Assembly (NCBI GenBank): GCA_017308345.1
Contig: JAFKFE010000247.1
Location: 1 to 13,252, forward strand
Length of the DNA stretch: 13,252 nt
Direction of reading: 5' to 3'
DNA from: Alphaproteobacteria bacterium
GTDB lineage: Bacteria; Pseudomonadota; Alphaproteobacteria; Rhizobiales; Rhizobiaceae
Shown here: piece after piece, positions 1-13,252 of the stretch
How the letters are laid out: every line of letters starts with the position of its first letter
Numbering within the stretch: position 1 is the stretch's first letter
Program-made: the position numbers and the translations under genes
The notes under the pieces: model-generated
What the model was told of the DNA's origin: nothing
The model's input: only the letters and a program-made list of their open reading frames with translations
Database searches by the model: none

Positions 1-364
1 TTTCCTTGCGCCGCAGAAATGGAACGCCGAAAATGGAGCGTTTCAATTCGCGTCCGAGAAACACGTTCTCGGCGATCGAAAGGTTCTCCGAAAGCGCGAG
101 TTCCTGGAAGATCGTCGCGATCCTCGACGCCGCCGCGTCCTTTGGGGACGAGAACGTCACCGGGTGGCCCTCGATGAGGATCTCGCCATCGCTTGGCGGA
201 TGCGCGCCCGCCAGGATCTTGATGAAGGTCGATTTGCCGGCGCCGTTGTCGCCAAGCAGCGCCAACACCTCGCCGGGACGGATATCCAGGTCGACGTTCG
301 AGAGCGCGGTCAGCGCGCCGAAACGTTTGGCGATGTTCCTGGCCACCAGAAATGGTTCTGTCAT
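1..364 (-). CDS. Sugar ABC transporter ATP-binding protein, CUT2 (RbsA/FrcA-like), 3' end outside the window
   Basis: The first 121 codons of a carbohydrate-importer ATPase, running off the left edge. Reading the minus strand from ATG at 364 gives a Walker A motif GDNGAGKST at residues 38-46 and a Q-loop FQELALSENLSIAENVFLGRE-type segment around residues 86-105. That segment is typical of the ribose/fructose/xylose importer ATPases that energise uptake from a periplasmic binding protein. The Walker B and signature motifs lie beyond the edge, so it cannot be told whether this is the double-length RbsA type or the single-domain FrcA type. It lies 78 bp downstream of the amidotransferase-like gene on the same strand and is probably in the same operon as the repressor-kinase fusion, which suggests the kinase acts on the imported sugar. 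A GGGA tract 8 nt before ATG is the likely ribosome site. The family is clear; the substrate is unknown. Confidence 0.9.
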   Translation of the reverse strand, partial: MTEPFLVARNIAKRFGALTALSNVDLDIRPGEVLALLGDNGAGKSTFIKILAGAHPPSDGEILIEGHPVTFSSPKDAAASRIATIFQELALSENLSIAENVFLGRELKRSIFGVPFLRRKE

Positions 365-442
365 CGGGGTTCCCGGTATTGCTGTTCGGCGGGATGAAGA
401 CGTATGAGCCATCCCGCTTTGTCCTCTGCGTGGCGGATACGC

Positions 443-1225
443 CTAGGCGAGCCCGCTGACCCAGCGGAGCACATTGGCCCAGAGCCGCGCGTAGCCGGGC
501 CATTCGACAAAGCTGTTGGGCAGCCAGTGCGGGCCGATGTCCGAGGTCCATACCAGCGTGCGGCCGTTGCCGTGGCGCCCGGTGACCAGAAGGGGATGGC
601 CGCCCTGATCGTGCGGCAGCCGGGCGAGGATCTCGACATCATCCCTGTCGCGGGCGATCACCTCGTTGGCGCCGAGAAGGATCGGCCATTCGCCAGTGAT
701 GCCGGCGAGGATCGGATGATCGCCCGGGCCGGTGATCGAGGGCCGGAATCCCTCGGGAATCTCGAGCCGGTCGTCATGGGGAAGGCAGGTCACCGGCAGG
801 GCCTCCTCGACGGCGGTGCGATGCCAGCGTGCCTTGCCGTCGATGCCCTGGAAGCTGAAATAGCCGCCGATCATGACCAGACCGCCGCCGGCCAGCGTCC
901 AGTCGCGCAGCAGCTTCAGCCGGTTGGGCACCGTCTTGCCATGCAGCCACACATCGGGATGGAGCAGGAGCGAGTTGGCGCCGATATCGGAGAGGATAAT
1001 CGCCTTGTACCGCGACAGGCCCTCCATGGTGAAAGGCAGTTTTTCGACAGCATCGTGGGCCGGCATGTAATCGAGATCGAACTCGCTGTCCTTCAGGGCA
1101 TCGACGAGCGGTGTCGCGCCCAGATGAAAGGTAACGCTGCCGAACTGATCGAATCCCTTGTAGTGGGTGGCCGAACTCATCCAGCTTTCGCCGACCAGAA
1201 GGGCCCTTGTCTTCGTCACGGTCAT
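443..1225 (-). CDS. Amidotransferase-fold (GATase1-like/ThuA-like) protein lacking the nucleophilic Cys
   Basis: A cytoplasmic 260-residue protein of the type annotated in rhizobia as 'putative glutamine amidotransferase'. The first strand is ALLVGESW near residue 8, a helix-rich middle follows, and the GGGLVMIGGYFSF segment at about 113-125 sits where class I amidotransferases carry the nucleophile elbow G-x-C-x-G. There is no Cys there; the only Cys is near residue 147. It therefore probably does not hydrolyse glutamine and belongs with ThuA-like proteins linked to sugar metabolism. I chose ATG at 1225 over the longer frame from 1279 because a GAGAGGGAG ribosome site lies just before it and the fold begins at once. 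It sits between the repressor-kinase (69 bp upstream) and the sugar ABC ATPase (78 bp downstream), all on one strand, so a role in modifying or sensing the same sugar is likely. The exact reaction is unknown. Confidence 0.75.
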   Translation of the reverse strand: MTVTKTRALLVGESWMSSATHYKGFDQFGSVTFHLGATPLVDALKDSEFDLDYMPAHDAVEKLPFTMEGLSRYKAIILSDIGANSLLLHPDVWLHGKTVPNRLKLLRDWTLAGGGLVMIGGYFSFQGIDGKARWHRTAVEEALPVTCLPHDDRLEIPEGFRPSITGPGDHPILAGITGEWPILLGANEVIARDRDDVEILARLPHDQGGHPLLVTGRHGNGRTLVWTSDIGPHWLPNSFVEWPGYARLWANVLRWVSGLA

Positions 1226-1294
1226 ATTCTCCCTCTCGCGCCGCCTGACCACGGCATTGAATCTCGTGCTACAAGCCACCGCTAAACTGTCGAT

Positions 1295-2479
1295 CTAGAT
1301 GGCCATCATGGCTGTGCTGCCCTGCATTGCGGCCGCCTTCAGTGCTTCAAAGTTTGCGATATAGCCCTGGGCGCCTTCGACCGTCGTGGTCAGGCTGGCG
1401 CCGATCGCCGCATAACGCGCCGCATCCGCCAGCGGCGCGCCGTGCAACCAGAGGCTGAGGAAGATGCCGGCAAAGCTGTCGCCCGCACCGGTCGCGTCGA
1501 CGCGATCGACGGGAAGGGCGGGCACCTCGATCTGGGGGCCGCCATTGGCCGGGAAGACGACCGCGCCGAATTCGCCGAGCGTCAGCACAACCGTTCCACG
1601 CGGCCGCACGCGAGACAGTATCTGCCTGGTGTCTTCGATCATGGTCGCCATCCGGGCCCGCAAATCGAAGATTTCCCGTATCGTCACATCGTTGATGAAG
1701 GTCAGATCGATCTGCCCGATCATCTGGGTGAAGACTTCCGGCTTGCGCGCGCTTCTGGGAAGGCCGGCGGAATGCAGGCTCACCTTCCAGCCCGCCTGGT
1801 GAAAGCGCGCGATGGAGGCGGTCATCGTTTCATAGTGAAAGCCTTCGATGTGGAGGCAGGCAGGGCGCTGCTCCGGCTCGATGACCAGATTGGCGGTCAG
1901 ATCGACTTCGCCCAGTTCGAATGGCTCGCTGATGATCGTGCGGCTGCCATTGCGCTCGATGATCACGATCGCCTGCGACAATCGATTGTTGGGCGTGCTG
2001 CGGATCGGCAGGGCGTGGACGCCAAGTTTCGCAAGCTCGCGAAGCGCCCAGTCGCTTTCGGGATCCTCGCCGACGGCCGTCGCCAGTTCCACGTCGAGAG
2101 CGTAGGGCGCGCCGACACCGGCCGCGGCTACGGCAAGGTTGGCGGCGGGGCCGCCCAGGGCCTTCTCGATATGGCTGGCCGTGATGCGGTCGTCCCTGTG
2201 CGGCAGCACCTCGACCCGGCACAGGAAGTCGACGCTGACCCGGCCTGCCACCAGGAGCCTCGGCAAGTGATCGAGATTCTTTTGCCTTGCGGGGAGGCGG
2301 CCCGGTAGCGACCGCGCGAAGGAGCTCGGCCGGTACATCAGCGCCGCGATCGCCTTTTCGATGCGGTCGCGAGTGCCGTCCTTCAAGCCCGCGGTGCCAT
2401 TGATGAAGTTCGATACCGTTCCGATCGAAACACCGGCGGTTCGCGCGACATCGGCGATGGTGGGACGCTTGCGGGCCAA
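1295..2479 (-). CDS. LacI-type DNA-binding domain fused to a PfkB/ribokinase-family sugar kinase
   Basis: A 394-residue fusion. Residues 5-60 are a LacI-family headpiece: helix-turn-helix IADVARTAGVSIGTVSNFING at 8-28, then a hinge helix with the SFARSL motif. In place of the usual periplasmic-binding-like sensor there is, after a linker at about 60-72, a complete PfkB kinase at about 73-385. It has the first signature GGPAANLAVAAAGVG at 109-123 and the second signature DATGAGDSFAG at 328-338, with catalytic base Asp334. The likely role is to phosphorylate an imported sugar with ATP and to couple substrate or product binding to repression of its own operon; that coupling is inference. The start is TTG at 2479: AGGA lies 8 nt upstream, and the sequence MARKRPTIADVA is a normal LacI beginning. 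A LacI-like operator lies 15-28 bp upstream. The amidotransferase-like gene and sugar ABC ATPase follow on the same strand. Substrate unknown; both domains are clear. Confidence 0.93.
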   Translation of the reverse strand: MARKRPTIADVARTAGVSIGTVSNFINGTAGLKDGTRDRIEKAIAALMYRPSSFARSLPGRLPARQKNLDHLPRLLVAGRVSVDFLCRVEVLPHRDDRITASHIEKALGGPAANLAVAAAGVGAPYALDVELATAVGEDPESDWALRELAKLGVHALPIRSTPNNRLSQAIVIIERNGSRTIISEPFELGEVDLTANLVIEPEQRPACLHIEGFHYETMTASIARFHQAGWKVSLHSAGLPRSARKPEVFTQMIGQIDLTFINDVTIREIFDLRARMATMIEDTRQILSRVRPRGTVVLTLGEFGAVVFPANGGPQIEVPALPVDRVDATGAGDSFAGIFLSLWLHGAPLADAARYAAIGASLTTTVEGAQGYIANFEALKAAAMQGSTAMMAI

Positions 2480-2493
2480 TTGCTCAATCCTGA

Positions 2494-2507
2494 TTGAAGC
2501 GTTTCAA
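2494..2507. promoter_or_regulatory. LacI-family operator candidate
   Basis: TTGAAGCGTTTCAA has 5-bp inverted arms TTGAA/TTCAA around a GCGT centre, close to the LacI-family pattern of a palindrome with a central CG. It lies 15 bp upstream of the TTG start of the LacI-kinase fusion and next to its ribosome site, so binding would block transcription or ribosome loading. Autoregulation is inference. Confidence 0.55.
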
Positions 2508-2611
2508 CGCTAGCAATGCCGCCGGCACGGCTCAACGAAATCGTTTTCCAAAATCGGTGATCGGATCAGATTCTGCCGACAAATGAACCTAAGAACGAGG
2601 AATTTTCTAAA

Positions 2612-2641
2612 ATCATATTTCTAAAATTGAACAATTTTCAA
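2612..2641 (-). promoter_or_regulatory. Sigma-70-like promoter candidate for the repressor-kinase operon
   Basis: On the minus strand a -35 TTGAAA (2636-2641) and a -10 TATGAT (2612-2617) are separated by 18 bp, in an AT-rich stretch that stands out from the GC-rich surroundings. Transcription would begin near 2605, leaving a leader of about 125 nt that contains the operator candidate. The -35 overlaps a second TTGAA-N5-TTCAA inverted pair (2627-2641). Confidence 0.45.
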
Positions 2642-2724
2642 TTTCGGGTACAAAATTTGTGCAGGCAATTCCTTTGCACTCGATTTGGCCTGGTCCCGTA
2701 GAATCCCCAGCCTGGGTGCCTTGC

Positions 2725-3477
2725 CTAGATCAGCAGCAGGCCCTTCATCGAGGCGTTGCCCTTGCGGCCGATGATGATGTGGTCGTGCACGGAAATGCCA
2801 AGCGGCTTGGCCGTATCGATGATCTGTTTGGTCATGTCGATGTCGGCGCGTGACGGCGTCGGGTCGCCGGAAGGATGGTTGTGGATCAGGATGATCGCGC
2901 TGGCCGAGAGTTCGAGCGCGCGCTTGACCACCTCGCGCGGATAGACCGGTGTGTGGTCGACGGTGCCTGTCTGCTGCACCTCGTCGGCGATCAGTCCGTT
3001 CTTCTTGTCGAGGAACAGGATGCGGAACTGCTCGCGGCTCTCGGAGGCCATGGCCGAGCGGCAATAGTCGAGCAGTTGCGTCCAGTTTGAGAGGACTTCG
3101 CGGCCGCGCACTTGGCCACGCGCCATGCGCTGGGCCGTGGCGGCGATGACCTTGAGGTCGACAGCCACCGTCGGCCCGATGCCTTTCACCTCCTGGAGCA
3201 GCGACGCCGGCGCGCCGAGCACTTCGGCGAGCGAACCGAAGCGGGCGATCAGTGCCTTGGCGATCGGCTTGGTATCGACGCGCGGGATCAACCGGAAAAG
3301 CAGAAGCTCAAGCAGTTCATAGTCGGGCAGGGCGTCCGCGCCGGCCGTGACAAAGCGTTCGCGAAGACGGTCGCGATGGCCGTGATAGTGCGGCTTTTGA
3401 GCCGGCTCGGCCTTGGCGGACCGCCGGACGGGCAGTTCCGCGAAAAATCCCCGCTCGTCGTCGCCGGTTTCCCCCAT
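2725..3477 (-). CDS. radC: RadC family JAMM-domain protein
   Basis: A 250-residue RadC-family protein. The N-terminal half has the conserved [13 protein letters not shown] segment (30-42) and a helix-hairpin-helix-like [14 protein letters not shown] (97-110). The C-terminal half is a JAB1/MPN domain with the metal-binding pattern H-x-H-x7-S-x2-D at His199, His201, Ser209 and Asp212 ([16 protein letters not shown]). RadC was named for DNA repair, but its biochemical role is unsettled. The length is slightly short at the N terminus compared with many rhizobial homologues. The ATG at 3477 is preceded by GAGGGCGGG. Only 43 bp upstream lies a decayed copy of the last codons of map, implying that map and radC were once direct neighbours. 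No clear terminator was seen in the 245 bp before the next gene on this strand. Confidence 0.95.
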
Positions 3478-3519
3478 GGCCGCCCGCCCTCGGCCGGAAA
3501 GGCCCGGCAGAAGGAAACT

Positions 3520-3578
3520 TTAAGCCGGCGGGCCGGGCGCAGTCGAGTTTTTTCGGCGCGAGCGCGGAAATCCTGCAT
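3520..3578 (-). pseudogene. Decayed copy of the 3' end of map (last ~18 codons)
   Basis: On the minus strand this stretch closely matches the last 58 bases of the intact map gene (6309-6366). Shared blocks include CGCCGAA-AA-CTCGAC and the terminal CCGGC tract before the stop. By eye roughly four of five bases agree. Restoring one C to the run near 3535 gives a terminal RPGPPA-stop, against RPGLPA-stop in the intact gene. Upstream of 3578 the similarity falls off, although a Glu-His pair like that of the real gene (Glu248-His249) appears at 3600-3605. It lies 43 bp before radC. It could be a displaced end left by an insertion, or the last trace of a duplicated map. Confidence 0.6.
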
Positions 3579-3723
3579 GGCTCCGGTCATGGCGATGGTC
3601 CGCGCATGCTCCACCGGAGATGATTTTCGAGGGGCATGCCTGCCGATGTGTGTGAGGAGGGGGCAAGAAAGACATCCTCCCCATCGCGAATCAGATGGCG
3701 GTAATCGACTTCGCCCTGCCTTG

Positions 3724-4044
3724 TCAGAAGCGGTAGGTGACGCCCGTGCCGATCAGCCAGGGATCGAGCTTGGCCTTGCCCGTTAAGTTCGTGCCGCCTT
3801 CCGGAGCATAGACACCAAGAAAGATACTTCGGATGCTGCAGCGCATTGGCGGGGCGGCCGGCCTGGCCGGCCATCATTTCGAATTCGGGAGGTGGTTCCA
3901 GCTTGGGCTCGATCAGGAAATAGGTGCCGCGGATACTTCCGCCGGCATGGCTGTAGGAGCGGCGTGTGCCTGAGCGGCGGCAAAATCCGAGCTGACGATC
4001 ATGGCGCAGGGCAGCAGTCGCGAGATGATGTCGCAGGTTACCAT
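3724..4044 (-). pseudogene. Broken outer-membrane beta-barrel gene, OmpW-like
   Basis: The 3' end reads NLTGKAKLDPWLIGTGVTYRF-stop (stop at 3724-3726), which matches the closing strand of OmpW-family porins, including the terminal aromatic residue used for barrel insertion. The 5' end has an ATG at 4044 behind a GAAAGG ribosome site and a short hydrophobic, signal-like stretch with an Ala-rich end. That frame stops after 43 codons. A neighbouring frame continues as SIRGTYFLIEPKLEPPPEFE, and a third frame carries the OmpW tail. The whole remnant is about 320 bp, roughly half a normal ompW of 600-650 bp, and most of the barrel is absent. OmpW forms small hydrophobic channels in the outer membrane; this copy cannot. 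Assignment of the tail is fairly secure; whether the 5' piece belongs to the same gene is uncertain. Confidence 0.6.
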
Positions 4045-4120
4045 GCGTCGCCTTTCACCCCAGTGGAATGAACGGGAATCCATGTGCGTCAGCGGCCGGT
4101 GCTACGCCAGTTGGGTCGAA

Positions 4121-4130
4121 GTACCGGTAC
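4121..4130. repeat. GTACCGGTAC palindrome, copy 1
   Basis: A perfect 10-bp palindrome 71 bp upstream of the ATG of the secreted-protein gene at 4202. An identical copy lies at 6061-6070, upstream of the other secreted-protein gene of this island. It could be a shared operator or an insertion scar. Confidence 0.5.
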
Positions 4131-4201
4131 GCTTGGCTGTTTTGGACGCCTTGGTCCGTATGGCAGTATCGAAGCAGATCGTCTTTTTCGGGGTGTTCAG
4201 G

Positions 4202-5026
4202 ATGCCCAGTTACAAACTTCAGAATCAGGCGGGGCTTCGCCGCGAAAAGCAACAATTCAAATCAGCCGCCTTCACTCTCGCGGTATTGATCGGTATCGGC
4301 TCGGCCGCCCCGGTATGGGCTTGCTCCGACCTGCCCAACATCTGTGACCAGCAGCAGGCAGTGTTCGAGCAGAACCAGGAAATGGCGCGCGAAGCAGCGC
4401 AAGATTATGCCGATCAGCGCGACGAGGAACGTGATGGTGGGCAGCCGTCTGGCCCGCCGCCGCGCGATCCGATGGATGTTCGCATGGATGCCATGGCTGC
4501 GGGTGTCATTGCCATGCACAGTGCGTTTGCGTCCGAGATCGAAAGGATGAAGAAGGACCCGGTGGCGGGGCCGATTATCCGAGGCAAGTGGGACTTCTTC
4601 CAGGATACGAACAACCCCAAACCAGGCGAATACTGCGCCGCGCTCTACACCAACATCGCTGGTTTTCTTCGCCTGTCCGGTCCGGGCGGCAGTTACCGGG
4701 GAGCGCTGCTGACCTTCTGGGGACCCGACATTCCGAAACCCAAGAAAGTGCGCTGGGTCAGCGTCACGCTGAAACAGTTGGTCAACAACGATCCGAACAA
4801 TACCAGCACCCAAACCGTGGGGGCCTACAACTACACCGAAAAGCAAGCGAAGGGACTTGGTGTCATCGCCCTTGCCGTTCCCTCAGTGGATGCGCTGCTC
4901 AACAACATCAGCGATCACCTGGACTTCAGACTGGAAGTGGGCGGCAAGGAAGTGCAAGTCATGGGCTTTCACAGTGGCCTGAAGGCTCGCGAAAAGTTGC
5001 GCCGGTGCATCGCCAAACGGGGCTGA
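4202..5026 (+). CDS. Secreted protein of unknown function
   Basis: A 274-residue protein I do not recognise. From ATG at 4202 it has a basic N terminus (to about residue 20), a hydrophobic core AAFTLAVLIGIGSAAPV, and a likely signal-peptidase site before CSDLPNIC near residue 41. A charged Gln/Glu/Asp-rich helix follows (about 48-75), then a Pro/Gly linker. The C-terminal domain begins about GKWDFFQD and contains a GPGGSYRGALLTFWGP segment, probably beta-rich. The tail FHSGLKAREKLRRC ends the protein. Four Cys remain after cleavage, enough for two disulfides in the periplasm. The open frame extends back to 4001, but that part overlaps the OmpW remnant and lacks a signal sequence in the right place. 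The ribosome site at 4202 is poor (AGG directly before ATG), so an ATG at 4160 is an alternative. Base composition looks less GC-rich than in map. It converges with the gene at 5398-5934. Confidence 0.65.
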   Translation: MPSYKLQNQAGLRREKQQFKSAAFTLAVLIGIGSAAPVWACSDLPNICDQQQAVFEQNQEMAREAAQDYADQRDEERDGGQPSGPPPRDPMDVRMDAMAAGVIAMHSAFASEIERMKKDPVAGPIIRGKWDFFQDTNNPKPGEYCAALYTNIAGFLRLSGPGGSYRGALLTFWGPDIPKPKKVRWVSVTLKQLVNNDPNNTSTQTVGAYNYTEKQAKGLGVIALAVPSVDALLNNISDHLDFRLEVGGKEVQVMGFHSGLKAREKLRRCIAKRG

Positions 5027-5048
5027 CCAAAGCCGAAGACGTTCGTGT

Positions 5049-5077
5049 CGACAGCCGTGCCGGCGGCGGCGCTGTCG
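5049..5077 (+). terminator. Possible terminator hairpin after the secreted-protein gene
   Basis: CGACAGC (5049-5055) and GCTGTCG (5071-5077) form a 7-bp stem around 15 GC-rich bases, 23 bp after the stop codon at 5026. No T-run follows, so it is weak as an intrinsic terminator. Confidence 0.3.
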
Positions 5078-5121
5078 GTCAGCGCAATCCCCATTCATAA
5101 TTGACTGCCCTATGAAAATCC

Positions 5122-5135
5122 GCGTTTCGAAACGC
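5122..5135. repeat. Perfect 14-bp palindrome GCGTTTCGAAACGC
   Basis: An exact self-complementary 14-mer in non-coding DNA, not in front of any gene I can support. It could be a regulator site left from a lost gene or part of a recombination site. Confidence 0.45.
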
Positions 5136-5397
5136 AGGCAGAGCTTCCAGCAGATTTGTTCGGGAAAGCGATTACGTCCGAAAACGCAGGCTGCGCTATC
5201 TGAACAGCCGCCGTCGGTGCGAGCCTTCGCATCATCAGGTTCTGGAACGCGCTGGAACAGACACGGCCACACACGAAGTCTTTCTTCGCAAGGACACGCC
5301 GGGCCGCTACGCCGGGGTCCCCTACAGAGTCTTGAAGGCGAGCCTCCTCGTCCTGTCTGGCACAAATCCCAGATCGGTTTTTTGCTCCATTCCTCCC

Positions 5398-5934
5398 TCA
5401 GTTTGGCCGTGGGCCTGCTGGCCATTGACCAATAGCCTTTTCGATCTCTTCTTTCTCACTGGGGCAGGGCCCCTTGGTGCTGAAGGCAATGTAGCCGTCG
5501 AAATACCAGTCTGAAAAGCCATCCCCGTATACGGCGTTGTCCGAGAGGCAAAGGGCGGCTTTGTCCTCCCCCTGCTCCTTGGTGATGAGGATCGCCCAAT
5601 TCGTTTCCCCTCCCGAAGCGGGATCGAAGCTGCGCGAATAGATACGCCCATCGCTCAATAGAGCGATGGGCGTATCTACGGGTTGGCCAGGCGAGAGAAA
5701 CAACTGAATGAGTTCCGCGCGGTCGGACATGCCCGCAACAGCAGCCTTGACGGCTGCGACGACAACCTTGTTTTCGCGAAAGGAGACGCCATTCACGAGA
5801 TCAAACGGATATTTCCCCGCATAAGCAGCCAGGGCCGCTGGCCTGCCGCTCTCTGCCGCATGGGCACTGGCCCAAGCGGCGAACGATATGGCCACAAGCA
5901 CAGATGATCTCTTCAAGCCGATCAATCCATTCAT
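5398..5934 (-). CDS. Secreted protein, possibly a distant relative of lysozyme-inhibitor (Ivy-like) proteins
   Basis: A 178-residue protein with a clear signal peptide: MNGLIGLKRSS, a hydrophobic core VLVAISFAAWA, then a likely cut after AHA at about residue 26. The mature part begins with AAYAGKYPFDLVNGVSF. It contains TPIALLSDGRIYS, then TNWAILI and DWYFDGYIAF, and ends with GPCPSEKEEI. From memory this layout (YxGKYPFD, TPIxLxDG, NWxI, WY, CPSE) resembles a family of small periplasmic proteins loosely related to inhibitor of vertebrate lysozyme. The Cys-containing inhibitory loop of Ivy is replaced here by FDPASGGETN, so inhibition is doubtful. Two Cys are left, in AALCLSD and GPCPSE. The start at 5934 has GGGA almost touching it, so a nearby TTG at 5925 is possible. 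The coding region contains a perfect 18-bp inverted repeat (5639-5678). It converges with the secreted-protein gene at 4202. Confidence 0.65.
   Translation of the reverse strand: MNGLIGLKRSSVLVAISFAAWASAHAAESGRPAALAAYAGKYPFDLVNGVSFRENKVVVAAVKAAVAGMSDRAELIQLFLSPGQPVDTPIALLSDGRIYSRSFDPASGGETNWAILITKEQGEDKAALCLSDNAVYGDGFSDWYFDGYIAFSTKGPCPSEKEEIEKAIGQWPAGPRPN
5639..5678. repeat. Perfect 18-bp inverted repeat with AATA loop inside a coding gene
   Basis: TAGATACGCCCATCGCTC (5639-5656) and its exact reverse complement (5661-5678) flank a 4-base loop. The arms encode the TPIALL and SDGRIYS parts of the secreted protein at 5398-5934, so the frame is intact. A stem this long would be a strong hairpin in mRNA and a possible cruciform in DNA. 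Confidence 0.9.
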
Positions 5935-6308
5935 TCCCGGAGCTCATATGGGCGGCGCGGCACGCCTGCCAGACCCTACGCCTTTCGCTTCGGAAAGTGC
6001 CGCTGGCAGCTGCCTTGAGCATTATCCAGAAACAGGAGCCGCAACACCATCTCACGTGAGGTACCGGTACATGGATCGGATTTGTTCTTGTGTCCGCGGA
6101 CGGCGAACATGAAGTCTCGGTGGACGCCGGATCAGCCGCTTAGGTCAAGCAACGCGGTTTTCAGATTGGCGATTTTCGGCCAAGGGTTTACCGCGTGCTG
6201 ATCGCTGGCGCATACACTCCGCCATCAAAACGGCCATCGATGGCTGGGGCCGCCCTGCGTGGACAAACTTCGAGATCGCCAAGCCGGGGAGGCGCGCGGC
6301 AAGAAACC
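5935..6308. other. 374-bp region between the secreted-protein gene and map
   Basis: No supported gene. Frames on both strands lack ribosome sites and recognisable motifs; the minus-strand reading just after the map stop resembles no protein I know. It holds two adjacent perfect 10-bp palindromes at 6051-6070, and it should contain the promoter of the minus-strand gene at 5934. Confidence 0.5.
6051..6070. repeat. Two adjacent perfect 10-bp palindromes, including GTACCGGTAC copy 2
   Basis: CTCACGTGAG (6051-6060) directly abuts GTACCGGTAC (6061-6070). The second is identical to 4121-4130. The pair lies 117-136 bp upstream of the ATG at 5934 on the minus strand, a plausible position for a regulator site. 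Confidence 0.55.
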
Positions 6309-7136
6309 CTAGGCCGGCAGGCCGGGGCGGTCGAGCTTCTTCGGCGAGAGCGTGAATATCTCGCATCCGTTGTCGGTGACGCCGATCGTGTGCTCGTACT
6401 GCGCCGAAAGCGAGCGGTCGCGCGTCACCGCCGTCCAGCCGTCCGACAGCACCTTCACATGCGGGCGGCCGAGATTGATCATCGGCTCGACGGTGAAGAT
6501 CATGCCTGGCCGCATCTCGACGCCTTCATTGACGGTGCCGTAGTGCAGGATGTTCGGCGCGTCGTGGAAAAGCTGGCCGACGCCGTGGCCGCAGAAATCG
6601 CGCACCACCGAGCAGCGCTCGGCCTCGGCATAGGTCTGGATCGCGGCGCCGATGGCGCCGGTGAGAGCGCCGGGCTTGATCGCGGCGATGCCGCGCATCA
6701 GGCACTCATAAGTCACCTCGAGCAGGCGCTCGGCGGCGCGCTTGATGGTGCCCACCGGATACATGCGCGAGGAATCGCCGTGCCAGCCATCAAGGATATA
6801 GGTGACATCGATGTTGACGATGTCGCCGTCCTTGAGCGGCTTGTTGTCGGGGATGCCATGGCAGACCACGTGATTGATCGAGGTGCAGGACGACTTGGTG
6901 TAGCCGCGATAGTTGAGCGTGGCCGGCAGCGCGCCATGGTCCATGCCGAATTCGAAGACGAAGCGGTCGATGGTTTCCGTCGTCACGCCGGGCTTCACCA
7001 TCGGCACCAGTTCGTCGAGGCAGCGCGCGGTGAGGTCGCAGGCCTTGCGCATGCCGGCAAAGCCTTCCTCGCCATAGAGGCGGATCTGGCCGGTATTTCG
7101 AAGGGGGGCCGTGGAGGCGTCGAGATAGGTAACCAT
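6309..7136 (-). CDS. map: Type I methionine aminopeptidase
   Basis: A 275-residue cytosolic metalloenzyme that removes the initiator methionine from new proteins. The five metal ligands are all present: Asp110 (VNIDVTY), Asp121 (HGDSSRM), His184 (CGHGVGQ), Glu217 (TVEPMI) and Glu248 (YEHTIG). The substrate-binding His93 is in CHGIP. The spacing matches the E. coli enzyme apart from a one-residue shorter loop after His93. The frame is open to 7214, but the family begins near ATG 7136, so I use that start; GGA 7-9 nt upstream is a weak ribosome site. The last 18 codons are duplicated in decayed form just before radC (3520-3578). The 2.8 kb between map and radC appears to be foreign or rearranged. 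The gene at 7306 diverges from map across 169 bp. Confidence 0.97.
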   Translation of the reverse strand: MVTYLDASTAPLRNTGQIRLYGEEGFAGMRKACDLTARCLDELVPMVKPGVTTETIDRFVFEFGMDHGALPATLNYRGYTKSSCTSINHVVCHGIPDNKPLKDGDIVNIDVTYILDGWHGDSSRMYPVGTIKRAAERLLEVTYECLMRGIAAIKPGALTGAIGAAIQTYAEAERCSVVRDFCGHGVGQLFHDAPNILHYGTVNEGVEMRPGMIFTVEPMINLGRPHVKVLSDGWTAVTRDRSLSAQYEHTIGVTDNGCEIFTLSPKKLDRPGLPA

Positions 7137-7305
7137 TTTTGTCCGTTTGCCGGCGTTGGCTCCGAAGGGGCCGAACACGAAAATCTGCTCCAGATTTGGC
7201 ACCGGAAGCCGCAAGGTTCAAGGACGAAGTGCGATTGCGGCGTCCATTGCGCCTTTCCTTCGGCCATTCCGTGGGTTAGTCGGGCCCTGCTATCCGGAGA
7301 TTGCC

Positions 7306-7701
7306 TTGACGGCGCCTGAACGCGAAAGATCGATACTGCCGCCGGTCAGGACCGCTTTTGCGGGCCTGATGGCGCTGCTCATGCTCGCGCTGCTGGGCTT
7401 CGCCCAGGCCGAAATCTCCGCGTCGGCCGTTTCGCTCCCGGGCGGCTCCAGCATCAGCGCCGCGCGCCAGGGCGATGCGGTTGCGCTGCTCAGAACCGCC
7501 GGCAAGGCGCAGGCGCTAGAGGTCCGGGCCAGCCGGCCGAACCCGATAAAGCTGGTGAGCGGCAATCCCGGCGCGCTGGCGCCCGCATCCGATTTCCTGA
7601 TCATCGGCCAGGCCTTGCCGGCCGAGATGGGCGTCGCGTCCGTATCGGGAAGTGCTGCAGCTTCGCGCGCCAACCAGCCACGCGCGCCGCCCGCCGCGTA
7701 A
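7306..7701 (+). CDS. Small exported or membrane-anchored protein of unknown function
   Basis: A 131-residue protein I do not recognise. The start is TTG at 7306, chosen because GGAG lies 6 nt upstream and because it gives a proper signal sequence. That sequence has a charged start (TAPERERSILPPVR), then the hydrophobic core TAFAGLMALLMLALLGF with a possible cut after AQA. The rest is low-complexity, rich in Ala, Ser, Gly and Pro, without Cys or recognisable motifs, and ends SRANQPRAPPAA. An ATG at 7369 is in frame but would cut the signal short. It diverges from map and precedes the small membrane-protein gene by 113 bp. The inverted pair GACGGCC/GGCCGTC at 7763-7779, 61 bp after the stop, is a weak terminator candidate. 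Confidence 0.6.
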   Translation: MTAPERERSILPPVRTAFAGLMALLMLALLGFAQAEISASAVSLPGGSSISAARQGDAVALLRTAGKAQALEVRASRPNPIKLVSGNPGALAPASDFLIIGQALPAEMGVASVSGSAAASRANQPRAPPAA

Positions 7702-7762
7702 AGCCCCGGCCGCCAAGCGCGGCATTCAAATCAAAGACATTCCTTCGCGTCGCGATCCGGCG

Positions 7763-7779
7763 ACGGCCGCTGGCCGTCC
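7763..7779 (+). terminator. Weak hairpin between two small genes
   Basis: GACGGCC and GGCCGTC pair perfectly around a GCT loop, 61 bp after the stop at 7701 and 35 bp before the ATG at 7815. No T-run follows, so termination is uncertain. Confidence 0.25.
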
Positions 7780-7814
7780 GCCGGTCGCGTGCGCGTCAGT
7801 TCGGATTTCCATCA

Positions 7815-8051
7815 ATGCAACGCATCAAGACGTTCAAGACACTCACCCGGGCGGCCGCGGCCGCCTCCTTTCTGGCGGTTCAGGCAGTCATCTGCATCGG
7901 CACCGTCTACTGGGCCGTTGCCGCCACGCTGCGGATGGAAGGAACGGCGGCGATCGTGCTCGGCGCCATCTTCGCGCTCCCATCCGCCTATGTGCTGATG
8001 GTGGTCACCCGCATGGCCTACGACGCCGAGACCGACCCGGCCAACCAGTAG
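7815..8051 (+). CDS. Small inner-membrane protein with two predicted helices
   Basis: A 78-residue protein of unknown function. After the basic start MQRIKTFKTLTRA come two hydrophobic segments: about residues 14-37 (AAAASFLAVQAVICIGTVYWAVA) and about 43-66 (GTAAIVLGAIFALPSAYVLMVV). A short acidic tail, DAETDPANQ, follows. The pattern suggests a hairpin in the membrane with both ends in the cytoplasm. A GGA about 10 nt before the ATG is a weak ribosome site. A strong inverted repeat follows the stop codon, which supports a real transcription unit ending here. The gene is co-oriented with the ABC transporter genes, but that repeat separates it from them. Confidence 0.7.
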   Translation: MQRIKTFKTLTRAAAAASFLAVQAVICIGTVYWAVAATLRMEGTAAIVLGAIFALPSAYVLMVVTRMAYDAETDPANQ

Positions 8052-8079
8052 CGCCGATGATACGGAACAGGACAGGGGG

Positions 8080-8106
8080 CAGGGCGACGCGGGTTGCGTC
8101 GCCCTG
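8080..8106 (+). terminator. Strong terminator-like hairpin
   Basis: CAGGGCGACGC (8080-8090) and GCGTCGCCCTG (8096-8106) form a perfect 11-bp stem with a GGGTT loop, 28 bp after the stop at 8051. The bases that follow (TCACACAATGG) are not T-rich, so it may be a terminator of the GC-rich alphaproteobacterial kind or an RNA-stabilising stem. Confidence 0.6.
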
Positions 8107-8197
8107 TCACACAATGGTTATCCTGCGGCCTTACTCAGGTTTTCCAGCCCCGGCGCTTGCCGGACTTTCTTCAGCTCGATCAAGAACAGGTACTTCC

Positions 8198-9172
8198 ATG
8201 CGCCAGATCGTTCTCGCCGCCCTATTGCTGGCATCCACCGTGGCGGGCGCCGCCGCCGCTGACGGCACGCTGGTGCTCTACACCAGCCAGCCCAACACCG
8301 ACGCCCAGCAGACGGTCGACGCCTTCATGGCGAAGAATCCAGGCATCAAGGTCGACTGGGTGCGCGACGGCACGCCGAAGATCCTGGCCAAGCTCCATGC
8401 CGAGATCGAGGCCGGCCAGCCGCAGGCCGACGTGCTTCTGATCGCCGATGTCGTGACCATGGAGGGCCTCAAGAAGGAAGGCCGGCTGCTCGCCTATCCG
8501 GAGGCCAAGGTCGATGGTCTCGACGCGGCGCTTTACGACAAGGACAAGACCTATTTCTCGACCAAGCTGATCACCACCGGCATCGTCTACAACACCAAGG
8601 CGCCTTTCGTACCGACGAGCTGGGAAGACCTGAAGAAGCCGGAAGCCAAGGGCCTTATTGCGATGCCCAGCCCGCTGACCTCGGGCGCGGCGATGATCCA
8701 TACGGTGACGCTGACGGGCAGCCTGCCGGAGGGCTGGGACTATTACGGCGCGCTGGCCAAGAACGGCGCGCAGGCCAGCGGCGGCAATGGCGACGTGCTC
8801 AAGGCCGTCAGCGGCGGCGACAAGCTGTTCGGCATGATCGTCGACTACATGCCGATCCGCGAGAAGGCCAAGGGCGCGCCGGTCGACTTCGTCTTCCCGA
8901 AGGAAGGCGTGTCCGCCGTCACCGAGCCGGTCGCGATCCTCTCGACCGCCAAGAACCAGGAGGCCGCCAAGGCGTTTGTCGACTTCCTCCTGTCGAAGGA
9001 CGGGCAGGAAGTGGCGGCCAAGATGGGCTACATCCCGGCGCGCGCCGACGTCGCGCTGCCGGCCGGCTATCCGGACCGCGCCTCGATCAAGGTGCTCGGT
9101 TATGATGCGGCGGCCGCGCTCGCCAACGATGCGCAGAACAAGGAAAAGTTCAGCGCGGTGATGAGCCAGTAG
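8198..9172 (+). CDS. ABC transporter periplasmic substrate-binding protein (ferric/2-AEP/sugar-phosphate superfamily)
   Basis: A 324-residue binding protein. The signal peptide is MRQIVLAALLLASTVAGAAAA with the mature end at DGTLVLYTSQPN. The mature protein follows the FbpA/AfuA/PhnS pattern: YTSQPNTDAQQTVDAFMAKNP, then IKVDWVRDGTPKIL, QADVLLIADV, and the C-terminal EPVAILSTAKNQEAAKAFVDFLLS. The double Tyr that grips iron in true ferric-binding proteins is not evident; the corresponding segment reads IVDYMPIREKAKG. A ligand other than Fe(III) is therefore likely, for example 2-aminoethylphosphonate or a sugar phosphate. The ATG at 8198 has AGG 7 nt upstream; the longer open frame back to 7652 is an artefact. 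The permease gene begins 17 bp after the stop, so the two are co-transcribed. The ATPase gene lies opposite, beyond the permease. Confidence 0.88.
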   Translation: MRQIVLAALLLASTVAGAAAADGTLVLYTSQPNTDAQQTVDAFMAKNPGIKVDWVRDGTPKILAKLHAEIEAGQPQADVLLIADVVTMEGLKKEGRLLAYPEAKVDGLDAALYDKDKTYFSTKLITTGIVYNTKAPFVPTSWEDLKKPEAKGLIAMPSPLTSGAAMIHTVTLTGSLPEGWDYYGALAKNGAQASGGNGDVLKAVSGGDKLFGMIVDYMPIREKAKGAPVDFVFPKEGVSAVTEPVAILSTAKNQEAAKAFVDFLLSKDGQEVAAKMGYIPARADVALPAGYPDRASIKVLGYDAAAALANDAQNKEKFSAVMSQ

Positions 9173-9189
9173 CGGCCCGGAAGGGAGCT

Positions 9190-10935
9190 TTGGCCATCGC
9201 GGAACATCGCGTCGCCGGGTCGGACCCGGCATTGCCGCAGGCGGGCGGTTTCGCGCCGTCGGGGCTGATATCCGGCCAGCGTCTGTCGGCGCTGGCCGTT
9301 TTGCTCATCATCGCCGTGCTCAGCCTGTTGCCGATGGCGCGTCTCGTGCTTGCGGCGATCGCGCCAGGCGGCGAGGCCGATTTCACCGCCTTCGCCGGGC
9401 GGCTTGCCAGCCCCGCCGCGCTCAAGGCGATGTGGCACACGCTGGACACGGCCTTCTTCGGCGCGCTGCTGGCGCTTTGTCTCGGCATTCCGTTCGCCAT
9501 CGCGGTGACGATGACCGATCTGCCGGGACGGAAAGTCCTGGGGTTTCTGCTGCTGTTGCCGCTGATGATCGCGCCGCAGGTCACGGCGCTCGCCTGGCTG
9601 CATCTCTTCGGCCCGTCGAGCACGCTACTCGGCATGCTTGGCCTAGCGCCTCCGCCCGGCAGCGGCAATCCGATGCTTGGCCGTGGCGGCATCATCCTTC
9701 TTTATGGCGTCCAGCACGCGCCGATCGTCTTCATCACCATGCGGGCAGGGCTGTCGCGCGTGCCACGCGACCTGATGGAGGCGGCGCGGTCCTGCGGCGC
9801 GCGGCCGCTCGGCGTGCTGCGGACCATCGTGCTGCCTGTCGTGCGGCCCTATGTGGTGGCCGCCGCGGCACTTGCCTTCGTCTCCGGCGTCGGCAATTTC
9901 GGCATTCCGGCGCTGCTCGGCATGCCCGTCAATTACCTGACGCTGCCGACCTTGATCTATCAGGATCTGTCGAGCTTCGGTCCGAGCGTGCTGCCACAGA
10001 TCGCGGCGCTCTCGGTGCTGGTCGGCGCCCTGGCGCTGACCGGCATGGTGTTCCAGTCGCTGGCGTTGCGCGGCGCCGGACATCGCATCGTTGCCGGCAT
10101 GCCGGCGAAATTCGAGCTCGGACGTTCCCGCATGCCGCTCGCCTGCGTCGGCTGGCTGGTCATCGGCCTGATCCTCATCCTGCCGGCCTGCGCGCTGCTG
10201 GCGACGTCGCTGGTGCCGTCCTTCGGCGTGCCCCTCGGCCTGCGGACGGCAACGATCGCCAACTATACGGAAGTGCTTGTCCGGCAGGCATCCACGGTGC
10301 GCGCCTTCCGCAATTCGCTGCTTTTTGCCGGCGGCGCGGCGCTGATCCTCGCGCTCGGCGTCATTCCGATGGCGGCGCGGCTCGAGCGTTTCGACAGGCG
10401 CTGGCGGCGCGTGCTCGGCGGCATTGTCGACCTGCCTTACACGATCCCCGGCGTGGTGCTGGCGATCGCCTGCATCCTTCTGTTCCTGCGGCCGCTGCCG
10501 CTGATCGGCAGCCTCTACGCGACCGCGTCGATCATCCTGGTCGCTTACGCGATGCGCTTTCTGACACTGGCGATGAAACCGGTGACGACGGCCGTCGGGC
10601 AGATTCCGCGCGATCTCGAAGAGGCGGCGGCGGTGTCCGGCGCCGGGCCGTTCCGGCGGCTGTGGACAATCACCGCGCCGCTCGCGGCGCCCGCGGCCGT
10701 GGCGGGCGGGCTGCTGGTGTTCATGAGCGCTTTCAACGAATTGACGGTCTCGGCGCTGTTGTGGTCCAGCGGCAAGGAAACGCTCGGCGTTGTGCTGTAC
10801 AGCCTCGAAGAGGCAGGGCTTGGCACGCAGGCGGCGGCAATCGCGGTATCCACGATCGTCGTCGTGATCGCGCTGCTTCTGGCGCTCGACCGGTTCGGGC
10901 GACGCTTGCCAGCAGGGGTGTTGCCCTGGCGCTGA
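9190..10935 (+). CDS. ABC transporter permease, two fused membrane domains (FbpB/PhnU2-like)
   Basis: A 581-residue inner-membrane permease made of two fused BPD_transp_1 units, about 12 helices in all, as in ferric and 2-aminoethylphosphonate importers. Each half carries the cytoplasmic EAA loop that docks on the ATPase: MEAARSCGARPLGVLRTIVLP from about residue 196, and LEEAAAVSGAGPFRRLWTITA from about residue 476. The start is TTG at 9190; GGAAGG at 9179-9184 is 5 nt upstream, and no ATG precedes the first helix. It lies 17 bp after the binding-protein gene, so translation may be coupled. Its stop (10933-10935) is 2 bp from the stop of the ATPase gene on the opposite strand. An antisense frame of over 400 codons here is only a shadow of GC-rich coding. 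Confidence 0.92.
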   Translation: MAIAEHRVAGSDPALPQAGGFAPSGLISGQRLSALAVLLIIAVLSLLPMARLVLAAIAPGGEADFTAFAGRLASPAALKAMWHTLDTAFFGALLALCLGIPFAIAVTMTDLPGRKVLGFLLLLPLMIAPQVTALAWLHLFGPSSTLLGMLGLAPPPGSGNPMLGRGGIILLYGVQHAPIVFITMRAGLSRVPRDLMEAARSCGARPLGVLRTIVLPVVRPYVVAAAALAFVSGVGNFGIPALLGMPVNYLTLPTLIYQDLSSFGPSVLPQIAALSVLVGALALTGMVFQSLALRGAGHRIVAGMPAKFELGRSRMPLACVGWLVIGLILILPACALLATSLVPSFGVPLGLRTATIANYTEVLVRQASTVRAFRNSLLFAGGAALILALGVIPMAARLERFDRRWRRVLGGIVDLPYTIPGVVLAIACILLFLRPLPLIGSLYATASIILVAYAMRFLTLAMKPVTTAVGQIPRDLEEAAAVSGAGPFRRLWTITAPLAAPAAVAGGLLVFMSAFNELTVSALLWSSGKETLGVVLYSLEEAGLGTQAAAIAVSTIVVVIALLLALDRFGRRLPAGVLPWR

Positions 10936-10937
10936 TG

Positions 10938-11981
10938 TCAGGCGCTCGGCACCACCCAAGCGTCGGACACGGCGACATGCACGCGCTGCCCCGCCGCCAG
11001 CGCTTCGGCGCTGTCGACCAGCAGATGCTGTCCAGCTTCGCCGAGCGCCAGCCGCAGCTCATGCACCGGCCCACGGTAGACGCTGTCCAGCACTGTCGCC
11101 GGCAGGCCCTCGTCCGCGATGCGCAAGGCTTCCGGCCGCAGCAGGACCTTGACCGGGCCGGCCGGCTTGTCGTGACTGCGCGCCGTGAGCCGGTGACCCG
11201 CGACATCGATGATGGAGGCCCGGTCCGAATGGCCGACGCTGTTGCCTGAGACGAGGCTGCCGCGACCGACGAAACCGGCAACCGCGGCGTCGGTGGGAGA
11301 GCGATAGATCTCCTGCGGCGCCGCCGCCTGCAGCAGCCGGCCCTTGCTCATCACGGCGACGCGGTCGGCAAGCGCCAGGGCCTCGGCCTGGTCATGCGTG
11401 ACATAGACGATGGTCGCGCCGGTGCGGCGATGGATATCGCGGAAGGCATCCACCATGGCCGCGCGCAGATGCATGTCGAGATTGGCGAGCGGCTCGTCGA
11501 ACAGGATTATGCCGGACTCGGCGACCAGGCAGCGGGCGAGCGCCACGCGCTGCCTCTGGCCGCCCGACAGCTCGTCGATGCGGCGTTTCCCGAAGCCGCC
11601 CAACCCGACGATATCGAGCACCGCCGCGACGCGGGCAGGGATGCCGGCGGAGGCTGCATGCCTGGCCTTCAGCGGATAGGCGACATTTTCGGCGACATCC
11701 ATGTGCGGCCACAGCGCATAGGATTGGAAGACGACGCCGACATTGCGCGCCTCCGGCGGCAACTGCCGCTTCGGGTCGGCGACAAGCGCGTCGCCAAGGA
11801 ACACGCGGCCTTCGCTTGGCGCCTCGAAGCCGGCGATAAGCCGCAGCATCGTCGTCTTGCCGCACCCCGAGGGACCGAGCAGCGCCGTGAAAGAGCCTTC
11901 CGGAAAGTCCAGCGAAACGCCGTCCAGCGCTGTCGTGCCGCCGTAGCGCTTGATGAGGGATTCGACCCGGATTTCGCTCAT
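10938..11981 (-). CDS. ABC transporter ATP-binding protein with TOBE-like tail
   Basis: A 347-residue ATPase that should power the transporter encoded opposite it. It has Walker A GPSGCGKTT (36-44), Q-loop Gln86 in VVFQSYALWPHM, signature LSGGQ (138-142), Walker B IILFDEP (158-164) and His196 of the H-loop (THDQAEA). After about residue 240 follows a C-terminal regulatory domain of the TOBE kind (LLRPEALRIADEGLPA, GPVHELRLALGE). I set the start at ATG 11981, since a normal N terminus MSEIRVESLIKRYGG begins there, with GGCGGA just upstream; the frame open to 12128 has no family resemblance. The gene converges on the permease with only TG between the stops, so it must have its own promoter. ATPases of this class are interchangeable enough that it may serve another importer too, but the neighbourhood argues for this one. 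Confidence 0.93.
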   Translation of the reverse strand: MSEIRVESLIKRYGGTTALDGVSLDFPEGSFTALLGPSGCGKTTMLRLIAGFEAPSEGRVFLGDALVADPKRQLPPEARNVGVVFQSYALWPHMDVAENVAYPLKARHAASAGIPARVAAVLDIVGLGGFGKRRIDELSGGQRQRVALARCLVAESGIILFDEPLANLDMHLRAAMVDAFRDIHRRTGATIVYVTHDQAEALALADRVAVMSKGRLLQAAAPQEIYRSPTDAAVAGFVGRGSLVSGNSVGHSDRASIIDVAGHRLTARSHDKPAGPVKVLLRPEALRIADEGLPATVLDSVYRGPVHELRLALGEAGQHLLVDSAEALAAGQRVHVAVSDAWVVPSA

Positions 11982-12010
11982 GTTCCGCCCATGACAGCTG
12001 CGCCGGCCCG

Positions 12011-12039
12011 GCAATACGTTGGAAATCTGCCATTGGCAA
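12011..12039 (-). promoter_or_regulatory. Promoter candidate for the ATPase gene, with overlapping palindrome
   Basis: On the minus strand TTGCCA (12034-12039) and TATTGC (12011-12016) are 17 bp apart, giving a leader of about 25 nt before the ATG at 11981. The 11-bp palindrome TGCCATTGGCA (12028-12038) overlaps the -35 and could be an operator. This gene needs its own promoter because of its orientation. Confidence 0.35.
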
Positions 12040-12172
12040 TGCACGTGGGGAGATACGCCAGTGAACCGATTGTTGACCGCACTGAGGTCACATTCCTGAG
12101 TCAGAAGGCCGCCAAAGCAACTTTTCACATCGAGCGGCGTTGCCGGGACTGCGCCAGTTCGGGAGACAGGGA

Positions 12173-12478
12173 ATGGACAGACTGCAATTCGAGGTGCCGG
12201 TGCGCATCATGCCCGCGCCCGGCCTGCCGGTCGAGGAGATCTACAGCGTCGAGCAGGCGCTCGATTTCCTCCAGGGCTGGCCGAAGCGCCGGCAGGGCAA
12301 GGTCTACGAGGCCGCGTTCAATGCCTGCTTCGGGGCGACGGTCGACGTGGCCAGCGCCGAGGAAGCCTGCCGGGCGTTCGCGGCGTTCTGCCGCGTCAGC
12401 GGATTGCTGGCGAGGGACGCCATGTTTCCTGGCAAGCGCCGCAACGGGGCAGGGACGCATCGAGAGGCGCGTGCTTGA
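12173..12478 (+). CDS. DUF982 family protein
   Basis: A 101-residue protein of the small DUF982 family, found in many paralogous copies in rhizobia and of unknown function. The family pattern is visible: FEVPVRI at the start, EEIYSVEQALDFLQGWP at about 22-38, then YEAAFNACFGATVDVASAEEACRAFAAFCRVSGLL at about 46-80. I start at ATG 12173 because GGGAG lies 7 nt upstream; the frame is open from 12140. No signal peptide or membrane segment is seen, so it should be cytoplasmic. It diverges from the ATPase gene, with 191 bp between their starts, and converges with the beta-hydroxylase remnant 93 bp downstream. Confidence 0.85.
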   Translation: MDRLQFEVPVRIMPAPGLPVEEIYSVEQALDFLQGWPKRRQGKVYEAAFNACFGATVDVASAEEACRAFAAFCRVSGLLARDAMFPGKRRNGAGTHREARA

Positions 12479-12571
12479 GGCACGACGCGCTTTAACCTCC
12501 GTCTTCATGCGAGTCGTTCATCCGAAACGGCCGCGCGCTTTCGGGCGACATGGATCGGGGGGACGACCGGC

Positions 12572-12895
12572 TCAGCCGCCGAACGACACGCCCCGATAGC
12601 GCATGCCGACCTGCACGCCGCGCACGATCACGCGCGACAGGATCTCCATATCCAGCGGCATTTGCGGACGCCACACGTCGAGGAGGAGGGCGACCCGAGG
12701 CTGATCCGAGTTGTTCATGACCTCGTGCTCGAACGTGTCGTCCCACAGCATGCACTCGCCGTCGGCGATGCGCCTTTCCTCGTGGTTGATCATCATGATC
12801 GTTGCCGGGCGGCCGTCCGGCTGTCTGGGGATGACGAGGCCGAGGTGAAACCGCATGATGCCGCGAAACGGTCCGCGGTGCGGCGGGAAATCCCC
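12572..12895 (-). pseudogene. 5'-truncated aspartyl/asparaginyl beta-hydroxylase
   Basis: The C-terminal part of an AspH-type 2-oxoglutarate/Fe(II) dioxygenase. Reading upstream from the stop at 12572-12574, the frame carries PPHRGPFRGIMRFHLGLVIP with the first iron-ligand His (HRG). Then come ATIMMINHEERRIADGECMLWDDTF, the second His in EHEVMNNS, and the Arg of PRVALLLDVWRP that normally binds 2-oxoglutarate. The catalytic core is present, but the N-terminal part that should precede HRG is missing. Upstream of about 12895 the frame stays open yet shows nothing of the family. The same bases in another frame encode a helix-turn-helix fragment, so a deletion or recombination joined two genes here. 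The in-frame ATG at 12856 would give 94 residues without the first His ligand. I take it as a pseudogene. Confidence 0.75.
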
Positions 12896-12972
12896 AACGA
12901 CGCCGCGATGGCGCGGTGTGTGAGGCGCGGACGCATGAGCAACAAACGGATGAGGTCGGGCAACTTGTTCAT
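12793..12972 (-). pseudogene. Helix-turn-helix fragment (HTH_13/DUF1612-like), joined to the hydroxylase remnant
   Basis: A 59-codon frame from ATG 12972 begins MNKLPDLIRLLLMRPRLTHR and continues AIAASLGISRRTADRFAASCGF, a good helix-turn-helix. The KLPxLIxLLLxRPxLT lead-in recalls the C-terminal DNA-binding domain of rhizobial DUF1612 proteins, where LGLRExTGRGRYRAWG usually follows. Here the sequence instead runs out of frame into the beta-hydroxylase gene and ends as Ser/Arg-rich nonsense (SASSSPDSRTAARQRS). A GAGAG lies a few bases before the ATG, so a short product could be made. Family assignment is from memory and moderate; the out-of-frame fusion is visible directly. Confidence 0.45.
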
Positions 12973-13208
12973 TAGACGTTTTCTCTCGAATGAGCCCAGG
13001 GGTATGCCCCTGGGCGGGGGAGGAAAACGGCGGGCCGCACGAATCCGTCTGCCCGGTGCGGGCAGCTTGACTCGGCTTTGAAAGGAAGTAATGTGCGGGG
13101 CACAGCAGACGGGTCTCACCTCTGCCAGACGCCCCGGCGACCTGCGAAGTCGTTTCGGGGCGTTGTCCTTTCTGGCCGCCGTAAAAACAGCGAAACCAGT
13201 TGTCGGGG
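12973..13208. ncRNA. Non-coding region with four hairpins, possible structured RNA or leader
   Basis: No convincing gene. Four perfect stems lie in 170 bp: GCCCAGGGG/CCCCTGGGC with a TATG loop (12994-13015); CTGCCCG/CGGGCAG with a GTG loop (13049-13065); TGTGC/GCACA with a GGG loop (13092-13104); and ACGCCCCG/CGGGGCGT (13129-13163), which encloses a further CGAC/GTCG stem. In addition CCGTCTGC (13045-13052) is exactly complementary to GCAGACGG (13105-13112), and this pairing would compete with the second stem. On the minus strand the region is the leader of the helix-turn-helix fragment. Strand and function are not established. Confidence 0.4.
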
Positions 13209-13230
13209 CTAAGTCATGGGTGGTCCTCCT
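13209..13230 (-). other. Strong Shine-Dalgarno with ATG-ACT-TAG, minigene or end of an upstream gene
   Basis: On the minus strand AGGAGG (13225-13230) lies 7 nt before ATG ACT TAG (13209-13217). It could be a two-codon leader. Equally, the same frame is open to the right edge and reads REGAGGPPMT before the stop, which would be the C terminus of a gene outside the window. Confidence 0.35.
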
Positions 13231-13252
13231 GCGCCTTCGCGCGGCTGGGCTT

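Follow-up and report, generated by a model that had tools for sequence, protein, structure and literature searches.

A LacI-type DNA-binding head fused to a PfkB kinase fold as the putative autorepressor of a sugar-type ABC transporter operon

In a stretch of 13,252 nucleotides from a Mesorhizobium-like soil bacterium of the Rhizobiaceae (contig JAFKFE010000247.1 of assembly GCA_017308345.1; hereafter the window), a single open frame joins a LacI-type DNA-binding head to a PfkB-type kinase domain at the start of a sugar-type ABC transporter operon. Given that a plain LacI repressor takes its place in orthologous operons and that operator-like sites before the gene are conserved, the fusion is most likely a dedicated autorepressor. 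We hold it probable that the protein represses this one transporter operon, its own gene included, with the kinase-fold domain serving as the sensor.

The fusion gene (1295..2479, minus strand) encodes 394 residues from a TTG codon that occupies the same position as the ATG starts of its Rhizobium homologues. Pfam assigns residues 7-52 (2324..2461, minus strand) to the LacI helix-turn-helix (PF00356; E 8.1e-14, all 46 profile positions, 1-46) and residues 75-371 (1367..2257, minus strand) to PfkB (PF00294, ribokinase-like; E 2.9e-33, profile positions 4-296 of 302). The PfkB domain scores 115.9 bits versus a curated cut-off of 25.8, and both domains exceed their cut-offs. The stretch RPSSFARSLP (residues 50-59; 2303..2332, minus strand), compared by eye and by alignment with the hinge of LacI, is hinge-helix-like. 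No further Pfam domain was found in the fusion at E 0.001, the Peripla_BP effector and dimerisation domain included. The original prediction of a LacI head and a PfkB kinase in one polypeptide, the kinase replacing the usual effector domain, is thus borne out. Among solved structures, the C-terminal part has its best relatives in ribokinases and roughly the first 60 residues have theirs in heads of the LacI family; none of the 60 matches listed of 90 covers both. The 25 NCBIfam models listed of 31 are all of PfkB-kinase or LacI-family type, each below its cut-off. A structure model of the fusion has a mean pLDDT of 57.6 (16 rows) and is therefore too weak for pocket arguments; the 50 Foldseek matches listed for this low-confidence model are of PfkB/ribokinase type. 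Our working set comprises 28 loci with the full-length fusion (the window, L021-L035, L053-L055 and L068-L076) from Mesorhizobium, Rhizobium, further family members and Roseivivax, some of which may duplicate strains filed under other genome handles. Conserved stretches peculiar to the fusions lie around PHRDDR, LHIEG and SLHSAGLP.

The second gene of the operon encodes a GATase1_like protein (PF07090; 443..1279, minus strand, the start being probably at 1225 by homology), which is related to Salmonella STM1381 (PDB 3soz) and to 2gk3. It is followed by the sugar-type ABC transporter ATPase expected in the same operon, cut by the contig end (2..412, minus strand). These are the first three genes of an order, here called type A, that is found in 21 loci: fusion, GATase1_like, ABC ATPase, binding protein, two permeases and M20 deacylase. 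The near-identical locus L034, one of these 21, has all of them. In type B (L072-L076, 5 loci), the fusion is followed by ATPase, binding protein and two permeases. In four of these five loci (L072, L073, L075 and L076), the permeases are in turn followed by a stand-alone PfkB gene; none was matched in L074 at E 1e-15. In L076, the type B locus that was scanned, the kinase gene precedes genes for an IF-2B-type isomerase and then a SIS protein; the nearest NCBIfam models are ribose-1-phosphate kinase for the kinase and ribose-1,5-bisphosphate isomerase for the isomerase, both below cut-off. This operon end (L076:11176-14124), with its kinase-like, isomerase-like and SIS proteins all below NCBIfam cut-offs, has the look of a sugar pathway. 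The Roseivivax order is binding protein, permease, ATPase, fusion, ribokinase and TenA, with BtpA divergent, and a ribokinase/BtpA/TenA/M20 cluster also adjoins in L056 and L068. At L056:8001-8468 (Rhizobium sp. T1473), only residues 1-155 of the fusion were matched, beside the TenA/BtpA/ribokinase/M20 cluster. Elsewhere in the window (7652-12128), the plus strand carries genes for an iron-type ABC binding protein and a double permease, identified from their translations, and a minus-strand ABC ATPase gene is convergent on them.

From these neighbour genes, one might guess at a pentose or riboside-like ligand. We also considered AI-2, since the L034 binding protein finds its best PDB match in LsrB. 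About two of the six LsrB contact residues are kept in an alignment by eye, and AI-2 was set aside as substrate since most contact residues differ.

The fusion might instead be a trigger enzyme, that is, an active kinase that catalyses the first step of the pathway and leaves the operator during turnover, such that flux sets expression. We regard this as possible but, on balance, unlikely. It draws support from the type A operons, the window's included, inside which no second PfkB gene was matched, and is opposed by the separate kinase genes of four of the five type B operons and of Roseivivax. The exchange of the regulator between orthologous operons also bears on it. Searching 247 family genomes with the L034 binding protein (E 1e-85) found relatives in six; the window's own genome gave none because its contig ends before the gene. 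Four of the six genomes carry the fusion (G794, G825, G864 and G910). The other two, G818 and G916, carry the same six-gene operon without it (L084 and L085); there, a standard LacI repressor complete with its periplasmic-binding domain takes the regulator's place, divergent in L084 (L084:4039-5076) and leading the operon in L085 (L085:9628-10722). In L084, TTGAACCGGTTCAA lies between the LacI gene and the operon. No PfkB query matched the 15-kb stretch of either locus at E 1e-8; both genomes may have an unlinked kinase outside that stretch. Hence a plain repressor can accompany the operon, and a linked kinase can be missing from it. This finding, from two genomes, is the strongest argument that the role of the fusion in the operon is regulation, and it speaks against the trigger enzyme.

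The kinase motifs cut both ways. Asp334 of the GAGD motif (1478..1480, minus strand) was placed correctly in the original prediction as the catalytic residue; it does not vary among the 28 fusions, and neither do the GG motif, D84, T300/G302 and H94, R95, D97, R98, R166, E185, H210 and H236. The invariance of Asp334, the anion-hole GAG, the GG motif and D84 favours the trigger enzyme, and the invariant GAGD Asp leaves catalysis possible. By contrast, the glutamate of NxxE, the Mg/phosphate motif of PfkB kinases, is absent at +3 in all 28 fusions (N263-D-V-T266 in the window; 1682..1693, minus strand), while Asn263 is kept in 23. This absence counts against a pathway enzyme, albeit weakly. Among seven usable comparators (the set leaving aside own_L003 and own_L005 to L007), NxxE stands in four, Thr replaces the Asn in one, and the two kinases from type B operons read N-x-E; since two stand-alone operon kinases thus do without the exact motif, NxxE is a weak argument. 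Taken together, the missing glutamate and the plain-LacI operons favour a sensor over a pathway enzyme. Of the regulatory logic first proposed, autoregulation of the operon is upheld by the conserved sites described below, while the part in which flux through the kinase sets expression is disfavoured by these same two observations. As judged from its domains and motifs, the fusion is neither a complete LacI/GalR member, because the effector domain is absent, nor a typical PfkB enzyme, because NxxE is not kept. The kinase fold appears to be a ligand-binding domain under selection, perhaps with slow catalysis.

Both halves of the protein are under purifying selection in Mesorhizobium pairs. Comparing the window with five Mesorhizobium loci (L021, L024, L027, L030 and L032) gave dN/dS of 0.02-0.07 in the head, against 0.07-0.10 in the kinase part, a range of partners bounded by L034, which is all but identical, and by more distant pairs, which are near saturation. 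The 13-codon linker changes faster, with two to four times the dN of the kinase part. Furthermore, the helix-turn-helix residues I/L/V19, G20 and N24 are kept in 13 aligned fusion rows. Two annotated records, from R. etli 8C-3 and Roseivivax, name the gene product a PfkB family carbohydrate kinase. Such a name would suit a plain kinase with a vestigial DNA-binding head, the operon being regulated by another protein. Selection on the head, its kept residues and the operator-like palindrome found beside the gene in all 21 fusion-bearing genomes speak against this reading, and we consider it very improbable. The regulatory role may rather have been overlooked, as these records name the protein a kinase only.

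Two operator-like palindromes lie upstream of the fusion gene. The proximal one, TTGAAGCGTTTCAA (2494..2507), begins 28 bp before the start codon, and the centre of the distal one, TTGAACAATTTTCAA (2627..2641), lies 133.5 bp upstream of the centre of the proximal one. A tentative promoter, TTGAGC-N17-TAGCGT (2507..2535, minus strand), seen by eye and a weak match, touches the proximal palindrome; a scan with the consensus promoter picked TTGAAA-N18-TATGAT over the distal site and not this one. In an alignment of 16 upstream regions, two conserved elements stand out amid mostly divergent sequence. In 27 of 28 loci, a scan of the 400 bp upstream of the fusion gave both an exact TTGAA-N4-TTCAA palindrome, 26-30 bp from the start codon, and an exact TTGAA-N5-TTCAA palindrome beyond it; as many loci are close relatives, this conservation does not amount to 27 independent events. 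Roseivivax has neither within 400 bp upstream of the fusion, and by eye its operon start holds one palindrome with one mismatch. Elsewhere in the 487,035 bases of the 28 loci, the N4 form matched once and the N5 form never, and for the window's palindromes shuffled sequences give 0.00 and 0.01 expected matches.

The sites are likewise tied to the gene at the genome level. TTGAANCGNTTCAA stands beside the fusion in all 21 fusion-bearing genomes (12 from the search of relatives and 9 more from the family search); G046 and G1043 alone have another copy, and the reversed control pattern occurs in one of the 21. Among 20 fusion-less Mesorhizobium genomes, selected from those listed in the relatives' and order searches, four have one copy, which we take as background because the reversed control occurs in six. 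The second copies in G046 and G1043 (L093 and L105) are possible extra targets; a loose motif scan of these 3-kb loci found no LacI-type helix-turn-helix. The candidate sites support autoregulation of the transporter operon by the fusion. The centres of the paired palindromes are 84.5 bp apart in one locus, 93.5-95.5 bp in four and 131.5-136.5 bp in 22. Helical phasing was rejected as proof of looping, these spacings being suggestive at most; within type A (131.5-136.5 bp) they keep no strict helical phase, so looping is unproven.

The architecture recurs, in patches, well beyond the window. The genome counts are lower bounds (at most 4-18 candidates were scored per genome), and each includes the window's own genome. 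The full-length fusion occurs in at least 12 of 101 relatives' genomes, all of the same genus and 86-100% identical, and in at least 11 of 394 family genomes, spread over 8 of 109 genera. It occurs in at least 2 of 297 order genomes, where the other 6 matches are without the head, and in at least 2 of 398 phylum genomes, where the other 10 are; these 16 matches besides the two Mesorhizobium fusions begin at residue 54 or later. Among class genomes, it was found in at least 1 of 385, namely the window's own, at a threshold (1e-45) that would hide matches lacking the head. Of the 16 genome-collection loci, 15 hold the full-length fusion, and L036 matches the helix-turn-helix alone. The 117 matching plasmid records include fusions in Rhizobium sp. 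WYJ-E13, R. etli 8C-3 and Roseivivax marinus. Cover of at least 80% is also reached by one further record, from Deinococcus, whose match begins at residue 50, and the records of T1473 and T1470 give a short match to residues 1-155 only. Fusions of separate origin were sampled in the window's own phylum, and of 22 pattern matches in viral contigs none was confirmed. The fusion family is patchy and extends to the Rhodobacterales, there at 43-44% identity. In Rhizobium sp. WYJ-E13, the gene immediately before the fusion (L053:8834-9847) has a transposase-like translation, a hint of mobility. The window's assembly is fragmented (5.4 Mb in 1307 contigs, about 80% complete), which might have suggested that a sequencing or assembly error had fused two separate genes. 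We dismiss this explanation, which has next to no likelihood left, since all 28 loci, drawn from many assemblies, carry the fusion as one intact open frame.

These observations enable us to propose a model for the autorepressor. The LacI-type head would bind the two palindromes before its own gene, the proximal one near the start codon and the distal one about 85-95 or 134 bp upstream, a layout like that of a two-operator looping repressor. Dimerisation would fall to the PfkB domain, which has replaced the one of periplasmic-binding type, and so would recognition of the imported sugar-like compound, probably with ATP bound as well. When the kinase domain closes, the spacing of the heads would change and the protein would let go of the DNA. 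We infer, in this scheme, DNA binding, looping, dimerisation, the ligand, the direction of the response, release and the secondary rank of catalysis. The invariance of the GAGD loop, the GG motif and D84 would seem to be more than a pure binder needs, which weighs against the autorepressor with a sensing kinase fold. We also put forward, tentatively and as rather doubtful, a LacI-headed family in which the active kinase is enzyme and repressor at once and turnover moves the heads on the two operators. If so, the cell would read pathway flux, and not sugar concentration, in one polypeptide.

The classic LacI repressor pairs a DNA-binding head with a sugar-binding domain akin to transport proteins. 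In the fusion, a head of this type is carried by a sugar kinase instead, in a conserved family with a two-site layout of its own. The family offers a natural experiment on how far one sensor domain can stand in for another, and in it an enzyme fold from metabolism may have turned into a gene switch. The layout from operator to sensor is simple enough for direct bench tests. Among known systems, the LacI/GalR family (LacI, PurR, RbsR, CcpA) resembles the fusion in its N-terminal helix-turn-helix and hinge-like stretch, in an operator-like palindrome with a central CG and in its place as first gene of a sugar-type ABC operon, and true LacI repressors replace the fusion in the two orthologous operons; it differs in having a periplasmic-binding-type effector and dimerisation domain where the fusion has PfkB. 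Ribokinase-type PfkB kinases come closest to the C-terminal domain in both sequence and fold, at 16-28% identity among the 50 Foldseek matches listed, but the fusion is without their NxxE glutamate. The ROK-family repressors NagC and Mlc likewise reuse a sugar-kinase fold as the sensor of a repressor, although both their kinase fold and their helix-turn-helix are unlike those of the fusion. Names such as 'bifunctional ribokinase/ribose operon repressor' also appear in databases. E. coli YeiI (362 residues; HTH_24 1-48, PfkB 58-348) comes close, with an N-terminal DNA-binding head on a PfkB domain and a similar length; its gene neighbours include nucleoside and pseudouridine genes. Its head, however, is a winged helix-turn-helix (HTH_24) and not a LacI one, the fusion has no HTH_24 match at E 0.001, and the PfkB match of YeiI is stronger than that of the fusion (231 versus 116 bits). 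DNA-binding heads on PfkB kinases thus already exist as a kind, and the LacI head on PfkB appears to be a variant of this known kind with a different head.
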